Origin: Thioalkalivibrio sp. ALJ12
GTDB taxonomy: Bacteria; Pseudomonadota; Gammaproteobacteria; Ectothiorhodospirales; Ectothiorhodospiraceae
Length of the DNA: 64,000 nt
Reading direction: 5' to 3'
Assembly: GCF_000378305.1 (NCBI RefSeq)
Contig: NZ_KB899538.1
Location: 1,024,001-1,088,000, forward strand
This document shows positions 1-64,000 of the stretch, in pieces; the first letter of the stretch is position 1; each line of letters starts with the position of its first letter. A model generated the notes under the pieces. It searched no databases. It was not told where the DNA came from and worked only from the letters and a program-made list of their open reading frames with translations. The translations under genes were made by a program, and so were the position numbers.

Positions 1-348
1 TCTGAGCAAAAGCGAGCGACGGACGTGTTCCAGCCGCAGCCGACCGAGCGCAAGACGCTCGAGATCCCGGAGCTCGAACCGGCCGCCACGCCGGGGGGCG
101 CGGTGATGGACTGGGTGGAGGCCAGCGGCTGGCGCGAGGGCCTGGGTACGGACTACTCCAGTCTGGAGATCCACCATCAGCGCCGCGAGCGGGCCGAGGT
201 CTTCGTCAAGAACCTGCGCGATGACGCCGTGCGCGACCATGAATACCGGCTGACACTTCGTGAACGCGACGATGGCTGGGCGGTGACCGGGGTGGAGCGG
301 CGCGTGATCTGTCGCCGGGGGTTGTCTGGCGACGGGCTTTGTCGCTGA
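1..348 (+). CDS. Partial protein of unknown function (C-terminal part)
   Basis: The frame is open from the first base of the window, so the real start lies to the left. About 115 residues are visible. They end in a compact segment with alternating charged and hydrophobic residues (EVFVKNLRDDAV, then RLTLRERDDGW) that looks like a small beta-rich fold. Two cysteines sit near the C-terminus (VICRRG and GLCR). A GTG at 25 is possible, but nothing near it looks like a strong ribosome site. I do not recognise the family. It converges on the methyltransferase gene that ends at 376. Confidence 0.5.
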   Translation, partial: SEQKRATDVFQPQPTERKTLEIPELEPAATPGGAVMDWVEASGWREGLGTDYSSLEIHHQRRERAEVFVKNLRDDAVRDHEYRLTLRERDDGWAVTGVERRVICRRGLSGDGLCR

Positions 349-375
349 TCGCCTGATTCGCGCGCGGCCTGACGA

Positions 376-1038
376 TCAGCGGCGGCGCGCCAGGGACAGG
401 CCGTCACCAATCGGTACCAGCGAGAGGTCGATGCGCTCGTCGCGATGCAGCGCCTGGTTGAAGTCGCGGATGGCCCGGGTGTCTTCGTCATCGCAGTCGC
501 GGTCGGCCACCTGACCATGCCAGAGGGTGTTGTCCACCATGATCAGTCCGCCCGGGCGGACCAGTCGCAGGCAGGCCTCGAAGTACTCCGGGTAACCGGT
601 CTTGTCGGCGTCGATGAACGCAAGATCGAAGCGATCGCTCTGTCCTTCAGCCTCCAGCTGGCGCAGGCTGGCGCGCGCATCGCCCAGGCGCAGGTCCATG
701 CGCGCGGCCAGACCGGCCCGGTCCCAGTAGCGCCTGGCGATCGCGGTCCAGGCCTCGCTGTGATCCAGGCAGACCACCTCGCCGTCGTCGGGGAGAGCTT
801 GCCCCACCGCCAGCGCGCTGTAGCCGGTAAAGGTGCCGACTTCCAGGTAGCGCCGGGCCCCGACCAGGCGCGCCAGCAGGGCCATGAACTGTCCCTGTTC
901 GGGGGCGATCTGCATGTTGTGCTCCGGCAGCCCCGCGGTCTCGGCGCGCAGCTCCGCAAGCAGGCTGGACTCGCGCAGCGAGCGATCCAGTACATAGGCC
1001 TGAAGGCGGTCATCGAGCCCGATTGAACGGTTGGACAT
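376..1038 (-). CDS. Class I SAM-dependent O-methyltransferase
   Basis: About 220 residues, the usual size of the caffeoyl-CoA/catechol O-methyltransferase-like family. The SAM-binding motif is EVGTFTGYSAL near residue 67. The metal-binding and catalytic FIDADK segment and the VDNTLWHG segment follow, as in PF01596 members. The small-molecule substrate cannot be told from sequence. The ATG at 1038 is chosen because AAGGAG lies five bases upstream; a GTG at 1041 is also in frame. The ribosome site overlaps the stop of the upstream permease gene, so the two are probably one transcript with translational coupling. Confidence 0.9.
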   Translation of the reverse strand: MSNRSIGLDDRLQAYVLDRSLRESSLLAELRAETAGLPEHNMQIAPEQGQFMALLARLVGARRYLEVGTFTGYSALAVGQALPDDGEVVCLDHSEAWTAIARRYWDRAGLAARMDLRLGDARASLRQLEAEGQSDRFDLAFIDADKTGYPEYFEACLRLVRPGGLIMVDNTLWHGQVADRDCDDEDTRAIRDFNQALHRDERIDLSLVPIGDGLSLARRR

Positions 1039-1047
1039 CACGGCTCC

Positions 1048-2097
1048 TTAGGCATGGGCAGGCAGGCGCCAGCGTAGCGGATGCAGGGCGAGCACCACCA
1101 GCACGGCCAGCGCCACCCATTCGACGGTGGGCGGTATCCATTCGGTGGCCTTGCCCGGGGTGATCGCGGGGCTCAACCCGCTCATGCCCAGTCCGGCATC
1201 CAGTGCCAGCCCGAGCGCCACGGTGCTGGCGCCGATCCCCAATAGATAAAGACTCAGGGCCGCGTTGCCCAGTTCCCGCCGGAACACCCCCAGGGTCGCC
1301 AGGCTGGTGATCGGGGCGGCCAGCAGGAACACCAGCACGGCGCCAGGAGAAACTCCAGCCGCCAGCAGGGCGACCGCGATGGGGGTGGCCGCGGTCGCAC
1401 ACAGGTACATCGGGATGCCGATCACGGCGAGCAGCAGCATTGCCGGCAGCCCGCTGCCATATTCCGCCAGTGCGGCCGGTGGCACCAGGGCCAGCAGCGC
1501 CCCGGCAACGAACAGTCCGATCACCAGCCAGAGACGGATGTCATCCAGCACGTCGCCGAATGCGTAGCGCTGGCCCTCCAGCAGGCGCGTCCATGGGCCC
1601 GGCGCCGTGGCGGATGGTGAGCCCCCTCCATCGCAGGAAGCCGCGGTGCAGCAGTCTTGTGACGTCCGCGTATTGTCCGCATGCGCCGCGGGAGCGCGCG
1701 TGCGCCCGACCAGCAGGCCCGTGGCGATGGCCGTCACCACGGCGCCGGCGACCCGGGCGACGGTCATCAGGGGGCCGAGCAGGGCATAGCTGATCGCCAC
1801 CGAGTCGACGCCCACGCCCGGGGTACCGATCAGGAACGCCGTGGTCGGGCCCCGTCCGGCGCCGCCCCGGTGCAGTGCCAGGGCGGTCGGGATCGCCCCG
1901 CAGGAGCAAAGCGGCAAGGGTGCCCCGGCAATGGCGGCGCGGGCGGTCGGTGCCAGACCCGTGCCGCCCAGCCAGCGCTGCAGCACCGCCTCTGGCAGGA
2001 AGGCCTTGACCAGTCCGGCCGCGGCCAGGCCCAGCAGCAGCCACGGGGCGGCCGTCAGGGCGAGTTCCAGCGTAGCGCTCAGGATCGCGGCGATCAT
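1048..2097 (-). CDS. Permease of the SO_0444/ArsP type (putative Cu/Zn efflux)
   Basis: A 349-residue polytopic membrane protein of the PF03773 (DUF318) permease family. The N-terminal half carries the family hallmark PLCSCGAIPTALAL. A hydrophilic central loop contains clustered cysteines (QDCCTAASCDGG), a likely metal-binding site. About eight to ten hydrophobic segments surround it. The cysteine-rich loop points to the SO_0444 subgroup, which is annotated as a Cu/Zn efflux transporter, rather than to organoarsenical ArsP. The metal is inferred only. It is divergent from the copD-like gene at 2245, and the O-methyltransferase follows nine bases downstream. Confidence 0.85.
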   Translation of the reverse strand: MIAAILSATLELALTAAPWLLLGLAAAGLVKAFLPEAVLQRWLGGTGLAPTARAAIAGAPLPLCSCGAIPTALALHRGGAGRGPTTAFLIGTPGVGVDSVAISYALLGPLMTVARVAGAVVTAIATGLLVGRTRAPAAHADNTRTSQDCCTAASCDGGGSPSATAPGPWTRLLEGQRYAFGDVLDDIRLWLVIGLFVAGALLALVPPAALAEYGSGLPAMLLLAVIGIPMYLCATAATPIAVALLAAGVSPGAVLVFLLAAPITSLATLGVFRRELGNAALSLYLLGIGASTVALGLALDAGLGMSGLSPAITPGKATEWIPPTVEWVALAVLVVLALHPLRWRLPAHA

Positions 2098-2244
2098 TGG
2101 TCGATCGTCGTCTTGGGACGTCGCCGCTGCAAGAGTCCGCGAGGGCAGCGCCGGATGGTGACTGGCGAGACAGGGGTCGGCAGAGTCCGCTGTGCCCGGC
2201 TACACTGCGCCACGGAATCATCCGAAACGGACAAGGAGCGGAAT

Positions 2245-2715
2245 ATGGAAGGGTATGCACTGGCCACCGTGGTGCACGTGCTGGCGGTCGTGATCTGGGT
2301 TGGCGGGATGTTCTTCGCCTGGATGTTCCTGCGGCCGACGGCGGCACGGCAGCTCGACGACATGGCGCGGCTGCGCCTGTGGGAAGAGGTGTTCCAGCGC
2401 TTCTTTCCCTGGGTGTGGGCGGCGGTCGTGGCGCTGCTGATCACCGGCTTCCACATGATCTTCCTGGTGTTTGGCGGCATGGACAGCGTGCATCCCAGTG
2501 TGCACACGATGCTGGCGCTGGGCCTCATCATGATGGCGATCTTCGCCCATGTGGTATTCGCCCCGTACCGCCGTATGCGCCAGGCGATCGCGGCCAGTGA
2601 CACCGCGGAAGGCCTGCGCCGTCTGGGCCAGATCCGCCGGCTGGTGGGTATCAACACCCTGATCGGGCTGGTCACCATCATCGTGGCCTCCGGTGGTCCG
2701 CTGATGCCGCAGTAG
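2245..2715 (+). CDS. CopD-family membrane protein
   Basis: 156 residues with four predicted membrane helices. The first helix carries His and Trp (VVHVLAVVIWVGGMFF), as in the CopD/YgiZ-like PF05425 group associated with copper handling or heme-linked membrane proteins. A further His-rich stretch is MDSVHPSVHTML. ATG 2245 is preceded by AAGGAGCGG. The frame extends further upstream but has no sensible protein there. It is divergently arranged with the putative metal exporter at 1048-2097, which weakly supports a shared metal theme. Confidence 0.8.
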   Translation: MEGYALATVVHVLAVVIWVGGMFFAWMFLRPTAARQLDDMARLRLWEEVFQRFFPWVWAAVVALLITGFHMIFLVFGGMDSVHPSVHTMLALGLIMMAIFAHVVFAPYRRMRQAIAASDTAEGLRRLGQIRRLVGINTLIGLVTIIVASGGPLMPQ

Positions 2716-2752
2716 GGTCATTGCCGGTCGGGCAGTCGGGAGAGGCCGGGGC

Positions 2753-3232
2753 TCAGCCGGCCGATCGCAGGGCCGGGTGCCAGACCAGACGCGGCGTGCC
2801 GGGAGGTTCGATTACCACAGCCGCGTTCTGGTCGAACCCGACCATCCAGGTATCCAGCTCGGCGGCGCCCATCCCCAGCACACAGCAGCCGGGTTCGTCG
2901 GCCCAGCGGCCGGCCGGGTCCCGGTGGACCGTGGGCCAGCAGCGCCAGCCGGCCTGCGCCAGCTCGCGCTCGAGACGGGCCTGGCGTGCGCGGTTCTCCG
3001 GTTCCGGCAGGGGGTCGCTGCGCGGGTTCCATGCGGTCAGCAAGCTGGCCTGCTTCACCCCCTGTGCCTGCACGGCGGCCTCGAGACGCGGATCGCGCTG
3101 ACCGATGCGCAGGAGCAACGTCTGCCCGGGGGCCTCGATGCAATAGTGCGTGGCAGTGTAGGCCCGGGACAGCGCCGCCCGGGTCTCGGGGTTATCGATG
3201 GGTGTCCCGTCCCCTCTTGAGTTTGGCGCCAT
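2753..3232 (-). CDS. DUF3293 domain protein
   Basis: About 159 residues from the ATG at 3232. The frame continues to 3298, but the extra 22 residues are not family-like. The start of the domain (TRAALSRAYTATHY), the middle (LTAWNPRSDPLPEPEN) and the end (WMVGFDQNAAVV) match the DUF3293 pattern of small soluble proteins with no known role. It converges on the copD-like gene and is divergent from the short frame at 3288. The start codon is uncertain because no clear ribosome site is seen. Confidence 0.75.
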   Translation of the reverse strand: MAPNSRGDGTPIDNPETRAALSRAYTATHYCIEAPGQTLLLRIGQRDPRLEAAVQAQGVKQASLLTAWNPRSDPLPEPENRARQARLERELAQAGWRCWPTVHRDPAGRWADEPGCCVLGMGAAELDTWMVGFDQNAAVVIEPPGTPRLVWHPALRSAG

Positions 3233-3287
3233 CCCGGGGCACTCTCGCGTGTGGTCGTGCGGACTCACGATCACACAGGGAGACAGC

Positions 3288-3386
3288 ATGCGCGTCAAGG
3301 ACTGGACTCAGACCTGCCGGACGGTCGGTGACGATCCGACGATCACGCGGGCGAAGGCACTGGCAGCCGGAAGGTCGGTGGGCTGA
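3288..3386 (+). pseudogene. 32-codon CBS-like remnant or leader peptide
   Basis: A short frame with a good ribosome site (AGGGAGA, eight bases upstream of the ATG) that stops two bases before the GTG of the diguanylate cyclase. The peptide begins MRVKDW and continues with TVGDDPTITRAKAL. This is the classic beginning of a CBS domain (V-D-W-M ... V-x-x-D-x-T-I-x-x-A). It breaks off after one helix. It is either the stub of a lost CBS-domain gene or a small peptide translationally coupled to the downstream gene. Confidence 0.45.
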
Positions 3387-3388
3387 TC

Positions 3389-5116
3389 GTGTCCGTCGAT
3401 CGCCCGCGTGTCCCGGGAATCACCAGCGTGTTTGCGCTGGTGATTCTGCTGGTCGCGGCGATCGCGGTGTTCAGTTGGCTGCGGGTGCAACACCTGCAGC
3501 AGGATATCCAGACCCTCACCGAAGAACACATCCAGAGGGTTGATCATGTCCACCGCATGCGCAGCCTGGTGCGCGAGCGTGTGCTGCGCGCATCGCTGGT
3601 GGTGAGCGCGGAGGACACCGCCCTGCAGGAGCGCTATCACCGGGAGTTTCGCGACCTCGCGCCCCAGTTCGTGGAGACACTGGCGGCGGCGGAGGCCCAG
3701 ACCACCGAGACCGCGGAGCGCCAGCGCATGCAGGAATTGCGCGAGCTGACTTCCATCGGCGCCCCGCTTCTGGAAGACATCGTCGATCTCGCCCTGGTCG
3801 GGGACCGTAACGAGGCCCTGGGCATGCTGTATGCCGACTTGATGCCGGTGCAGGAAGAAGTCCTGGGTCAGATGGAGCGCATACTGGAGGCTTTCCACCG
3901 GGACAATACGCGTGCGATCGAGGTCATGGCGCAACGCCATGAACAAAGCCAGGAATGGATGCTGTGGGCCACCGGTCTGGCGGCGTTGCTGATCATGCTG
4001 CTGGGGGCTCGCGTACGCCACCGCCTGCAGCGCAATCACCAGGCACTACAGGACGAGTTGCGCGAGCGCGAACGAGTGGAGGCGCGCCTGCGCGAGACCC
4101 AGGGGGGTCTCGAGGCCGCCGTGGCGCGTCGAACGGCGGAGCTCGAGGAGACCACGGCGCGCCTGGAGGAGGCGCAGCGCAGTGCGGGCGCAGGGTTCTG
4201 GGACTGGGACATACGCAATGGGCAGCTGAACTGGTCCGCTCATGTGTTCGAGCTGTTCGGGCTGGACCCCGGGTTGGACGAGGCGGGTTTCGAGTCCTAC
4301 ATCCACGCCGTGCACCCGGATGACCGCACCCGCGTGCGCCGGACCATCAACCAGGCCCTTGCCAGCGAAGCGGTCTATCGTGTCGATCACCGGGTCGTGC
4401 GGCCGGATGGCGGGGTGCGCCATGTGCGCGTGGAAGGCGAGATCGCCCGTGACGACACCGGCCGCCCCCTGCAGGTCCTGGGGATGGTGCGGGATGTCAC
4501 CCTGGAAAAGGCCTCGGAGGAGCGCCTGTGGCATCAGGCCCATCATGACTCGCTGACCGGGCTGGCCAATCGCAGTCTCTTTAACGAGCACCTGTGCCAT
4601 GCGCTGCGCCGTGCCCAGCGCAACAACACGGGGCTGGCCCTGGTGGTCTGCGATCTGGACGGGTTCAAGCCAATCAATGACCGGCTTGGCCATGACGCGG
4701 GCGATGTGGTGCTGGTGACGGTGGCCGGGCGTCTGCGCGAGGGGGTGCGCGAGTGCGATGTGGTCGCCCGCATGGGGGGAGACGAGTTCGTGATTCTGCT
4801 GGAAAACATGGATGGCCCGGATGCCTTGCTCGGGGTCGGTCTGAAGCTGATCGAACGCTTTGCCGAGCCCATCGAGGTCAACCACGAGGCCGTGCAGGTG
4901 GGCTTGAGCATGGGAGCAGCTCTGTACCCGCATGACAGTGCCGACGCGGAAGGTCTGCTGCTGCAGGCGGATCGTGCGATGTATGCGGCCAAGGAGGCCG
5001 GGGGCGGCGGGATCGTGTTGTACGAGCAGGTCGATACCAGCCTCGCCAGCCGGTCGAACACACGGCATCGGCGGCGCGGGCCGCTGGGCTGCGGTCTTGG
5101 GCTGGAAGCCCCGTAG
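3389..5116 (+). CDS. Membrane diguanylate cyclase with PAS domain
   Basis: 575 residues that probably make cyclic di-GMP. Transmembrane helices lie at about 13-31 and 189-207 and bracket a helical sensor segment resembling a four-helix-bundle (4HB_MCP-like) domain. A coiled coil follows at about 220-262, then a PAS/PAC domain at about 265-375. The catalytic GGDEF domain spans about 385-550, with the intact signature GGDEF at 463-467. An RxxD inhibitory site (RECD, 454-457) sits exactly five residues before it, so product feedback is expected. The GTG start is set by the preceding stop at 3386. The basic tail after 550 is not part of the domain. Confidence 0.9.
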   Translation: MSVDRPRVPGITSVFALVILLVAAIAVFSWLRVQHLQQDIQTLTEEHIQRVDHVHRMRSLVRERVLRASLVVSAEDTALQERYHREFRDLAPQFVETLAAAEAQTTETAERQRMQELRELTSIGAPLLEDIVDLALVGDRNEALGMLYADLMPVQEEVLGQMERILEAFHRDNTRAIEVMAQRHEQSQEWMLWATGLAALLIMLLGARVRHRLQRNHQALQDELRERERVEARLRETQGGLEAAVARRTAELEETTARLEEAQRSAGAGFWDWDIRNGQLNWSAHVFELFGLDPGLDEAGFESYIHAVHPDDRTRVRRTINQALASEAVYRVDHRVVRPDGGVRHVRVEGEIARDDTGRPLQVLGMVRDVTLEKASEERLWHQAHHDSLTGLANRSLFNEHLCHALRRAQRNNTGLALVVCDLDGFKPINDRLGHDAGDVVLVTVAGRLREGVRECDVVARMGGDEFVILLENMDGPDALLGVGLKLIERFAEPIEVNHEAVQVGLSMGAALYPHDSADAEGLLLQADRAMYAAKEAGGGGIVLYEQVDTSLASRSNTRHRRRGPLGCGLGLEAP

Positions 5117-5127
5117 TCAGCGCTGGG

Positions 5128-8019
5128 TCAGCTCTGGCGTTGCGCTGCCTGGCTGGAGTTTCGTTCCAGCCAGGCCGGGAACTCGTCTTCCGCGATCGGC
5201 TGGCCGTAGAGAAATCCCTGGAAATGCGTGCAACCCAGTGCCAGGAGCCGCTGGCGCTGGGTCTGTTGGGCCACGCCCTCGGCGATCACGCGCAGGCCCA
5301 TGTTGTGGCCGATATCGAGGATGTTCTCGATGAGCATCTGCTCGCCCTTGTCCACGAGTTCATCGATGAACGACTTGTCGATCTTGAGTTCGTCCAGTGG
5401 CAGATCGCGCAGGTAGGCCAGAGACGAATACCCCGTGCCGAAGTCATCCAGTGCCACCTGGACGCCGAACTCGCGCAGCACCCGAAGTTTCCCAATGGCA
5501 TCGGACAGGTCACGCAGCAGTCCCGACTCGGTCACTTCCAGGGTGATGCGGCTGGGTTCCAGGTCGGCGGCCTGCACGCGCTCCCTGAGCTGCTCGACGA
5601 AATCGGGGCGGGCCAGCTGCCAGGGCGAGATATTGATGGCCACGTGGGGCGGAAGCGGCAGACCCCGCGCGCGCCAGTCCCGCAGATTTTCCAGTACATG
5701 TTCGACCACCCAGGTCCCGATAGGGTGGATCAGCCCGGTCTCCTCGGCGATCGGGATGAACAGCGCCGGCCCGACCGAGCCCAGCTCGGGGTGTGTCCAG
5801 CGCAGCAGCGCCTCGGCACCGATCAGGTTCTCCTGGGCATCGAACTGCGGCTGGTAACTCAGGTGCATCTCGTGATTCGCCAGGGCCTGGCGCAGCCCCT
5901 CCTCGATCTGCAGCCGTGCACGGGCCTCGTCCTGCAGCGCATGGCGGTAGAACTGCACCCCGCCGCGTCCGGTCCGTTTCGCCTGGTACAGCGCGATGTC
6001 GGCATGGCGCAAGGCATCCGATGAGGTCTGCCCCGCGTCCGGGAACAGCACGCAGCCCAGGCTGGCGCCGACACTGAAGGTGCGCTCTCCCACCACGATC
6101 GGGTGCTGCAGGGCATCCAGCAGCCGTTGGGCCGCGTCGTTGACCGTCGCCTCGATCGCCTGGCGCGATGCGCGCCGGGGATGGATCAGGGTGGCGAACT
6201 CGTCCCCGCCCAGGCGCACCACCAGGGCCTGTGCGGGCGCGTTCTGTCGCAGGCGGTCGGCGACCGCGGCCAGCACGGTGTCACCGACCGCGTGCCCCAG
6301 GGCATCGTTGATCGTCTTGAAATGGTCCAGATCGATCAGGATGAGCCCGCCATGCTGGCCCCCGTAATGTGCCAGGTCCAGATCCTGGGTTAGGGCGTCG
6401 TGCAACTGGATCCGATTGGCCAGTCCGGTCAGCGGATCGTGATAGGCGAGCCGCCGGATGTGCTCCTCACCTTCCAGTCGCTCGAGTTCGGCCGCTGCCC
6501 GGTCGGCAAAGATCTCGAGGATGCCCGCTGCCTGTTCGGTTTCGTCCAGCGGGTAGCGGTTCAGGACCGCGATGTGTCCGAGTTCGCGTCCCTGACTGTC
6601 GAGCATGGGGGCCCCGAGATAGCTGCGTGCCTCCATCTCGACGAGGAGGTGGTCGTGTGGGAACAGTTCCTGAACGCCATCCGGGTAGACGCACAGACCG
6701 CTCGTTAGTGTTTCATCGCAAGGGGTGTTGGCCAGGGCATAGTGGATGTTCTGCCCGAGTTCTCCATCTTGGGAAAGCGCGACGGTTTCGACGTAACCGG
6801 GCCTGTCCGCCATGTTGATGCCCACCAGGGCATAGTTGGCGCGAAAGACCTCGCTTAGCCGAAGCACAAGGTTCTGGAAGAAGCTCTCCCGGTCGTGGGC
6901 GCGAAAACCCTGAGCGATCACGCGCAGTGCGTCTTCGCTGCGGCGCGCCAGTGTGATGTCTTCCTGCATCACGACGATGTCCTGCACCTCGTCGCGGTGG
7001 TTCTTCAGGGGATAGACGCAGCCCTTCAGCCAGCGGTTGCCCGCCTGTTTGGCCGCGGGGTCGGAGCTCGCGTGATACGCGAACGGGCCGACGAGCTGCC
7101 GCTCGCCCAGCGCGGCGGCGCGGATCGCGTCGGTGATGCGTCCGTCGATAGTGTCTGGGAGATGCAGCACGCTGGAATCTTGCACGCGCTTGCCCTTGCG
7201 GCCGTGCATCGCCTCCCAGGCCGCGTTGACCTGGCGCACCCGGCCCTCGGGCGTGAGGACCTCCACGGCCATCGGGGCCTGGTGCACCAGGTCGCGAAAG
7301 CGGTGCTCGGATTCGCGGATGCGCTCCTGAGTCTCCCGGTGCAGCACCAGGCTCATCACCAGGATCATGCCCAGATAACCGAACACCCCCAGTGGAACGG
7401 ACTCGATGATGCCGAGGCGTACCAGTGCGCCCTGAACGGTGGCCGCGAGGAAGACAATGATCGCTGCGAAAAGGATCAGCGGGCCGCTGCCTCCTTCACG
7501 TCGCCACTGCCGCAGCAGTGCCCAAAGGGCGAAGCCGAACACCAGTAGCAGGCCCGCCAGAGCCAGCAGGAACCAAGGGCTCGGCGGCCCCATCCCAAGC
7601 GACAGTGTTTCGCCCCAGGGCATGGCGACTGTACGTAGCTCGGAAATCTCGCTCAATTGCAGCCCGTACGGTTGGCGCGTGTTCGCGATCCAGACGGCGA
7701 GCATTAGCACGCCCAGGACTGCGAGCAGGCCGCGTGCCGGGGTCTCGGTATAGCGGGCGATAAAGGCCGCGAACAGTACATACACGGGGGCAATCAGGGC
7801 GTAGTACACCTTGATTGGGCCAGCATAGGCCTCGATGGACGTCGCCTGGTAGGACAGGGCAATGCTGAACGCGGCGCCCGTCATCAACAGGCACATCGCG
7901 GCGAACAGCAGGTGTTCCACGCGGCGCAGGCTGTGGGCCGCATGCAGGAGGTGGCTGGCTGTGGCGTAGACACACAGCCCGGCAAGCAGGTACAGCGCTG
8001 CGATCAGTGGACCACTCAT
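5128..8019 (-). CDS. GGDEF-EAL protein with membrane, PAS and GAF sensor domains
   Basis: 963 residues. The first about 225 form some seven membrane helices, followed by a PAS domain (about 235-355) and a GAF domain (about 370-520). The GGDEF domain carries an intact GGDEF at 604-608. The EAL domain has EAL at 736-738, DDFGTGYSSL and a KIDKSFI segment. Both cyclase and phosphodiesterase signatures look complete, so the direction of activity cannot be predicted. It converges on the diguanylate cyclase gene with an 11-base gap. A GC-rich ribosome site precedes the ATG. Confidence 0.92.
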   Translation of the reverse strand: MSGPLIAALYLLAGLCVYATASHLLHAAHSLRRVEHLLFAAMCLLMTGAAFSIALSYQATSIEAYAGPIKVYYALIAPVYVLFAAFIARYTETPARGLLAVLGVLMLAVWIANTRQPYGLQLSEISELRTVAMPWGETLSLGMGPPSPWFLLALAGLLLVFGFALWALLRQWRREGGSGPLILFAAIIVFLAATVQGALVRLGIIESVPLGVFGYLGMILVMSLVLHRETQERIRESEHRFRDLVHQAPMAVEVLTPEGRVRQVNAAWEAMHGRKGKRVQDSSVLHLPDTIDGRITDAIRAAALGERQLVGPFAYHASSDPAAKQAGNRWLKGCVYPLKNHRDEVQDIVVMQEDITLARRSEDALRVIAQGFRAHDRESFFQNLVLRLSEVFRANYALVGINMADRPGYVETVALSQDGELGQNIHYALANTPCDETLTSGLCVYPDGVQELFPHDHLLVEMEARSYLGAPMLDSQGRELGHIAVLNRYPLDETEQAAGILEIFADRAAAELERLEGEEHIRRLAYHDPLTGLANRIQLHDALTQDLDLAHYGGQHGGLILIDLDHFKTINDALGHAVGDTVLAAVADRLRQNAPAQALVVRLGGDEFATLIHPRRASRQAIEATVNDAAQRLLDALQHPIVVGERTFSVGASLGCVLFPDAGQTSSDALRHADIALYQAKRTGRGGVQFYRHALQDEARARLQIEEGLRQALANHEMHLSYQPQFDAQENLIGAEALLRWTHPELGSVGPALFIPIAEETGLIHPIGTWVVEHVLENLRDWRARGLPLPPHVAINISPWQLARPDFVEQLRERVQAADLEPSRITLEVTESGLLRDLSDAIGKLRVLREFGVQVALDDFGTGYSSLAYLRDLPLDELKIDKSFIDELVDKGEQMLIENILDIGHNMGLRVIAEGVAQQTQRQRLLALGCTHFQGFLYGQPIAEDEFPAWLERNSSQAAQRQS

Positions 8020-8103
8020 GGCCGCCCCCCTGTTGCGACGGAAATCCCTTTCCTTATCGACAAGTTAAGCACAACCGCGAGTGGGTTGCGCGCAGCCGGG
8101 GGG

Positions 8104-9528
8104 CTACAGGTATGGAGTCAGCAGGCGGGCGGCGCCATCGCGCAGGCGGGCGGGGAGGGTGCGCGCGTGGACATCTTCCAGGCTCAGCGCGTGGGAGCGC
8201 GAGCGCAGATCCTCGGCCCAGTCGGCTAGCTGCTGCCCCAGGTCGCGGCCCACGCATTCCAGGTTGCACTCGAAGTTGAGGCGCAGGCTGCGCGGGTCCC
8301 AGTTGGCCGATCCCACCAGGGCCCATTCCCCGTCGACGAGCATCAGCTTGGAGTGATTGAACGGGGGCGGCGTCAACCAGATGCGGCAGCCGCGGGTCAG
8401 GAGTTCGCCGTGCAGCGGACGGGCGGCCCACTCGACCAGGCGCAGGTTGTTGCGTTCCGGCAGCAGTAGATCGACCTCGATGCCGCGCAGGGCCGCGGCC
8501 TTGAGCGCCCCCAGCAGTTCCAGGTCAGGCAGGAAGTAGGGCGTGACCACGGTAACGTGCTCGCGCGCCTCCGCGATCGCGGCCAGCAGGGTGAACTTGA
8601 GCACCTCGAAGTCTTCATCGGGGCCGTCCGGCAGGGCGCGGCACAACTGGGCACCTGCCAGGCGCGTCTCCTCCGGGAACCAGGGCGGGCCCTCCAGCGC
8701 CTCCTGCGTGCTGAACTGCCAGTCTTCCGCGAACACCCGCTGCAACTGCAGGCAGATCGGACCGCGGACCTCGAAGTGCAGGTCCTGAATCGGGTGTGGG
8801 CCCGGGTCGCTCGCGCTGTGGCCGCGACGGATATTCATGCCTCCGGTAAAGCCGTGCTCGCCATCCACCAGCAGCATCTTGCGGTGATTGCGCAGATTGA
8901 ACGCCGCAAGCGTCCGCGGCAGGTGGTGTACGGGCATGAAGGCGGCGGCCGGGATGCCGGCCCGCTTGAGGAAGCGCAGGGTGTTGCGGCGGCTGTAGCG
9001 GGCGCCGATCCCATCGATCAGGACGCGCACCTCGACGCCGCGGTCGTGGGCGGCCTTCAGGTGGCGCACGAATCGCTGCCCGACCACGTCGTAGTCAAAG
9101 ATATAGGTCGCCAGGGTGATGCTGCGGGACGCGCGGTCGATTGCCTCGAGCATCGCCGCATAGGCCTGGTCCCCATCGGTCAGCGGTCGGACCGAATTGC
9201 CGGCGCTGGCGCGAAACGGCGCGAGCCGGTCGCCACAGCCCAGCAGGCGACTCCAGCGGGGCGGAATGCCCGGGCCGTCGGCGTCGCGCGCCGCGGGGTC
9301 GACCAGCAGATGGCCCTCGCGCAGGGCGTGGGCGCGGCGGCGGATGCGGTTGACCCCGAACATCCAGTACAGGATCGAGCCCCCCACCGGCAGCAGTACG
9401 ATCAGCCCGACCCAGGCGATCACGGTCCCGGTCTCGCGGCGCTGGAGCAATGCGTGCATCACACTGGCGGCGGCCAGTGCAAAGGCGGCGACGGCAGTGA
9501 TACTGGCAATCCAGCCGGTACCCAGCAC
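8104..9528 (-). CDS. cls: Cardiolipin synthase (phospholipase D family)
   Basis: 474 residues. Two N-terminal membrane helices of the PLDc_N type are followed by two phospholipase D catalytic cores. The first is HRKMLLVDGEHGFTGG and the second HSKLMLVDGEWALVGSANWD, so both HKD motifs are complete. The enzyme joins two phosphatidylglycerols, or phosphatidylglycerol and phosphatidylethanolamine, into cardiolipin at the inner membrane. The length fits the ClsA/ClsB-type bacterial enzymes. It is divergent from parC, with 108 bases between the starts. Confidence 0.92.
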   Translation of the reverse strand: MLGTGWIASITAVAAFALAAASVMHALLQRRETGTVIAWVGLIVLLPVGGSILYWMFGVNRIRRRAHALREGHLLVDPAARDADGPGIPPRWSRLLGCGDRLAPFRASAGNSVRPLTDGDQAYAAMLEAIDRASRSITLATYIFDYDVVGQRFVRHLKAAHDRGVEVRVLIDGIGARYSRRNTLRFLKRAGIPAAAFMPVHHLPRTLAAFNLRNHRKMLLVDGEHGFTGGMNIRRGHSASDPGPHPIQDLHFEVRGPICLQLQRVFAEDWQFSTQEALEGPPWFPEETRLAGAQLCRALPDGPDEDFEVLKFTLLAAIAEAREHVTVVTPYFLPDLELLGALKAAALRGIEVDLLLPERNNLRLVEWAARPLHGELLTRGCRIWLTPPPFNHSKLMLVDGEWALVGSANWDPRSLRLNFECNLECVGRDLGQQLADWAEDLRSRSHALSLEDVHARTLPARLRDGAARLLTPYL

Positions 9529-9636
9529 GGCATTCTCCCCGGGAATGGAATGGTGGCGGTGTGATCGCTACAGTACGCGGGCCGGGCGAGCGGTAAAAGG
9601 CCGCCATGGTGATCCATTCGCCCTTCGAGAGAGCCG

Positions 9637-11898
9637 ATGACCGATATCGAGACCCCCAGCCTGTTCGCCAACAGTGGCGAGCAGCTGCCGCTGAAGGACT
9701 TCACCGAGAAGGCGTACCTGGACTACTCCATGTACGTGATCCTGGACCGTGCGCTACCGCACATCGGCGATGGGCTCAAGCCCGTGCAGCGCCGCATCAT
9801 CTACGCGATGAGCGAGCTGGGGCTCTCGGCCACGGCCAAATACAAGAAGTCCGCGCGCACCGTCGGTGACGTCCTCGGCAAGTTCCATCCGCACGGCGAC
9901 TCGGCCTGCTATGAGGCGATGGTGCTGATGGCGCAGCCCTTCTCCTACCGCTACCCGTTCGTCGACGGGCAGGGCAACTGGGGCTCGCCGGACGATCCCA
10001 AGTCCTTCGCCGCGATGCGTTACACCGAATCGCGCCTGTCGCGCTATGCGCAGCTGCTGCTCTCGGAGCTGGGGCAGGGCACGGTGGACTGGGTGCCGAA
10101 CTTCGACGGCGCGCTGGACGAGCCGAAGGTGCTGCCGGCCCGGCTGCCGAACGTGTTGCTGAACGGTGGCTCCGGGATCGCCGTGGGCATGGCCACCGAC
10201 ATCCCGCCGCACAACCTGCGCGAGGTGGCTGCGGCCTGCGTGCATCTGCTGGAGCACCCGAAGGCGACTGTCGCGGAGCTGTGCGAGCATCTGCCGGCGC
10301 CGGACTTTCCCACCGAGGCCGAGATCATCTCCCCGCCCGCCGAGCTGAGCCGGGTCTACGAGACCGGCCAGGGCTCGATCCGTGCGCGGGCGCGCTATGA
10401 ACGCGAAGGTGACGACATCGTGGTGACCGCGCTGCCGCATCAGGTCTCCGGGGCCAAGCTGCTGGAGCAGATCGCCAGCCAGATCCGCGCGAAGAAGCTG
10501 CCGATGGTCGAGGACCTGCGCGACGAGTCCGACCACGAGCACCCGACCCGCCTGGTGATTACCCCGCGCTCGAACCGCGTCGATGTCGAGGCGCTGATGG
10601 CGCATCTGTTCGCGACCACGGACCTGGAAAAGACCTACCGCGTGAACATGAATGTGATCGGCCTCGACGGCCGTCCGCAGGTGCGCGACCTGGCCGGGCT
10701 GCTGGGCGAATGGCTGACCTTCCGCATCGAGACCGTGCGCCGGCGCCTGCAATGGCGCCTGGAAAAGGTGCAGGCGCGGCTGCATGTGCTGGAAGGCCTG
10801 CTGATCGCCTATCTCAATATCGACGAGGTGATCGCGATCATCCGCGAGTACGACCAGCCGAAGCCCGAGCTGATGAGCCGCTTTGGCCTGTCCGACATCC
10901 AGGCCGAGGCGATCCTGGAGCTGAAGCTGCGCCACCTGGCCAAGCTCGAGGAGATGAAGATCCGCGGCGAGCAGGACGAACTGGCCAAGGAGCGCGATCA
11001 GCTGGAGAAGACCCTTGGGTCCGAGCGTCGCCTGCGCACCCAGGTGCGCCGCGAGATCGAGAAGGACGCCGCGGACTACGGCGACGAGCGCCGCTCGCCG
11101 CTGGTCCAGCGCGCTGCCGCGCAGGCACTGGACGAGTCCGCGCTGGTGCCCACCGAGCCGCTGACCATTGTGCTGTCGGAGAAGGGCTGGGCACGCGCGG
11201 CCAAGGGTCACGACGTGGATGCCCAGGGGCTCAGCTACAAGGCCGGGGATGCCTTCCAGGCCGCGGTCACCGGGCGCAGCAACCAGCCGGTCGCGTTCAT
11301 CGACTCCACCGGCCGCACCTATACCATCCCCGCTCACACCCTGCCGTCCGCGCGCGGGCAGGGCGAGCCGCTGTCCGGCCGTGTGAACCCGCCGGAGGGT
11401 GCGCGCTTTGTCGGCCTGGCCACCGGGGCGGAGGAAGATCGCTGGCTGCTGGGTTCGGATCACGGCTACGGCTTCGTCGCGAAGCTGGGTGATCTGCTGG
11501 GCCGGCAGAAGGCGGGCAAGAACGTGCTCACGGTGCCCGACGGGGCGGCGGTGCTACAGCCGGCCTCGGTGCGCAACCCGCACGAGGATCACATCGCCGT
11601 CGTCACCACGCGTGGCTACCTGCTGCTGTTCCCGGCCACCGAGCTGCCGGAACTGGCGCGCGGCAAGGGCAACAAGCTGATTGGCATCCCGTCCGCCGCC
11701 CTCAAGGACGGCTCCGAGCGGGTGCTCGGCGTGGCCGTGCTGGGCCCGCAGGACACCTTGGTCGTGCATGCCGGCAAGCGCTTCAAGGCGCTGGCCCCGA
11801 CGGAGTGGGCGGAGTACGTGGGCGAGCGCGCCCGGCGCGGGCGCCAGCTGCCGCGCGGCTACCAGAACGCCGATCGCCTGGAAGTGCGCAGCGCCTGA
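9637..11898 (+). CDS. parC: DNA topoisomerase IV subunit A
   Basis: 753 residues, the standard ParC length, and shorter than GyrA because it lacks the full GyrA tail. The breakage-reunion domain carries the catalytic tyrosine in MRYTESRLS (Tyr129). The quinolone-determining region reads [11 protein letters not shown], with Ser89 and Glu93 in the wild-type positions (E. coli Ser80 and Glu84). The C-terminal beta-pinwheel is degenerate compared with GyrA. ATG 9637 is preceded by GAGAG. parE is not adjacent. It converges on the REC-EAL gene at 11947. Confidence 0.96.
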
Positions 11899-11946
11899 TT
11901 GGCAAGCGTGGCCGTCTACCGCCAAGCGCGGGGGAGCGGCTGGATG

Positions 11947-13740
11947 TCAGGCGCAGGCTCGGCCCAGCAGACCGCTTGCGTCCGTCTCGGCGAGCGGGCG
12001 GTGGTAGAGGTATCCTTGGCCAATCGGGCATCCGAGCTTCGCCAGGTGTCGTGCGTCGGCCTCGGTCTCGATGCCCTCGGCGACGGTGGTCAGGCCGAAC
12101 CCGCGCCCCACCGACAGGATGGCGCGGGCCAGAGTGTCCATGCTCGGGTTCGCGGATACGCCGTCTATCAGGCTGCGGTCGATCTTGATGGCCGTAACCG
12201 GCAGGCGACGCAGGTACGCCAGCGATGAGTAGCCGGTACCGAAGTCATCAATCGCGATCGATACCCCGAGGGCCCTAAGGGCCCGAAGTTCCTCTACTGC
12301 CGCGTCCACGTCGTGCATTACCGCAGTCTCGGTAATCTCGATCTCCAGTGCGCTGCCGTTCAGGCCGTTGGCCTTCAGCGCGCTTTCCACTGCATCCACC
12401 AGCGATCTGCCGGATCGGGTCAGGGCGGCGAATTGCTGGGTGGAGACATTGACCGCGATCGGCGGGCAGTGCCCGCTGGCCTCGCGCCAGCGGCGGGCGG
12501 CGGCCAGTGCCTCGTGCAGGGCCCATTCTCCCAGCTCGGCGATACGCCCGGTGTTCTCCGCCAGCGGGATGAACTCCGCCGGCGAGATGAGCCCAAGACG
12601 CGGATGCTCCCAGCGCATCAGGGCCTCGAACCCGACCAGGCAGCCGCTGGCGAGCTCGATCTTTGGCTGGTAAAGCAGGTGGAACTGGTCTTGCTCGCGG
12701 GCGACCGTCAGACCGTATTCCAGTTGGTGGCGTCGGCGTGCAGCCTGCTCCAGTACGGGGTCGAAGCTGAGCCACTCGCTCCCGCGGCGTTCGCCCTTGG
12801 CCAGGGTCAGCGAGACCCGGCGGATCAGTTCCTCAGTGTCGCGACCATGATCGGGGGCCCGGACGTGTCCGGCGGAGGCACTGGGGGTGATCTCGTAGCG
12901 CCCCAGGCGCAGGTGCGCCATCGAGGCATCCAGGCAGTCCTGCAGGGTGCTGGTGGCAATGCTCTCGCTGCTGGCCACGGCGAGCAGCAATGTGGAACTG
13001 CCCCAGATGCCGCACAGTACTCGCCCCGGGGTCTGATCTTCCAGGGCCAGGCGCAGCCGCTGGCCGATCTCGCGCAGCATCAGGTCGGCCGCGGCATAGC
13101 CCTCAAGACGTTCCACTGCCTCGTGACCACGGACGTGCACCATGACCAGGTCCAGGGCGCTGCCGGTCTCGATGGTCCCGTCAATGAAACGCAGCAGTGA
13201 ATGCCGGTTTGGCAGGCCGGTAGCCGGGTCGTGGTGGGCCAGGTGCTCGAGGTCCTGTTCGGTGCGTTGCAGGGTGCGCACACGGTCGGCCAGGCTGCGC
13301 GACAGGTCTTCGGCGCGATCGTGGGCGGCGTTGTGCAGCGCCCGGACCCGCAGGAGATTGTCGATCCGCTGCACCACCTCGGTGGTGTTGAACGGCTTGG
13401 TAATGAAATCCAGCGCCCCGGCGGCGAGGGCCTGTTCCCGGGTCTGGGGGTCGATCTGCGCGGTCAGGACGATGACCGGCAGCCAGTCGCCCTCCGCCAG
13501 GTCGCCGTTCAGTTGGCGCATCACCTCGTGGCCGTCGATACCGGGCATGCGGATGTCCAGCAGCACCAGGTCGAAGGGTTCTTCGCGCCAGCGCTCCACC
13601 GCGCGTTCCCCGCTGGTTTCGCTGGCGACATCCCGGAACCCGGCCCCCTCGAGGATGGCCCCGAGCAGATCCACGTTCATCCGGTTGTCGTCCACGATCA
13701 GAATGCGGGCATCGCGGGGGCTGTCAGCGGGTGTAATCAT
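11947..13740 (-). CDS. REC-EAL response regulator with degenerate GGDEF
   Basis: 597 residues. The receiver domain (about 10-130) has the acidic pocket VDD and the phospho-acceptor Asp62 in LLDIRMPG. A GGDEF-like domain follows (about 170-330), but its active site is replaced by a GSS-containing segment, so it should not make c-di-GMP. The EAL domain (about 345-590) keeps FEALMRW (EAL at 372-374), ETAVMHD and DDFGTGYSSL, indicating a phosphodiesterase. Its first codons overlap the end of the hybrid kinase gene by 17 bases. That kinase is therefore the likely partner, and the pair links a phosphorelay to c-di-GMP breakdown. Confidence 0.92.
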   Translation of the reverse strand: MITPADSPRDARILIVDDNRMNVDLLGAILEGAGFRDVASETSGERAVERWREEPFDLVLLDIRMPGIDGHEVMRQLNGDLAEGDWLPVIVLTAQIDPQTREQALAAGALDFITKPFNTTEVVQRIDNLLRVRALHNAAHDRAEDLSRSLADRVRTLQRTEQDLEHLAHHDPATGLPNRHSLLRFIDGTIETGSALDLVMVHVRGHEAVERLEGYAAADLMLREIGQRLRLALEDQTPGRVLCGIWGSSTLLLAVASSESIATSTLQDCLDASMAHLRLGRYEITPSASAGHVRAPDHGRDTEELIRRVSLTLAKGERRGSEWLSFDPVLEQAARRRHQLEYGLTVAREQDQFHLLYQPKIELASGCLVGFEALMRWEHPRLGLISPAEFIPLAENTGRIAELGEWALHEALAAARRWREASGHCPPIAVNVSTQQFAALTRSGRSLVDAVESALKANGLNGSALEIEITETAVMHDVDAAVEELRALRALGVSIAIDDFGTGYSSLAYLRRLPVTAIKIDRSLIDGVSANPSMDTLARAILSVGRGFGLTTVAEGIETEADARHLAKLGCPIGQGYLYHRPLAETDASGLLGRACA

Positions 13741-15817
13741 CGGCGTCCGTGCGACTCGCGGAAGGCTCGAGCAGTGGGTCGAGGGCCGCGAGGAACCGCG
13801 CTATATCCAAGGGCTTCGTGAAGTAAGTCACAAAATCCGGGTTTTGGTTCCCGTCATCGACGGCCTCACGCGTGGCATCGGCACTCAGGGCGATGATCGG
13901 GACCTCCCGGGTCTCCGGACGCGCGCGCAGGAGGCGGGCGGCCGCGGTCCCGCTCATCCCGGGCAGGTGGATGTCCATGATCACCAGATCCGGGGGGTTC
14001 TCCCGGGCGAGCATCAGGCCCTCCTCAGCGCTTCCCGCCGTCTGTAGTTCGATCCCGTCGCGAAGCGCCAGGATCTCTTGCATCAGGCTGACATTGGCTG
14101 GATTGTCCTCGACATACAGCACCCGCCGGCACAAGTCCGTTCTCGGTGCATCGTCGAGCGACCGGGTTGTGTGTTCCTGGGTCGCTGGACGCTCGGCGGC
14201 GCTGGTCATGGGCAGGGTGAAGAAGAATTCCGTGCCTTCGCCCTCCTGGCTTCGGTATTCGAGTTCGCCACCCATGTGTCGCACCAGCTCCCGAGTGATG
14301 ACCAGTCCGATTCCGGAGCCCTGGATGGCGCCGGTCTCGTGCCCGAGGCGGCTGAAGGGCCGGAACAGTTCGGCGCGGCGGTCTTCGGGGATCCCCAGGC
14401 CGGTGTCCCGGACACGGAATTCCACGCGTCCGTCGGGCATGGGGGTCACGTGGACGCGCACGATGCCCTCGTCGCGGTTGTACTTGATCGCATTGCTGAA
14501 CAGGTTCAGCAGTACCTGCTTGAGCCGTGTGCGGTCGGCCTGTACGGCGGGCAGGGCGGGTTCCGGAGGCGGAAAGTCCAGCTGGATGCCCCGTTCGCTG
14601 GCCGCGCCCTCGATCATGCCGCGGCACTCCGCGAGGGTCATGGCGGGATCCGTAGGCTCCAGTGACAACGCGATTTGCCCTGCCTCGATGCGGGACAGGT
14701 CCAGGATGTCATTGATAAGGGCCAGAAGGTGGTGTCCGCTGCGCTCGATGTGCTCGACCTGGCGCTGCTGGCGCTCGGGCAGTGGGTGGGCCCGGTCGGC
14801 CCGCATCAGCTGGGAGAACCCCAGGATGGAGTTCAGTGGGGTGCGCAGCTCGTGGGACATGTTTGAGAGAAACTCGGACTTGGCACGATTGGCCCGTTCG
14901 GCCTCCGCCAGTTCGCGGCGCTGGCTCTCGCGCAGGTCGGTGAGGTCCGTGACGATACCGATGTAGTGGGGCTGCTCTTCGATTCGAACCTCGCTGACCG
15001 CGAGCTGCATCGGAAAGGTGGAACCGTCGCGGCGCAGCCCTTCGACCTCGCGCCCGCTGCCGATCACCCGCGCTTGCCCCGTTTCGCGGTAGTGACGCAG
15101 GTAGTCGTCGTGTTCGTGGGCCCAGCGTGACGGCATCAGCATGGATACGTTGTGCCCGAGGACTTGATCCGCCGGGTAATCGAACAGTCGTTCGGCCGCC
15201 GAATTGAACTGCTCGATATGGCCAGTGTGGTCGATCTGGATGATGCCGGCCGCGGCCGTTTCGAGTACGGCGGCGAGACGCTGGCCCTGAGCATCCAGTG
15301 CGCTGCGGCTGTGCCCCAGGTCGCGGCGCGCGAGGTACTCGCGCAGCAACGAGGTGGCGATTTCGCCGAATTCGCGCAGATCCGTCGCCTCCTCTGAACG
15401 GAAGCGGCGTGGTTGCGTGTCGATGATGCACAGATTGCCGACTGCAAGCCCGGGCTCGGGTGTCAGCGGGATCCCGGCGTAGAAGCGGATGCCGGGCTCG
15501 TCGAGGACCAGCGGGTTGTCGGTAAAACGCGGGTCTGCGGTGGCATCCTCGATGATCAGGAGTTCATCCGGCCGGGCCAGAGCGTGTGCACAAAAGGAGA
15601 TGCTGCGCTCCGTGCCGGCCCCGAGCGGACCCTGTGGCGCGATGAAGCACTGGCATTGCTCGTCGACCAGCGTGACCGTGGCCATGGGGACGTCGAAGTG
15701 GCGCGCGACGAGCCGCGTCAGCGGCCGAAACAGGTCGTGGTCGCTGGTTTCCAGGGGCAGGCGGTGCACTGCCTCCAGACGTGCCTGCTCGTTTTCGGGC
15801 AAGGGTGCGGAGGGCAT
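13724..15817 (-). CDS. Hybrid histidine kinase (GAF-PAS-HisKA-HATPase-REC)
   Basis: 697 residues from ATG 15817. The frame runs on to 15982, but that extension translates the inverted-repeat element and a Pro-rich stretch, so it is rejected. Domains in order: GAF (about 20-150), PAS with a haem/FixL-like sequence (VLGHNVSMLMPS; about 175-295), HisKA with His322 in SHELRTPLNS, HATPase (NLFSNAIKYN, GSGIGLVITRELV) and a C-terminal receiver with Asp615 in IMDIHLPG. No membrane helix is seen, so it is cytoplasmic. It overlaps and probably signals to the REC-EAL gene. Confidence 0.9.
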   Translation of the reverse strand: MPSAPLPENEQARLEAVHRLPLETSDHDLFRPLTRLVARHFDVPMATVTLVDEQCQCFIAPQGPLGAGTERSISFCAHALARPDELLIIEDATADPRFTDNPLVLDEPGIRFYAGIPLTPEPGLAVGNLCIIDTQPRRFRSEEATDLREFGEIATSLLREYLARRDLGHSRSALDAQGQRLAAVLETAAAGIIQIDHTGHIEQFNSAAERLFDYPADQVLGHNVSMLMPSRWAHEHDDYLRHYRETGQARVIGSGREVEGLRRDGSTFPMQLAVSEVRIEEQPHYIGIVTDLTDLRESQRRELAEAERANRAKSEFLSNMSHELRTPLNSILGFSQLMRADRAHPLPERQQRQVEHIERSGHHLLALINDILDLSRIEAGQIALSLEPTDPAMTLAECRGMIEGAASERGIQLDFPPPEPALPAVQADRTRLKQVLLNLFSNAIKYNRDEGIVRVHVTPMPDGRVEFRVRDTGLGIPEDRRAELFRPFSRLGHETGAIQGSGIGLVITRELVRHMGGELEYRSQEGEGTEFFFTLPMTSAAERPATQEHTTRSLDDAPRTDLCRRVLYVEDNPANVSLMQEILALRDGIELQTAGSAEEGLMLARENPPDLVIMDIHLPGMSGTAAARLLRARPETREVPIIALSADATREAVDDGNQNPDFVTYFTKPLDIARFLAALDPLLEPSASRTDADDYTR

Positions 15818-15923
15818 CGGCCGGGACCGTAGGAATGGCCTGGCAGTATGCGGGAAGAATGGCGTTGATGGGAGGGGGCCGGCAGGGTTGGGGGCTGGGA
15901 ACCGCAGCGCCGGAATGTGGTCC

Positions 15924-16198
15924 TTAAGGAAATACTGATGAATATACACGCTCGCTGCTTCGTCGCTTTTGCGTGCGAACAAGGCGCGGTGACTGCCGTG
16001 CAGTCATTCTGCACAAAGGAGGCGCAACGCCGCTGTTCCCACGCTTCGGGGTTGGCACCCCAGGTTCCCCGATCCTGCGTTGCGCCCCGAATCAATCAAA
16101 AGCGGGCGGGTAGAACCACTACCCGTTGCACGACGCGCCTTGTCTCGGAAAACCTGGGGTACCAACGCGAGCGTGTATATTCATCAGTGTTTCCTTAA
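15924..16198. repeat. Structured repeat element, copy 1 (MITE-like)
   Basis: A 275-bp non-coding element. Its ends are 32-bp inverted repeats, 15924-15955 and 16167-16198, that match at 31 of 32 positions. Inside are further nested inverted pairs: GTTGGCACCCCAGGTT against AACCTGGGGTACCAAC, and ACAAGGCGCG against CGCGCCTTGT. The whole element could fold into a branched structure. TTAA flanks the GGAAA...TTTCC ends and may be a target duplication. It lies between the divergent kinase and htpX genes. The same element recurs at 37451-37719, and its right end recurs at about 21333-21401. Confidence 0.85.
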
Positions 16199-16317
16199 AG
16201 CGGCGCGGTATCCCGCCGGTGGTGATGAAATACCGCCGGCGAGCCTTGAATTCCGGCGCGTGGCAACCATTTAATACGCATCCACCGATTCCGACTGATG
16301 GGGTACAGGAAGGCTTC

Positions 16318-17205
16318 ATGAAACGTATTGCGCTGTTTCTGGCGACAAACTTCGCCATCATCATCGTGCTCAGTATCACCCTGCGCCTGCTGGGTGTGGA
16401 GCGCATTCTCGACGAGGAGGGGGTCCACCTCGACCTCAATGCGCTTCTGATCTTTGCCGCGGTGTTCGGCTTTGGCGGGTCCTTTATCTCGCTGGCCATC
16501 TCCAAGTGGATGGCCAAGAAGACCATGAAGGTCCACGTCATCGACAAGCCGCGCAATGCCACCGAGCAGTGGTTGCTGGAGACCGTTCAGCGCCAGGCCC
16601 GTGAGGTCGGGATCGGCATGCCGGAGGTGGGCATCTATGACTCGCCGGACCCGAATGCCTTCGCCACTGGCATGAGCAAGAACAATGCGCTGGTTGCGGT
16701 CAGCACCGGGCTGATGCAAAGCATGGGTCAGGGCGAGGTCGAGGCGGTGCTGGGCCACGAGGTCGGGCACGTGGCCAACGGCGACATGGTCACGCTGGCG
16801 CTGATCCAGGGCGTGGTGAATACCTTCGTGATCTTCCTGGCGCGTGTGGCTGGGCATTTCGTCGACCGCGTGGTTTTCAAGAACGAGTCCGGTCATGGCC
16901 CGGCGTTCTGGATTACCACCATCGTGACGGAGATCATCCTGGCGATCCTGGCCTCGATCATCGTCATGTGGTTCTCGCGCCAGCGCGAGTTCCGGGCCGA
17001 CGAGGCGGGAGCGAAGCTGGCCGGACGCGAAAAAATGATCGGTGCACTGGAGTCGCTGGCGCGCGCCTCCGGGCGCCAGGTGGACATGCCCGATCAGATG
17101 GCGGCCTTTGGCATTCGCGGGGGCATGGCCCAGGGGCTGAAGAAGCTGTTCATGAGCCACCCGCCGATCGAGGAGCGCATCGCGTCGCTGCGTGCGAACA
17201 GCTGA
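16318..17205 (+). CDS. htpX: Membrane protease HtpX (M48 family)
   Basis: 295 residues, the usual HtpX length. Two membrane helices lie at the N-terminus and two more after the active site. The zinc site is [11 protein letters not shown] (HExxH), with the third ligand in the later [10 protein letters not shown] segment. The enzyme degrades misfolded inner-membrane proteins together with FtsH. ATG 16318 has AGGAAGG upstream; the frame upstream of it enters the repeat element and is not part of the gene. No clear heat-shock promoter was identified. A hairpin terminator follows at 17236. Confidence 0.95.
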
Positions 17206-17235
17206 TTCACCTCCAGCACCAGGGGCAGGAACGCG

Positions 17236-17264
17236 GAAGGCCGCCGACAGGGCGGCCTTCTTCG
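17236..17264. terminator. Hairpin terminator between convergent htpX and hydrolase genes
   Basis: A ten-base-pair stem (GAAGGCCGCC / GGCGGCCTTC) closes a five-base loop and is followed by a T-rich tail TTCGTT. It sits 30 bases after the htpX stop and 50 bases before the end of the convergent hydrolase gene, so it may serve the + strand and weakly the - strand. Confidence 0.75.
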
Positions 17265-17311
17265 TTGGGAGGCTGGTTACTCGTAGGATGCGTTGAGCGC
17301 AGCGCGACGCA

Positions 17312-17992
17312 TCAATAATAGCGTCCGCGCCCGGGCTGACCGCCAGCAGCGAGAGCGGCATCGCCCACAAAAGGGTTGCTGCGGCGCTCTTCCCCGAACG
17401 TCGACTCCGGGCCGTGGCCGGGCACAAAGCGCACATCGTCGCCCAGCGGCCAGAGGCGCCGGGTGATGGATTCGATCAGTTGCGGCCCGTTGCCGCGCGG
17501 GAAGTCGCTGCGGCCGATGGCGCCATGGAACAGGACATCGCCCACCAGGGCGAGGCGGCTCTCGCGGTCGAAGAATACGATATGACCCGGGGTGTGCCCC
17601 GGGCAGTGCAGCACCTCGAGCGTGACCTCGCCCAGCTGCAGATTCTCGCCGTCGTGCAGCCAGCGATCCGGAACCAGCGCAGGCATCTCGGGAAAACCGA
17701 ACATCTGGCACTGCATCGGCAGCTGATCGAGCCAGAAGGCATCTTCAACCTGAGGGCCCAGGATCGGGATATTGCAGCGGCGCGCCATCTCGGCGGCGGC
17801 CCCGACATGATCGAGGTGGCCATGGGTCAGCAGGATGCAGTCCAGCCGGACATCCTGCCGTCGTGCGATCTCGATCAGCGTGTCGGCCTCGGCCCCGGGG
17901 TCTACCCAGGCGGCGGCGCGGGTCTGGTCGCACCAGATCAAGGTGGCGTTCTGCGCGAGTGCGGTAACGGGGTGGCTCAGGTGCTGGAGCAT
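17312..17992 (-). CDS. MBL-fold hydrolase, glyoxalase II-like (YcbL type)
   Basis: About 226 residues from the ATG at 17992 (MLQHLSHPV). The metallo-beta-lactamase signature THGHLDH binds two metals. Further ligands are in HCPGHTPGH, VGDVLF and FVPGHGP. The length and the short C-terminus fit the YcbL/type II glyoxalase-like hydrolases, which hydrolyse glutathione thioesters, rather than full-length GloB. The frame extends 47 codons upstream without conserved sequence. It converges on htpX. Confidence 0.85.
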   Translation of the reverse strand: MLQHLSHPVTALAQNATLIWCDQTRAAAWVDPGAEADTLIEIARRQDVRLDCILLTHGHLDHVGAAAEMARRCNIPILGPQVEDAFWLDQLPMQCQMFGFPEMPALVPDRWLHDGENLQLGEVTLEVLHCPGHTPGHIVFFDRESRLALVGDVLFHGAIGRSDFPRGNGPQLIESITRRLWPLGDDVRFVPGHGPESTFGEERRSNPFVGDAALAAGGQPGRGRYY

Positions 17993-18197
17993 ATGGGCTG
18001 TGCAGATCGGTGACGAGAACGCGGATTGTGCCCGTTTTGGATTCGTGACGGGAATTCGGGAATAGAACGCGCGCGCCTGCGTCTTAAAGGGTGTGCAGAT
18101 CTTTAGAAAAAGCGGTCGAGCGGAGCAGCCCAAGAGTACGACCCCCTGCGTACGAGGCTGCTTGACAAGAAGATCGCTATATTAGAAGATTTGCATA
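17993..18197. other. Intergenic region upstream of sRNA candidate
   Basis: About 200 bases between the start of the hydrolase gene (- strand) and the structured RNA candidate. It holds a TTGACA at 18162-18167 and a TATATT at 18178-18183. The ten-base gap between them is too short for a normal sigma-70 promoter, so the real promoter of the downstream RNA is unresolved. Nothing else is recognised. Confidence 0.4.
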
Positions 18198-18290
18198 TGC
18201 TGATTGCTGCCCCCCCTGGTAGCGTCAGCAGACTCCTCCATCCTCCTTTGGTGGTTTTCTTGGCGCGGGCTTCGACCCGCGCTTTTTTTT
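18190..18290 (+). ncRNA. Candidate small RNA with C-rich hairpin loop and terminator
   Basis: A compact structured region of about 100 bases just before the kinase operon. Hairpin one (18198-18230) pairs TGCTGA with TCAGCA and GCTGCC with GGTAGC, leaving a loop of mainly C. It is followed by an unstructured CU-rich stretch (ACTCCTCCATCCTCCTT) complementary to Shine-Dalgarno sequences. A strong intrinsic terminator then follows (GCGCGGG / CCCGCGC and eight T). This design, with a C-rich loop, an anti-SD single strand and a terminator, is typical of trans-acting bacterial sRNAs. It could instead be an attenuated leader of the kinase gene. The 5' end is a guess. Confidence 0.5.
18263..18290 (+). 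terminator. Strong intrinsic terminator upstream of kinase gene
   Basis: GCGCGGG and CCCGCGC form a seven-pair GC stem around a CTTCGA loop, directly followed by eight T. It ends 68 bases before the histidine kinase start, so it closes an independent short transcript or an attenuated leader. Confidence 0.85.
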
Positions 18291-18358
18291 GCCCGGAATT
18301 CGCATCCCGACAAAGCCCTGCCTAACATGACGGCGATGTCCGGATCCCCGAACGCCTG

Positions 18359-19894
18359 ATGCCCACACGTCTGAACAGTCTGCGCAATGCGGTGTTGCTG
18401 TTTGTCCTGCTGCCCCTGTTGCTGGTGGTCGGCGGCACGGTGACGCTCGGGCTGCAGGAGTTCCAGACGCAGATGGAAAATCGCATGCAGGCCGATATCG
18501 AGCTGGTTGCGCGTTCCATTCGCCTGCCTGTGGCCACCGCGATGATTGACCAGGACGTGACCACGGTGCAGCAGTCGCTGGACTCGTTGTTCCAGATCGA
18601 TCAGGTGTTCGGCGTCTACGTCTACGACGCCCAGGGCGACATGGTCGCCACCAGCGGGCCGCCCAGCCCCACCATTCGCCACCCGGGCGAGGCCCAGGCG
18701 ATCAGCGAGACGGGCAGCCTTGGCGCCTTCGACGAACATCAGGGGCGCGAGGTCTTCTCGTTCTTCCTGCCACTGTCGGATTCCGCCGGGCGGATCGTCG
18801 GCCTGTTGCAGGTGACGCGTGACGTCTCGCCGTTCCGGGCCTATGTCTCGCAGCTGCGCTGGCAGGGGGGCATGGTGATGCTGGCGGTCAGCGTGCTGTT
18901 CTTGCTGGTGGTCCTGATTGGGCACCATCGAGCGGTCGGGCGTCATGTAGCGCGCCTGATCGGTGCCATGCGAGATATTGGCGACGGGCAGCGGGGGCTG
19001 CGCGCCCCGGAGAAGGGACCCTGGGAACTGCGCCGTCTGGCGATCACGATGAACGGGATGCTGGAGCGCCGCGAGGCCTCAGAGGCGGCATTGCAGGCGC
19101 AGCGCGAGGAGCAGGCACGGCTCGAGGAAAAGCTGCGCCACTCGGAAAAGCTGGCTGCCATTGGTCAACTGGCGGCCGGGGTCGCGCATGAGCTGGGGAC
19201 ACCTCTGGGTATTATCGCCGGCCGGGCCCAGCGTGCCGCGCGGCGCTTGCCCGCGGACGACCCCGCGCACAAGGAGATGAAGGAGCTGCAGGCGGAGCTC
19301 GAGCGCGTGGAGACCATCGTCCGCCAGCTCCTGGATTTCGCGCGCCGGAATCCGTTGCAGCAGCGCCCGCTGGAGCTGCAGGGCCTGGTCCGCGAGATCG
19401 TGGCGCGCGTACAGGAACGTGGCAAAGGGCGCGAACAGGTGCGCTTTGATCTGGATGGCGGGGCGTTGACGGTGGCGGCGGACCGGTTGCGTCTGGGGCA
19501 GGCGCTGGAGAATCTGATCGACAACGCTGCGCAGGCTGCTGCCGAATGTGTGCGGGTGAGTTGGCGCTGCCAGGGCGACACGCTCGAATGTGTGATTGCG
19601 GACGATGCCCCGCGCGCGGGGCGCGGAATCTCCGATGAGCAGGCTGACCGCTTGTTCGAGCCCTTTTTTACGACCAAGCCGACGGGCGAGGGGACCGGCC
19701 TGGGGCTGGCGGTCGCACAAGTGGCGCTGGAGGACCATGGTGGCCAGGTAAGGCTGGATCGCAACGATCCGCAGCTCACGCGTTTTGTGGTCACGCTCCC
19801 GCTCGCGTCCGGCGCCTGTCGCGACAGGCAATCGGAACCGTCCGGGGCGGAGTCGGTCCAGGACGGGCACGCAACAGGTGGAGGAGCGGAATGA
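18359..19894 (+). CDS. Membrane sensor histidine kinase (NtrB-like partner of sigma-54 regulator)
   Basis: 511 residues. A first helix at about 9-30, a periplasmic segment of about 140 residues and a second helix at about 170-190 are followed by a HAMP domain (about 190-245). The HisKA box has His277 in AHELGTPLG. The ATPase has the N-box NLIDNAAQAA (385-394) and the G-box GEGTGLGLAVAQ. The H-box form is typical of kinases paired with NtrC-family regulators. Its stop overlaps the regulator start by four bases (ATGA), so the two are co-translated. The signal is unknown. Confidence 0.93.
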   Translation: MPTRLNSLRNAVLLFVLLPLLLVVGGTVTLGLQEFQTQMENRMQADIELVARSIRLPVATAMIDQDVTTVQQSLDSLFQIDQVFGVYVYDAQGDMVATSGPPSPTIRHPGEAQAISETGSLGAFDEHQGREVFSFFLPLSDSAGRIVGLLQVTRDVSPFRAYVSQLRWQGGMVMLAVSVLFLLVVLIGHHRAVGRHVARLIGAMRDIGDGQRGLRAPEKGPWELRRLAITMNGMLERREASEAALQAQREEQARLEEKLRHSEKLAAIGQLAAGVAHELGTPLGIIAGRAQRAARRLPADDPAHKEMKELQAELERVETIVRQLLDFARRNPLQQRPLELQGLVREIVARVQERGKGREQVRFDLDGGALTVAADRLRLGQALENLIDNAAQAAAECVRVSWRCQGDTLECVIADDAPRAGRGISDEQADRLFEPFFTTKPTGEGTGLGLAVAQVALEDHGGQVRLDRNDPQLTRFVVTLPLASGACRDRQSEPSGAESVQDGHATGGGAE

Positions 19895-21318
19895 GCATGG
19901 CCCGGGGTGACGAGCTGAACAATCGCGTGCTGGTCGTCGAAGACGACCGGGGCCATCGCGAGCTCCTGGCCGAAGAGCTGGCCGAAGTGGGCTACGCGGT
20001 CACTGCGGTGGAGACGGCCGAGGAGGCCGAGCAGGTCCTGCGGCAGCAAACGGTTTCCCTGGTGGTCAGCGATCTGCGACTGCCCGGTGCCGATGGCTTC
20101 CATGTGCTGGAGGTGGCGCGCGACACGGTGCCGGTGCCCGGGTTCATCATGCTCACGGGCTTCGGCACGATCGATCAGGCCGTGACAGCGCTGAAGGCGG
20201 GTGCGGACGACTTCCTGACCAAGCCCGTCGATCTGGAGCATCTGCGTCTGGCGGCCGAACGGGTGGCCGAGGCCCGCCGCCTTCGGGCCGAGGTACGCCA
20301 GTATCGCGAGGTCCTTGCGGGCGACGAGAGCTTTCATGGCATGCAGGGCAAGAGCCCGGCGATGCTCAAGCTGCATGACCTGATCCGTCGGATCGCCGCG
20401 GCCGATGGCAGCGTACTCATCACCGGCGAATCGGGGACGGGCAAGGAGCTGGTGGCCCGCGCGCTGCATGCGGAGAGTGCCCGCGCCGATGGCCCATTCA
20501 TCGCGCTGAACTGTGCGGGCATCCCGGAGACCTTGCTGGAGTCGGAGTTGTTGGGGCATGTCGCCGGGGCGTTCAGTGGCGCCAAGGGCGCGCGGCGTGG
20601 CCTGTTTACCGAGGCCGACGGCGGCACACTGTTCCTCGACGAGATCGCCGAGATGCCGGTGGCCATGCAGAGCAAGCTGCTGCGTTTGCTGCAGGACGGG
20701 CGTGTCCGGCCGGTGGGTTCCAACGAGGAGATCGAGACGGACGTGCGCATTGTGGCCGCCACCCACCAGGATCTGCAGGAGCGTATTCGTCACGAGCAGT
20801 TCCGCGAGGACCTCTATTACCGTCTCGAGACCTTTCGTATCGAGATCCCGCCCCTGCGCGATCGCGGTGATGACATCGAGCGCCTGGCGCAGCAGTTCCT
20901 GCGCGAGCAGGCGCTGGCGCGCGGGCTGCCCGTGCGCGAACTCAGCCCGGAGGCCATGCGTGCCCTGCTGCGCTACGGCTTCCCCGGGAACGTCCGCGAA
21001 CTGGCCAGCCTGATGGAACGCGCGGCGACGCTCGCATCCGGGGAGGTGATCGAGCTACGCGATCTGCCCGAGCGTGTGCGCCAGTCCGGGGCCGCTAGCG
21101 GCTCGGGTGAATCGTCCGGGAATGTCTCTGGAGCCGACCTGCCGATACCCGGCGCCGGTGATGACAGCCACTGGCCCAGCCTCGCCGAGGTGGAGCAGGC
21201 CTATCTGCATCGGGTCCTGGAGCATGTCGAGGGCAACAAGCAACGCGCCGCGCGTATCCTGGGGATCGGCCGCAAGACGCTTTATCGCAAGCTGGGCGAG
21301 AGCGAGTCGGATTCCTGA
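19891..21318 (+). CDS. Sigma-54-dependent response regulator (NtrC family)
   Basis: 475 residues. The receiver has phospho-acceptor Asp61 in VSDLRLPG. The AAA+ domain has Walker A GESGTGKE at 179-186, the sigma-54 contact loop GAFSGA at 226-231 (Ser in place of the usual Thr), Walker B GGTLFLDEIAEMP and the R-finger region RIVAATHQDL. A Fis-type helix-turn-helix (NKQRAARILGIGRKTLYRKL) closes the protein. It should activate sigma-54 promoters after phosphorylation by the overlapping kinase. The nearest sigma-54 promoter is at 21617, just downstream of this gene. Confidence 0.95.
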   Translation: MSMARGDELNNRVLVVEDDRGHRELLAEELAEVGYAVTAVETAEEAEQVLRQQTVSLVVSDLRLPGADGFHVLEVARDTVPVPGFIMLTGFGTIDQAVTALKAGADDFLTKPVDLEHLRLAAERVAEARRLRAEVRQYREVLAGDESFHGMQGKSPAMLKLHDLIRRIAAADGSVLITGESGTGKELVARALHAESARADGPFIALNCAGIPETLLESELLGHVAGAFSGAKGARRGLFTEADGGTLFLDEIAEMPVAMQSKLLRLLQDGRVRPVGSNEEIETDVRIVAATHQDLQERIRHEQFREDLYYRLETFRIEIPPLRDRGDDIERLAQQFLREQALARGLPVRELSPEAMRALLRYGFPGNVRELASLMERAATLASGEVIELRDLPERVRQSGAASGSGESSGNVSGADLPIPGAGDDSHWPSLAEVEQAYLHRVLEHVEGNKQRAARILGIGRKTLYRKLGESESDS

Positions 21319-21332
21319 CCGGCGTTATCTGC

Positions 21333-21401
21333 TGCGCGCCGCGCCTGGTCTCGGAAAACCTGGGGTACCAACGCGAGTGTGTACATTAATCAGTGTTTCC
21401 C
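21333..21401. repeat. Partial copy of the structured repeat (right end only)
   Basis: From about 21333 the sequence follows the right end of the 275-bp element: CTCGGAAAACCTGGGGTACC, then an ACGCGAG...GTGTACATTAATCAGTGTTTCC end with a few substitutions. The left end and the centre are absent, so this is a decayed solo end lying between the regulator gene and the sigma-54 promoter. Confidence 0.8.
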
Positions 21402-21449
21402 GAGTGCCTCTGCTCGGCGCCTCTCCACCGTTCACGGTCGGCTCTATCG

Positions 21450-21543
21450 TGACCCTTTTCACCCCTCCCAGCCCCTGATGGGCCGTACTGACCCGGGTCG
21501 CCCTGACCCATGTGTCGTTTTGACCCGCATCTCATTGTGACCC
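21450..21543. promoter_or_regulatory. Five TGACCC repeats, candidate enhancer for the sigma-54 regulator
   Basis: TGACCC occurs at 21450, 21489, 21504, 21521 and 21538 on the + strand. The last four are spaced 15, 17 and 17 bases. The cluster lies about 75-165 bases upstream of the sigma-54 promoter, the typical distance for NtrC-type enhancers. That it binds the adjacent regulator is inferred from position only. Confidence 0.5.
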
Positions 21544-21616
21544 AGGCCCACCTGCAGGCCCTTTGGGTATTCGTAACACATTGAAGATTATAGTTTTGTT
21601 CTCTTTTGGTCGTTTT

Positions 21617-21632
21617 TGGCACGGCTTCTGCT
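21617..21632 (+). promoter_or_regulatory. Sigma-54 (-24/-12) promoter
   Basis: TGGCACGGCTTCTGCT matches the consensus TGGCACG-N4-TTGCW at every defined position but one (C for T before TGC). GG and GC are separated exactly as required. It precedes the Asp-rich secreted protein gene and follows a sigma-54 activator gene. Confidence 0.85.
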
Positions 21633-21715
21633 AATTCCTTGGGTGCAGTCAACCGAAAGCCAATCGAGCCGTTCCGTTGACTGTGCTGAAACCTTAAATG
21701 AAGGAGAGAAGCACA

Positions 21716-22177
21716 ATGTCGACTTTTCGTAAATCTGCTCTAGCAATCGCGATGAGTTCCCTTTTTGCCCTCGGTGGTCTGAGCGCCGCCCAAGCCATGG
21801 GCGAAGGTGCCGAGGCGCCGGATGAAGAAGAGGCGCAGGAAGAACAGGGTGGTATGCCGCCCCAGATGATGGTCCAGGCGGGTGAGCCTGCCGCGCCGCC
21901 GGCCGATGATGACGACGAGGATCGGGACGGCGGTGGCATGCCTCCGCAAATGGCCCAGGCCGGTGAACCGGCTGCTCCGCCCGCGGATGACGACGAAGAC
22001 GAGGGCAACGGCGGTATGCCTCCGCAGATGACTCAGGCTGGTGAGCCGGCTGCCCCGCCCGCGGACGATGATGATGACGACCGCGAAGGCGGTATGCCGC
22101 AGATGGCCCAGGCGGGCGGCGCTGAAGCCCCGGCTGGCGATGATGACGACGACGAAGACGACGCCCCGGATTGGTAA
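21716..22177 (+). CDS. Secreted Asp-rich tandem-repeat protein
   Basis: 153 residues and extremely acidic. A signal peptide (about 1-27, ending AAQA) is followed by about four imperfect repeats of 25-28 residues. Each starts GGMPPQM, continues with QAGEPAAPPAD and ends in a run of four to seven Asp/Glu. The family is not recognised; the composition suggests a disordered, cation-binding (perhaps calcium-binding) periplasmic or exported protein. ATG 21716 is chosen because AAGGAGAG lies eight bases upstream; an upstream ATG at 21698 precedes that ribosome site. The gene lies directly behind the sigma-54 promoter. Confidence 0.85.
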   Translation: MSTFRKSALAIAMSSLFALGGLSAAQAMGEGAEAPDEEEAQEEQGGMPPQMMVQAGEPAAPPADDDDEDRDGGGMPPQMAQAGEPAAPPADDDEDEGNGGMPPQMTQAGEPAAPPADDDDDDREGGMPQMAQAGGAEAPAGDDDDDEDDAPDW

Positions 22178-22274
22178 GGGGCTAACGGGCAAGCCGGGCA
22201 GTGTTCGTCTGCCCGGCCCCCATCTCTGAGGCAGGAGCCTCGAGTTTTTTCACCCAGAGGAAGAGGTAGACATT

Positions 22275-22805
22275 ATGAGCTTTCGCAAGACCGCACTCGC
22301 ATTTGCTTTGACTTCCATGTTCGCGATCGGTGGCGTGGCGACCGCGCAGACCGGCGACATGGGTGGTGCCCAGGGTGGCGCTGAGGGTGCCCCGCCGCAG
22401 GGTGGTGCCGAAGGTGGTGCTCCGCCGCAGGGTGGCCAGCCGCCGGAAGGTGGTGCCCAGGGTGGTCAGCCGCCTGAAGGTGGCGCTCCGCCGGAAGGTG
22501 GTGCTGCTGGTGCGCCGCCCGCTCAGCAGGCCCCTGAAGTGGACCTGAGCGAAGAAGATATCGACACGTTCGTAGGTGCCTTTGTGGCCGTCCAGGAAGT
22601 GCGCGAAGACTTCGCCAACCGCCTGCAGGAAGCCGAGGATGAAACCGAGGCCCAGTCCATGCAGCAGGAAGCCCAGGACGAAATGGTCAGCGCTGTTGAA
22701 GACGCCGGCATGTCCGTCGAGGAATACAATGAAGTGGCCATGGCTCTGCAGAACGATCCCGAGTTGATGCAGGAAGTCCAGGAGCGCGCCGAAGCGGAGA
22801 TGTAA
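22275..22805 (+). CDS. Secreted DUF4168 protein with Gly/Pro/Gln-rich linker
   Basis: 176 residues. The signal peptide (MSFRKTALAFALTSMFAIGG) is almost the same as that of the preceding gene. Residues about 26-88 are a low-complexity stretch of GGAPPQGG / GGQPPEGG units. The C-terminal domain (about 90-176) has the DUF4168 pattern: EEDIDTFVGAFVAVQEVRE near the start and DAGMSVEEYNEVAMALQNDPEL near the end. Function is unknown. A good ribosome site (GAGGAAGAGG) precedes ATG 22275. It is 97 bases after the Asp-rich gene and probably on the same transcript, ending at tandem hairpins from 22820. Confidence 0.88.
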   Translation: MSFRKTALAFALTSMFAIGGVATAQTGDMGGAQGGAEGAPPQGGAEGGAPPQGGQPPEGGAQGGQPPEGGAPPEGGAAGAPPAQQAPEVDLSEEDIDTFVGAFVAVQEVREDFANRLQEAEDETEAQSMQQEAQDEMVSAVEDAGMSVEEYNEVAMALQNDPELMQEVQERAEAEM

Positions 22806-22819
22806 TCCATCCCCGCTCC

Positions 22820-22876
22820 GGACCCCGGGCCTCGCGCCCGGGTCCAGAAAGGGCCGGCCTTCGTGCCGGCCTTTTT
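22820..22876 (+). terminator. Tandem hairpin terminator after the secreted-protein pair
   Basis: Two hairpins in a row: 22820-22845 (GGACCC...GGGTCC, GC-rich) and 22848-22876 (AAAGGGCCGGC / GCCGGCCTTTTT), the second with a T-run. It closes the transcript 15 bases after the DUF4168 stop. Confidence 0.9.
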
Positions 22877-22957
22877 ATTGTTTTCTATTACGGGATATCT
22901 CATGGGTGTGATCGCGCACAGGTTCTCGTGGGGCGTGCAGATTAATCCGCGCGCCGC

Positions 22958-22986
22958 TTGAATCAGACGCCGGGAAGCGCTATTCT
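22958..22986 (+). promoter_or_regulatory. Sigma-70 promoter of rplM-rpsI
   Basis: TTGAAT (22958-22963) and TATTCT (22981-22986) are separated by 17 bases, about 40 bases before the rplM start. Spacing and sequence fit a strong housekeeping promoter. Confidence 0.7.
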
Positions 22987-23027
22987 TGCGCGCTTTCTGA
23001 ATCGCCCCGACATCGGAGCATCAAGAC

Positions 23028-23456
23028 ATGAGCACCATCAGCGCCAAGCCGGCTGAAGTCGAACGCGACTGGTTCCTGGTCGACGCCGCGGACAAGACCC
23101 TCGGCCGCCTCGCCACGGAAATCGCGCGTCGCCTGCGCGGGAAGCACAAGCCCGTCTACACGCCGCACGTGGACACTGGCGATTACATCGTCGTGATCAA
23201 CGCGGAAAAAATTCGCGTGTCCGGCAACAAGGCCAGCGACAAAATGTACTTCCGCCATACCGGCTACCCGGGTGGTATCAAGGAAGCCAATTTCAACCAG
23301 ATGATTGACCGTCATCCGGAGAAGGTGCTCGAGCTCGCCGTGAAGGGCATGCTGCCGCGCAACCCGCTGGGCCGCGCCATGTTCAAGAAGCTCAAGGTGT
23401 ACTCCGGTACCGAGCATCGCCACACCGCGCAGCAGCCGCAGCCGCTCGACATCTGA
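23028..23456 (+). CDS. rplM: 50S ribosomal protein L13
   Basis: 142 residues, the universal L13 length. Recognisable segments are [19 protein letters not shown], the GKHKP-type RNA-binding loop and [15 protein letters not shown] near the C-terminus. L13 is an early-assembly protein of the large subunit that binds 23S rRNA domain II. It is followed after 29 bases by rpsI, the standard bacterial pair. A sigma-70 promoter lies at 22958. Confidence 0.98.
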
Positions 23457-23485
23457 CGGCTCAACAGCAAGGGAAATCGATCCGT

Positions 23486-23878
23486 ATGGCTACCAATCAA
23501 TACTACGGCACTGGCCGTCGCAAGACCTCCTCGGCCCGCGTGTTCCTGCGCCCGGGTACGGGCAACATCACGGTCAACGACAAGCCGCTGGACGAGTTCT
23601 TCGGCCGTCAGACCTCGCGCATGGTCGTGCGTCAGCCGCTGGAGGCCACCGAGTCCACCGAGAACTTCGACGTGATCGCGACCGTGGAAGGCGGGGGTGG
23701 CAACGGCCAGGCCGGCGCCATTCGTCTGGGCATCGCTCGTGCGCTGGTGCAGTACAACGAAGAGATGCGCCCGTCGCTGCGTCGTGGGGGTCATCTGACC
23801 CGTGACGCCCGCGAGGTCGAGCGCAAGAAGGTCGGCCTGCGCAAGGCTCGCCGCGCGACCCAGTACTCGAAGCGCTAA
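23486..23878 (+). CDS. rpsI: 30S ribosomal protein S9
   Basis: 130 residues. The N-terminus [16 protein letters not shown] and the C-terminal tail [14 protein letters not shown], which reaches the P-site tRNA in the small subunit, are both intact. It is co-transcribed with rplM. It is followed within 40 bases by tRNA-Gln, whose hairpin terminator may also end this transcript. Confidence 0.98.
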
Positions 23879-23917
23879 ACCGCGCTCGAGTGCCGGCGCG
23901 TACGGCACCCGGTTTAC

Positions 23918-23991
23918 TGGGGGATCGTCTAGCGGTAGGACTACGGACTCTGACTCCGTCAACCCAGGTTCGAATCCTGGTCCCCCAGCCA
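23918..23991 (+). tRNA. tRNA-Gln (CTG anticodon)
   Basis: A complete cloverleaf with acceptor TGGGGGA / TCCCCCA, anticodon stem ACGGA / TCCGT around loop CTCTGAC (anticodon CTG), T-arm AGGTTCGAATCCT and an encoded CCA end. The 19-base 3' end (23974-23992) is repeated downstream at 24146-24164 and 24370-24388. Confidence 0.97.
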
Positions 23992-23992
23992 T

Positions 23993-24031
23993 CCATAGAG
24001 AAGGGCCCCCTCGCGGGGCCCTTTTCTATGG
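23993..24031 (+). terminator. Long hairpin after tRNA-Gln
   Basis: CCATAGAGAAGGGCCCC pairs with GGGGCCCTTTTCTATGG around TCGC, a 17-base-pair stem with one G-T pair. The T-run is inside the 3' arm. It begins two bases after the tRNA CCA end and likely serves as processing or termination signal. Its right half lies within the direct repeats. Confidence 0.75.
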
Positions 24032-24164
24032 ATATTTGAGCGAGTCCGGGGTTCGAACCTGGAAGGTTCGGCGCAGCGAGGCGGAGCACTGCACGCGCGC
24101 TGCGCGTGCAGCCCCGAAGGGGTGAGGCGGCGTAGCCGCCGAATCATCCTGGTCCCCCAGCCAT
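24006..24164. repeat. 159-bp direct repeat, copy A, ending in a tRNA-Gln 3' fragment
   Basis: Copy A of a 159-base unit, identical to 24230-24388 except for one base (a G/A difference near 24081). It contains a GGTTCGGCG...CGCCGAATC outer stem enclosing three GC hairpins (CTGCACGCGC / GCGCGTGCAG, CCCC / GGGG, GGCGGC / GCCGCC). It ends in a 19-base copy of the tRNA-Gln 3' end including CCA (24146-24164). Short frames across it are not credible genes. Confidence 0.9.
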
Positions 24165-24229
24165 GGCGGTGTGCCCCTCGACGGGGCTCACCGCCATTTG
24201 CTTTGGACTGGTCGTTACTTCAGGGAAGG

Positions 24230-24388
24230 CCCCCTCGCGGGGCCCTTTTCTATGGATATTTGAGCGAGTCCGGGGTTCGAACCTGGAAGGTTCGGCGCAG
24301 CGAAGCGGAGCACTGCACGCGCGCTGCGCGTGCAGCCCCGAAGGGGTGAGGCGGCGTAGCCGCCGAATCATCCTGGTCCCCCAGCCAT
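24230..24388. repeat. 159-bp direct repeat, copy B, ending in a tRNA-Gln 3' fragment
   Basis: Copy B of the unit at 24006-24164, offset by 224 bases, with one mismatch. It also ends in a copy of the tRNA 3' end (24370-24388). The 65 bases between the copies (24165-24229) include a GGCGGTG...CACCGCC inverted repeat. The following 24389-24622 holds nothing recognisable except the ribosome site of the next gene. Confidence 0.9.
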
Positions 24389-24622
24389 CCCCGCCTGGAG
24401 CCGCTATCGGCCCTTGCGGGTCGAGCATGGCGATGCGGCGATCTCTGCCGCTGGCTTTCCCTCCCCGCGCTCCAAACTCGCTACACTCCCCTGATCGGCG
24501 CCCCGCCACCCGCATCCAGCGGGAATTCTTGCGGCCCCTCTGCGTCGAACCCTTCAGGAATGGCGCGAACGTCGACTCGATGTGCGCCAGATAAAACCAA
24601 AAAACAGGAGAGGAGAGAGTCC

Positions 24623-25540
24623 ATGTCGGTACCTGACAACCCCTACGAGCCGGTCAGCGTCGATACCACCGCCCACGAGGTCGAGGGCGCGGATACCTGG
24701 TACATGATCGGGATATCCGGAATCCCGGACCCGGACAACGAGGGGCATACCTCGAACGCCGGCTTTGTGGTGACGGACGAGGGTGTGGTGGTCTACGACG
24801 CCCTGGGGACGCCGCCGCTCGGGTTCGAGATGATCCGGCGGATCAAGGAGGTGACGGATCAGCCGATCAAGTACGTGATTGCCGGGCATTACCACGCGGA
24901 TCACATCTATGGCCTGCAGGCCTTCGCCGATCACACGGACGCGAAGATCATCGGCCAGTCGCGCGCGCAGGACTATCTTGACAGCCCCGGGGCCTCCGCA
25001 CGGCTCGAGCAGCGCCGAGGTGTGCTGGCTCCCTGGGTCGACGAGGACACCCAGATCATCCCGCCGGACGAGTTCTTCGATGACGAGTACGTGATCAAGC
25101 TGGGCGGCAAGACGTTTCGTTGCGTGCACGCAGGCCCGGCCCATTCACCGGATGACATCATCATGGTGGTGGAGGAGACCGGCGTGGTCTTTGCCGGCGA
25201 TATCGTGTTCGACGGCCGCATCCCGTTCATGGGTGATGACGCGCTGGACTCGGAAAACTGGGTCAAACGTCTGGAAGAACTGATGGAGATGGACCTGAAG
25301 TTCCTGGTCCCGGGGCATGGCGACGCCACCGACGAGGCAGCTCGCGCGGTGAAGTTCACCCGTGACTATATCGCCTATCTGCGTGAACACATGGGCGCGG
25401 CAGTCGAGAATATGGATTCCTTCGACGAGGCCTATGCGGCGATGGACTGGTCCGACTATGAGGACCTGCCGGCCTTCGAGCAGACCAATCGCAGCAACGC
25501 CAATGCCGTTTATCTGGAGATGGAAGAAAAACTCTTCTGA
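24623..25540 (+). CDS. MBL-fold metallo-hydrolase (SoxH/quinoprotein-relay type)
   Basis: 305 residues. The metallo-beta-lactamase motif is GHYHADHIYG. Other metal ligands are in AGPAHSPDD, VFAGDIVFDG and LVPGHGDA. The layout, with long inserts after each motif and an acidic C-terminus, resembles the SoxH-like and quinoprotein relay zinc hydrolases found in sulfur oxidisers and methylotrophs. The substrate is unknown. ATG 24623 follows GGAGAGGAGAG. No signal peptide is visible, so it is probably cytoplasmic. It is followed after 53 bases by a small membrane protein gene. Confidence 0.8.
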   Translation: MSVPDNPYEPVSVDTTAHEVEGADTWYMIGISGIPDPDNEGHTSNAGFVVTDEGVVVYDALGTPPLGFEMIRRIKEVTDQPIKYVIAGHYHADHIYGLQAFADHTDAKIIGQSRAQDYLDSPGASARLEQRRGVLAPWVDEDTQIIPPDEFFDDEYVIKLGGKTFRCVHAGPAHSPDDIIMVVEETGVVFAGDIVFDGRIPFMGDDALDSENWVKRLEELMEMDLKFLVPGHGDATDEAARAVKFTRDYIAYLREHMGAAVENMDSFDEAYAAMDWSDYEDLPAFEQTNRSNANAVYLEMEEKLF

Positions 25541-25593
25541 TCTCGATCACTCGCGGTATGCCGGGCCGTAGCGCCCGGCAAAGGAGTATCCGC

Positions 25594-25743
25594 ATGACAC
25601 TGCATATCGACCCCGGCCTGCTGACGGCCATCCTCTCGCTGGGTGCGGGCATCCTGATTCTGGTTTGGCCCCGGCTGCTGAACTACATCGTGGCAATCTA
25701 CCTGATCGTAATCGGTGCGGTGGGGCTGCTGACCTACCTGTAA
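25594..25743 (+). CDS. Small DUF3096 membrane protein
   Basis: 49 residues, nearly all two hydrophobic helices (LLTAILSLGAGILILVWP and YIVAIYLIVIGAVGLL). This is the DUF3096 pattern, a tiny inner-membrane protein of unknown role. AAAGGAG lies before ATG 25594. A hairpin (GCCGGGC / GCCCGGC) sits just upstream. It is probably co-transcribed with the metallo-hydrolase. Confidence 0.85.
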   Translation: MTLHIDPGLLTAILSLGAGILILVWPRLLNYIVAIYLIVIGAVGLLTYL

Positions 25744-25893
25744 CGCCGGGTAACCAGAAGCCGGGTACCGAACGGCGCGGGGATCGGCAGGTACTTTGGT
25801 GCCCAAAAGCATGGACGAAGAGTGCGACTTCGTGCGCATCCCGCACGGAGCCGTTACTCTTTGCGCTCATTCTGATCGGGGGGCCAAGCCTCA

Positions 25894-28800
25894 ATGACCG
25901 CCGAACGCGTTCGAGAAATACCCTATAACTACACTTCATTCTCCGACCGCGAAATTGTCATCCGCTTCCTGGGTTCCGATACCTGGGACCTCCTCAACGA
26001 ACTGCGTGGGGAACGCCAGACGGGTGTCTCTGCGCGCATGCTGTTCGAGGTGCTCGGCGACATGTGGGTGGTCGCCCGCAACCCGTATATCCAGGACGAC
26101 CTGCTGGACGACAAGAAGCGCCGCAAGTCGCTGATCGATGCGATGCAGCATCGCCTGGACCAGATTCGCAAGCGTGCTGACGGCAACGAGAAGGCGCTGA
26201 CGCTGGCGCGCCGTGCCCAGGCCGCGGTCACGGCCTTTTCCGACGAGTTCCAGCAGACGCTGGAGCTGCGCGAGCGTGTGCGCAAGCGCCTGAAGGGCCT
26301 GACGCACAAGGACAACATCCAGTTCGGTGGCCTGGCCCGCGTCTCCCACGTCACCGACGCCACCGACTGGCGCGTGGAACTGCCGTTCGTCGTGCTGACG
26401 CCGGATTCCGAGGACGAAATGGGGCCGCTGGTCGCCGCGTGTATCGAACTCGGCCTGACCGTGATCCCGCGTGGTGGTGGTACCGGCTATACCGGCAGTG
26501 CGGTGCCGCTGTCCAAGCGTTCCGCCGTGATCAATACCGAAAAGCTCGAAGGGATCGGTCCGGTCGAGCGACGTCCGCTCCCGGGTGTCGATCAGGACGT
26601 GGCTGTCGTGCGTGTGGAGGCCGGCGTGGTGACCAAGCGCGTCTCCGAGCTGGCCGCCGAGAATGGACTCGTGTTCGCGGTGGATCCCACTTCGCAGGAC
26701 GCCTCCACCATCGGCGGCAACGTCGCCATGAACGCGGGGGGCAAGAAGGCCGTGCTCTGGGGGACCGCGCTGGACAACCTCGCCTCCTGGACGATGGTCA
26801 CCCCCGAGGCCGACTGGATGCGGGTCGAGCGCCTGGACCACAACCTCGGCAAGATCCATGATGCCGAGACCGTGCGCTTTCGCATTACACGTTTTGGCCC
26901 CGACGGCCGCACCCCCAAGGGCGAACCCGAGACGCTGGAGATGCCGGGTGCACGCTTCCGCAAGCTCGGTCTGGGCAAGGACGTGACCGACAAGACCCTG
27001 ATGGGCGTGCCGGGCATCCAGAAGGAGGGCTGTGACGGCCTGATTACCTCGGCCGAGTTCATCCTGCACCGGATGCCGGACAACATCCGCACCGTGTGCC
27101 TGGAGTTCTACGGGACCGATCTGCATCAGGCGGTTCCGGCGATCGTCGAGATCAAGGATGCGGTGGATGCCGAGGACGACGTCCTGCTGGCGGGTCTGGA
27201 GCACCTGGACGAGCGCTACGTGCGCGCCGTCAAGTACACCCCCAAGGGCGCCCGTGGCGAGCAGCCGAAAATGGTGCTGATCGCCGACATCGTCTCCGAC
27301 AACGAGGATGCCCTGGGCAAGCTTGCCGCCAAGATGGTGCGCGCGGCCAACGCCCGCAACGGCGAGGGCTTCATCGCCGTGAGCCCGGAGGCACGCAAGC
27401 GCTTCTGGGCCGATCGCGCGCGCACTGCCGCGATAGCCCACCACACCAACGCGTTCAAGATCAACGAGGACGTGGTGATCCCGCTGGAGCGGCTCGCCGA
27501 GTACACCGAGGGGATCGAGACCCTGAACGTGCGCGAATCGCTGAAGAACAAGCTGGCGATGATCGACGAGGTGCTGGAGTGCATGCGCGGCGACCACCCC
27601 GAGCTGCGCGAGCTACTGGAGGACACCGGTGGCGAAGGGCAGCAGTGGTTCGAGGCCAAGCGCGAACGCGCGGTCGAGAAGCTCGAGGCGGTGCAAAAGC
27701 GCTGGAAGGCGATCGCGGACAACTACTTTACGCTGGCCTCCGAGTGCGACGAGCTGCTGGACGAACCCGCCCGCGCCGATCGCCGTGACCACGACAAGCT
27801 GATCAACCTGCTACTGCGACGCAGCCTGCGCATCTCCTATCGTGCGGAGGTGGAGCGCCCGCTGTTCGAGATCTTCGACGGTCACCAGATGGAGTCGGTG
27901 CGCAAGCGCCTGGGCGCGATCCACGACCGCGTGCTGACCAGCCGGTTGTTCATCGCCCTGCACATGCACGCCGGGGATGGCAACGTGCACACCAACATCC
28001 CGGTCAACTCCAACGACTACCAGATGATGCACCAGGCGGAGCGTCTGGTGGATGACGTGATGCGCCTGGCGCGCGAGCTGAATGGCGTGATCTCCGGCGA
28101 GCACGGGATCGGGCTGACCAAAATGCAGTATCTCGAGCCCGAACGCATCGAGTCGTTCGCGAAGTACAAAAAGCAGGTCGACCCCAATGGCGTGTTCAAC
28201 GCCGGCAAGCTGCTCGAGGGCTCCGGGCTGTCCAACGCCTATACGCCGTCCCTGCGCCTGGTGAAGCAGGAGGCACTGATCCTGGAGCAGAGCGAGCTGG
28301 GCGATCTCAACGACGAGATCAAGGACTGCCTGCGCTGCGGCAAGTGCAAGCCGGAGTGCAACACGCATGTCCCGCGCGCGAACCTGCTCTACTCGCCGCG
28401 CAACAAGATCCTGGCCACCGGGCTGATCGTCGAGGCCTTCCTCTACGAGGAGCAGACCCGGCGCGGGCTGTCGCTGCACCACTTCGACGAGATGAACGAT
28501 GTGGCCGACCACTGCACGATCTGCCACAAGTGCCTGAATCCGTGCCCGGTCGACATCGACTTCGGCGACGTGACCATGCACATGCGCTCGATCCTGAAGA
28601 AGAAGGGCAAGCGCAAGGCCACGCCGGCGACGATGATGTCCATGGCCTTCTTGAACACCAAGGATCCGTCCAAGATCAAGGGCATCCGCAAGGGGGCGAT
28701 CCAGATGGGCTATGCCGCCCAGCGCCTCGGCCACTACGCGTTCAAGAAGCTCAACCTGACCGGCGAGGGCAAGCGCCCGCGCTCGACCACCGGCAAGGCC

Positions 28801-29736
28801 CCGATGCACGAACAGGTCGTGCACTTCGTGAAAAAGCCGATGCCGGCCGGTCTGCCGAGCCAGACCACCCGTCAGATGCTGGGGCTGGAGGATTCGCGCT
28901 ATGTGCCGATCCTGCGCGACCCGGTGAAGACCGATCTCGACTCGGACGCGGTGTTCTATTTCCCCGGCTGTGGCTCCGAGCGCCTGTTCAGTCAGGTCGG
29001 GCTGGCGACACTGGCCATGCTCTATGACGTCGGGGCGCAGACGGTGCTGCCGCCGGGCTACCTGTGCTGCGGCTATCCGCAGAACTCCAATGGCGACTTC
29101 GACAAGGGCTCGCAGATCACCACCGAAAACCGGGTGCTGTTCCACCGCGTGGCGACCACGCTGAACTACCTGGACATCAAGACCGTGGTGGTCTCCTGCG
29201 GCACCTGCATGGATCAGCTGCTCAAATACGAGTTCGAGCGCATCTTCCCGGGCTGCCGACTGCTCGACATCCACGAATACCTGATGGAGAAGGGCGTGAA
29301 GCTGGAGGGGCTCAACGGGGTGCAGTACATGTACCACGACCCCTGCCACTCGCCGATGAAGTCGCACAAGCCGACCGATGTGGCCGCCAAGCTGCTGGGG
29401 CAGGAGGTGCTGCAGTCCAACCGCTGCTGCGGCGAGGCGGGCACGTTCGCGGTCAGCCGTCCGGATATCGCGACCCAGGTACGCTTCCGCAAGCAGGAAG
29501 AACTGCACAAGGGGATTCGCCAGCTTACCGGCGAGGACAAGGCCGAAAACGGCAACGTGAAGCTGCTGACCTCCTGCCCGGCCTGCCAGCAGGGCCTGTC
29601 GCGCTACCGCGAGGACACCGGCATGGATACCGACTACATCGTGGTCGAGATGGCCAATCGCCTGATGGGCGACGGCTGGCAGAAGGACTTCATCGACCGG
29701 GCGCGCGAGGGCGGCATCGAGAAGGTTCTCCTGTAG
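25894..29736 (+). CDS. Giant FAD-linked oxidase / Fe-S oxidoreductase with DUF3683
   Basis: 1280 residues. An N-terminal DUF3683-type region (about 1-130) is followed by a FAD-binding domain ([13 protein letters not shown] near 195) and an FAD-oxidase C domain ([11 protein letters not shown] and [10 protein letters not shown]). Then come two 4Fe-4S motifs ([11 protein letters not shown] and [12 protein letters not shown]) and two CCG cysteine-rich domains (YLCCGYPQ...SCGTCMD and RCCGEAGTF...SCPACQQG). This fuses the GlcD/Dld-type flavin domain to GlpC/HdrD-type electron-transfer domains. It probably oxidises a 2-hydroxy acid such as D-lactate or glycolate and passes electrons toward quinone. 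The substrate is inferred. It is larger than the YdiJ relatives of about 1000 residues. Confidence 0.88.
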
Positions 29737-29935
29737 GGGCGACGCTGCGGCGCCAGGACGGGCGGAAAGGCCCGCGCCTGGAAAGCCGCGTATGGTTGGC
29801 TACAATCGGGGCAACCGGGTACCCTGCCAAAACGTGCATCGTGCGATGTGCGTTCCGGGTCGGGACCCGGAGGGCTAAAGGGGCGATTCGTGGGCCGCAG
29901 TTCGCGGACGCCCATCGTCAACCAAGGGAGTTCGC

Positions 29936-30772
29936 ATGATCGTTCGTTTCGCTCGCCCCCGAGTGGCCCTGGTGGCCCTGTGCCTGAGTCTGGCCGGAGC
30001 GCCCATCGTGGCCTCGGCCCAGCAACCTTTTGTGGAATTCCCTGGCCGCCCGCTCTATGAGCGCTTTGGGGTCGAGGCGGTGGATCTGTTCGACCTGCGC
30101 GGCCAGTTGTCGGGCTCCACCTTGGTCGACGTTCGCCCCCGGCTGGAATACGACATCCTGCATATCGAGGGCGCTCATCACGTCGATCTCGACAGCGAAG
30201 ACTTCGATCAGCAGATCCTGGCGCTGGAAGAGGAACATGGCAGCCCACTGGTGTTCTACTGCAACGGACGCCAGAGCTACGCCGGCTATCGCGCCGCCGC
30301 GCGCGCCAACGAGCTCGGCGTGGCTTCGGCCCAGGCCTATGACGCCGGGATGCAGGACTGGGTCGAGCGCTACCCAGGGCTGGCTCGTTTCCGTGGTGAG
30401 CCGGCCAACGAGGCCGAGGACGAACTGATCAGCGGGGACGACTTCGAGGCCCGCGTGCTGGCGGCCGACGCCTTCTCCCGGCGCGCCCGCCAGGGTGAGG
30501 ATGTCGTGGTCGTGGATATCCGCAGCCGCGGCGAACGCGACGAGATCTCGCTGTTTGGTGGCCGCGAGGTCGGCGCGCCCTTGTCGGACATCAGCGCCCT
30601 GGACCGTATCGTGGACCAGGCCCGGCGCAACGAGCAGACCCTGCTGATCTTCGACCAGTACGGGCAGCAGGCTCGCTGGCTGCAGTACCACCTGGAAGAA
30701 CGCGGGGTGGATGACTACTACTTCCTGGAAGGCGGCCTGCAGCGCTTCTACGACGAGGTCATGGCGCGCTAG
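29936..30772 (+). CDS. Exported double-rhodanese protein
   Basis: 278 residues with a signal peptide (about 1-29, ending ASA). The first rhodanese domain (about 45-145) has the active loop CNGRQSY, with Cys near residue 109. The second (about 165-278) has FDQYGQ at the same place, so it lacks the catalytic Cys and is probably structural. Rhodaneses carry sulfane sulfur, which fits a sulfur-oxidiser periplasm, but the partner is unknown. It stands alone between the giant oxidoreductase and a terminator at 30811. Confidence 0.88.
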   Translation: MIVRFARPRVALVALCLSLAGAPIVASAQQPFVEFPGRPLYERFGVEAVDLFDLRGQLSGSTLVDVRPRLEYDILHIEGAHHVDLDSEDFDQQILALEEEHGSPLVFYCNGRQSYAGYRAAARANELGVASAQAYDAGMQDWVERYPGLARFRGEPANEAEDELISGDDFEARVLAADAFSRRARQGEDVVVVDIRSRGERDEISLFGGREVGAPLSDISALDRIVDQARRNEQTLLIFDQYGQQARWLQYHLEERGVDDYYFLEGGLQRFYDEVMAR

Positions 30773-30810
30773 CGACTGTGGCCGAGAGCCGCTTTGCATG
30801 GCTCTCACAA

Positions 30811-30846
30811 ACAAAAAGGCCGGGGACATCCCCGGCCTTTTTGTTG
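30811..30846. terminator. Bidirectional terminator
   Basis: ACAAAAAGGCCGGGG and CCCCGGCCTTTTTGT form a long perfect stem around ACAT, with A-run and T-run on the two sides. It serves the rhodanese gene on + and the rpiA/DUF2905 transcript on -. Confidence 0.92.
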
Positions 30847-30851
30847 CGTGG

Positions 30852-31061
30852 CTAACGCCGAAACAGTGCGAGAATAATCGAGATCACCACGCTTACGATG
30901 ATCATCGTCGTGATCGGGAAATAGAAGCGGGCATTTTCGCGTTCGATCACGATGTCGCCCGGCAGACGACCCCAGGGGACCTTGCCCAGCCAGGGCCACA
31001 GCAGGCCGATCAGAACGATCAGCCCGCCGATGACGATCAGCCACTTGCCGGTTTCGCTCAC
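30852..31061 (-). CDS. Small DUF2905 membrane protein
   Basis: 69 residues with two hydrophobic helices separated by the family-typical loop LGKVPWGRLPGDI and the ENARFYFPITTMI entry to helix two. Function is unknown. It uses a GTG start that shares one base with the stop of rpiA (TAGTG), so translation is coupled to rpiA. Confidence 0.9.
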   Translation of the reverse strand: MSETGKWLIVIGGLIVLIGLLWPWLGKVPWGRLPGDIVIERENARFYFPITTMIIVSVVISIILALFRR

Positions 31062-31720
31062 TAGGCGGTCATTTCCTCGACGCCAGAGGGCGAGCCGACC
31101 AGCATCACGTCCGCCGGGCGGCGGGCGAACAGGCCGTTGGTGACCACGCCGGCGATGTGGTCCAGCTCGGACTCCAGTTCCACCGGGTTCATGATGCGCA
31201 GGTTGTGCACGTCCAGGATGACGTTGCCGTTATCGGTCTTGAAGCCCTCGCGCAGCTCCGGATTGCCGCCCAGCTTCGAAAGCGCACGGGCCACGTGGCT
31301 GCGCGCCATCGGAATCACCTCGACCGGCAGCGGGAATGCGCCGAGGTAATCCACGACCTTCGTCTCGTCGACGACGCAGACGAAGGTCTTCGAGGCCGCC
31401 GCGACGATCTTCTCGCGGGTCAGCGCGCCGCCCCCACCCTTGGTCAGGTGCAGGTGGCGCGTCGCCTCGTCGGCCCCGTCGACGTAGATGGGCAGCGGGC
31501 CGGCGGAGTTCAGATCCAGGACCTCGATCCCGTGGCCGCGCAGGCGCTCTGCACTGGCCTCGCTGGAGGCCACCGCGCCGTCAATTTTGCCCTTGATACC
31601 GGCCAGGGCATCGATGAAGTAATTCGCGGTCGAGCCGGTGCCGACCCCCACGATCCAGCCACTTTCGATGCGCTCGAGCGCGGCCTCGGCGACCGCCTTC
31701 TTCATTTCGTCCTGAGTCAT
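31061..31720 (-). CDS. rpiA: Ribose-5-phosphate isomerase A
   Basis: 219 residues, the same as E. coli RpiA. Hallmarks are the phosphate loop [16 protein letters not shown], the catalytic DGADE segment, [11 protein letters not shown] and the late EDHIAGVV-like [15 protein letters not shown]. It interconverts ribose-5-phosphate and ribulose-5-phosphate in the pentose phosphate pathway. The start at 31720 (MTQDEMKK) matches the family. It is divergent from ilvA, as in several gammaproteobacteria. Confidence 0.97.
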
Positions 31721-31816
31721 TACGCTGTCTCGTCTTTGATGTCTATAACCCGCCGAGGATACCGACTGGCGCGCAAGCGAGACAAGCATGATTCGCGCCG
31801 TGCTATCGTTCCGGCC

Positions 31817-33331
<1,515 letters not shown>

Positions 33332-33386
33332 TTGCGTTCCCGGCTAAGGCGGCTATGGGGGCACATCCTTGTGCCGCCCGTGTCCA

Positions 33387-34793
33387 CTAAAGCCCGAAGA
33401 TCTCGGACTTCAGGTTCCACTTCGAGGCGAGGGTTTCCGTTGCGTTGAGGAATTCCTCGGCGCGGGCCGGGTGGTTCCACTGGCCGCGGGCGAGCCAGGC
33501 CAGTGCGGTGTCGCGGTCGGGGGCCAGCGAAAGGATGTGAATCAGTTCGCCGGCGTCGCTGCCGATGACCTCGCCGCCCAGCAGGGCGCCGGTGTCCATG
33601 TCGCCGATCAGGCGTACGAAGCCCTCCGGCTCGTCCTGGCCCAGCGCGCGCGGGGAGGTCTCGAACGCGGCGAAGCCGACCGCCGGCTCCAGCTCATCGT
33701 CCTCGGCGTCGTCCTCGTCCATCCCCAGGCGCGCCATCTCCACCGCGGAGTAGATCGCGATCGGCACGAAGCGCTCGTCCTGCTCGCGGGAATTGCCGTT
33801 CTGGATGTTTTCCACCGCGATGGTGGCGTCCGCCAGCGCGTGGTTCGCGGTCTGCCATTCGCTCGCGACATCGCCGATGGCGTAGATGTTGTCGACATCG
33901 GTCTGCAGGGTGGGGCGGCGCTTCACGAAGCCGCGGGCATCGATCTTCACCCCGATTTCGTCGAGGTTCAGGCCCTCGGTATGCGGGGTGCGCCCGGTGC
34001 CGAGCAGGACCCAGTCGACCTCGAAGCTGTTGCCCTCGCTGTCGGTGATGGTGACGCCGTTATCGGAGGTCTCGACCTGGTCATATCCCTTGACCCGCAC
34101 CGGCTCGATGCCGTCCGCGGCCAGCTGTTCCTTCAGCGTACCCAGCGCCTGAGGGCTGAATTTCTGGGTGGACAGGGGCTTGGAGCGCGACAGCCAGGTC
34201 ACCTTCTTGCCGAGGTGATGGAAGATCCAGGCGAACTCGGTGGCGACCACGCCGGAGCCGATGATCGCGACGCGCTTGCCTGCCGGCGGCTTGTCGTCGA
34301 ACAGCATGTCGGTGGTCAGTACGCGCCCGGGTTCGGTCGTGAACGGGGCCGGGACAGTAGCGGTGGCGCCGGTGGCGATAATGGTATGGCGGGCCTGGAT
34401 GGTCTCGGTTCCATCCTCCGTCGCGACCTCGAGGGTTTCGGCATCGCGGAAGCGGGCAGTGCCGTGACGGTACTGGATCTTCAGGTGCTTCATGTAGCCG
34501 AGGTAGGAGTTGCGGACCTCGGTGACCACGTCCTTCTGGTGGTCCCAGGCGCGGTCCATGTCGGCCGTGAGGCTGCCGCTGATGCCGCGGCCCTCGAAGT
34601 GGCGCTGCGCGGCGACGGTGCGTGCGGTGTGGTACCAGTCCTTTTTCGGCACGCAGCCGCGGTTCAGGCAGCAGCCGCCCCAGTCGCCCTTTTCGACGAT
34701 GACGACGTTGAGCCCGCGCAGGGCGCCCAGAACGGCGGCACGATAGCCCCCGGGGCCACTTCCGATGATGGCCAGGTCAAAGGTCTCGCTCAT
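33387..34793 (-). CDS. Dihydrolipoamide dehydrogenase-like flavoprotein
   Basis: 468 residues of the pyridine-nucleotide disulfide oxidoreductase family. The FAD-binding site is IGSGPGGYRAA. The redox disulfide segment is GGCCLNRGCVPKK (CLNRGC), with an extra Cys next to the first active Cys. The NAD-binding site is IIGSGVVATEFAW and the second FAD site IYAIGDV. The C-terminal half departs from true Lpd. The usual YTxPExAxVG segment reads IYSAVEMARLG, an acidic insert (DEDDAEDDELE) is present, and the His-Pro...Glu dyad survives as NHPARAEE. No 2-oxoacid dehydrogenase genes are nearby, so the substrate is unclear. Confidence 0.8.
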   Translation of the reverse strand: MSETFDLAIIGSGPGGYRAAVLGALRGLNVVIVEKGDWGGCCLNRGCVPKKDWYHTARTVAAQRHFEGRGISGSLTADMDRAWDHQKDVVTEVRNSYLGYMKHLKIQYRHGTARFRDAETLEVATEDGTETIQARHTIIATGATATVPAPFTTEPGRVLTTDMLFDDKPPAGKRVAIIGSGVVATEFAWIFHHLGKKVTWLSRSKPLSTQKFSPQALGTLKEQLAADGIEPVRVKGYDQVETSDNGVTITDSEGNSFEVDWVLLGTGRTPHTEGLNLDEIGVKIDARGFVKRRPTLQTDVDNIYAIGDVASEWQTANHALADATIAVENIQNGNSREQDERFVPIAIYSAVEMARLGMDEDDAEDDELEPAVGFAAFETSPRALGQDEPEGFVRLIGDMDTGALLGGEVIGSDAGELIHILSLAPDRDTALAWLARGQWNHPARAEEFLNATETLASKWNLKSEIFGL

Positions 34794-34798
34794 GGTGT

Positions 34799-35599
34799 CT
34801 ACTCGGTCAGGTCAATGATCGGGTCGTGCCACTCCAGCCGGGTCAGCTTCAGTTCGAACACGCGGCCGTCGGCCTCGTAATCGAACCTTACCGGCAGGTG
34901 GCTGAGGTCGGGGGCGAACCAGGCAGAGAGTTCGATGTCACTGTCCTGGCTCTTGCGCACGACGCGCACCGTCTCGATACGCCCCATCGGGGATTCGATC
35001 GTCTCCGTATCGGCGTACTCGAAGCGATACTCGCGCAGGCGGTCGCGTTCCAGGGTCTGTACCGTTTCGCCGTCGCCCTCTCTGGCGAGGTCGCCCGCTT
35101 CCAGGCGCTGCATCATGAAGTACAGCGAGCCGAGGAAGTCGAGGGTATGCGGGGGAACCTCGATATCGAATCGCTCGTTGTCTACGTGTCCGATCGCACG
35201 GTCTTCTTCCCAGTCGAAGCGCGTCTCGACCTTGCGTTCGCGGCGGGGTGTCACCTCGCGGCTGCGCGAGGTGACCAGTTGAAGCCCGACGTCGTTGGCG
35301 TTCATCAGGGCCTCGCGGCTCAGCTCGAAGCGCCCGAGGATCCGCAGGAAGCCGGATACATGGGCATCCATGGCCATGCGTGTTTGTACGTCTTCGTGGT
35401 TCAGGGTGATCCTGGCATTCAGGGTGTTGCCCATGGCCTGGGCCTCGTAGCTGGCCGTGAATGGCGGCAGGCGCGGACCCTCCTGGGGCTCATTGGCGGC
35501 AGCGGACGCCAGCAGGACCTGTCCCAGCAGGAGCAGGGCGGTCAGCAGGCTAGTCCGCGTCGCGCGGCACAGGGCTCCGTTCCTCGGGAGCTTCAACAT
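34799..35599 (-). CDS. DUF3108 exported protein
   Basis: 266 residues with a signal peptide (about 1-33, ending ASA). The mature part is beta-rich with the DUF3108 pattern: FTASYEAQAMGNTL at the start, LDFLGSLYFMMQRL in the middle, and FAPDLSHLPVRFDYEADG near the end. Function is unknown; the family is often encoded after purN, as here. Its first 50 bases overlap the 3' end of purN. Confidence 0.85.
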   Translation of the reverse strand: MLKLPRNGALCRATRTSLLTALLLLGQVLLASAAANEPQEGPRLPPFTASYEAQAMGNTLNARITLNHEDVQTRMAMDAHVSGFLRILGRFELSREALMNANDVGLQLVTSRSREVTPRRERKVETRFDWEEDRAIGHVDNERFDIEVPPHTLDFLGSLYFMMQRLEAGDLAREGDGETVQTLERDRLREYRFEYADTETIESPMGRIETVRVVRKSQDSDIELSAWFAPDLSHLPVRFDYEADGRVFELKLTRLEWHDPIIDLTE

Positions 35600-36287
35600 C
35601 GGGTACTACCTCATTGGTTTCGAGCTGCAGCGGGACCGTCAACGGGGTGTTGTCCCCGGTCACGATGCGGTCGCGCCACTGAATTTCCCCTGAACACAGG
35701 CGCCGCACGACCTCGGGATACAGCCGGTGTTCGGCGCGCTGGACGCGGGTGGCGAGGCTCTCGGGCGTGTCATCGGGCAGGACCGGCACGCGGGCCTGCA
35801 TGATCACCGGGCCGCCGTCCAGTTCGGGGGTGACAAAATGCACGCTGGCGCCGTGTTCGTCCTCCCCGTCGGCCAGCGCGCGGGCATGTGTGTCCAGCCC
35901 ACGGTACTTCGGCAACAGGGAGGGGTGAATGTTCAACAGCCTTCCCGTGAAGCGATCGACGAAACCGGGGGTCAGGATGCGCATGAAGCCGGCCAGGATC
36001 ACGAGATCGGGGTCAAAGGCCTCGATCGCCTCGGCCAGATCTGCATCGAAGGCCTCGCGCGAGGGGTAGTCGCGGTGGTTCAGAACACGTGCGGGGATCG
36101 CGTGCTCTTCCGCGTAGGCAAGCCCCCCTGCATCGGGGCGATTGCTGATGATGCCGACGATCCGGGCCGGGATGTGGCCAGTGTTGCAGGCCTCGATCAT
36201 GGCGCCCAGATTGCTGCCGCGCCCCGAGATCAGGACGACCAGGCGTGGCAGGGAATCCGGGCTGGAGGGGCCGGCGTTGCTGCTCAT
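35550..36287 (-). CDS. purN: Phosphoribosylglycinamide formyltransferase
   Basis: 245 residues, longer than E. coli PurN (212) by an N-terminal linker and a C-terminal tail of about 20 residues. Motifs: [11 protein letters not shown], the catalytic NIHPSLLP, and the formyl-folate site [13 protein letters not shown] with the essential Asp. It adds the formyl group from 10-formyl-THF to GAR, step three of purine synthesis. It overlaps purM by four bases (ATGA) and is translationally coupled. Confidence 0.96.
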
Positions 36288-37342
36288 CGTGCGGCGTAGA
36301 CCACCCCGGGGGCCGTGTCTTCGCAGTTCACGATCACGCCGATCGGCCAGCTCGGGATGCCCGCCCGGGCCAGTGCCGAGCTGGCGGCCTCGACACGGTC
36401 TTCGGGCAGGATCACGGTCATGCCGATCCCGCAGTTGAACGTGCGCAGCATCTCTTCAGGCGCGATGTCGCCGGCCTGTTGCAGCCAGTCGAACACGGGT
36501 GGCCATTGCCAGGCCTGCGGATCAATGCGGGCGCACAGCTGCTCCGGCAGCACTCGCGGGAGGTTTTCGGTCAGGCCGCCACCGGTGATGTGGGCCGCCG
36601 CGTGTACCGGAAACTGCTGCATCAGATCCAGCAGCGGGCGCACGTAGATCGTGGTCGGGGCCATCAGGGCGTCGCCCAATGTGGTGCCGTCGGCTCCGGG
36701 AAGCGGGGCATCCAGGGCCGCGCCGGAGTGTTCCAGGACGCGCCGGATTAGAGAATAGCCATTGGAGTGCGGGCCGCTGGCGGCCAGCCCGAGCACGACA
36801 TCGCCCGCGCTGACCCGGGTGCCGTCGATCAGGGCCTCCTTTTCGGCAATGCCGACCGCGAAGCCCGCGACGTCGTAGTCCTCGCCCTGGTACATGCCCG
36901 GCATCTCGGCCGTTTCGCCCCCGATCAGGGCGCAGCCGGCCTGTTCGCAGCCGGTGGCGATACCGGTGACGACATCCGCGGCGATATCGACGTCCAGGTG
37001 TCCGGTGGCGTAGTAGTCGAGGAAGAACAGCGGCTCGGCTCCCTGCACCACGATGTCATTCACGCACATCGCCACCAGATCGATGCCGATGCTGTCATGG
37101 CGCCCCGTCTCCTGGGCCAGGCGCAGCTTGGTGCCTACGCCGTCGGTGCCGGAGACCAGCACAGGCTGCTTGTAGCGGTCCATCGGGAGCTCAAACAGGG
37201 CACCAAAGCCGCCCAGCCCGGCCATGACGCCAGGGCGCTGCGTGCGGGCGGCATGCGGTTTGATGCGTTCGACCAGCTCGGCGCCGGCCTCGATGTCGAC
37301 ACCTGCCTCGCGGTAGGTCAGGCCTGAACGGGTTTCGGACAT
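36284..37342 (-). CDS. purM: Phosphoribosylformylglycinamidine cyclo-ligase
   Basis: 352 residues from ATG 37342 ([20 protein letters not shown]), the exact family start. The frame upstream of it only translates the repeat element. Hallmarks are [50 protein letters not shown]-like [16 protein letters not shown] and [12 protein letters not shown]. It makes AIR from FGAM with ATP, step five of purine synthesis. It is the first gene of the purM-purN-DUF3108 cluster. Confidence 0.97.
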
Positions 37343-37450
37343 GGGTACCCTGGGTGGTTGATGGCCGCATCCGGTATCCGGCGGCGCTCGCGGAATCCGG
37401 CATGGTAGCGAGGCGCCGGGGGGCGTGCAAAAAGCCGGGCGCTGCAGGTT

Positions 37451-37719
37451 AGGGAAACACTGATGAATGTACACGCTCGCGCTCGAGTCGCTTTTGCGTG
37501 CGAACAAGGCGCGGTGACTGCCGTGCAGCATTCTGCGCAAGGGAGCCGCAACGCCGTTCCCACGCAAAAGAGGCCGAGCCCCTTCGGGGTTGGCACCCCA
37601 GGTTCCCCGATCCTGCGTTGCGGCCCTTGCCGGTAGAGCCACTACCGGCTGCGCACCGCGCCTTGTCTCGGAAAACCTGGGGTGCCAACGCGAGCGTGTA
37701 CATTCATCAGTGTTTCCCT
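37451..37719. repeat. Structured repeat element, copy 2 (MITE-like)
   Basis: A 269-bp element with 30-bp perfect terminal inverted repeats (37451-37480 and 37690-37719). It is about the same as copy 1 at 15924-16198 in ends and interior, but carries a short extra segment (GAGGCCGAGCCCC, about 37569-37581) before the CTTCGGGGTTGGCACC core. It sits in the divergent region between purM and the DUF2066 gene, 108 bases from the purM start and 48 bases before the next start. No coding capacity is evident. Confidence 0.88.
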
Positions 37720-37767
37720 GGGGCGCTGTGGTATTTTGGGCGCCTGTCGAAAACGCCATTCAACCCT

Positions 37768-38799
37768 ATGCTGCGCCTCTTTCGCCCGTCCCGCGCCCTG
37801 GCTGCGTGCCTACTCCTGTGTCTGCTGTTGGGGGTCTCTCCATTGCTGGCGGATGATGCCGTGGTGGTGAACGTCCATGCGGAGGACGAAACGGCCGCGC
37901 TGGCGCAGGGCCTGGAACAGGCGCTGGTGCGCGTGGCCGGGCAGCGTTCGCCGGAGCTGAGCGAACTGGCGCAGCTCCTGTTGCTGGAACTGGACGAGGA
38001 GGGGCGTATTGAGGCCCTGCGTCGGCGGCAGGAGGTGGATAACGGCGAATATCGCCTGGAGTTCGATCGGGGCCGCCTGCGCAACGCTCTAAATGCCGCC
38101 GAGGTGCCCGTGGTGCTGGGCGCGCGCCCGCAACTGCTGGTCTGGGCGGTGTACGAGGCGGACGGGCGCCGCCACCTGCTGGGCTCCACCCAGGACGAGG
38201 CCGATGTGCTGGCCGGGATTGACGCGCTGGGGCGCGATCGCGGGATGCCTTTCGTGCTGCCACTGGGGGATCTGGAGGATCGCCGGGCCGCGCAGGCGGG
38301 GGATGTGATTGGTGGCGTGACCGAGCCGCTGCAGGAAGCGGCCGGGCGCTACGGGCCGACGGGTATCGTGGCGCTGCATGTACGCTCGGTTGGGGGCGGC
38401 GCCGAGGCGCGTGCCATTACCGTGCATGGTGGGCGCGAGTACCGTAGTGAGGGCCGCGGTGAATCTCCGGCCGCCGCGGCGCGCGCGGCGGTCGAGGATG
38501 GCTTTGACCAGGTCGTGGCACCGCTGGCCCGCGTCGCCGCCGAGCCCGAGTGGGTGAAGCTGGGCTTTGTCGGGGTCGAGGGTTTTCCCGCGTTCGAGGC
38601 GTTGCGGCGGGAGCTGGCGCAGATCGAGGCCATCGAGAGTGCAAGGCTGGATTCGCTGGGCGGTAACGCGGTGACGCTCGAGGTGCGCACGGGGTTGGCC
38701 CCGGATGACCTGGTAGACCTGCTGCGCGCCAGCGGCTACGGCGTGGCGCAAGACCCGCACGGCGATTCCGAGGCGAAGGCTTGGCTGCGTCGCGAGTGA
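37768..38799 (+). CDS. DUF2066 exported protein
   Basis: 343 residues with a signal peptide (about 1-28, ending LLA-DD). The DUF2066 region covers most of the mature chain (VNVHAEDETAALAQGLEQALVRVAGQ at the start). Function is unknown; the family is typically encoded upstream of perM/hda in gammaproteobacteria, as here. ATG 37768 is chosen by signal-peptide position; the frame upstream belongs to the repeat element. The stop overlaps the next gene. Confidence 0.88.
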   Translation: MLRLFRPSRALAACLLLCLLLGVSPLLADDAVVVNVHAEDETAALAQGLEQALVRVAGQRSPELSELAQLLLLELDEEGRIEALRRRQEVDNGEYRLEFDRGRLRNALNAAEVPVVLGARPQLLVWAVYEADGRRHLLGSTQDEADVLAGIDALGRDRGMPFVLPLGDLEDRRAAQAGDVIGGVTEPLQEAAGRYGPTGIVALHVRSVGGGAEARAITVHGGREYRSEGRGESPAAAARAAVEDGFDQVVAPLARVAAEPEWVKLGFVGVEGFPAFEALRRELAQIEAIESARLDSLGGNAVTLEVRTGLAPDDLVDLLRASGYGVAQDPHGDSEAKAWLRRE

Positions 38800-39875
38800 A
38801 CCCGCTGGCGCCGTTCTCCGCTGCCACGCTGGCGGCCCTGGTTGGGCTGGTGGTCCTGGGTGTGGCGCTTTATCTGCTGGCTCCGATCCTCACGCCCTTT
38901 CTGATTGCACTGCTGATTGGCTACCTGTTTAACCCCCTGGTGACACGCCTGGCGGTGCGCACGGGCGGTTCGCGCACCCTGGCCACGCTGGTGATCTTCG
39001 TGCTGGTAATGCTGGGGCTGGCGGGGCTGGTGCTGGTCCTGATCCCGCTGGCCATGGCCCAGTTCGAGCGCCTGATGCTGCTGTTGCCCGAGGTGATTGC
39101 CTGGTTCGACGAGCGGGTTCGTCCCTGGATCGAGCAGCAGGCGGGCGATCGCCTGCCGGCCCTGGAGCCGGCGGCACTGCAGGAGCTGCTGGCCGAGCAC
39201 TGGCGCGAGGCCGGCGGGCTGGCGGGCGGGTTGCTGCACTGGCTGGGCAGCTCGACCGGCGCCCTGGTCCTGGGCGTGCTCAATCTGGTGCTGATCCCGG
39301 TGGTCAGCTTCTATCTGCTGCGGGACTGGCCGCGGCTGGTCGCGGGACTGCATGACCTGCTGCCGCGCGCCTGGCGCGACCCGGTCAGCCGTTTTGCGGT
39401 GGAATCGGACCATACCCTGGGGGCATTCCTGCGCGGCCAGCTGCTGGTGATGCTGGCGCTGGGGCTGTTCTACGCGATCACGCTCAGCGTGGCGGGCGTG
39501 CAGATGGGCCTGGCCATTGGCCTGATCGCGGGTCTGGTCAGCTTTATCCCCTATGTCGGCGTGATCGTGGGCATCGTGCTGGCCACGGCGGCCGTGCTGT
39601 TCCAGGGCGATGGCTGGACGCTGTTGCTGGTGGTGCTGGTGATCTTCGCGGTGGCGCAGGTGCTGGAGTCGGTGGTGCTGACCCCGTGGCTGGTGGGGGA
39701 CCGGACCGGGCTGCATCCGGTGGCGGTGATCTTTGCCGTGCTCGCCGGCGGTCAGCTGTTCGGGTTCTTCGGGGTCCTGCTTGCGTTGCCGGTGGCGGCA
39801 GTGCTCGCAGTTGCGGTGCGTCAGGCAATGGCGCGCTATCGGGACATGAACGCAGCCGGGGCCGATACCCCGTGA
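38781..39875 (+). CDS. AI-2E family (PerM-like) membrane transporter
   Basis: 364 residues with about eight membrane helices. The family landmarks are LLAPILTPFLIALLIGYLFNPLV near the N-terminus, FLRGQLLVMLALGLFYAI, and the C-terminal GDRTGLHPVAVIFAVLAGGQLFGFFGVLLALPVAAV. Named after the AI-2 exporter TqsA, but most members have no proven substrate. A TTG at 38781 with a weak GGCGAAGG site is used; a GTG at 38796 overlapping the previous stop (GTGA) is an equal alternative. Confidence 0.9.
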   Translation: MAASRVNPLAPFSAATLAALVGLVVLGVALYLLAPILTPFLIALLIGYLFNPLVTRLAVRTGGSRTLATLVIFVLVMLGLAGLVLVLIPLAMAQFERLMLLLPEVIAWFDERVRPWIEQQAGDRLPALEPAALQELLAEHWREAGGLAGGLLHWLGSSTGALVLGVLNLVLIPVVSFYLLRDWPRLVAGLHDLLPRAWRDPVSRFAVESDHTLGAFLRGQLLVMLALGLFYAITLSVAGVQMGLAIGLIAGLVSFIPYVGVIVGIVLATAAVLFQGDGWTLLLVVLVIFAVAQVLESVVLTPWLVGDRTGLHPVAVIFAVLAGGQLFGFFGVLLALPVAAVLAVAVRQAMARYRDMNAAGADTP

Positions 39876-40603
39876 GACCCGAAGGCAACAGCCCGCTGGA
39901 GCGCCAGATGCCGCTGGACCTGCGCCTGCGCGACGCCTCGCGTTTTTCCGGTTTTTGCGTGGCAGGCAATGCCCTGGCGCGGGATGCCGTGCGGGCCTTG
40001 AGCGTCGGGACCGGGATACAGGAGCCGCAGATCCTGCTGCACGGGCCTTCCGGCTCCGGCAAGACGCACCTGCTGCAGGCTGCCTGTCACCAGGGACACG
40101 AGCGCGGGGAACCGGTCAGCTACCTGCCGCTTGGCGAGGTACGTGATGCGCCACCGATGGCCGTGCTCGATGGTCTGGAGCGCTCGCGTCTGGTGGCGCT
40201 GGATGATCTGGAGGCCGTGGTGGGCCGCGGGGACTGGGACGAGGCCCTGTTCGGGCTGATCAACCGGCTGCGTGATGCCGGCTGCCGCGTGCTGCTGGCG
40301 GCCGCGGCACCGCCCGAGGGGCTACCGGTCCAGTTGCCGGATCTGGCCTCGCGCCTGGCCTGGGGCCCGGTGTTCCGCATGCAGCGGCCGGATGATGCGG
40401 CCTGCAAGGAGATCCTGGCACAGCGTGCGGCCCTGCGCGGGCTGGAGCTGCCGGAGCCGGTGGCGGATTACCTGCTGCGCCGCTGCTCGCGTGACCTGTC
40501 CACGCTGCTGGCGCTGCTGGACCGCCTGGATCTGGCTGCGCTAGCCCAGCAGCGGCGCCTGACCATCCCGTTCGTGCGCGAACAGCTGGCCCGTATGGGC
40601 TGA
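39872..40603 (+). CDS. hda: DnaA regulatory inactivator Hda
   Basis: 243 residues from a GTG that overlaps the previous stop (GTGA); a shorter version would start at ATG 39908. The AAA+ DnaA-like domain has Walker A GPSGSGKTHLL, a degenerate Walker B (LVALDDLEAV) and the conserved LPDLASRLAWG region and RRCSRDLSTLLALLDRLD segment. The QMPLDLRLRD N-terminus resembles the clamp-binding motif of E. coli Hda (QLSLPL). Hda with the sliding clamp promotes ATP hydrolysis by DnaA and limits re-initiation. Confidence 0.93.
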   Translation: MRPEGNSPLERQMPLDLRLRDASRFSGFCVAGNALARDAVRALSVGTGIQEPQILLHGPSGSGKTHLLQAACHQGHERGEPVSYLPLGEVRDAPPMAVLDGLERSRLVALDDLEAVVGRGDWDEALFGLINRLRDAGCRVLLAAAAPPEGLPVQLPDLASRLAWGPVFRMQRPDDAACKEILAQRAALRGLELPEPVADYLLRRCSRDLSTLLALLDRLDLAALAQQRRLTIPFVREQLARMG

Positions 40604-40621
40604 ACCCGGGGTTGCTTGAGG

Positions 40622-41945
<1,324 letters not shown>

Positions 41946-41967
41946 GAATCGACTCCGGAGGTCATCG

Positions 41968-42258
41968 ATGGCAAAGGCCCATGATACCCATGCCCGCCGC
42001 TGGCATGTCAGGGGGCGTGTGCAGGGCGTGTTCTTTCGCGCCTCGACCCGGGAACAGGCGCACGCGCTCGGGCTGACGGGGTATGCGCGCAACCTGCCGG
42101 ACGGCCGCGTGGAGGTGCTGGCGGTCGGCGACCCGGATGCCCTGGAGCGGCTGGAGGCATGGCTTTGGGAGGGACCGCGCATGGCGCACGTGGAGGAACT
42201 GGATAGGGAGGTTGTGAGCCCGCCGGAGCCGTTGCCCGCAGGCTTTGATACGGGTTGA
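41968..42258 (+). CDS. acyP: Acylphosphatase
   Basis: 96 residues. Contains the acylphosphatase signature HVRGRVQGVFFRAST and GYARNLPDGRVEVLAVG, with the catalytic Arg and Asn. It hydrolyses acyl phosphates such as carbamoyl phosphate. ATG 41968 follows GGAGG at 41957. The frame also opens at 41944. It is divergent from arsC by 22 bases. Confidence 0.93.
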   Translation: MAKAHDTHARRWHVRGRVQGVFFRASTREQAHALGLTGYARNLPDGRVEVLAVGDPDALERLEAWLWEGPRMAHVEELDREVVSPPEPLPAGFDTG

Positions 42259-42339
42259 ATCGGGAGCTTTTGAGACGCTTCCTTTAAAGTTGTACGGGGG
42301 TCTATAAACGCCATCGCGACGGATGCATACTGCGGGGTC

Positions 42340-43386
42340 ATGGAATCACGCCTGGTCGATATGCAGAGTCAGTCGGAGGACACGCGGGTGGAGGTCAGCC
42401 TGCGTCCCAAGCGGCTGGACGACTACACCGGACAGCCCCGGGTGGTTGAACAACTGGGCCTGTTTATCGAGGCGGCGCGCGGGCGCGGGGAGGCCCTGGA
42501 CCATACGCTGGTGGCCGGCCCCCCGGGGCTGGGCAAGACGACCCTGGCCCATATCGTGGCGAACGAACTCGGGGTGGGGCTGCGCCAGACCTCGGGCCCG
42601 GTACTGGAGCGCGCTGGCGACCTGGCCGCGATCCTGACCGCGCTGGAGCCCCAGGACGTCCTGTTCGTTGACGAGATCCACCGCCTGCCGACCGTGGTCG
42701 AGGAGATCCTGTATCCGGCGCTGGAAGACGGTCAGCTCGACATCGTGATTGGCGAGGGACCGGCGGCGCGCTCGATCAAGGTGGACTTGCCCCCGTTCAC
42801 ACTAGTGGGCGCGACTACGCGCGCGGGCCTGCTTTCGGCGCCGTTGCGTGACCGGTTCGGCATCGTTCAGCGACTCGATCATTACACTGTCACAGACCTC
42901 GCCCATATTGTCGGGCGCGCCGCCGGATTGCTGGGTGTCGGGATCGAGCCTGAAGGGGCGGCGGAGATCGCGCGCCGCGGGCGGGGCACGCCGCGCCTGG
43001 CGAATCGCCTGCTGCGGCGGGTTCGCGACTATGCCGAGGTCCGTGCCTCCGGCGTGATTACCGCCGAGGTCGCGGGTCAGGCGCTGGACCTGCTGGCGAT
43101 CGATGCCTCGGGCCTGGATGCCCAGGACCGCCGGTTGCTGGAGGTGCTGGTCGAGAAATTCGACGGCGGGCCGGTCGGCGTGGAAAGCCTGGCGACGGCG
43201 CTGAACGAGGATCGCGGTACCCTGGAGGATGTGGTCGAGCCGTTTCTGATCCAGCAGGGGTACCTGCAGCGAACCCCGCGCGGGCGTCAGGCCACGCGGC
43301 GGACGCTGGCGATGTTCGGCCTGACCGGGTCGGTGGAACCCGACCTGCTGGCGCCGGTCGACAGCCAGGGCGGAGGCCGTCCGTGA
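42340..43386 (+). CDS. ruvB: Holliday junction branch-migration helicase RuvB
   Basis: 348 residues. Walker [13 protein letters not shown] and Walker [11 protein letters not shown] are intact, with sensor 1 [19 protein letters not shown] and the winged-helix C-terminus ([19 protein letters not shown]). RuvB motors migrate Holliday junctions with RuvA. ruvA and ruvC are not upstream as in most relatives; acylphosphatase is. The stop overlaps ybgC by four bases (GTGA). A lone ruvB suggests ruvCA is elsewhere. Confidence 0.96.
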
Positions 43387-43835
43387 CGGAAGGCGACGCC
43401 CCGTTCGACTGGCCGGTGCGAGTCTATTACGAAGACACTGACGCCGGCGGCGTGGTCTACCACGCGAACTACCTCAAGTTCATGGAGCGCGCGCGCACCG
43501 AGTGGTTGCGCGCGCTGGGGTTCGAGCAGGATGCATTGCGCGAGGAATACGGGATCGTTTTTGCGGTGCGCCGCTGCTGTCTGGATATGCGGCGCCCGGC
43601 GCGCTTCAACGATGCCCTGACGGTGACCTGCCGGCTGCACTCGTTGCGCCGGGCGAGCCTGGAGTTCCATCAGGGTGTGGAGCGCGACGGCGAGACCCTG
43701 GCCAGCGGCGAGGTGGGGATTGCCTGCGTCGAGGTGGCGCGCCAGGCGCCCGCCGCGATCCCCGGTCCGGTACTGGAGGCCCTGCGCCGACATCATGATC
43801 ATGGGCCGGCTGACCGCGTAGCCGGAACCAAGTAA
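43383..43835 (+). CDS. ybgC: Tol-Pal-associated acyl-CoA thioesterase YbgC
   Basis: 150 residues of the 4-hydroxybenzoyl-CoA thioesterase family. The hot-dog catalytic segment is [20 protein letters not shown] with the catalytic Asp. It hydrolyses short-chain acyl-CoA and is encoded at the head of tol-pal operons. It starts with a GTG overlapping the ruvB stop. Confidence 0.95.
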
Positions 43836-43857
43836 CGCTGTAACGGGAGACGGACAA

Positions 43858-44550
<693 letters not shown>

Positions 44551-44553
44551 CCC

Positions 44554-45006
44554 ATGTCCGAGCAGCGCCGCAACAGTCGCCGCCTGCGGCGGCCCATGTC
44601 CCAGATCAACGTCGTGCCGTTTATCGACGTGATGCTGGTGCTTTTGATCATCTTCATGATCACCGCGCCCATGCTGCAGCAGGGTGTGGAAGTCGACCTG
44701 CCGGAGGCGGACGCCGAGGCCCTGGACCGGGACGAACAGGCGGCCGAGCCGCTGGTGGTGACCGTGGACGCCAGTGGGGCCATGAGCCTGAACCAGGGGC
44801 CAATCATCGATGAGCCGCTGGCGCCTCAGGAGATGACCGAGATCGTGCGCGAGTTCCTGGCGGAGCATCCGGGCACCCAGACCTTCGTGCGTGGCGACCG
44901 TAATGTGGACTACGGGCGTGTGATCGACGCTATGATCGCCCTGCAGCGCGCGGGCGGCGGGCGTGTCGGGCTAATCACCGAGCCGCCGCGCGAAACCGGC
45001 GACTGA
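44554..45006 (+). CDS. tolR: Tol-Pal proton channel subunit TolR
   Basis: 150 residues of the ExbD/TolR family. One membrane helix carries the essential Asp in NVVPFIDVMLVLLIIFMITAPM, followed by the periplasmic domain. It partners TolQ. It is followed after 11 bases by tolA. Confidence 0.96.
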   Translation: MSEQRRNSRRLRRPMSQINVVPFIDVMLVLLIIFMITAPMLQQGVEVDLPEADAEALDRDEQAAEPLVVTVDASGAMSLNQGPIIDEPLAPQEMTEIVREFLAEHPGTQTFVRGDRNVDYGRVIDAMIALQRAGGGRVGLITEPPRETGD

Positions 45007-45017
45007 CGCACGCTGCC

Positions 45018-46007
45018 GTGTTCGAGCTTGTCCGCCGCCACCCTGTCAGCTTCCTCCTCGTGCTCCTGTTGCACGGGGCGCTGTTTGCGGCGTTGATGTT
45101 CAATATCAGCCTGATATCCCCCACCTCATCGCAGGCCGCGGTGGAGATCTCGGTGCAGGAGGATATTGAGGTGATCGACGCGGTGGCCGTGGATGCCGAG
45201 GCGTTCGATCAGGTCGAGCACCAACGCGAGGTCGCTCGCCAGGAAGAAGTCGCCGAGCAGCTGCGCGAGGAAGAGGAGCAACGGCGCGCCGAAGAAGAGG
45301 CCCGCCGCGAGGAAGAGCGCCGACAGGCCGAAGAGCAACGCCGCCAGGAAGAGGAAGAACGGGCGCGGCAGCAGGCGATCGAGGAAGCCGAGCAGGCACG
45401 CCGAGAGGCCGAAGAGGAGCGTCAGCGCGCACAGGAAGAGGCCGAGGCCGAGCGTGAACGGATCCGTGCCGAACGCGAGGCGGCGGAGCGTGAACGACAG
45501 GAGGCCGAGGAGGCTCGCGAGCGCGAAGAGGCGGAGCGGCGCGAGCGTGAAGAGGCCGAACGCCAGGCCCGCGAAGAGCAGGAGCGCCGCGAGCAGGAAG
45601 AGGCCGAGCGCCGGGCCGAGCAGGAGCGCGAACTGGAGGAGCAGCGCCGCCGCGAGGCAATGGAGCGCGAGCAGGAGCGCCTGGCGGAGGCGCGCGAACG
45701 GCGCGAGGCCGCCGAGCGCCAGGCGCAGATGGATCGCGAAGTGGATGAGTGGCGTGCCCAGGTGCAGTCGGTGGTCCAGCGGCGCTGGCGTCAGCCGTCG
45801 GATATTGACTCCTCGGACCGTGCCATTGTTCTCGTGCGCGTAAACGAGACCGGGCGTATCATCGACTTCGATATCGAAAGCTGTTCCGGCGACAGCCGGT
45901 TCTGCGACTCCGTGCGCCAGACCATGGACCGTCTGAGTTCGCTGCCACGCCCGCCGGATGCGAGCGCGGTGCGGGGCGGGGTGCGGATCCGATTTGAACC
46001 GGACTGA
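45018..46007 (+). CDS. tolA: TolA cell-envelope integrity protein
   Basis: 329 residues. One N-terminal membrane helix (about 10-32), a long Glu/Arg/Ala-rich helical domain (about 65-245, nearly all EERRR/EAERQAREE type repeats) and a C-terminal domain (about 250-329) with two Cys (ESCSGDSRFCDSVRQ) that may form a disulfide. TolA spans the periplasm from TolQR to TolB/Pal. The start is GTG 45018. Codon repeats make the region poor for alignment. Confidence 0.95.
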   Translation: MFELVRRHPVSFLLVLLLHGALFAALMFNISLISPTSSQAAVEISVQEDIEVIDAVAVDAEAFDQVEHQREVARQEEVAEQLREEEEQRRAEEEARREEERRQAEEQRRQEEEERARQQAIEEAEQARREAEEERQRAQEEAEAERERIRAEREAAERERQEAEEAREREEAERREREEAERQAREEQERREQEEAERRAEQERELEEQRRREAMEREQERLAEARERREAAERQAQMDREVDEWRAQVQSVVQRRWRQPSDIDSSDRAIVLVRVNETGRIIDFDIESCSGDSRFCDSVRQTMDRLSSLPRPPDASAVRGGVRIRFEPD

Positions 46008-46039
46008 TTCGCGGGCCACGCCCGCTTGACGAGGAGCTC

Positions 46040-47326
46040 ATGCGACGACTGATTCACTGGATGCTGCCGGCCATGCTGCTGATGTGGGCAGCGCAGGCAC
46101 AGGCCGTACTGGAAGTCACGGTCACCGAGGGGGTCACCGGGGCGATACCGGTGGCCGTTGCGCCGTTTACCTACGAGGGGGAGGGTGAGCTCGACGAGGA
46201 CATCTCCCAGATCGTCGCGGCCAACCTGGCCCGCAGCGGGCTGTTCAATGTCGAACAGGATGATCTGCCTTCGGCCCCGTCCGGACCGGCCGACTTTCTT
46301 GCCGAGCCCTGGGCCGACACCGGGGTCGAGTACCTGGTCGTGGGCAATCAGCGCCGCGATGGCGATGACGTCCTCGTGGAGTTTCACGTATTCGATGTGC
46401 TGTCCGAGGAACGCCTGGGCGGCTGGCGCATTCCGGTGCCCGGCGACATGCTCCGGCGCGGGGCGCATCGTATCTCGGACATCATCTACGAACAGATCAC
46501 GGGTGACCCGGGGGCATTCAGTGCGCGCATCGCGTTCGTGAGCGTGGAGCGTAACGGCGACGAGCGCCGCTTTGCCCTTGAGGTCGCCGATTCCGACGGG
46601 GCCAATCCGCGCACCCTGTTTCGTTCCGCGAAGCCGATCATGTCGCCGGACTGGTCGCCGGATGGACGCGAACTGGTGTACGTCTCGTTCGAGAACCGCC
46701 GTTCCGAGGTCTATCGCCAGAATGTCGAGACCGGCAGTCGGGAACGGGTGGCCAGCTTCACGGGTATCAACAGCGCGCCCGCCTGGTCGCCCGATGGCCG
46801 CTATCTCGCGCTGAGCCTGTCACGCGATGGGGCGCCGAATATCTACCTGATGGAGCTGGAGACGGGCGAGATGCGCCAGATGACCCAGACCAGCTCGATC
46901 GAGACCGAGCCGGTCTGGTCGCCCGATGGCGAAACCCTCTACTTTACGTCCGACCGCGCAGGTGCGCCGCAGATCTATGCGCTGCCGCGAGAGGGGGGCA
47001 GCCCCCGGCGTCTGACATTCGAGAGCGGCTATGCGGCCGCGGCGACGGTGTCCCCGGATGGGCGTTATCTGGTCTACGTGCACGGTGGTGATGGCGGATT
47101 TCAACTGGCCCGTCTCGATTTGAACGACCGCCGTGTGACCCGCCTCACGGATGGGCGGGATGCGGAATCGCCAAGCTTTGCCCCGAATGGCAGCATGATT
47201 ATCTATGCGATGACAGATGGCGGGCGTGGCGTGCTGGGCTCGGTGAGCCAGGATGGGCAGGTCCATCAGCGTCTCGCTGCCAGGGAGGGCGAGGTCCGTG
47301 AGCCGGCCTGGTCACCCTTGAATTGA
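46040..47326 (+). CDS. tolB: Tol-Pal protein TolB
   Basis: 428 residues with a signal peptide (about 1-22, ending QAQA). The N-terminal alpha/beta domain is followed by a six-bladed beta-propeller whose blades carry the WSPDG signature (DWSPDGREL, AWSPDGRYL, VWSPDGETL, TVSPDGRYL, SFAPNGSMI). It binds Pal in the periplasm and is released by TolA pulling. ATG 46040 follows ACGAGGAG. Confidence 0.96.
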   Translation: MRRLIHWMLPAMLLMWAAQAQAVLEVTVTEGVTGAIPVAVAPFTYEGEGELDEDISQIVAANLARSGLFNVEQDDLPSAPSGPADFLAEPWADTGVEYLVVGNQRRDGDDVLVEFHVFDVLSEERLGGWRIPVPGDMLRRGAHRISDIIYEQITGDPGAFSARIAFVSVERNGDERRFALEVADSDGANPRTLFRSAKPIMSPDWSPDGRELVYVSFENRRSEVYRQNVETGSRERVASFTGINSAPAWSPDGRYLALSLSRDGAPNIYLMELETGEMRQMTQTSSIETEPVWSPDGETLYFTSDRAGAPQIYALPREGGSPRRLTFESGYAAAATVSPDGRYLVYVHGGDGGFQLARLDLNDRRVTRLTDGRDAESPSFAPNGSMIIYAMTDGGRGVLGSVSQDGQVHQRLAAREGEVREPAWSPLN

Positions 47327-47365
47327 TCTTCCTAATAACAACCGCTTTTCGAGGATAATGACGTG

Positions 47366-47932
47366 ATGAGCACGATCTTTCGCTGGTTTTTTGTGGCCAT
47401 GGTGATTGGGGCGCTGTCGGCGTGTGCGACGCCGACGCGTGATGCCGAGGATGCCGAACGCGAGGCCGAGCGGGCTGCGGCCGAGCAAGCGGAGCGCGAA
47501 CGCGCCGAAGCCGAGGCCCGCGAGGCCGAGGCCCGCGCGCTGGGCCGCGATCGGCAGTTCGATGCCGATGCGCTGGATGATCCGGACAGCCCGCTGGCCG
47601 AGCGCCTGGTCTATTTCGAGTTCGACCGTGACGAGGTGCAGTCGCAGTACATGGATATGCTCGAGGCGCATGCGGCCTATCTGTCGCAGAACTCCGGGGC
47701 CCGCCTGCGGCTGGAGGGCCATACCGACGAGCGAGGTACTCGCGAGTACAACCTGGGGCTGGGCGAGCGCCGCGCACAGTCGGTGCGCCGTATCCTGACC
47801 CTGAACGGGGCCTCGGATGACCAGATCGAGGTCATCAGTTATGGTGAAGAAATGCCGGTCGCCTTTGAGCAGAACGAGGAGGCCTGGGCCAAGAATCGCC
47901 GGGTCGAATTGGTCTACGAATCCCGGCGCTAG
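47366..47932 (+). CDS. pal: Peptidoglycan-associated lipoprotein Pal
   Basis: 188 residues. The lipobox ends at Cys near residue 20 (GALSACA), so it is anchored in the outer membrane. A charged spacer rich in AERE repeats precedes the OmpA-like domain (about 75-185) with the peptidoglycan-binding segment LRLEGHTDERGTREYN. An in-frame GTG at 47363 lies just before the ATG chosen; the ribosome site GAGGATAAT suits the ATG. Confidence 0.95.
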   Translation: MSTIFRWFFVAMVIGALSACATPTRDAEDAEREAERAAAEQAERERAEAEAREAEARALGRDRQFDADALDDPDSPLAERLVYFEFDRDEVQSQYMDMLEAHAAYLSQNSGARLRLEGHTDERGTREYNLGLGERRAQSVRRILTLNGASDDQIEVISYGEEMPVAFEQNEEAWAKNRRVELVYESRR

Positions 47933-47947
47933 ACGACGGGAGGCGCC

Positions 47948-48778
47948 ATGCGGCGTTTGACAGGTAGCAGTAACCGAAATGCCCCCCCGGGGGCATTTCT
48001 CTTTCCACGGGTGGGTGTGGCGGTCGCCGCCGGGGTGTTGGTCCTGGCGATGGGGTCGTGGGGCCCGCTTGCCAGCGAAGCCGTCGCCCAGGACGACGTG
48101 TTCGCGACCCAGTCGCAGATCCGCGACCTCTCGCGGAGGCTGGACCGCATCGAGCGGACGCTGGACTCCAGCGCCATGCAGGAACTCCTGCGGGGTGCGG
48201 AAACCATGAACCGGGAGATGCGCGAGCTGCGGGGCGAAGTGGAGACGCTGCGCCACGAGCTGGAGCGTCTGAACGCCCGTCAGCGCGATCAGTTCCGTAA
48301 CCTGGACGAGCGTGTGGCCACGTTCGAGACCGGCGCGGCCGCGCCCGCGGATACCGCTGCCCCGGCGGACGAGGTCATTGAGTTCGACCTTCCCGAGGCG
48401 GACGAGCAGGCGGCCTACCAGGAGGCCTTCGAGCAGTTGATGGCGGGTGACTACAACGCCGCGATGAGCGGCCTTGAACGCTTCATCGAGAGCTATCCCG
48501 ACAGCGACTATTCCGCCAATGCCTGGTACTGGCTGGCCGAGGCCAAGTATGCCAGTGGCGACTTCGAGGCGGCCCTAGAGGATTTCGAGCATTTGCGCGA
48601 GCAGTACCCGGAGAGCGACAAGTCCGGGGATGCCCTGCTCAAGATCGGCTATGCGCATTACGAGCTGGGCAACGAGGACGAGGCCCGCGAGGCGCTGGAG
48701 GCGGTGCGCGCCGATTACGGCGGCACGACGCTGGACCGCCTGGCACGCGAGCGGTTGCGGCGGCTCGACGGGCAATGA
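47948..48778 (+). CDS. cpoB: Cell division coordinator CpoB (YbgF)
   Basis: 276 residues. A signal peptide, a coiled coil (about 50-115, EELRGEVETLRHELERL type) and a C-terminal TPR region (about 150-276, YNAAMSGLERFIESYPDSD and DALLKIGYAHYELGNEDEA) match the family. It links peptidoglycan synthesis with Tol-Pal during division. The start is doubtful. A hairpin with T-rich tail lies at 47976-48006 within its first codons, and an alternative GTG at 48011 begins VGVAVAAG. It overlaps queE by four bases. Confidence 0.9.
   Translation: MRRLTGSSNRNAPPGAFLFPRVGVAVAAGVLVLAMGSWGPLASEAVAQDDVFATQSQIRDLSRRLDRIERTLDSSAMQELLRGAETMNREMRELRGEVETLRHELERLNARQRDQFRNLDERVATFETGAAAPADTAAPADEVIEFDLPEADEQAAYQEAFEQLMAGDYNAAMSGLERFIESYPDSDYSANAWYWLAEAKYASGDFEAALEDFEHLREQYPESDKSGDALLKIGYAHYELGNEDEAREALEAVRADYGGTTLDRLARERLRRLDGQ
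47976..48006 (+). terminator. Hairpin with T-rich tail inside the cpoB 5' end
   Basis: GAAATGCCCCC (47976-47986) and GGGGGCATTTC (47989-47999) are an eleven-base perfect inverted repeat, followed by TTTCTCTTT. It lies 44 bases after the pal stop and could attenuate the message between pal and cpoB. Confidence 0.6.
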
Positions 48779-49473
48779 CCGAGATCCCCGTGCGTGCCCG
48801 GCGCGCACCGACCACGGGCGATTCGCATGGCCCGACCCAGGTCCGTATCACCGAGATGTTCGTTTCGCTGCAGGGCGAGGCGGCGGATTCCGGCTGGCCC
48901 ACCGCATTTGTGCGGCTGACCGGGTGCCCGCTGCGTTGCCGCTGGTGCGACAGTGCTTACGCCTTCGAGGGTGGCGAGGCACGCGCGCTGGACTCGATCC
49001 TCGCGTGGGTCGGTCAGACGGGCGTCCGTCATGTCTGTGTCACGGGTGGGGAGCCACTGGCCCAGCCCGGTTGTCGCGACCTGCTGGCGCGGCTGTGTGA
49101 TGCAGGCTATCGGGTGTCGTTGGAAACCAGCGGCGCCCTCGACATCGGCGGGCTCGATTCGCGCGTCACGGTCGTGATGGACTGGAAGGCGCCGGGCTCC
49201 GACGAGCAGGACCGCAACCTGGAGGCCAATATCCCTCACCTTGCTGCCGGCGATCAGCTGAAGTTCGTACTCGCGAACCGAGCGGATTTCGATTGGGCCC
49301 GCGCGGAACTCGGGCGCCTGGATCTTGCGCCCGAGGTCGAGGTCCTGTTCTCGCCGGTATTCGGCGAGCTCGCCCCGCGCGAGCTGGCCGACTGGATCGT
49401 GGCCGAACGGCTGCCCGTGCGGTTTCAGCTTCAGCTCCACAAGCTCCTGTGGGGCGATCAACCAGGTCGTTAG
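48775..49473 (+). CDS. queE: 7-carboxy-7-deazaguanine synthase
   Basis: 232 residues of the radical SAM family. The cluster-binding motif is CPLRCRWC (CxxxCxxC) in a TGCPLRCRWCDSAYA context, preceded by EMFVSLQGEA. SAM and substrate loops VTGGEPL and LETSG are present. It makes the 7-deazaguanine core of queuosine. Its ATG overlaps the cpoB stop, and queC follows after three bases. Confidence 0.95.
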   Translation: MTEIPVRARRAPTTGDSHGPTQVRITEMFVSLQGEAADSGWPTAFVRLTGCPLRCRWCDSAYAFEGGEARALDSILAWVGQTGVRHVCVTGGEPLAQPGCRDLLARLCDAGYRVSLETSGALDIGGLDSRVTVVMDWKAPGSDEQDRNLEANIPHLAAGDQLKFVLANRADFDWARAELGRLDLAPEVEVLFSPVFGELAPRELADWIVAERLPVRFQLQLHKLLWGDQPGR

Positions 49474-49476
49474 TCG

Positions 49477-50160
49477 ATGTCGCAACCGGAAAAGGCGGTG
49501 GTGTTGCTCTCGGGCGGGCTGGATTCTGCAACCTGCCTGGCAATGGCGCTGGCCGACGGGCTCGACTGTCATGCCCTGTCGATCGACTATGGCCAGCGAC
49601 ACCGTACCGAGCTCGACGCGGCGCGCCGCGTGGCTGCCGCCCAGGGCGTGCAGGACCACCGAGTGGTCCGGGTCGACCTGACCGCGATCGGCGGCTCCGC
49701 GCTCACCGATGACGCGATCGCGGTCCCCACCGAGTCGAGCGAAGGCATCCCGGTGACCTATGTGCCCGCCCGTAATACGGTGTTCCTGTCTCTGGCGCTG
49801 GGGCTGGCCGAAACGCTTGATGCCCGGCTGCTCTATGTCGGTGCGAATGCGGTCGACTACTCCGGGTACCCGGATTGTCGCCCGGCCTTTATCGACGCCT
49901 TCCGCGACCTTGCGCAGGTCGCTACCCGTGCCGGGGTGGAGGGCGTACGCTGGGAGGTGCGTGCACCCTTGATGCACATGAGCAAGGCCGAGATCATCCG
50001 TGCCGGCGCGCGCCTGGGGGTCGATTACGCCCAGACGGTGAGCTGCTATCAGGCCGACCCCGAGGGCCGGGCCTGCGGGCGATGCGACAGCTGCCGTATC
50101 CGTCGCGAGGGTTTTGCGGCCGCTGGTGTCCCCGACCCGACTCTCTACCGGACGGCCTGA
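49477..50160 (+). CDS. queC: 7-cyano-7-deazaguanine synthase
   Basis: 227 residues. The ATP PP-loop is [12 protein letters not shown]. The C-terminal zinc site is [17 protein letters not shown] (four Cys). It converts CDG to preQ0 on the queuosine path with QueE upstream. queD/queF are not in this window. Confidence 0.96.
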
Positions 50161-50297
50161 CGGCGGACGGTTCGCCCTCGTCAGACAGCCCCGGGTCCGG
50201 AATGAATTGGGGGTCGATCTCGTCTTGCGTCCGATGTATGCTGCGCACCCCATGGGTGCAGGCGTGCCCGACAACCGATCAGTGAGAGGATACGTTG

Positions 50298-51569
50298 ATG
50301 GAATTCTCCAGCTTTTCAACCGCCGCAATGATGTTCCTGGGCGGCACGTTCGTCCTCGCCTTCATCATGGGTGCGGTCGCGAACAAGACCAACTTCTGCA
50401 CCATGGGAGCCGTCTCCGACTGGGTGAACATGGGTGATACCGGGCGCATGCGCTCCTGGCTGCTGGCGATTGCCGTGGCGATGCTGGGTGTGGCGGCGCT
50501 CGAATTCTTCGGGGTGCTGAGCGCCGAGGGTTCCTTCCCTCCCTACCGCGGCGAAAACTTCAACTGGCTCGGGCACGTCCTGGGTGGCTTCCTGTTCGGC
50601 ATCGGCATGACCTATGCGTCCGGCTGCGGTAACAAGACGCTGGTGCGTGTGGGTGGCGGCAACATCAAGTCGGTGATGGTGATGATCATCATCGGTGTGA
50701 TCGCCTTCTGGCTGACCAGCCGCGCCACTGTCTTCGGCACCGGCCAGACGCTGTTCCAGCTGCTGTTTGGCTGGATGGACGCGGTGTCCATCCAGATGGA
50801 AGGCGGCCAGGATCTTGGCTCCATTATCGCTGGCGAGAACGCCCTGGGCGCCCGCCTGGTGATGGGTCTGGTGATCGGTGTGCTGCTGCTGGCCCTGATC
50901 TTCAAGGCCGCGGATTTCCGCAAGAGTTTCGACAACATCCTGGGCGGTCTGGTGATCGGCCTGGTGGTGATCGGGGCCTGGTGGCTGACCAGCAACATCC
51001 AGATCGACGACGGCATGGGCGGCGTGTACAGCGCCCAGGAATACATACAGGAATGGGATTTCGTCGCCGATGACGACGATGGCGAGCGTCCGGCGCTGTC
51101 CGGTCCCTGGGCCAACCAGTCGTTTACCTTTATCAACCCGATGGGCCAGAGCGTGGGCTACGTGTCCAGCGGCTTTGACCGCACCATGCTGTACTTCGGT
51201 GTGCTGGCGCTGGCCGGCGTGATCCTGGGTTCGTTCTTCTGGGCTCTGGTGTCGCGCAGCTTCCGAATCGAGTGGTTCTCGTCCTTCCGTGACTTCGTGA
51301 ACCACTTCATCGGCGGCATCCTGATGGGTGTCGGCGGCATCCTGGCGCTGGGTTGCACCATCGGTCAGGCGGTCACCGGGATTTCCACGCTGGCGCTGGG
51401 TGGCTTCTTTACCTTTGCGTTCATCGTGTTCGGGTCCGCGCTGACCATGAAGATCCAGTACTACAAGATGGTCTATGAAGACGAGGCGACCTTCGGCAAG
51501 GCCCTGGTCACCTCGCTGGTGGACATGAAGCTGCTGCCGGGTGGCATGCGCAAGCTCGAGGCCATCTGA
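50298..51569 (+). CDS. YeeE/YedE thiosulfate/sulfur-compound transporter
   Basis: 423 residues of the YeeE/YedE family (PF04143), with about nine to ten membrane helices. Three cysteine-containing glycine loops follow the TsuA pattern: NFCTMGAV, ASGCGNKTL and LGCTIGQAVTG. TsuA relatives take up thiosulfate through such Cys. The related YedE is linked to selenium metabolism, so the substrate is inferred. A soluble insert (about 235-280, acidic, ASP/GLU-rich) sits in the middle. ATG 50298 (GAGAGGA upstream) is used; a TTG lies three bases before it. Confidence 0.88.
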   Translation: MEFSSFSTAAMMFLGGTFVLAFIMGAVANKTNFCTMGAVSDWVNMGDTGRMRSWLLAIAVAMLGVAALEFFGVLSAEGSFPPYRGENFNWLGHVLGGFLFGIGMTYASGCGNKTLVRVGGGNIKSVMVMIIIGVIAFWLTSRATVFGTGQTLFQLLFGWMDAVSIQMEGGQDLGSIIAGENALGARLVMGLVIGVLLLALIFKAADFRKSFDNILGGLVIGLVVIGAWWLTSNIQIDDGMGGVYSAQEYIQEWDFVADDDDGERPALSGPWANQSFTFINPMGQSVGYVSSGFDRTMLYFGVLALAGVILGSFFWALVSRSFRIEWFSSFRDFVNHFIGGILMGVGGILALGCTIGQAVTGISTLALGGFFTFAFIVFGSALTMKIQYYKMVYEDEATFGKALVTSLVDMKLLPGGMRKLEAI

Positions 51570-51590
51570 TCGCCGGCCGCCGGGGGAGCC

Positions 51591-51618
51591 TTGCGTTTTC
51601 CCCGGCGGGCCGTAAACT
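51591..51618 (+). promoter_or_regulatory. Candidate promoter of tRNA-Lys
   Basis: TTGCGT (51591-51596) and TAAACT (51613-51618) with a 16-base spacer, about 83 bases before tRNA-Lys. The match is moderate, and the same bases also form part of a GC-rich hairpin. Confidence 0.45.
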
Positions 51619-51700
51619 ACGCGGCGCGGTGATTCAGGTGCTGCCGCGTAATGACAAGGCCGGCGGACCCCTGCGGGGGTGCCATGCGGGCCTCAGACAT

Positions 51701-51776
51701 GGGTCGTTAGCTCAGTTGGTAGAGCAGTTGGCTTTTAACCAATTGGTCGTAGGTTCGAATCCTACACGACCCACCA
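51701..51776 (+). tRNA. tRNA-Lys (TTT anticodon)
   Basis: 76 nt with encoded CCA. Acceptor GGGTCGT / ACGACCC, anticodon loop CTTTTAA (TTT), T-arm AGGTTCGAATCCT. Almost identical to the E. coli tRNA-Lys. Confidence 0.97.
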
Positions 51777-51813
51777 TTATTCCCGGGCGCGTGCGAGCGC
51801 GGCCGGCACAAGG

Positions 51814-51834
51814 GCCCGCCTACGCGGGCTTTTT
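51814..51834 (+). terminator. Terminator after tRNA-Lys
   Basis: GCCCGC / GCGGGC stem around CTAC, followed by TTTTT, 38 bases after the tRNA 3' end. Confidence 0.85.
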
Positions 51835-51894
51835 GTGTTTATGGGGCGCGAACAGGCTAGAATGCGCGCCTTTATCGAACCATTGAATGCACAC

Positions 51895-51981
51895 GCGAAA
51901 GTGGCGGAACTGGTAGACGCGCTGGGTTTAGGTCCCAGTGGGGTAAAACCCGTGAGAGTTCGAGTCTCTCCTTTCGCACCA
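51895..51981 (+). tRNA. tRNA-Leu (TAG anticodon)
   Basis: 87 nt with encoded CCA and a long variable arm, as expected for Leu. Acceptor GCGAAAG / CTTTCGC, anticodon stem CTGGG / CCCAG around TTTAGGT (TAG). A TAGAAT at 51858-51863 is a possible -10. Confidence 0.96.
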
Positions 51982-52066
51982 ATGTCCCGTGAACGCCCAG
52001 GCAGGCAGCCGGCGAGTGCTGCGGTCGGCAGGGATGACCGATTTTTGAACTATTGCGAGGCCCTTC

Positions 52067-53374
52067 ATGCAAGTTTCCGTTGAAGCCACCGGCAACCTGG
52101 AACGCAAGATGACCATCCAGGTCCCCCCCGAGCGCGTCGAGACCGAAGTCGACAACCGTCTGAAATCGCTGGCCAAGCGCGTCCGGCTCGACGGCTTTCG
52201 CCCGGGCAAGGTCCCGCTGAAGGTCGTGCGCCAGCGTTACGGCGCCGGGGTCTATCAGGAGGTGCTGAGCGAAGTCCTGCAGGAGAGTTACCGCGAGGCC
52301 GTGCAGCAGGAAGGGCTGGAGCCTGCGGGGAACCCGAGTATCGAGCCGCAGAGTGTGGAAAGCGGGCAGCCGATCGAGTTCGTTGCGAGCTTTCAGGTCT
52401 TTCCCGAGGTCGAGGTGGCCGATTTCTCCGATGCCGAGATCGAACGCCCGGTGGCCGAGATTGGCGACGAGGACATCGATCGCGTGATCGACTCCCTGCG
52501 CGAGCAGAACAAGGAATGGGCGGAGGTCAAGCGCAAGGCGAAGAAGGGCGATCGCATCACGCTGGACTTCGTCGGCAGCATCGATGGCGAGGAGTTCGAG
52601 GGTGGTAAGGCCGAAGACTTCCAGGTGGAAGTGGGTGCCGGCCGTCTGATCGAAGACTTCGAGAAGCAGCTCAAGGGCGTGAAGACCGGCGAAGAGCCGA
52701 CCATCGACGTCACCTTCCCCGATGACTACCCGGCCGAGAACCTGAAGGGCAAGACCGCGCAGTTCGCCCTGACCATCAAGAAGGTCGAGGGGCCCAAGCT
52801 GCCTGAGGTGGACGAAGAGTTCGCGAAGAAATTCGGCATCGAAGACGGCTCGGTCGAGAAACTTTGCGCCGACGTGCGGTCCAATATGGAGCGCGAGTTG
52901 AACCAGGCGCTGAAGGGCAAGGTCAAGAATCAGGTCATGGAGCTGATTATCGAGCGCCATGGGTTCGACCTGCCGGATGCCCTGGTGAAGTCCGAGATCA
53001 ATCGCCTGCGCGAGGAGGCCGAGAAGCGCTTCGGCGGTGCCCAGCAGACCCAGCCGCTCCCCGACAGTCTGTTCGAGGAGGAGGCCAAGCGCCGCGTGCG
53101 CCTGGGTCTGTCCCTGCGCGCCATCATCGACCAGAAGGGGTTCGAGGTGGACGCGGAGCGGGTCGAGCGTGACCTGGAAGACATGGCGGCCACCTACGAG
53201 GACCCGGAAGAGGTCAAGCAGTACTACCGCTCCAACCCGCAGGCGAAGAGCAACCTGGAGTCGCTGGTGCTCGAGGACCAGGTGGTCGACTGGATCGTCG
53301 ATCAGGCCAAGGTCACCGAGAAAAAGACCAGCTTCCAGGACGTCATGAATCCGAATAAGGAGTCGACTGAATGA
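52067..53374 (+). CDS. tig: Trigger factor
   Basis: 435 residues, the normal length. The ribosome-binding N-domain carries the signature GFRPGKVP near residue 44. A PPIase domain ([21 protein letters not shown]; about 155-240) and the helical C-domain follow. It is the first chaperone met by nascent chains. It opens the tig-clpP-clpX-lon-hup block; the stop overlaps clpP by four bases (ATGA). Confidence 0.97.
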
Positions 53375-54045
53375 GCCACGACATGGCCGGTCAGGGGGCG
53401 CAGCATGCCCAGGGGCTGAATCTGGTCCCGATGGTGGTCGAGCAGACCGCCCGCGGCGAGCGCGCCTATGACATCTACTCCCGGTTGCTGAAGGACCGGG
53501 TCATCTTCTGTGTGGGTCCGGTCGAGGACTACATGGCCAACGTGATCGTGGCCCAGCTGCTGTTCCTCGAATCGGAAAACCCGGACAAGGAGATCAGCCT
53601 GTACATCAACTCCCCGGGCGGGGCCGTGACCGCGGGCATGGCGATCTACGACACCATGCAGTTCATCAAGCCCCAGGTGAGCACCCTGTGTGTCGGCCAG
53701 GCCGCGAGCATGGGCGCGGTGCTGTTGGCCGGTGGTGCCCCGGGCAAGCGTTACTCCCTGCCGCACTCGCGGGTCATGATCCACCAGCCGCTGGGCGGGT
53801 TCCAGGGGCAGGCATCGGATATCGACATCCACGCCCGCGAGATACTGAAGATCCGCGAGGAGCTCAACCGCGTACTCGCTCACCACACCGGGCAGACCGT
53901 GGAGCAGGTGGAGCAGGACACGGATCGTGACCGTTTCATGACCGCAGTGGAGGCTAAGGACTACGGCCTGGTGGACAACGTCCTCTCCAGCCGCGGCGCG
54001 CCGGACACCGGCGACAAGGAAGCCGGCAAGAAGGACAAGTCCTGA
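53371..54045 (+). CDS. clpP: ATP-dependent Clp protease proteolytic subunit
   Basis: 224 residues with a propeptide. The catalytic serine is Ser113 in [11 protein letters not shown], the histidine His138 in MIHQPLGG, and the aspartate lies in the DTDRDRF segment (about 183-187). With ClpX it degrades tagged and regulatory proteins. Its ATG overlaps the tig stop. The Lys-rich tail is short and non-conserved. Confidence 0.97.
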
Positions 54046-54093
54046 TCGAAGCCAGGCTGGGTGCGAGCGGGATATACCGGACTCGCGCCCGGT

Positions 54094-54118
54094 CCGTTTG
54101 CAACGTGGCTGCAAACGG
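54094..54118. promoter_or_regulatory. Hairpin between clpP and clpX
   Basis: CCGTTTGCA and TGCAAACGG form a perfect nine-base-pair inverted repeat around ACGTGGC, without a T-run. It lies 48 bases after clpP and 43 bases before clpX. It could be an operator, an RNA processing site or an attenuator. Confidence 0.5.
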
Positions 54119-54161
54119 GGCATGTTCTGAGAAACCCTGATAGCGCAACCGAGGCATACGG

Positions 54162-55439
<1,278 letters not shown>

Positions 55440-55484
55440 AACTTCGCGGTCATGCACAGGGGGCGGGCATGGGGCTGGCCCCGG

Positions 55485-55513
55485 CTTGAAAAACGGTCAG
55501 GGCGCCCCCATCT
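55485..55513 (+). promoter_or_regulatory. Heat-shock (sigma-32) promoter of lon
   Basis: CTTGAAA (55485-55491) and CCCCATCT (55506-55513) are separated by 14 bases, an excellent match to the sigma-32 consensus. It lies 34 bases before the lon start. Confidence 0.85.
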
Positions 55514-55547
55514 CTCCCGTACATTCGTCAAGCCCTGAGGGGGCCAC

Positions 55548-58013
<2,466 letters not shown>

Positions 58014-58030
58014 GCAACGGATTTGCAATC

Positions 58031-58059
58031 AAAACCGCGGCTTCGGCCGCGGTTTTTTT
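58031..58059 (+). terminator. Terminator after lon
   Basis: AAAACCGCGGC / GCCGCGGTTTTTTT stem around TTCG, with a seven-T run, 18 bases after the lon stop. Confidence 0.95.
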
Positions 58060-58103
58060 GCGCCGTGGCGTACAGTGAACCGCAGGGGTTGTGTAACGCT
58101 TGT

Positions 58104-58133
58104 TTGACACTTTTTCGAGCCCCTTGATATAAC
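58104..58133 (+). promoter_or_regulatory. Sigma-70 promoter of hupB
   Basis: TTGACA (58104-58109) and TATAAC (58128-58133) with an 18-base spacer, 130 bases before the HU start. A consensus -35 and good -10; a strong promoter fits an abundant nucleoid protein. Confidence 0.7.
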
Positions 58134-58262
58134 CCCAATCGCATTATTTGATTCCCGGCTGGGCAAGCCCGCGACAGGATGGAGAACCCTCCCCGCGCTG
58201 GTGTAAGCTTGGCCTTCATCGGGCCGTAAGCCTGAGTCACCACTGAGATAAGGAAGCGCTTC

Positions 58263-58535
58263 ATGAATAAATCCGAACTGATCGACGCGATCGCCGCAGA
58301 AGCCGATGTCCCGAAGGCCCAGGCCGGCCGCATGCTGGACGCCATGGTGACCGTGGTGGGCGATACTCTGGCCAAGGGCGACCAGGTCTCCCTGGTGGGC
58401 TTTGGCACCTTCCTCGTCCGCGAGCGCGAAGCCCGCACCGGCCGTAACCCGCGTACTGGCCAGTCCATCCAGATCGCTGCCTCCAAAACGCCTTCTTTCA
58501 AGGCTGGTAAAGCGCTCAAGGATCGCGTAAACTAG
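58263..58535 (+). CDS. hupB: DNA-binding protein HU
   Basis: 90 residues of the HU/IHF family. N-terminus [21 protein letters not shown]-binding arm region [20 protein letters not shown] with the intercalating RNPRTG, and C-terminus [20 protein letters not shown] wraps and bends DNA. As in E. coli it lies downstream of lon. A tRNA-Val follows after 12 bases. Confidence 0.97.
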
Positions 58536-58547
58536 TGCGCTTTATCG

Positions 58548-58622
58548 GGTGCTTAGCTCAGTTGGTAGAGCGTCGCCCTTACAAGGCGAATGTCGGCGGT
58601 TCGAACCCGTCAGCACCCACCA
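58548..58622 (+). tRNA. tRNA-Val (TAC anticodon)
   Basis: 75 nt with encoded CCA. Acceptor GGGTGCT / AGCACCC, anticodon loop CTTACAA (TAC), T-arm GGCGGTTCGAACCCGTC. It begins 12 bases after the HU stop and probably shares its transcript. Confidence 0.96.
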
Positions 58623-58653
58623 TGCAGCCTGACTGGCTGCATGAAGAAAATTT

Positions 58654-58730
58654 GGAGCGGTAGTTCAGTTGGTTAGAATACCGGCCTGTCACGCCGGGGG
58701 TCGCGGGTTCGAGTCCCGTCCGCTCCGCCA
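58654..58730 (+). tRNA. tRNA-Asp (GTC anticodon)
   Basis: 77 nt with encoded CCA. Acceptor GGAGCGG / CCGCTCC, anticodon stem CCGGC / GCCGG around CTGTCAC (GTC), T-arm GCGGGTTCGAGTCCCGT. Confidence 0.97.
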
Positions 58731-58738
58731 TATCTGAG

Positions 58739-58763
58739 AAAGGCGCCTTCGGGCGCCTTTTTC
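58739..58763 (+). terminator. Terminator after tRNA-Asp
   Basis: AAAGGCGCC / GGCGCCTTT stem around TTCG followed by TTC, nine bases after the tRNA. The next 180 bases hold nothing recognised before the convergent motB gene. Confidence 0.9.
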
Positions 58764-58943
58764 TTTGCCTGTCGTACAGCCCAAGGCGCTCCCCCACCCG
58801 TTCCCGAGAAGCGACCCTTTGTCTTTTGGTGCACAGGAAAGAGGGGCTGCCGCGGCGCATACGGCCTGGCTTGAGCTCGGTACGCGGTCGGCGCTGTTGC
58901 TGCGAGCGCACCTTGGGGCGCGCGCGAGAGGGAGCCGTAGCGC

Positions 58944-59921
58944 TCAGGTGTCGCTTGGGCTAGTTTCGTCGATGGGCGCTTGGGGATCGATCGGTGTGCC
59001 CGGGCCGTTCTCGCTCTCAGGGGAGGGGGTGGATTCTGGTGCGTAGGTCTCGCCCTCAAGGCTCTTGCGCATCGCTTCTTCGGCCTCCTGGTTGAGCACG
59101 ATGATGGAGATGCGTCGGTTGATGGCCGCCTCCGGGTCGTCGCGGGTGAACGGTACGCTGTCGGCCAGGCCCACGACCCGCGCGACCTGTCCCGATTCGG
59201 CCCCGCCCGCAATCAGCGCACGGCGTGCGGCATTGGCGCGGTCGGTCGAAAGCTCCCAGTTGGAATAGTCCGGACGCAGCAAGGGGCGGGCATCGGTGTG
59301 GCCGGTGATCGAGATGCGATTCGGCACCTGGTTGATCAGGCTTGCGAGCTCGCGCAGGATCGCGTCGGCGTGCGGAAGAGGAGTGGAGCTGGCGGTGTCG
59401 AACATCGGGCGATTCTCGCGGTCGATGATCTGGATGCGCAGTCCCTCGGGAGTGATATCCAGCAGCAACTGGTCCTTGTAGGGCTCCAGGGCCTGGCTCT
59501 GGCCCAGGGCCTCCTCCAAGGCTTCCTGAAGTGCCTCCAGGGCCTCGCGGTCGCGGGCTTCGGCCAGCTCGTCCAACGCCTCTCCATCCAGGCCCATGGG
59601 TGCCTCCATGGCCTCGGGGTCCTGGATCAGCTCGGGCATGCCCTCGAAGTCGATCAGCGATGGATCGACCCCGGTCCCATCGCCCGGTGCCTGGCCGGGC
59701 GCGGCGGCCTCGCCGACGAATGCGGAAGGGTTCTGGAAGTACTCGGATATGCCGGCGCGTTGTTCGTCGTCCAGCGCCACGAGCAGCCATAACACCAGGA
59801 AGAAACCCATCATCGCGAGGGTGAAGTCGGCAAACGCGATCTTCCACGCGCCACCGTGGTGGCCGCCCTTGACCACCTTCTTTTTGACGATGATCGGCTG
59901 GGTCTTGTCCTCGACGCCCAT
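58944..59921 (-). CDS. motB: Flagellar motor stator MotB
   Basis: 325 residues. One N-terminal membrane helix with the ion-binding Asp in FADFTLAMMGFFLVLW (the E. coli Asp32 position). A Glu/Ala/Leu-rich linker (about 85-150) and a C-terminal OmpA-like peptidoglycan-binding domain (about 165-290, SITGHTDARPLLRPDYSNWELS) anchor it in the cell wall. The tail is Pro/Glu-rich. It lies 19 bases after motA. Whether the motor uses protons or sodium is not decided here. Confidence 0.93.
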   Translation of the reverse strand: MGVEDKTQPIIVKKKVVKGGHHGGAWKIAFADFTLAMMGFFLVLWLLVALDDEQRAGISEYFQNPSAFVGEAAAPGQAPGDGTGVDPSLIDFEGMPELIQDPEAMEAPMGLDGEALDELAEARDREALEALQEALEEALGQSQALEPYKDQLLLDITPEGLRIQIIDRENRPMFDTASSTPLPHADAILRELASLINQVPNRISITGHTDARPLLRPDYSNWELSTDRANAARRALIAGGAESGQVARVVGLADSVPFTRDDPEAAINRRISIIVLNQEAEEAMRKSLEGETYAPESTPSPESENGPGTPIDPQAPIDETSPSDT

Positions 59922-59940
59922 GTGGCTGATCCGGAGGCGG

Positions 59941-60792
59941 TCAGGCCCCCTTCACGTGCTCCTCGAGCTCGGTAAAGCTCGGGCGCATGGCGCCTTCCAT
60001 GGTCTTGCGGCCAAACTCGACGGCGACCTGCGGGCTGTAGCCCTGGACATTGGCCAGGATGCAGGCCTTGATGCACTGCAGGAACTTGGCTTCTTCCTGG
60101 GCGCGGGTCTCGAGCGCCGTCGAGGTCGGTCCGGCAAAGCCGTAAGCCAGCAGGATCCCGAGGAATGAGCCGACCAGCGCGGCCGCCACGCTCGAGCCGA
60201 TCTCCTCGATCGAGCCGTCGAGCCTGCCCATGGTCATTACGATCCCCAGCACCGCGGCGACGATCCCGAAGCCGGGCAGGGCCTCCGCAACGCGGTGCAC
60301 GGCGTGGGCGGGCTTGTGGGATTCCTCGTGATGGGTCTCGAGGTCCAGATCCATCAGGGCATCGAGTTCATGCGGGTTCATGCTGCCGGAGATGATCAGG
60401 CGCATGTAATCGGTGATGAACTCCATCGCGTGGTGATCCTGCAGGATCCGCGGGTGGGCCTGAAAGATCTCGCTGTTCTCCGGCTCCTCGATGTCATTCT
60501 CCACCCCCATCAGCCCTTCCTTGCGGGCCTTGGTGAAGAGCTTGTACATCAGTGCGAGCAGGTCGAGGTAGTCGTCCGACTTGTACTTGCTACCCTTCAT
60601 CAGGCTGGGGATGGACTTGAAGACGGTGATGACGACTCGAGGCGGGTTGGCGATCAGGAATGCGCCCAGCGCTGCACCCCCGATGATCCAGTATTCGTAT
60701 GGCTGCCACATGACCCGAAGGTCGCCGCCATGAAAGTAGTACCCCCCGAAGACCGACGAGAATACGACGACGATGCCAAGAAAATACTTCAC
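59941..60792 (-). CDS. motA: Flagellar motor stator MotA
   Basis: 283 residues with four membrane helices. The first is KYFLGIVVVFSSVFGGYYFHG, and the last two carry the conserved ALPGFGIVAAVLGIVMTMG and AAALVGSFLGILLAYGF. The cytoplasmic loop has the motor-interaction residues near RKEGLMGVENDIEEPE. The start is a GTG at 60792; the frame extends further to 60909 but that part is not family-like. It forms the stator with MotB. Confidence 0.94.
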   Translation of the reverse strand: MKYFLGIVVVFSSVFGGYYFHGGDLRVMWQPYEYWIIGGAALGAFLIANPPRVVITVFKSIPSLMKGSKYKSDDYLDLLALMYKLFTKARKEGLMGVENDIEEPENSEIFQAHPRILQDHHAMEFITDYMRLIISGSMNPHELDALMDLDLETHHEESHKPAHAVHRVAEALPGFGIVAAVLGIVMTMGRLDGSIEEIGSSVAAALVGSFLGILLAYGFAGPTSTALETRAQEEAKFLQCIKACILANVQGYSPQVAVEFGRKTMEGAMRPSFTELEEHVKGA

Positions 60793-60850
60793 GAAACGGG
60801 AACCCCGAGCTGGTCGATGGGCGAAAGTGACGCCGGTCACGCTTTCGCTG

Positions 60851-60878
60851 TTGATATAGTGACGGCCATAACGATAAC
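60851..60878 (+). promoter_or_regulatory. Candidate promoter of the HDOD gene
   Basis: TTGATA (60851-60856) and GATAAC (60873-60878) are 16 bases apart, ending 23 bases before the HDOD start. A moderate match. Confidence 0.45.
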
Positions 60879-60901
60879 GACTCCCCCGCGCGAGGTACAG
60901 C

Positions 60902-62275
60902 ATGGCCAAGGATGAGGGCGCGCCCTATAGCGACCAGGCACGTCGCCTGGCTGGACTCGACTGGCCGATTCTGGAAGCCAGTGCAGTCGCCTTTTCCCAG
61001 CCGGACGCGCTGGTGCAGCGCTCCTTGCGGGATTTGGGCCAGTGGGCGGAGCGCGACCCCGGCCTTGCACTGCGTCTGGTCCTGCGGGCGAACGGCTCGC
61101 GCCGCGGTATGCGCCAGGAGGTGCATTCGGTGCCCGATGCCATCGCCATGCTCGGTCTGCAGAACGTCTGCGATGAAGTCCGCACGGCCCCGCCGGTTGG
61201 TGAGGTCGTGCGTGAACCGCAGCGATATCGGCAGGTGGCGGCCCAGTCGCGGCTGGCGGCGATGATCGCGGCCGACGTGGCCCAGCGTCGACGCGACTCC
61301 GAGCCGGCGGAAGTCGGTCTGGCCGCCCTGCTGAATCAGCTGGGCCTGCTCGGTCTCCTGGTGGCTGGTGAGCCACGCCTGGGCCGCCTGCTTGCCATGC
61401 TGGAGCTCAACGCCCTTCCCGACGAGGCCAGCTATACCGCGCTGGGCTACGCGACCGACGACCTGTCGCGTGCGATGACCGAGGCGATGGAGCTGCCCGA
61501 ACTGGTCGTGGGGACTCAGCGCGCGGTCAACGCCGCGCATCCGCGCGCCTTTGAGGTCATGGTCGCCAGTGCGGTGGCCTGGCAGATCATGCGCGGGATG
61601 GACACGGTGCGGGGCGATCGCGATCTGCGCCTGTTGGCCGGCCTGACCGGAGTCAACGAGAAGGTCGTCGCGGACCGGCTGTCGGAGATCATCGATCGCT
61701 TCAATGAAGACGTCGACCTGTATCACATCGAGCCCCTGAATCCCGCGACACCCGGGTCGGTCTGGCTCGGCGCGCGCCACCGCACGCGGCTCGCGCTTTG
61801 CCCACGTGCGGATGTGCTGGAGGAGGGGCTGGCGCGACTACAACAGGACACCAACCGCGTGTCGCGGCTGCGGCGCATATTGCGCGTGATGCAGTTCGGG
61901 CTGGGACTGAACCGGGTGGTGTTCGCCCGGCTTGCGCGTGATGGCGAATCACTGCGAGCCGAGCACATGGTCGGGACCCTGCACGAGCCGGAATTTAGTC
62001 ACTTCGTGATCCATCGTTCGGCCCTGGGCCCGCTGGAGGCCGTGCTGGAGGATGACATGCCGACCTGGTGGGGGCGCCACTACCCGGGCGTGGCGCTGCC
62101 GGAGGCGGTCCAGGCCCTGACAGGAGGGGTCGATGCCTTTTATGCGCCGGTGCGGGACCAGGGGCAGGTGGTCGGTCTGGTGTATGCCGATCGCCGCAGC
62201 CGCCAACATGCCCTCGACGACCGCGCGTTCAAGGGTTTTTGCCGCGTGGTGCAGGCAGCTTCGAGCGGCGGTTAG
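60902..62275 (+). CDS. HDOD domain signalling protein
   Basis: 457 residues. The HDOD domain (about 20-260) has the pattern DPGLALRLVLRANG, VHSVPDAIAMLGLQNV and SEPAEVGLAALLNQLG. HDOD relates to the HD phosphohydrolases but lacks a complete metal site, and usually acts as a regulatory module. A C-terminal region (about 300-455) resembles a GAF-like domain (FYAPVRDQGQVVGLVYADR). The gene is divergent from motA and lies upstream of a chemoreceptor, so a role in motility or c-di-GMP signalling is possible but unproven. Confidence 0.85.
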   Translation: MAKDEGAPYSDQARRLAGLDWPILEASAVAFSQPDALVQRSLRDLGQWAERDPGLALRLVLRANGSRRGMRQEVHSVPDAIAMLGLQNVCDEVRTAPPVGEVVREPQRYRQVAAQSRLAAMIAADVAQRRRDSEPAEVGLAALLNQLGLLGLLVAGEPRLGRLLAMLELNALPDEASYTALGYATDDLSRAMTEAMELPELVVGTQRAVNAAHPRAFEVMVASAVAWQIMRGMDTVRGDRDLRLLAGLTGVNEKVVADRLSEIIDRFNEDVDLYHIEPLNPATPGSVWLGARHRTRLALCPRADVLEEGLARLQQDTNRVSRLRRILRVMQFGLGLNRVVFARLARDGESLRAEHMVGTLHEPEFSHFVIHRSALGPLEAVLEDDMPTWWGRHYPGVALPEAVQALTGGVDAFYAPVRDQGQVVGLVYADRRSRQHALDDRAFKGFCRVVQAASSGG

Positions 62276-62308
62276 TCTTTTCTCGTACACGAGAGGCCGG
62301 CCCGTGCC

Positions 62309-62335
62309 TCAAGCTACGACGGCCCCGGCCGTTAT
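62309..62335 (+). promoter_or_regulatory. FliA (sigma-28) promoter upstream of the chemoreceptor
   Basis: TCAAGCTA (62309-62316) and GCCGTTAT (62328-62335) with the required 11-base spacer, compared with TAAAGTTT-N11-GCCGATAA: 5 of 8 and 6 of 8 matches. It lies 97 bases before the receptor start. Confidence 0.6.
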
Positions 62336-62431
62336 ATCGGGTGGTGCATATATGGTCGCGCATGAAGGCGAGGCCATGTGTCTGCCGCTTCGGCCCCACC
62401 CTGACACTGGAACAATAGGACATCGTCCCTT

Positions 62432-64000
62432 ATGCGCAAGAACCTTCCCGTTACTCAGACCGAGTATTCCCTGGAGGCCCACGGAGACCTGATCTCGGCC
62501 ACCGACGAGAAGGGCCGGATCCGCTATGCCAACGATGACTTCGTGACGGTCAGTGGTTTCGACTGTGAAGAGCTGGAGCATTCGCCGCACAACATCGTGC
62601 GCCACCCGGACATGCCGGAGGCCGCCTACGCGAACATGTGGGAGACCCTGAAGGCGGACCACCCGTGGATGGGTATCGTCAAAAACCGGCGCAAGGACGG
62701 TGACCACTACTGGGTGGATGCCTTTGTAACACCTGCCTACGAGCACGGCCGCAAGACCGGTTACGAGTCGGTGCGGGCCATCCCGGAGCGCGAGCATGTC
62801 GCCCGCGCGGAGCAGGTTTATGCCGCGCTCAACCGGGGCCGGAGTTTTGCGCGGCGCTGGTATCACAGCCTCACCTGCCGTCTTGCGGGGACGTGGATCG
62901 CGGGCTTTCTGCTGGCGCTGGCCGCTGTGTCCCTGGCACCCCCGCCACTGGTCCTGGCCGGCCTGCTGGCGCTGGTCTTCGTCGCCGGTGGGGTGGTGTC
63001 GCTGGCGTTGACCTCGGGTATCCGGCAGGCGGTTAACCGCGCCCGCGAACAGTTCGACAACCCCGTGATGGAGGCGATCTATACCGGGCGTCGCGACGAC
63101 AGCGCGTCGCTGGAGTTGATCCAGCATTTCAACGAGGCGAAGCTGCGCACGGTGCTGGGCCGTATCGAGGACAAGGCCGATGCGGTGGCCGGTGACGCGC
63201 AGGCGATGGCCAGCAGCGTCGATCAGACGGCCTCGGGCGTGGAGCGCCAGCAAAACGAGATCGACCAGGTCGCCACTGCGATGAACGAGATGAGCTCGAC
63301 TATCCAGGAGATGGCCGGCAATTCCGCGCGCGCGGCCGAGGCCGCGAACCACGCCGAGCAGGAGACCGGGGCCGGGCAGGAGGTCGTGAACGACACGGTT
63401 GCCGTGATCAACCGCATGGCGGCCGAGGTCGAATCGACTGCCGAGAAGCTGGGCAAGCTGGAGGCGAGCACCGAGGAGATCGACAAGATCCTGGGTGTGA
63501 TCCGCGAGATTGCCGAACAGACCAACCTGCTGGCGCTGAACGCCGCGATCGAGGCCGCGCGCGCGGGCGAGCACGGCCGCGGCTTTGCGGTGGTGGCCGA
63601 CGAGGTGCGCTCACTGTCGCAGCGCACCGACGAGTCCACGGTGACCATCCGCAACATGATCGAGAGCCTGCAAAACGGTGCCCGCGAGGCGATGTCCGCC
63701 ATGCGCGCCAGCCAGGAACAGGCGGCCGACGGGGTTGAAAAGGCCCGTGCGGCGGGGGATTCGTTGACTACCATCCGCGAGGCCGTCGCCCAGATCACCG
63801 AGATGAACACCCAGATCGCCACGGCGGTCGAGGAACAAAGCGCGGTCTCCGAGGAGATCAACCGCAACGTGACCTCCATCCGCGATGTCGCCAGCGAAAC
63901 CGGTTCGGTCTCCGCACATGCGCGCGACGCCAGCGCGCGCATGCTGGCCGAGGCCGCCGAACTCAAGGCGCTGATCCAGCGTTTTGAACAAAAGGCCGTA
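62432..64000 (+). CDS. PAS-containing methyl-accepting chemotaxis protein (partial)
   Basis: 523 codons visible; it runs off the right edge. A cytoplasmic PAS domain (about 10-120, [19 protein letters not shown] and the FAD-pocket-like [14 protein letters not shown]) is followed by two adjacent membrane helices (about 148-195) and a HAMP-like segment. The signalling domain contains the hairpin tip [35 protein letters not shown]. The layout matches Aer-type redox/aerotaxis receptors. ATG 62432 has weak ribosome signals. A FliA-like promoter lies upstream. Confidence 0.93.

Follow-up and report, generated by a model that had tools for sequence, protein, structure and literature searches.

What does a two-component pair control when its genes lie directly before an array of repeats, a sigma-54 promoter and two genes for exported proteins? 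The question is raised by a 64-kb stretch (the window) of the genome of the soda-lake bacterium Thioalkalivibrio sp. ALJ12, where a membrane kinase, an NtrC-family regulator, a TGACCC array, a sigma-54 promoter, an Asp-rich gene and a DUF4168 gene follow one another (Table 1). A first-pass annotation took this order for a self-contained circuit serving a dedicated envelope or ion response. The order itself, from sensor through regulator, enhancer and promoter to exported output, is real, and it is kept both within the genus and past it; self-containment and the ion stimulus are the claims left without support, as described below.

Table 1. Features of the kinase-regulator locus (window coordinates)
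Feature	Position	Strand	Evidence
Sensor histidine kinase, membrane	18359..19894	+	domain matches, predicted sensor, alignment with relatives
NtrC-family response regulator	19891..21318	+	domain matches, clade membership
Upstream activator array, TGACCC half-sites	21489..21543	+	at 21489, 21504, 21521, 21538; fifth at 21450
Core inverted-repeat operator CATGTGTCG-TTT-TGACCCGCA	21509..21529	.	comparison of orthologous promoters
IHF-like site TAACACATTGAAG	21574..21586	-	43 bp before -24 element
Sigma-54 promoter TGGCACGGCTTCTGCT	21617..21632 (G000:C1:1045617-1045632)	+	consensus match and conservation
Asp-rich repeat protein, exported	21716..22177	+	signal peptide by eye, composition
DUF4168 protein, exported	22275..22805	+	signal peptide by eye, Pfam match, model
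Terminator-like hairpin past DUF4168 gene	22847..22876	+	

Operator, IHF-like site and promoter

The kinase and regulator ORFs overlap, as annotated, by 4 bases, and the genome has one rpoN copy. A weaker hairpin (22227-22242) lies between the two output genes. All five TGACCC copies are present on the + strand; in 200 first-order Markov simulations of the window the biggest cluster within 94 bp was three, reached twice. TGACCC had been read as the repeated unit, but it is the half-site of an inverted repeat, CATGTGYCA-N3-TGRCACATG. The promoter TGGCACGGCTTCTGCT matches 11 of the 12 specified positions of the sigma-54 consensus, or 15 of 16 with N positions counted, as in the annotation. A bare match is weak evidence: the whole genome holds 25 sites with one mismatch or none, versus 13 for a reversed control pattern. 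The site is convincing because it is conserved in place, at 30 of 31 related loci. In the alignment of these 30 orthologous promoters the operator core precedes the -24 element by 106-110 bp in all except one (29/30). Nine Pseudomonadaceae loci that were read have a -12 element without TGC.

An IHF-like site keeps a fixed offset among the related promoters. The window copy, TAACACATTGAAG, agrees in reverse with the IHF consensus, WATCARNNNNTTR, at 7 of 9 positions. When 30 orthologous and 2 paralogous promoters were scanned, the mean IHF score was 6.31 of 9 at the 43-bp offset and 4.38 at the next best, against a mean of 2.87 (sd 0.63) over all offsets. A -24/-12 promoter and upstream activator sites, both conserved, are features of a sigma-54 dependent operon, which this locus therefore appears to be from comparison of its relatives.

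Regulator and kinase

The regulator carries the complete NtrC-family domain set, scoring over the cut-off for REC (PF00072, 85.3 bits), sigma-54 AAA+ (PF00158, 231.7 bits) and the Fis-type HTH (HTH_8, PF02954, 51.8 bits). Its sigma-54 contact loop reads GAFSGA rather than GAFTGA, and GAFSGA is given as a variant compatible with activation in the part of PMC4641369 consulted. All 57 DUF4168-linked regulators in the tree, the window regulator included, fall into one clade with a support of 100/100; the loop among them is GAFSGA (29), GAFTGA (25), GAYTGA (1) or GSFTGA (2), of which the last two escaped the pattern. An apparent kinase-regulator fusion in G417 was dropped: the kinase sits in a different frame (4472-5965 in L325), and the 970-residue frame is therefore the regulator frame left open upstream.

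One member of the clade may already figure in an expression study. In the portion of PMC5744179 consulted, the T. thiocyanoxidans ARh2 gene G372_RS0104625 is the sole GAFSGA protein among the 11 regulators of a table, has a logFC of -0.4 in thiocyanate versus thiosulfate, and is recorded simply as a regulator, with no target suggested for it. Since the orthologue of the window regulator in the ARh2 genome (G021) also reads GAFSGA, G372_RS0104625 is probably that orthologue.

The kinase consists of membrane helices, HAMP (a match under the cut-off), HisKA and HATPase parts, and its periplasmic part is predicted to be a single-Cache domain, whose best fold matches include the sensors of WalK, CitA and KinD. 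In an alignment of the sensor part with 29 selected relatives no His or Cys occurs among the invariant or nearly invariant columns. Metal or ion sensing is not claimed, on this ground and on the generality of the Cache fold, and the proposed ion response is unsupported because the predicted sensor is a general one.

The Cache fold is present also in the metabolite sensors CitA and DctB, and the best NCBIfam models for the regulator are NtrC (427 bits) and AtoC (417 bits). Both would suit a regulator of unrelated metabolism, of the NtrC, AtoC or dicarboxylate type, to which the neighboring output genes are incidental. This is very improbable: both scores are far under the curated cut-offs, just two strong sites exist in the genome, and the operator and promoter recur in trans before exported proteins.

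Output proteins

The two genes past the promoter are as first annotated. The mature Asp-rich protein is 96% GAPEDQMST with a net charge of -39; it contains four GGMP(P)QM..QAG repeats, ends in DDEDDAPDW, and matches nothing in Pfam or NCBIfam up to E 1. The second product matches DUF4168 (PF13767) with 66.7 bits (cut-off 25.8) and has, past its signal peptide, a Gly/Pro-rich linker and a domain modeled with four helices (pLDDT 84.9). Foldseek with this model gave no match at E <=0.001, and VIA-align gave only helical bundles with Z under 6, which means little; ZraP, CpxP and Spy are not among the matches listed, which excludes nothing. A fold-based function was therefore dropped. The literature searched yielded no study of DUF4168 or PF13767, nor of this sensor-regulator-DNA switch.

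Conservation among relatives

The module ranges from Thioalkalivibrio to Halopseudomonas. The kinase-regulator-DUF4168 order is the conserved part of the annotated block; the Asp-rich protein is limited to close relatives. A scan by the regulator alone found DUF4168 next to it in 12 of 14 genomes. The DUF4168 gene of Halopseudomonas, Aquisalimonas and others is divergent from the kinase-regulator genes and shares an intergenic region with them; at three loci (L248, L249, L258) 1.7-2.7 kb separate the two. Some genomes have extra DUF4168 copies, unlinked or in tandem, apparently under the same control. The association has its exceptions: in G101 the promoter near the regulator would drive an acyltransferase and the DUF4168 genes are elsewhere, beside the G055 regulator no kinase sensor was found, and G033 has DUF4168 without the pair and without the site. 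Of 80 named loci, 27 have DUF4168 with no regulator inside 6 kb; contig ends cut some of these, and many belong to Halomonas, Salinicola and Cobetia. Ten neighboring proteins scanned in other genomes have no common theme: an HlyD-type exporter, a sodium symporter, a TPR/C39 peptidase-like protein, Tex and an acyltransferase were matched once each, and of the five without a match four are perhaps not genes and the fifth is a lipoprotein (L331).

E. coli zraP is divergent from zraSR, a layout found in only part of the family here. A DUF4168 protein that is helical, exported and small, and that is the output staying with the kinase-regulator pair, could likewise be a periplasmic accessory of the ZraP/CpxP kind, binding the sensor and damping its signal, with the acidic proteins as by-products. 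Such feedback is possible but the less probable role, given that Halomonadaceae have DUF4168 without a nearby pair, and that extra copies under the same control suggest an effector. Structure gives no link to ZraP or CpxP either, since the fold search matched nothing at E <=0.001.

Targets in trans

A profile built solely from the cognate promoters was run against the genomes. In ALJ12 a match at E 2.3e-9, near 575000 of G000:C2, puts this operator and promoter before an unlinked second DUF4168 gene, although without a good IHF-like site; apart from a reverse-strand match on the cognate operator, it is the only other site with E <0.1 in the genome. The 30 genomes of the genus gave 17 non-cognate matches at E <=1e-3. 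Fourteen fit: 5 are followed by DUF4168 and 9 by the gene of a low-complexity protein or lipoprotein that is small and exported. Another two stand before other genes and have no sigma-54 site in place (16 were looked at). The small exported proteins behind these sites are acidic. Seven further matches fall between E 1e-3 and 0.01; of four looked at, two fit and two do not or are doubtful. One genome, G024, has a trans site and no close regulator (its assembly is 80%-complete).

Because the same promoter type precedes an unlinked DUF4168 gene and exported proteins of relatives, comparative genomics strongly supports a small dispersed regulon rather than a self-contained circuit, as well as the regulatory link that had been proposed from position. 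Very probably, the ALJ12 pair activates exported proteins that are small and strongly acidic, and does so at two chromosomal places. Another exported low-complexity paralogue of this genome (G000:C2:557299, L093) shows neither operator nor sigma-54 site and gave no profile match; the regulon therefore omits some such proteins.

A third target in ALJ12, a GAF-GGDEF-like gene (G000:C1:162131), is conceivable but not claimed: the promoter profile gave nothing there up to E 10. Upstream of it are TGACCCATGCGTCA and a sigma-54-like site, TGGCACAAAATTCGCT. This sigma-54-like site is shared by the window genome and its four nearest relatives, beside TTGCCACCC repeats. In G005 the upstream region is CATGTGTCA-ATTTAT-TGACACC, in which the half-sites are unchanged and the spacer has 6 bases.

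Comparison with known systems

The annotation knew of no described system with these outputs, and none appeared in the literature searched; the regulatory logic, however, is known from PrsK/PrsR with RpoN and from ZraSR-ZraP, and the defining features tested for both failed. ZraSR-ZraP of E. coli likewise joins a kinase and a sigma-54 regulator to an adjoining small exported protein. Here, in contrast, the small protein is DUF4168, the layout is collinear and the regulon multi-gene. The ZraS and ZraR equivalog models score 152.1 (cut-off 479) and 366.9 bits (cut-off 760). ZraP is a member of a metal-resistance or LTXXQ-type family, to which the DUF4168 output has no match up to E 1. Zra is described as an envelope stress system in the excerpt seen of PMC10848872.

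The PrsK/PrsR-RpoN system is alike in its membrane kinase, NtrC-type regulator, enhancer motif, -24/-12 promoter and dispersed exported-protein genes. According to the parts available of PMC1569441 and PMC9850573, an upstream motif and a sigma-54 motif precede many exported PEP-CTERM proteins, and the described pepA promoter likewise reads TGGCAC and CTGCTT. From this shared logic of kinase, regulator and two motifs, the pair could be PrsK/PrsR itself and its outputs matrix proteins handled by exosortase. The chance of this is slight in the extreme. The regulator scores 363.7 bits with the PrsR model (TIGR02915, cut-off 502.6), and neither window output has a PEP-CTERM match up to E 1. Motif 1 of the PrsR system, as given in the available part of PMC1569441, ends in TTTACA, unlike the operator here, and the single-Cache sensor is a further difference. 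The 25 best of the 81 models listed do not include the PrsK model (TIGR02916), which decides nothing.

Proposed mechanism

The favored explanation, which is likely, is that a Cache kinase and an NtrC-type activator work a sigma-54 switch for acidic exported and DUF4168 proteins, in cis and in trans, to remodel envelope or matrix. The genes, the layout of operator, IHF-like site and promoter, the trans sites and the co-inheritance can be read from the sequences; the subsequent steps are presumed. The kinase would respond to some periplasmic or envelope condition and phosphorylate the activator encoded by the overlapping gene. The activator would bind CATGTGYCA-N3-TGRCACATG and the extra half-sites ~108 bp upstream of the promoter, IHF would bend the DNA in between, and the activator would open the promoter. 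The cis output would be the operon of the Asp-rich and DUF4168 proteins, and the trans output the second DUF4168 gene in ALJ12 and, in relatives, other small exported acidic low-complexity proteins. The most likely effect on haloalkaline cells is a remodeled outer envelope or extracellular matrix.

The pattern suggests that the upstream switch is constant while the exported low-complexity outputs turn over. A more speculative extension, for which the odds are rather against, is that haloalkaliphiles have a dedicated polyanion-coat response. Its deeply conserved kinase, regulator and operator would retain DUF4168 as a constant partner and time and again take on unrelated, fast-evolving, strongly acidic low-complexity exported proteins; if so, selection would act on the switch and on bulk chemistry, not on protein sequence. 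DUF4168 gains a regulator, an operator, a promoter and partner genes, and its role therefore becomes directly testable. A sigma-54 signaling module is also defined, with targets in the genus predictable from one promoter profile. The acidic exported proteins include Asp-tailed ..PDW proteins, Met-Pro-Gly repeats and acidic lipoproteins.

The Two-Component Pair and Its Probable Outputs

Thioalkalivibrio is a haloalkaliphilic sulfur oxidizer; the window genome (G000) is 2.78 Mb. As the first-pass annotation had stated, the kinase and NtrC-family regulator genes overlap, sharing four bases. The kinase carries HisKA and HATPase domains over the Pfam cut-off and a HAMP domain below it; the regulator consists of REC, sigma-54 AAA+, and HTH_8 domains. 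The kinase sensor is predicted to be a single-Cache domain (pLDDT 80.4), and the WalK, KinD, and CitA sensors are among the best solved-structure matches to the model, although such matches do not identify its ligand.

The Asp-rich protein is without a family match, and the DUF4168 protein scores 66.7 bits, where the cut-off is 25.8. Both have an N-terminal signal peptide, as judged by eye. Because a terminator hairpin lies past the DUF4168 gene and a weaker hairpin separates the two output genes, their co-transcription is likely but not certain. The DUF4168 structure is predicted as four helices (pLDDT 84.9), for which structure comparison found no convincing relative, and the literature searched yielded no mention of DUF4168 or its Pfam accession, PF13767.

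Coordinates of the features discussed (window positions unless a contig or locus is named)
Feature	Coordinates	Sequence
Kinase gene	18359-19894	
Regulator gene	19891-21318	
Sigma-54 promoter	21617-21632	TGGCACGGCTTCTGCT
Asp-rich protein gene	21716-22177	
DUF4168 gene	22275-22805	
Interspersed repeat, three copies	16147-16172, 21353-21378, 37670-37695	contains GGAAAACCTGGGGTACCAACGCGAGT
tRNA-Gln and repeated stretches	23918-24390	
Site before second DUF4168 gene	G000:C2:574908-575059	
GAF-GGDEF-like gene region	L100:1500-1700 (G000:C1:162131)	has TTGCCACCC repeats
Partial match in G007:C2	L157 (G007:C2:15418-15506)	
Acyltransferase gene of G101	L333:7382-8416	

Operator and Promoter

The five TGACCC repeats reported earlier do lie on one strand within 94 bases; in 200 simulated windows a TGACCC cluster never exceeded three. 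The repeats are real, but TGACCC is not itself the operator unit: the core common to more distant genera is the inverted repeat CATGTGYCA-N3-TGRCACATG, and TGACCC is therefore a degenerate half-site of it. In the window's clade the operator block reads about TGACCCGGGTCG-N3-TGACCCATGTGTCRTTNTGACCC. Three other loci read CATGTGTCA-GCA-TGACACATC (L261), CATGTGCCA-TTA-TGACACATG (L260), and CATGTGTAT-TTA-TGACACATG followed by TGGCATCCGTCTTGCA (L090).

The proposed sigma-54 promoter is also present. A bare match is unimpressive, with at most one mismatch at 25 genome sites vs 13 for a reversed control pattern. In an alignment of 30 promoters the -24/-12 letters are nearly invariant, and a conserved block lies 106-110 bases upstream in 29 (the exception is L089), the operator search pattern having been broadened by hand to include the cores of L073, L074, L082, and L084. 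Between operator and promoter, at offset -43, an IHF-like element has a mean score of 6.31 of 9 against the IHF consensus; the next offset scores 4.38 and the mean over all offsets is 2.87. NtrC-type activation usually has this layout: an operator, then IHF, then the sigma-54 promoter.

Conservation Within the Genus

Of the 29 other genomes of the genus, 28 have a close regulator orthologue (at least 66% identity), which is incomplete in G014 and G028; G024 lacks one. DUF4168 is found in 26 of the 29, the three without it being assemblies 58-80% complete. Of the kinase-regulator-acidic protein block proposed earlier, the order kinase, regulator, DUF4168 is kept in every fetched genus block uncut by a contig end, but the Asp-rich gene is confined to the nearest relatives: a close copy (at least 70% identity) occurs only in the four nearest (G029, G001, G021, and G005). 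In two more genomes its position is taken by another low-complexity gene.

A sigma-54 site follows the regulator in 30 of 31 tails examined; the exception, L091, has a broken regulator frame. The count covers neither three loci cut by contig ends (L062, L086, L097) nor one lacking the pair (L092), nor L090 of G055, where the DUF4168 gene is divergent; there, no sigma-54 site lies downstream of the regulator, and operator and promoter are found on its opposite side. The site is 126-140 bases past the regulator stop in 22 of the 30 and 163-460 in the other eight; in the window the distance is 298 bases, with an interspersed repeat in between.

In L091 and L242 (T. denitrificans ALJD) a frame change near residue 245-260 breaks the regulator gene, reflecting either a pseudogene or an assembly error. 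In L242 the operator and promoter are still matched by the profile (E 6.2e-10).

Distribution Beyond the Genus

PF13767 was found in 29 of the 299 Pseudomonadota genomes sampled. Scanning with an alignment of DUF4168 yielded 144 confirmed loci, and the 80 that most resemble the window's were retained. Of these best 80 of 144 loci, 53 have the regulator within 6 kb of DUF4168, and the same kinase sensor accompanies it in 52, L231 being truncated. Thioalkalivibrio, Ectothiorhodospira, and a Chromatiaceae MAG show a collinear layout; it is divergent in Pseudomonas, Halopseudomonas, Aquisalimonas, Ectothiorhodospiraceae MAGs, one Wenzhouxiangellaceae MAG, and one Lysobacteraceae MAG. The 27 without a regulator within 6 kb include contig-end cuts (L210, L285, L286) and many Halomonas, Salinicola, and Cobetia.

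Upstream of DUF4168, a strict search for sigma-54 sites (at least 10 of 12) succeeded in 17 of the 35 pair-bearing loci to which it was applied, the misses being mostly Pseudomonadaceae. Nine intergenic regions of that family, read by eye (L248, L250, L259, L262, L263, L264, L267, L273, L274), have TGGCAC or TGGCAT, then TGGAT/TGGAA (seven), TGTAT (one), or TGAAT (one) at -12, and never TGC. This promoter-like sequence may contain an altered sigma-54 -12 element.

Since the 80 loci had been picked by DUF4168, a scan by regulator only was added. An orthologue at E <=1e-108 occurs in 14 of 369 gammaproteobacterial genomes, and DUF4168 adjoins the pair or regulator in 12 (the window, G023, G035, G055, and eight of ten newly fetched loci). 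The kinase sensor adjoins the regulator in all ten new loci; beside the G055 regulator it was not detected. In G105 DUF4168 is ~9 kb from the pair, and the gene for an acidic Met-rich lipoprotein follows a profile match next to the regulator (E 6.3e-6). In G101 DUF4168 is elsewhere in the genome, and the match (E 2.3e-9) precedes a family-3 membrane acyltransferase (PF01757, 73.2 bits). Though not DUF4168, both products look envelope-facing.

A tree was built from 57 dereplicated, full-length DUF4168-linked regulators, six of them from the blocks fetched first, and, for comparison, 20 further NtrC-family regulators, leaving out the ten newly fetched. A branch supported at 100/100 has all 57 on the same side, several comparison regulators having long branches. 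The sigma-54 loop is GAFSGA in 29 of 31 rows of the Thioalkalivibrio-Ectothiorhodospira branch (GSFTGA in the remaining two); the other branch has GAFTGA in 25 of its 26 rows. GAFSGA is among the variants listed as expected to keep activation (PMC4641369). In a table of 11 such regulators of T. thiocyanoxidans ARh2, G372_RS0104625 alone is marked GAFSGA; its logFC is -0.4, thiocyanate vs thiosulfate, and the available sections of the paper put forward no target (PMC5744179). The orthologue in the ARh2 genome also has GAFSGA and, this being the single such entry, is probably G372_RS0104625.

Candidate Trans Targets

Profile R1, which uses sequence only, was made from the 30 cognate promoters, leaving out the paralogous promoter. 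In the window genome it matches the cognate site (E 3.3e-26), the cognate operator on the reverse strand (2.1e-4), and an unlinked site upstream of the genome's second DUF4168 gene (2.3e-9), with nothing further below E 0.1.

Across 30 genus genomes, 17 matches lie outside the cognate locus at E <=1e-3, and downstream genes were read for 16. Five precede a second DUF4168 gene; four precede Gly/Ala-rich proteins whose acidic tail closes with PDW (APDW in three), as does that of the window's acidic protein; three precede Met-Pro-Gly repeat proteins, two running off a contig or stretch end; two precede acidic lipoproteins; and two precede other genes, without a sigma-54 site in place. Because R1 was built from promoter DNA alone, the similarity among the encoded proteins counts as independent evidence. 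Of seven further matches at E 1e-3 to 0.01, four were read downstream: G018:C38 (1.4e-3) and G004:C4 (3.1e-3) fit the pattern, G008:C187 does not, and G007:C2 is a weak partial match (0.0057) before an exported protein. That protein, preceded by a sigma-54 site (TGGCACGAGGTCTGCA), looks PEP-CTERM-like by eye.

E. marina and E. haloalkaliphila carry the pair with one DUF4168 gene and, in addition, a DUF4168 gene that has no pair within 6 kb; the latter gene has profile matches (E 2.5e-9 and 2.9e-4). Two tandem DUF4168 genes in MAG L243 have one match each (7.8e-5 and 1.2e-3).

Composition was computed for ten outputs, including two DUF4168 proteins; none contains Cys, and net charge ranges from -10 to -39. 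The mature part is 88-99% GAPEDQMST in the eight low-complexity outputs and 72-83% in the DUF4168 outputs.

A sigma-54-like site before a GAF-GGDEF-like gene recurs in the four nearest genomes, with TTGCCACCC repeats and, in G005, operator half-sites at 6-base spacing. The gene may be controlled by another activator or be a weak third target.

Probable Mechanism and Known Systems

The pair very probably controls the output promoters, judging from these sequence patterns. Beyond the sequence features, we infer every step: a signal from the envelope or periplasm would reach the Cache kinase, the regulator would be phosphorylated and bind the operator, IHF would bend the DNA, the sigma-54 promoter would open, and the acidic low-complexity and helical DUF4168 proteins would be exported. 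An envelope or matrix role for the outputs is suggested more tentatively, at somewhat under even chances. A comparative study tying sigma-54 to exterior functions, exopolysaccharide and lipoprotein among them, fits such a role but does not prove it (PMC3162934).

The system resembles in its working PrsK/PrsR with PEP-CTERM genes (PMC1569441, PMC9850573), and also ZraPSR, but the window kinase and regulator fail three curated models (ZraS, ZraR, PrsR); the PrsK model is not among the best 25 of 81 models. The general kind of system is already known; the output family is uncharacterized and the operator newly defined.

Other Features of the Window

The interspersed repeat, whose three copies agree within 2 mismatches, was found in 0 of 100 shuffles; one copy sits past the regulator stop, ahead of the operator, and pieces like it occur in other genus loci. 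Elsewhere, a tRNA-Gln gene is followed by two near-identical stretches repeating the tRNA 3' end and trailer.
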